Source of the DNA: Nitrosomonadales bacterium
GTDB lineage: Bacteria; Pseudomonadota; Gammaproteobacteria; Burkholderiales; SG8-41
Assembly (NCBI GenBank): GCA_009885185.1
Contig: VFLF01000908.1
Span: 1 to 6,095, forward strand
Direction: 5' to 3'
DNA: 6,095 nt
Part shown: piece by piece, positions 1-6,095 of the stretch
Layout of the letters: the number at the start of each line of letters is the position of its first letter
Numbering within the stretch: position 1 is the first letter of the stretch
Made by a program: the position numbers and the translations under genes
Notes under the pieces: model-generated
Seen by the model: the letters and a program-made list of their open reading frames with translations, nothing else
Told to the model about the DNA's origin: nothing
Database searches by the model: none

Positions 1-163
1 CGAAACCCTGGCGGACGACACCGTGCGCAAACGTTTCGCCGATCTGGGGCAGGAGATTCCGCCGCGCGAGGAGCAGACGCAGCAGGCGTTGGCCCGGTTT
101 CACAAGGCGGAAATCGACAAGTGGTGGCCGCTGATGAAGGCGGCGGGAATTAAGGCGGAATAA
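1..163 (+). CDS. Bug-family TTT solute receptor, C-terminal fragment (5' end outside window)
   Basis: Codons run in frame from base 2 to a TAA at 161-163, giving the last 53 residues of a protein whose start lies upstream of the window. The fragment has the usual ending of Bug/TctC-type periplasmic receptors: a short helix with V-R-K-R-F-A-D-L-G, then E-I-P-P, then a terminal amphipathic helix with E-I-D-K-W-W-P-L-M-K-A-A-G-I-K, as in the family's ending 'E-x-x-K-W-x-x-x-I-K-x-A-G-I'. Family members bind carboxylates or other small organic compounds in the periplasm and deliver them to a TctA/TctB permease; the ligand cannot be read from this piece. It converges on the receptor gene at 367-1386, with a repeat unit between the two stop codons. 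Family assignment is good, but the rest of the gene is unseen. Confidence 0.85.
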   Translation, partial: ETLADDTVRKRFADLGQEIPPREEQTQQALARFHKAEIDKWWPLMKAAGIKAE

Positions 164-216
164 TGTGGGTGTGTCACGGATGTCCTTCCTGGCGCATTAT
201 TTTTCGCACTCCACGC

Positions 217-245
217 CCGTCATTCTGGCGAAAGCCAGAATCCAG
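217..245 (+). repeat. 29-bp dRS3-like repeat, copy 1
   Basis: Left arm of the 111-bp unit, reading from CCGTC outside to CCAG inside. It has an 8-bp stem (ATTCTGGC/GCCAGAAT) around a GAAA loop. It is an exact reverse complement of 299-327, and matches 4260-4288 except for two loop bases. Confidence 0.9.
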
Positions 246-298
246 ATCGTAGCGTGATGCGCAGCATCTGAATGAGATCCTTCGGATCGGATTACACA

Positions 299-327
299 CT
301 GGATTCTGGCTTTCGCCAGAATGACGG
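299..327 (-). repeat. 29-bp dRS3-like repeat, copy 2
   Basis: Right arm of the 111-bp unit, an exact inverse of copy 1. It is identical over all 29 bp to the copy at 4594-4622, although the bases on both sides differ. This fixes the repeat boundaries independently of the pairing. Confidence 0.9.
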
Positions 328-366
328 TGTTGGTGTTACGGTGGCCACCGGCTTATCGCGAAAACA

Positions 367-1386
367 CTACCGCGCAACGATGCCCGCTTTTTTCGCCAAC
401 TGACTGACCAACGCGATCTGGTCGACGAGAAACTTGTCGAGTTGTTCCGGCGTGGTGGGCGCGGCGTCCATGCCGATAGCGCCCATGCGGCTTTGAATCT
501 CCGGCTCGCTCAGCACGCGCACAATTTCGCGGTTCAACTTGGTGATGATGGCACGCGGCGTTTTCGCCGGCGCGAAGAAGCCTGCCCACGAATCCCAGCG
601 AAAGCCGGGGTAGCCCAGTTCCGCCACGGTCGGCAGATCGGGATGCACGGGTATGCGCTTGGGCGTGGTGACGGCCAGCGCGCGTAGCCGGCCATCGCGG
701 ATCAGGCTCACCGTCGAGCCCAGCGGCGCCATGGTGAACTGCACGCGCCCGCCGATGGTGTCGGTAATGGCTTCGGGCACGCCTTTGTACGGTATATGCA
801 CGATGTCGATGTTCATCGTCTGTTTGACGATTTCACCGGCGAAGTGCATGCCGCTGCCGTTGCCAGCCGAGGAGTAGTTCAGTTGTCCGGGCTTGGCTTT
901 GGCGAGCGCGACGAACTCCTGCAAATTTTTCACGCCGAGCGAGGGTGTCACCGCCAGCACGTAGGCGGCGGTGTAGCTCATCGAAATACCCGTGAGATCC
1001 TTGATGGTATCGAACGGCAATTTGGCGTAGATCGACGGCGAGATCGCAATCGACGATGACGAGGTGAGCAGCGTGTGGCCATCAGGCGTGGCGTCGGTGA
1101 CGATTTTCGTGCCGACCACGCCGCCCGCGCCGGGGCGATTGTCGATCACCACTTGTTGGCCGAGCGCATCGCTCAGTTTGGGCGCGATCAGGCGCGCGGC
1201 GATGTCGGGCTGGCCGCCGGGCGTGAAGCCGATCACCATGCGTACGGGCCGCACCGGGTACGGCGTCGCGTCGCGCGCGGGTTGCGCGTGCGTGCTCGTG
1301 CATATGACGACGATGCCGATGCCCGCCAGCGCGTGCAGCAGTGGCGCTGTCGACGGAAATTTTCGTGCGGTTTCGTGTGTGTGCAT
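367..1386 (-). CDS. Bug-family tripartite tricarboxylate transporter substrate-binding protein
   Basis: This complete 339-residue protein is close to the usual size of Bug receptors (about 320-330). Residues 1-34 form a Sec signal peptide with a hydrophobic stretch at about 16-30 and probable cleavage after THA (residue 34). The mature part opens with Y-P-V-R-P-V-R-M-V-I-G-F-T-P-G-G and D-I-A-A-R-L (43-66), the first ligand-pocket loop, followed by V-I-D-N-R-P-G-A-G-G (80-89). Other family marks are Y-S-S-A-G-N-G-S near 171-178, H-I-P-Y-K-G near 197-202, and a C-terminal helix ending K-K-A-G-I. Bug proteins capture small organic acids or related compounds in the periplasm; the ligand is not predictable here. 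The ATG at 1386 has only a weak GAG-type ribosome site about 14 nt upstream. The cupin gene lies upstream on the same strand, and co-transcription is plausible across a 129-bp gap that holds a repeat. No TctA/TctB genes are nearby. Confidence 0.93.
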   Translation of the reverse strand: MHTHETARKFPSTAPLLHALAGIGIVVICTSTHAQPARDATPYPVRPVRMVIGFTPGGQPDIAARLIAPKLSDALGQQVVIDNRPGAGGVVGTKIVTDATPDGHTLLTSSSSIAISPSIYAKLPFDTIKDLTGISMSYTAAYVLAVTPSLGVKNLQEFVALAKAKPGQLNYSSAGNGSGMHFAGEIVKQTMNIDIVHIPYKGVPEAITDTIGGRVQFTMAPLGSTVSLIRDGRLRALAVTTPKRIPVHPDLPTVAELGYPGFRWDSWAGFFAPAKTPRAIITKLNREIVRVLSEPEIQSRMGAIGMDAAPTTPEQLDKFLVDQIALVSQLAKKAGIVAR

Positions 1387-1407
1387 GATTCGCGAATTCT
1401 CGCATTT

Positions 1408-1460
1408 CGATCCTTCGGATCGGGTTTACGAACTGGATTCCGGCTTTCGCCGGAATGACG
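1408..1460 (-). repeat. Half repeat unit: palindrome plus dRS3-like copy 3
   Basis: A CGATCC-TTC-GGATCG palindrome (1408-1422) is followed 10 bp later by a 28-bp repeat copy (1433-1460), in the same order and almost the same spacing as the right half of the 111-bp unit (276-327). The stem here is ATTCCGGC/GCCGGAAT (1437-1456), so one base pair of the other copies, T-A, is replaced by C-G on both sides. The first base after GACG also differs from the other copies. No left arm is visible between here and the receptor start at 1386, so this looks like a truncated unit. It sits in the gap between the cupin gene and the receptor gene and would lie in the transcript of both if they form an operon. 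Confidence 0.8.
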
Positions 1461-1515
1461 AGTGTGAAGGGTGTTCTGTTGTAAGTTCCCGTCAGCGTGA
1501 AACACTACGCCCAGT

Positions 1516-2088
1516 TCAAGACTCGCCGAATCGAATGCCGATGCCTGCCATGGCTTGCACCGTGGCGGGGCCCCATCGTCTGGCGATTTCTTCACCGCTG
1601 GATGCCGCGTGGTAGACAGCGTCCTGCTGATCGCCGGGTTCGGGTTGAATCATCACCAGTAGGCGTCCGAGTTCATTGCCCACGTTTTTGAAGTCCCGAT
1701 ACACGCCCGCGGGCACCGACACAAAATCCAGCGGTTCCAGAACGGTGGAGAACTGCCCTTCGTCGCCCCAGATGATTTCGAAGCGGCTTTGCACGCAAAA
1801 GAAATTTTCGACCGATGCCGTGTGCTTGTGCAAACCCGCACTGTCGCCCGGCGGGCATTCGGCCAGCGTGATGGTCAACCCCGGCGCGCCTTTGACGGGC
1901 GCTACTTTGCTGCGGCCTTCCCAGCCCAGCGGCGACATGATGGGCATGACCTTGTCCGGCGACATCATCAGCATGGCCTCGGGCGGAATGCCGTTGGCGT
2001 CGTTCATGGAATCCTTGTAAGGCACCAGCTTGGCATAGCGCGCCACCCGTTGCGGGATGGTGTCATCGAGAGGGTTATGTCGGGGCAT
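1516..2088 (-). CDS. Cupin-domain protein
   Basis: The start is placed at the ATG at 2088 because AAGGAG lies 8 nt upstream (2097-2102); an in-frame ATG at 2136 would add 16 residues but has no comparable site. The product is 190 residues with one cupin barrel. Motif 1 is visible as G-D-S-A-G-L-H-K-H-T-A-S-V-E, with metal-ligand candidates H87, H89 and E94. Motif 2 is E-P-L-D-F-V-S-V-P-A-G-V-Y-R-D-F-K-N (about 118-135), in which the usual histidine is replaced by R131. Cupins of this kind include dioxygenases, isomerases and sensors; the reaction here cannot be named. There is no signal peptide, so it is probably cytoplasmic. It is divergent from the propeller operon and upstream of a Bug receptor on the same strand, which hints at a role in metabolism of the imported compound. 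Confidence 0.88.
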   Translation of the reverse strand: MPRHNPLDDTIPQRVARYAKLVPYKDSMNDANGIPPEAMLMMSPDKVMPIMSPLGWEGRSKVAPVKGAPGLTITLAECPPGDSAGLHKHTASVENFFCVQSRFEIIWGDEGQFSTVLEPLDFVSVPAGVYRDFKNVGNELGRLLVMIQPEPGDQQDAVYHAASSGEEIARRWGPATVQAMAGIGIRFGES

Positions 2089-2434
2089 GGCAACAACTCC
2101 TTGGATTGAAAAGGGGACAGGAAGCGCAAACGCCATTTTTGCATAATGTCTCCGCGTATTGCGCTACGCCTGCATGATCTGGCGTGAGCGGGAGCGGTTC
2201 TGTTTCAACGGCGAAGCAACGCGTGGTGGTCGACCGGTAATTGGATTGTAACTTTATGTTTTTAAACAAAAATAAATGAACCTGTCAATTAGGGGAAATC
2301 CCATGACGCAACGCCGCCGCGATGTCGCGCCGCGCGGGCAGACCTGATACGCTCTGCGAAAAAGCAAAACGTGCGGGCATCATTCCACCGATGCTGAAAC
2401 GACCCACTCGATCCACCTCACTTTGAGCCCACTC
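2089..2434. other. Divergent intergenic region between the cupin gene and the propeller operon
   Basis: This 346-bp stretch has no convincing gene. Its main feature is an AT-rich island (about 2238-2290) that stands out from the GC-rich surroundings and is the likeliest place for divergent promoters; no pair of -35/-10 boxes with good spacing is clear enough to name. Just beside it is the palindrome GGTCGACC (2229-2236), and further on CGCGA-TG-TCGCG (2318-2329), either of which could be a regulator site by inference only. A 14-codon ORF (2303-2347) begins with ATG 7 nt after AGGGG and ends at TGA 87 bp before the NHL gene; it could be a leader peptide or chance. Confidence 0.5.
2097..2102 (-). 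promoter_or_regulatory. Ribosome binding site of the cupin gene
   Basis: AAGGAG on the minus strand, 8 nt before the ATG at 2088. It decides the start in favour of 2088 over the upstream in-frame ATG at 2136. Confidence 0.8.
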
Positions 2435-3307
2435 ATGTCCACAAACATTCCTGATCTTGGCTACAAACCTGTCGCCGATATTTTTAAACTGCCCGCGGGT
2501 GTCAACTTCGGCCCGTGCTCCGGCGTGGCGGTGAACGCCAAAAACAATATTCTCGTGTTCAACCGCGGCGAACATGCGCTGATGGAGTTCGACAACGCCG
2601 GCAATTATTTGCGCACCATGGCGCGCGGCGTATTTGTTAATCCGCACGGCCTGCGTATCGACCGCGAAGGCAACATCTGGGCCACCGACACCGGCGCGCA
2701 CTTCGTGGTGAAAATGTCCGCCGATGGGCGCATCCTCATGGTGCTGGGCGTGAAGGGGCGCGCGGGCGAGTGGCATCAGGCGGGGCATCTCAAATGCTTT
2801 GACGAGCCTAACGATCTTGCGTTCGGGCCCAAGGGCGAGGTGTATATCACCCAAGGCCACGGCAAGGGCAATTCGCTGGTGCATAAATTCGCCGCGGACG
2901 GCGCGCATATCAAAACCTGGGGCGGCACCGGCAAGGCGGCAGGTCAATTCGACCAGCCGCATTCCATCGTGATCAACAAAAACGGGTTGTTGTATATCGC
3001 CGACCGCTCCAACCAGCGCATACAAGTGTTCGATGCCGACGGCAACTACGTGCGCGAGACCAGCCACCCCGGCACGCCGTGCGGCTTGTGCCTGTGCAAC
3101 GACCAGAGCCACATGATGATGGCGCACGGCCACGCGGGCAAAGTGATGAAGCTCGACGAAAACTGCAACGTACTGGGCATCACCGGCAGTCAGGGCAAAG
3201 GGCCGAATCAGTACGGCGAAGCGCATTTGATCGCACTTGATCAACAGGAAAACATTTACATTGCCGATCCGCTGAACTGGCGGGTGCAGAAGCTGGCGAA
3301 AAACTAG
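2435..3307 (+). CDS. NHL-repeat beta-propeller protein, peptidyl-alpha-hydroxyglycine amidating lyase (PAL)-like
   Basis: The product is 290 residues made of NHL-type propeller blades, seen as repeated G-N-x-x-(V/I)-A-D and Q-(R)-(V/I)-Q-(V/K)-F strands such as L-L-Y-I-A-D-R-S-N-Q-R-I-Q-V-F (185-199). The order of motifs follows the PAL domain: N-R-G-E-H (R44, matching a PAL active-site arginine), N-P-H-G-L (H71), Q-P-H-S-I (H176) and E-A-H-L-I (H264), the last three aligning with the three zinc histidines. Residues aligned with the catalytic tyrosine and methionine are H142 and E262, so lyase activity is doubtful. No signal peptide or membrane segment is visible. The ATG at 2435 is preferred; a TTG 12 nt upstream is possible, and the ribosome site is weak for both. 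It is the first gene of an operon with the lipoprotein gene 10 bp downstream. The substrate is unknown. Confidence 0.88.
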   Translation: MSTNIPDLGYKPVADIFKLPAGVNFGPCSGVAVNAKNNILVFNRGEHALMEFDNAGNYLRTMARGVFVNPHGLRIDREGNIWATDTGAHFVVKMSADGRILMVLGVKGRAGEWHQAGHLKCFDEPNDLAFGPKGEVYITQGHGKGNSLVHKFAADGAHIKTWGGTGKAAGQFDQPHSIVINKNGLLYIADRSNQRIQVFDADGNYVRETSHPGTPCGLCLCNDQSHMMMAHGHAGKVMKLDENCNVLGITGSQGKGPNQYGEAHLIALDQQENIYIADPLNWRVQKLAKN

Positions 3308-3317
3308 GGAGAATGCG

Positions 3318-4250
3318 ATGCAAAAAATACAGACCTTCGTGTTAATGCTTGCCGTGCTGTTACTGGCCGGATGCGCCGCAACGCCATCCGGCGGCGGCAT
3401 GTCCAGCATCATCGCGCCGGACGCCAAAGTGCAGTTGGTGCAGGAAGGATACATTTTCACCGAAGGGCCGTTGGGTATGCCCGACGGCGGTTTGCTTTTC
3501 ACCGATTTGCGCACAGCCAACCGCATTTATCGCATGGACCCGCACGGAAAAATTTCCGTGTACCGCGAAAAAACCAACACCACCAATGGCATCGCGTACA
3601 CGCCCAAGGGCGAGCTGATCGGCGCGGAGTCCGGCGGCCCGCGCATTGTGCGCATTGCCGCGAACGGTGATTTTAGCGAACTCACGCGCGGCACCGGCAA
3701 GACGCCGATGATGTCGCCCAATGATCTGATCGCCGATTCGAAGGGCGGCGTTTACTTCACCGATCCCGGCCCGCGCCCGATACCCAAGGACCGCAAGCAC
3801 CACGTGTATTACCTGCCGCCGGGCGCATCGCAGGCGATCATCGTGGACGACACGATGACGCGCCCCAACGGCTTGACGCTCACGCTTGACGGCAGAACGC
3901 TGATCGTCGCCGACACCGTGGATGCGGAGTTGTATGCATGGGACGTGCAGCCCGACGGCACGCTGCGCAACCGCCGCGTGTTCATGCGCCTGCGTGACAT
4001 ACCCGCCGGTACCGACAGTGGCGGCGACGGCATGGCGATTGATGCCGAAGGGCGTTTTTATGTGACCGCGCTGACCGGCGTGCAGGTGTTCGACAAGAAC
4101 GGCCAGTATCTCGGCACTATCACCGTGCCGAAAAAGCCTACCAATGTTGCGTTTTCGGGGCCGCGCAAAAGCGTGCTGTACATCACCGCGCAGGAAGGGC
4201 TGTATCGGATTCAGACGCTGACGCAGGGGCCGGCAAGGTTGGGGAAATAA
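3318..4250 (+). CDS. SMP-30/gluconolactonase-like beta-propeller lipoprotein
   Basis: This is a 310-residue protein with a lipoprotein signal peptide: M-Q-K-I, a hydrophobic run, then the lipobox L-A-G-C with the lipidated cysteine at position 19. It is therefore membrane-anchored outside the cytoplasm. The rest is an SMP-30/LRE-type six-bladed propeller. The metal-binding set of that family is present: E49 in T-E-G-P, N135 in S-P-N-D-L, N184 in R-P-N-G-L and D237 in G-D-G-M-A-I-D, so a divalent-metal hydrolase acting on a lactone or ester is plausible. AGGGAG (3306-3311) overlaps the stop of the preceding gene and lies 6 nt before the ATG; the 10-bp gap indicates translation from a shared mRNA. 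The substrate is not known. The pairing of an apparently cytosolic propeller with an exported one suggests related substrates on either side of the membrane, which is inference. Confidence 0.9.
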   Translation: MQKIQTFVLMLAVLLLAGCAATPSGGGMSSIIAPDAKVQLVQEGYIFTEGPLGMPDGGLLFTDLRTANRIYRMDPHGKISVYREKTNTTNGIAYTPKGELIGAESGGPRIVRIAANGDFSELTRGTGKTPMMSPNDLIADSKGGVYFTDPGPRPIPKDRKHHVYYLPPGASQAIIVDDTMTRPNGLTLTLDGRTLIVADTVDAELYAWDVQPDGTLRNRRVFMRLRDIPAGTDSGGDGMAIDAEGRFYVTALTGVQVFDKNGQYLGTITVPKKPTNVAFSGPRKSVLYITAQEGLYRIQTLTQGPARLGK

Positions 4251-4259
4251 GTTACACAC

Positions 4260-4288
4260 CCGTCATTCTGGCGCACGCCAGAATCCAG
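4260..4288 (+). repeat. 29-bp dRS3-like repeat, copy 4 (left arm of nuclease cassette)
   Basis: The stem ATTCTGGC/GCCAGAAT (4265-4284) is unchanged but the loop is GCAC where copies 1, 2 and 5 have GAAA/TTTC. It begins 9 bp after the SMP-30 gene stop and ends 5 bp before the nuclease ATG, so the hairpin occupies the place where a ribosome site would be. Confidence 0.88.
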
Positions 4289-4293
4289 CGGCA

Positions 4294-4578
4294 ATGCAAC
4301 CGTGCGTATATATCCTGGCAAGCAAGCGAAACAGGACTCTCTACATCGGCGTCACTTCCGATGTCGTGAAACGCGTGTGGGAGCACAAGAACGATTTTGT
4401 CGAGGGCTTCACCAAACGTTACGGTGTGCTTACGCTGGTGTGGTACGAGGGTCACGAAACCATGGAGTCCGCGATAGTGAGGGAGAAGGCGCTCAAAAGC
4501 TGGAAGCGTGCGTGGAAGCTGGAGTTGATCGAAGCGTCGAATCCAAAATGGAATGACCGATACGAGAAGGCGGTTTGA
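4294..4578 (+). CDS. Small GIY-YIG nuclease
   Basis: This 94-residue, single-domain protein is the normal length for the small bacterial GIY-YIG family and appears intact. The signature is V-Y-I (5-7) and L-Y-I-G (16-19) followed by V-T-S-D-V-V-K-R-V-W-E-H-K, giving the catalytic arginine R27 and the conserved H31. The metal-binding glutamate is E64 in A-I-V-R-E-K-A-L-K-S-W, and the ending has N-P-x-W-N-D (83-88). GIY-YIG enzymes cut DNA through one metal ion; small stand-alone members include, as recalled, single-strand-specific nucleases that recognise dRS3-like repeats. There is no signal peptide and no extra DNA-binding domain, so target choice must lie in the domain itself. The ATG has no Shine-Dalgarno sequence; 5 bp upstream is the end of a repeat hairpin. 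It may be read from the upstream propeller operon, whose stop is 43 bp away. Target and host role are inferred. Confidence 0.93.
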   Translation: MQPCVYILASKRNRTLYIGVTSDVVKRVWEHKNDFVEGFTKRYGVLTLVWYEGHETMESAIVREKALKSWKRAWKLELIEASNPKWNDRYEKAV

Positions 4579-4593
4579 GTAGTGAGGAACGAA

Positions 4594-4622
4594 CTGGATT
4601 CTGGCTTTCGCCAGAATGACGG
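4594..4622 (-). repeat. 29-bp dRS3-like repeat, copy 5 (right arm of nuclease cassette)
   Basis: Identical to copy 2 (299-327) over 29 bp, with the stem at 4598-4617. It begins 15 bp after the nuclease stop. The five bases before it (ACGAA) are shared with the half unit at 1408-1460, where they also precede CTGGATTC. It could work as a terminator for the nuclease gene. Confidence 0.9.
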
Positions 4623-4656
4623 CGGAGGGGAATTCTCAATCGCGTAGTAACCGTAG

Positions 4657-4673
4657 GATGGGTGCAACCCATC
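4657..4673. terminator. Hairpin at the 3' end of the ModA-like gene, possible terminator
   Basis: GATGGGT-GCA-ACCCATC is a perfect 7-bp stem with a 3-nt loop. It overlaps the last two bases of the minus-strand stop codon (4672-4674). No T-rich run follows on either strand, so it is not a classic intrinsic terminator. The surrounding G-T-A-G-G-A-T-G-G-G-T text resembles another dispersed proteobacterial intergenic repeat, which is from general memory and unchecked. It is distinct from the 29-bp repeat. Confidence 0.4.
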
Positions 4674-5376
4674 ACAAAACCCGTGACACCGATTTCAGTT
4701 GCGTAAGCCCAGCCTTGATGTATGTCGCCGCATGCTCCGGTCGCGCAAAATACTGTAACAACGCACGCGCCGCATCCTGATTTTTTGATTCCGCAAAAAT
4801 CGCCGCTTTCGAATCAAAGTTATATTGAATTTCATCGGGAATCGGCCCCACCACGTCGATGCCCGGCACGGCGAGCAACTCGCAGATTTGCTGAAACGCC
4901 ATTTCCGCCTCGCCGGCGGTGACCACCACGCCGATGTAGCCGCCGGGGCGCGTCACGGTTTTGGGTTTGATCTGTTCAGCGATGCCGAGGCGCTCGATCA
5001 AGCCGGGAAAATAAGCGCCGCTGGGCCCATGCACAGTGTGCGCTATCGACTCGGCGTTGAGCAGCGTGCGTTTGAAGGCGTCGACCGTGCTGATGTCGGG
5101 CTTGGGCGCGCCTTGCAGTACGCCGATGCCGATGGTCGAACGTGAAAAAGGCTGGCGGTTGTCCGCGATCAGCACGCCCATGCCCGCGAGTTCATCAATG
5201 GATTTATCGAGCAGCACGGCTACATCGCCACGCTCGCCGGCCTTGATGCGCGCCAGCGAGTTTTTCGCGGTGTCGAGTATCAACTCGACTTGATGGCCGC
5301 TCTCGCGTTCAAAGCCGGGCAATAGTTTGTCCAGCACGGGGCGCGTGCTGTTGGAGGTGCGTAGCGTAATGTTCAT
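4672..5376 (-). CDS. ModA-like substrate-binding-domain protein without signal peptide
   Basis: This 234-residue protein has the type 2 periplasmic-binding fold pattern of molybdate-binding (ModA-like) proteins. It opens with a strand and a ligand-loop motif L-R-T-S-N-S-T-R-P-V-L (5-15), then F-E-R-E-S-G-H-Q-V (22-30), G-D-V-A-V-L (50-55), the hinge-like segment R-S-T-I-G-I-G-V (79-86), H-G-P-S-G-A-Y-F (116-123) and G-E-A-E-M-A-F-Q-Q (155-163). ModA proteins normally carry a signal peptide; this one starts directly at the first strand, and an in-frame TAA 21 nt upstream of the ATG rules out an N-terminal extension. It is therefore probably cytoplasmic, perhaps a ligand-sensing or scavenging relative. 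No ModB/ModC genes are seen, and no clear Shine-Dalgarno sequence precedes the ATG. It is divergent from the Bug receptor at 5446. The ligand is unknown. Confidence 0.85.
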   Translation of the reverse strand: MNITLRTSNSTRPVLDKLLPGFERESGHQVELILDTAKNSLARIKAGERGDVAVLLDKSIDELAGMGVLIADNRQPFSRSTIGIGVLQGAPKPDISTVDAFKRTLLNAESIAHTVHGPSGAYFPGLIERLGIAEQIKPKTVTRPGGYIGVVVTAGEAEMAFQQICELLAVPGIDVVGPIPDEIQYNFDSKAAIFAESKNQDAARALLQYFARPEHAATYIKAGLTQLKSVSRVL

Positions 5377-5380
5377 AAGA

Positions 5381-5423
5381 TTCGGAAAGATAAGTTACAC
5401 GACGGATAATAGCGCGCTAGAAT
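5381..5423 (+). promoter_or_regulatory. Candidate promoter(s) for the Bug receptor at 5446
   Basis: Two -10-like boxes lie in the 69-bp divergent gap: GATAAT (5405-5410), with a poor TTCGGA 18 bp upstream (5381-5386), and TAGAAT (5418-5423), with GTTACA 18 bp upstream (5394-5399). Each -10 matches the consensus at 5 of 6 positions. The second would start transcription almost at the ribosome site. This is box matching by eye only. Confidence 0.35.
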
Positions 5424-5429
5424 CGTGGC

Positions 5430-5435
5430 AGGAGG
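5430..5435 (+). promoter_or_regulatory. Ribosome binding site of the Bug receptor at 5446
   Basis: A strong AGGAGG lies 10 nt before the ATG at 5446. It fixes the start of the truncated receptor gene; the spacing is slightly long. Confidence 0.75.
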
Positions 5436-5445
5436 ATATCTGAAT

Positions 5446-6095
5446 ATGCGTCCCACCATTTTTCGCGCCGTGTCATGCTTGGCGGCCGCTCTGCCATGCA
5501 TAACAGTAACAACCGGCTTCGCCGCCGAACCCGCATGGAAACCCGTCAAGCCGGTGGAACTGGTGGCGATCAATGCCTCCGGCGGCGGCTCGGACAATAT
5601 TCTGCGACTGATGACCAAAGTGTTTCAGGAGCAGAAGGCAATGGATGTGCCGATGAACGTGGTCAACAAGCCCGGCGGCGGCGGCGCGGTGGCGTATGCC
5701 TATGTCGCGCAGCAGGCCGACCCGCACTATCTGGTGCTGGCCAACAAATCGATGCTCACCAACAACATCGTGGGGCGCGGGCCGAGCTTTCTGGAATACA
5801 CGCAGGTGGTGAATCTGTTCGCCGAATATATTTCGGTGACGGTGAAGCCCGATTCTCCGATCAAGGGTGGCGCTGATCTGGTCGAGCGGCTGAAAAAAGA
5901 TGTCAATGCCTTGAGCCTTGGCATTGCCACCAGCATCGGCAATCCGAATCATCAGGGCCTTGCTGTCGCGCTGCATCTGGGCGGCATCGATATCAAAAAA
6001 ACGCGCAACGTGGTTTTTCCGTCGGGCGGCGCCGCCACCACGGCGGTGATGGGCGGGCATGTGGATGTGGCGCCGGTGACGGCGGCACTGGCGGC
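5446..6095 (+). CDS. Bug-family TTT solute receptor, N-terminal part (3' end outside window)
   Basis: An uninterrupted frame from the ATG at 5446 to the window end gives 216 residues, about two thirds of a Bug receptor. Residues 1-27 form a Sec signal peptide with probable cleavage at G-F-A-A before E-P. The mature part has the first-loop motif N-A-S-G-G-G-S-D-N-I-L-R-L (43-55), V-V-N-K-P-G-G-G-G-A-V-A-Y (72-84), and a later loop with T-S-I-G-N-P-N-H-Q (162-170) and V-F-P-S-G-G-A-A-T-T (190-199). These match Bug/TctC topology but differ clearly from the receptor at 367-1386 (for example SGGGSDN against TPGGQPD), so it is a separate subgroup and not a recent duplicate. Whether TctA/TctB genes follow cannot be seen. 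Confidence 0.9.
   Translation, partial: MRPTIFRAVSCLAAALPCITVTTGFAAEPAWKPVKPVELVAINASGGGSDNILRLMTKVFQEQKAMDVPMNVVNKPGGGGAVAYAYVAQQADPHYLVLANKSMLTNNIVGRGPSFLEYTQVVNLFAEYISVTVKPDSPIKGGADLVERLKKDVNALSLGIATSIGNPNHQGLAVALHLGGIDIKKTRNVVFPSGGAATTAVMGGHVDVAPVTAALA

Follow-up and report, generated by a model that had tools for sequence, protein, structure and literature searches.

A 363-bp unit in contig VFLF01000908.1 of a Nitrosomonadales bacterium, all 6,095 bp of which were analysed (hereafter the window), is probably the autonomous form in a family of very small mobile elements, with a nuclease that would act on its own type of REP. It is best read as a REPtron-like element in which a GIY-YIG nuclease of the Ssn type replaces the RAYT transposase, cleavage and the mode of movement being inferred. 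Sequence evidence supports that the gene, the outward-pointing REP pair around it and gene-less derivatives at differing sites form one unit. This evidence comprises the architecture and orientation of the parts, type-specific co-occurrence of nuclease and REP, presence and absence at orthologous sites, dispersed copies, and deletion derivatives.

According to the available part of a 2013 survey (Di Nocera et al. 2013, PMC3733652), REPs of the CGTC-1 family, of which neisserial dRS3 is a member, consist of a CGTC tag, an 8-bp stem starting with AT, a 4-nt loop and a CCA tail. The same part reports CGTC REPs from five phyla, mainly as head-to-head dimers and apparently without a dedicated transposase. 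GTAG-tagged REPs are described there as tied to RAYTs, and RAYT genes flanked by GTAG REPs as REPtrons. As far as that part of the survey goes, CGTC REPs were an abundant family thought to lack a moving enzyme, and they would now gain a candidate partner. The candidate mobile unit is very small, a 94-codon gene between two hairpins; it has gene-less derivatives, and enzyme and repeat types change together.

Architecture of the unit

The features of the window are listed in Table 1. The two arms are reverse-complementary at 27 of 29 positions, and the ORF is separated from the left arm by 5 bp and from the right arm by 15 bp. In 300 dinucleotide shuffles of the window, the best match to the reverse complement of the left arm was 20/29, and a chance origin was rejected on this ground. 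Each arm folds into an 8-bp stem with a 4-nt loop (folding z -4.1 and -6.1) and is laid out as CGTC, ATTCTGGC, loop, GCCAGAAT, CCA. Further copies lie at 217-245 and 299-327, as an inverted pair enclosing no gene, and at 1433-1461, giving five REPs in the window and one head-to-head pair besides the cassette.

The arms and their copies have the CGTC (or TGTC) tag, the AT-stem, the loop and the CCA tail of CGTC-1 REPs. The repeat is dispersed, multi-copy and mostly arranged as head-to-head dimers; a single genome among the relatives can contain as many as 408 copies. A preliminary description made from the window had reported an apparently complete GIY-YIG gene between 29-bp inverted repeats with the above gaps, and coordinates, arm comparison and Pfam match agree with it. 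Its likening of the ATTC...GAAT hairpin to dRS3 was borne out by the fit of the arms to CGTC-1 and by a gonococcal homologue among CGTC-1 repeats (see below). The arm boundaries are somewhat less sharp than it described: in 11 gene-less dimers (the one in the window and ten of genome G004), similarity extends ~7-10 bp beyond the CGTC tag. Scans of positions 4150-4700 revealed neither a sigma-70 promoter nor a terminator, and an Rfam scan gave 0 matches at the gathering threshold.

Table 1. Features of the window discussed in the text
Feature	Position	Strand	Basis or remark
Whole unit: left REP, nuclease gene and right REP, 363 bp	4260..4622	+	Inverted arms 27/29; orthologous-site comparison
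Left CGTC-1 REP, tag outward	4260..4288	+	CGTC 4261-4264; 8-bp stem/4-nt loop 4265-4284; tail CCA(G)
GIY-YIG nuclease, 94 aa	4294..4578	+	Pfam PF01541, conserved residues, structure model
Right CGTC-1 REP, inverted, tag outward	4594..4622	-	Repeat comparison, fold
Gene-less head-to-head REP dimer, outward geometry like the cassette	217..327	.	Two internal hairpins; resembles ~110-bp dimers of G004
Half of a dimer of this kind (right side), with an internal hairpin and REP 1433-1461	1409..1461	-	Probably 5'-truncated; side-by-side sequences
Left neighbour, SMP-30/gluconolactonase-like (SGL)	3318..4250	+	PF08450, E 8.4e-42
Right neighbour, solute-binding protein SBP_bac_11	4672..5376	-	PF13531, E 1.4e-32; anchor for orthologous-site comparison

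The nuclease

The window ORF matched the Pfam GIY-YIG family with an E value of 2.8e-16 (60 bits; cut-off 22.6). In a 50-row alignment, Y17, G19, E64 and N83 were invariant and Y6, R27 and H31 were at least 90% conserved. The window protein has all of these residues, which we take to be the catalytic residues of the GIY-YIG superfamily. An AlphaFold2 model had a mean pLDDT of 94.7. The closest solved fold found by Foldseek was UPF0213 protein BH0048 (PDB 1zg2; E 9.6e-4), which differs in sequence (26% identity to the window nuclease over the alignment), followed by Slx1 and UvrC N-domain entries with E above 0.001. A sequence search of solved structures also had 1zg2 as its best match (E 0.052). 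NCBIfam gave matches only far below the family cut-offs, and PADLOC gave partial matches only.

The homologue in N. gonorrhoeae (locus L160) is 65.9% identical to the window nuclease and lies amid CGTC-1 (dRS3-type) repeats. By its GIY-YIG domain with intact conserved residues and its closeness to the Neisseria homologue, the window enzyme belongs, on sequence grounds, near the neisserial Ssn nuclease. The Ssn family is said to have been described in 2025 as GIY-YIG site-specific single-strand nucleases, defined by cleavage at a cognate repeat in single-stranded DNA and not in double-stranded DNA. Ssn/NTS work in Neisseria reportedly found that single strands are cut at this repeat and that transformation is affected. 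If the present reading is right, this nuclease family would be linked to mobile elements, in a system that parallels RAYT/REPIN but is independent of it.

REPs flank the gene in homologous loci

Homologue loci were taken from a contig search (49), from 232 genomes of one class (30 loci; 54 genomes with a match) and from 74 genomes of the closest family (30 loci; 27 genomes with a match), together with 20 stretches around multi-copy genomes. After matches with fewer than 70 aligned residues were dropped, 118 of 130 matches were unique, and 116 of these had 150 bp on each side; the named loci L160-L167 were left out of this count. A REP was present within 150 bp of the nuclease gene on at least one side in 81/116 cases, on both sides in 48/116, and on both sides with the tag outward in 40/116. 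Among 1,098 random intervals drawn from these loci at a distance of 700 bp or more, the corresponding numbers were 35 (one side), 2 (both) and 0 (both outward). The odds ratio for a nearby REP, nuclease genes against these intervals, was about 70. The nearest upstream REP pointed its tag outward in 56 of 60 cases (4 inward), and the nearest downstream REP in 54 of 69 (15 inward). Homologous genes are thus usually repeat-flanked, a point on which the preliminary description had staked its proposal that the nuclease recognises its own repeat.

REPs might instead be terminators or mRNA-end hairpins beside many small genes, which would make their pairing with the nuclease ordinary. We consider this very improbable. 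REPs do lie mostly downstream of coding regions, according to the available part of the survey (PMC3733652), and a REP was near 35 of the 1,098 random intervals. Against this stand the above odds ratio and the count of outward pairs (40/116 vs 0/1,098), for which the controls were random intervals and not other small genes, and a deletion derivative, described below, that retains both ends.

Flanking by REPs weakens with distance from the window protein. Outward REPs on both sides were found in 6/13 homologues at 75-100% identity, 20/43 at 65-75%, 13/42 at 55-65%, and 1/18 at 40-55%. No REP was found within 150 bp of 35/116 homologues at the scan thresholds; because the scan was strict, this absence may partly be a threshold effect. 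Among L160-L167, a simple outward REP pair was present only in L167 (by scan) and L165 (by eye). The REPs near L160, L161, L164 and L166 form dimers or clusters and the nearest is often inward; in L160 the nearest REP on either side points inward, within repeat clusters. L162 and L163 have REPs only from ~200 bp downstream of the nuclease. The Rhizobiaceae homologues L161-L164 are accompanied by CCTC-tagged repeats with a longer stem, which resemble another CGTC family. Of two close Rhizobium plasmids (L162 and L206), one has an additional head-to-head REP dimer downstream of the nuclease that is near-identical to the dimer present in both.

REP number and type follow the nuclease

REPs were counted with one CGTC-1 pattern, the reversed control of which gave one match in 48 genomes. 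At least 4 REPs were present in 28/54 genomes with a nuclease match and in 18/178 without (232 genomes, one class), and in 19/22 genomes of this sample when nuclease matches were limited to E <= 1e-35. In the closest family (74 genomes), the median was 48 REPs in 27 genomes with the nuclease and 2 in 47 without (p 1.6e-10). Genomes G288-G308, which at a guess from neighbouring-gene matches are one lineage, had 15-33 REPs in 5 carriers and 0-25 in 16 non-carriers (p 0.003). These and the following p-values overstate independence because the species are related, and many of the genomes are MAGs. REP-rich genomes without a nuclease match occur, with at least 10 REPs in 10/178 genomes of the class sample. 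The preliminary description would have given up its proposal had the repeat been equally abundant without the nuclease; the medians show it to be much rarer there, and the proposal, which overall is partly supported, survived this check as well.

The type of REP was compared with the type of nuclease. Flanking stem and nuclease sequence were correlated among the 68 stop-free nucleases having an outward flanking REP (Mantel r 0.34; 1/2,000 permutations as high). In a tree of 111 nucleases, from which sequences containing stops or shorter than 75 aa were dropped, clade B comprised 11 nucleases (support 96/94), seven of them with an outward flanking REP. All seven had a TGTC tag on the first-listed arm; five had the stem ATTCCCGC and two had variant stems. 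One second arm in this clade reads GGTC, and T tags and CCCGC stems were also found next to nucleases that do not belong to it.

At least 5 B-type REPs were present in 10/11 genomes with a clade B nuclease versus 7/63 without, and at least 5 A-type REPs in 15/18 genomes with an A-type nuclease versus 9/56 without, in a count whose REP patterns and sets were picked after the flanks had been seen, with relatedness left uncorrected. The nuclease of G313 belongs to neither type and was entered as 'neither'. Cross-associations between A and B were weaker (p 0.16 and 0.02). Exceptions were three B-only genomes with 11-19 A-type REPs, and G284, with 34 B-type REPs and no B-clade nuclease found. The sequence comparison suggests that nuclease type tracks REP type, with two types of each.

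These results bear on the possibility that an unrelated transposase, such as a RAYT or an IS enzyme, moves the REPs and that the enclosed nuclease gene is carried along. GTAG-tagged REPs are indeed linked to RAYTs in the available part of the survey (PMC3733652), and three truncated units in the genome G073, described below, look transposase-carried. However, REP type is tracked by nuclease type, and that part of the survey reports no more than a handful of associations between CGTC elements and other transposases, which it considers fortuitous. In addition, the Y1 transposase (PF01797), found in 43 of the 74 family genomes, showed no link with REP number (medians 8 and 8); a role of the cassette as a passenger of Y1 transposases was rejected on this ground. 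We regard carriage by an unrelated transposase as improbable.

Gene-less dimers and deletion derivatives

The gene-less dimers that go with REPtrons are known as REPINs. Among 99 distinct head-to-head pairs in the collected loci, 31 enclosed a full nuclease gene, 6 a remnant or partial one and 62 none; three of the 6 remnant or partial pairs were over 350 bp, and reversed controls gave 0 matches. The clearest derivative adjoins an intact cassette in L061 (genome G275). This 145-bp head-to-head dimer matches the left 97-98 bp of the cassette (REP and first codons) at 94.9% identity and its right 47 bp (last codons and REP) at 95.7%, and the middle is absent. In another lineage, the 196-bp dimer L233 retained ~29 N-terminal nuclease codons, and the 221-bp dimer L234 retained both N- and C-terminal codons. 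Four further dimers (L226, L227, L228 and L235) had short DNA stretches, including the REP, in common with cassettes and no protein match. Of these, L226-L228 occupy three sites in G284 and are each 159 bp long; they are 82-86% identical to one another, their neighbouring frames differ, and similarity outside the dimer covers only some tens of bp among the matches listed. By sequence, some gene-less REP dimers are thus copies of the gene unit with an internal deletion. As expected of an insertion sequence and its MITEs, a full copy and internally deleted copies share both ends, the full copy being presumably autonomous.

A-type dimers, including that of the window at 217-327, gave no nuclease match. 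Dimers of the window type are ~110 bp long and contain two internal hairpins, the pairing of which is kept through two-sided changes in 10 sequences (L223 was left out of this comparison). Eight of the ten stretches compared were placed three bases too far to the left, with no effect on the internal hairpins. The window dimer and the A-type dimers L216-L225 have degenerate outer flanks in common, with two C's at -7/-6 of the CGTC tag. By eye, the outer REP end GAATGACA could give an ATG-ACA start to the downstream frame in several dimers (L226-L228, L233-L235).

Dispersed copies and filled and empty sites

Three cassettes in genome G130 are closely similar: L080 and L082 are 95.6% identical over 406 bp, L082 and L083 96.1% over 356 bp, and L080 and L083 88.2% over 451 bp. 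The other matches between these loci of ~6 kb were 30-121 bp among the matches listed. G240 has two cassettes with 91.8% identity along 392 bp; additional matches there look like repeats and reach 145 bp at most. Another pair in G130, L081 and L084 (96.6%, 763 bp), was dropped as evidence of mobility because the similarity extends far past the gene. In G073, three 5'-truncated nuclease units at unrelated sites (L091, L092 and L093) are 99.1-99.5% identical over 344-378 bp and bear an extra outer terminal repeat, TAGGGCG...CGCCCTA. From their sequence these units look as if carried by another transposase; owing to the extra outer repeat and the truncated gene, they were rejected as clean evidence of REP-driven movement.

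The orthologous site of the window is occupied in the window, L100 and L001. The two neighbours of the cassette abut without it in L102. The NHL gene directly adjoins the solute-binding gene in L106, L108 and L113, again with no cassette. L103 and L105 have other DNA at this site, and in L104, L107, L109-L112, L114 and L115 the left neighbour differs from that of the window. The neighbours of the locus vary as well: in L001, no SGL gene (window 3318-4250) separates the cassette from the NHL gene. For the dimer downstream of TctC2 in L100, L101 offered no clean empty counterpart.

Two other sites gave similar comparisons. In Azospirillum lipoferum 4B, the sufB-sufC gap is 617 bp long and holds the nuclease, flanked to the left and right by a REP dimer; in three relatives (95-97% identity), the gap is 87-129 bp and the nuclease is absent. 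A sufB-sufC match in Shinella PSBB067 also holds the nuclease between inverted CGTC repeats. In the fnrL-regulator interval of Sphingobium, seven plasmids match the entire cassette region (two examined), and five records among the matches listed have both flanks and no cassette (four examined). Among these four, L171 and L172 have a lone palindrome that bears a CGTC tag at either end (imperfect in L172), L174 has a tagless REP-like palindrome, and L173 has no palindrome by eye. The double-tag palindrome at L171 and L172 could be the remnant of two REPs collapsed via their stems, or an unfilled site. No target-site duplication was seen at the window locus or in Azospirillum, where intergenic divergence kept boundaries from being base-exact. 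Two pattern matches were obtained in IMG/VR, neither a relative, and a phage search had no match at E <= 1e-8; viral carriage was thus not seen in these searches.

The proposal in the preliminary description that the cassette spreads or is exchanged gains support from the dispersed copies, from sites both filled and empty, and from the deletion derivatives. For the empty repeat sites that it envisaged, one direct match came from the double-tag palindromes at 2/4 Sphingobium gene-less sites.

Filled and empty sites could also be produced by transformation. The nuclease could be a modulator of the Ssn type, cutting incoming single-stranded DNA at REPs, with REPs as boundaries of exchange and the flanking pair aiding exchange of the gene, not its transposition. 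The similarity and dRS3 setting of the gonococcal homologue, together with the reported Ssn/NTS work, favour this explanation, which is quite possible though short of likely. On the other hand, dispersed copies within a genome and internally deleted dimers need movement to new sites, beyond what homologous exchange alone provides.

Double-tag palindromes

In 35 REP-rich genomes, we counted 157 palindromes tagged at both ends and 0 with CCA at both ends (a pattern that leaves out CTA tails), versus 2,830 tag-tail copies. Mismatched, hybrid-looking stems were present in 25/75 double-tag palindromes (16 genomes) and 9/54 tag-tail copies (p 0.04), a weak comparison that covers 75 listed of the 157 double-tag palindromes and 54 listed of 91 tag-tail copies from G004 alone. 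Double-tag palindromes were nearly absent from the collected loci (one clear case); the above numbers came from genome-wide counts.

These palindromes raise the idea, which we hold to be rather unlikely, that the GIY-YIG nuclease homes between REP sites as a self-propagating element of a new kind. The uninterrupted target would be a palindrome tagged CGTC at both ends (tag-stem-loop-stem-tag). A cut in its loop would leave two ends, each matching the outer half of one REP in a filled copy, and gap repair would copy in the whole unit, cassette or gene-less dimer, turning one double-tag palindrome into two tag-tail REPs. Stem-to-stem collapse would reverse the filling. If true, homing would account for the 157 versus 0 palindromes, the hybrid stems, the Sphingobium sites and the spread of CGTC dimers free of a transposase. 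However, replication-slippage collapse of head-to-head dimers would yield the same asymmetry between double-tag and double-tail forms, so the double-tag excess alone does not show nuclease action.

Proposed mechanism and comparison with known systems

In the mobile-element reading that we prefer, the ends of the element would be its head-to-head CGTC-1 REP palindromes. The nuclease would recognise the hairpin formed by REPs of its own type, most likely when single-stranded, as is reported for neisserial Ssn, and would cut at this hairpin or next to it. Once both ends, or a REP elsewhere, were cut, host replication, repair or recombination could copy or move the unit. GIY-YIG enzymes are hydrolytic and are not known to perform strand transfer; joining would thus have to fall to host functions. 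Gene-less REP dimers may be maintained by the nuclease acting in trans. REP binding and cutting, movement driven by the cuts and the repair route are what we infer from the sequence patterns described above.

The REPs of the window share with CGTC-1/dRS3 repeats the tag, the 8-bp AT-stem, the 4-nt loop, the CCA tail and the predominance of head-to-head pairs. No dedicated enzyme was named in the available part of the 2013 survey, whereas here a nuclease gene is flanked by, and tracks, CGTC REPs. As in REPtrons, a single enzyme gene lies between inverted REPs, and many gene-less dimers accompany it. The enzyme in REPtrons is an HUH tyrosine transposase and the tag GTAG; in the present unit, by contrast, a GIY-YIG hydrolase is the only gene, with no Y1/HUH transposase gene, and the flanking REPs are tagged CGTC, not GTAG; by both features it is not itself a REPtron. 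Some dimers here are also visibly deleted copies of the gene unit.

The window nuclease resembles the Ssn family in being a small GIY-YIG protein with a close Neisseria homologue within dRS3-type repeats, but the mobile-unit architecture, deletion derivatives and filled and empty sites are not known to be part of the Ssn work. GIY-YIG homing endonucleases of the I-TevI type have a separate DNA-binding domain, reside in a host intron or intein and have one split target. The window nuclease shares with them the catalytic domain superfamily and presence or absence at orthologous sites. Unlike them, it has no host intron or intein and, within 94 residues, no separate DNA-binding domain, and two terminal palindromes take the place of the split single target. 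A literature search of incomplete coverage revealed, among the matches listed, no paper linking GIY-YIG nucleases with CGTC REPs or dRS3. What would be new is the organisation as a mobile unit and the connection of this unit with CGTC REPs; the Ssn family itself has reportedly been described already.

Two observations concern the database records. MAGs labelled 'Bordetella parapertussis' (L002, L004 and L005) share a family with betaproteobacterial MAGs that are close to the window, and the label is probably wrong. The plasmid collection includes three entries as large as chromosomes, NZ_CP119140.1, NZ_CP119142.1 and CP090106.1 (N. gonorrhoeae, 2.2 Mb; S. meliloti, 3.7 Mb).
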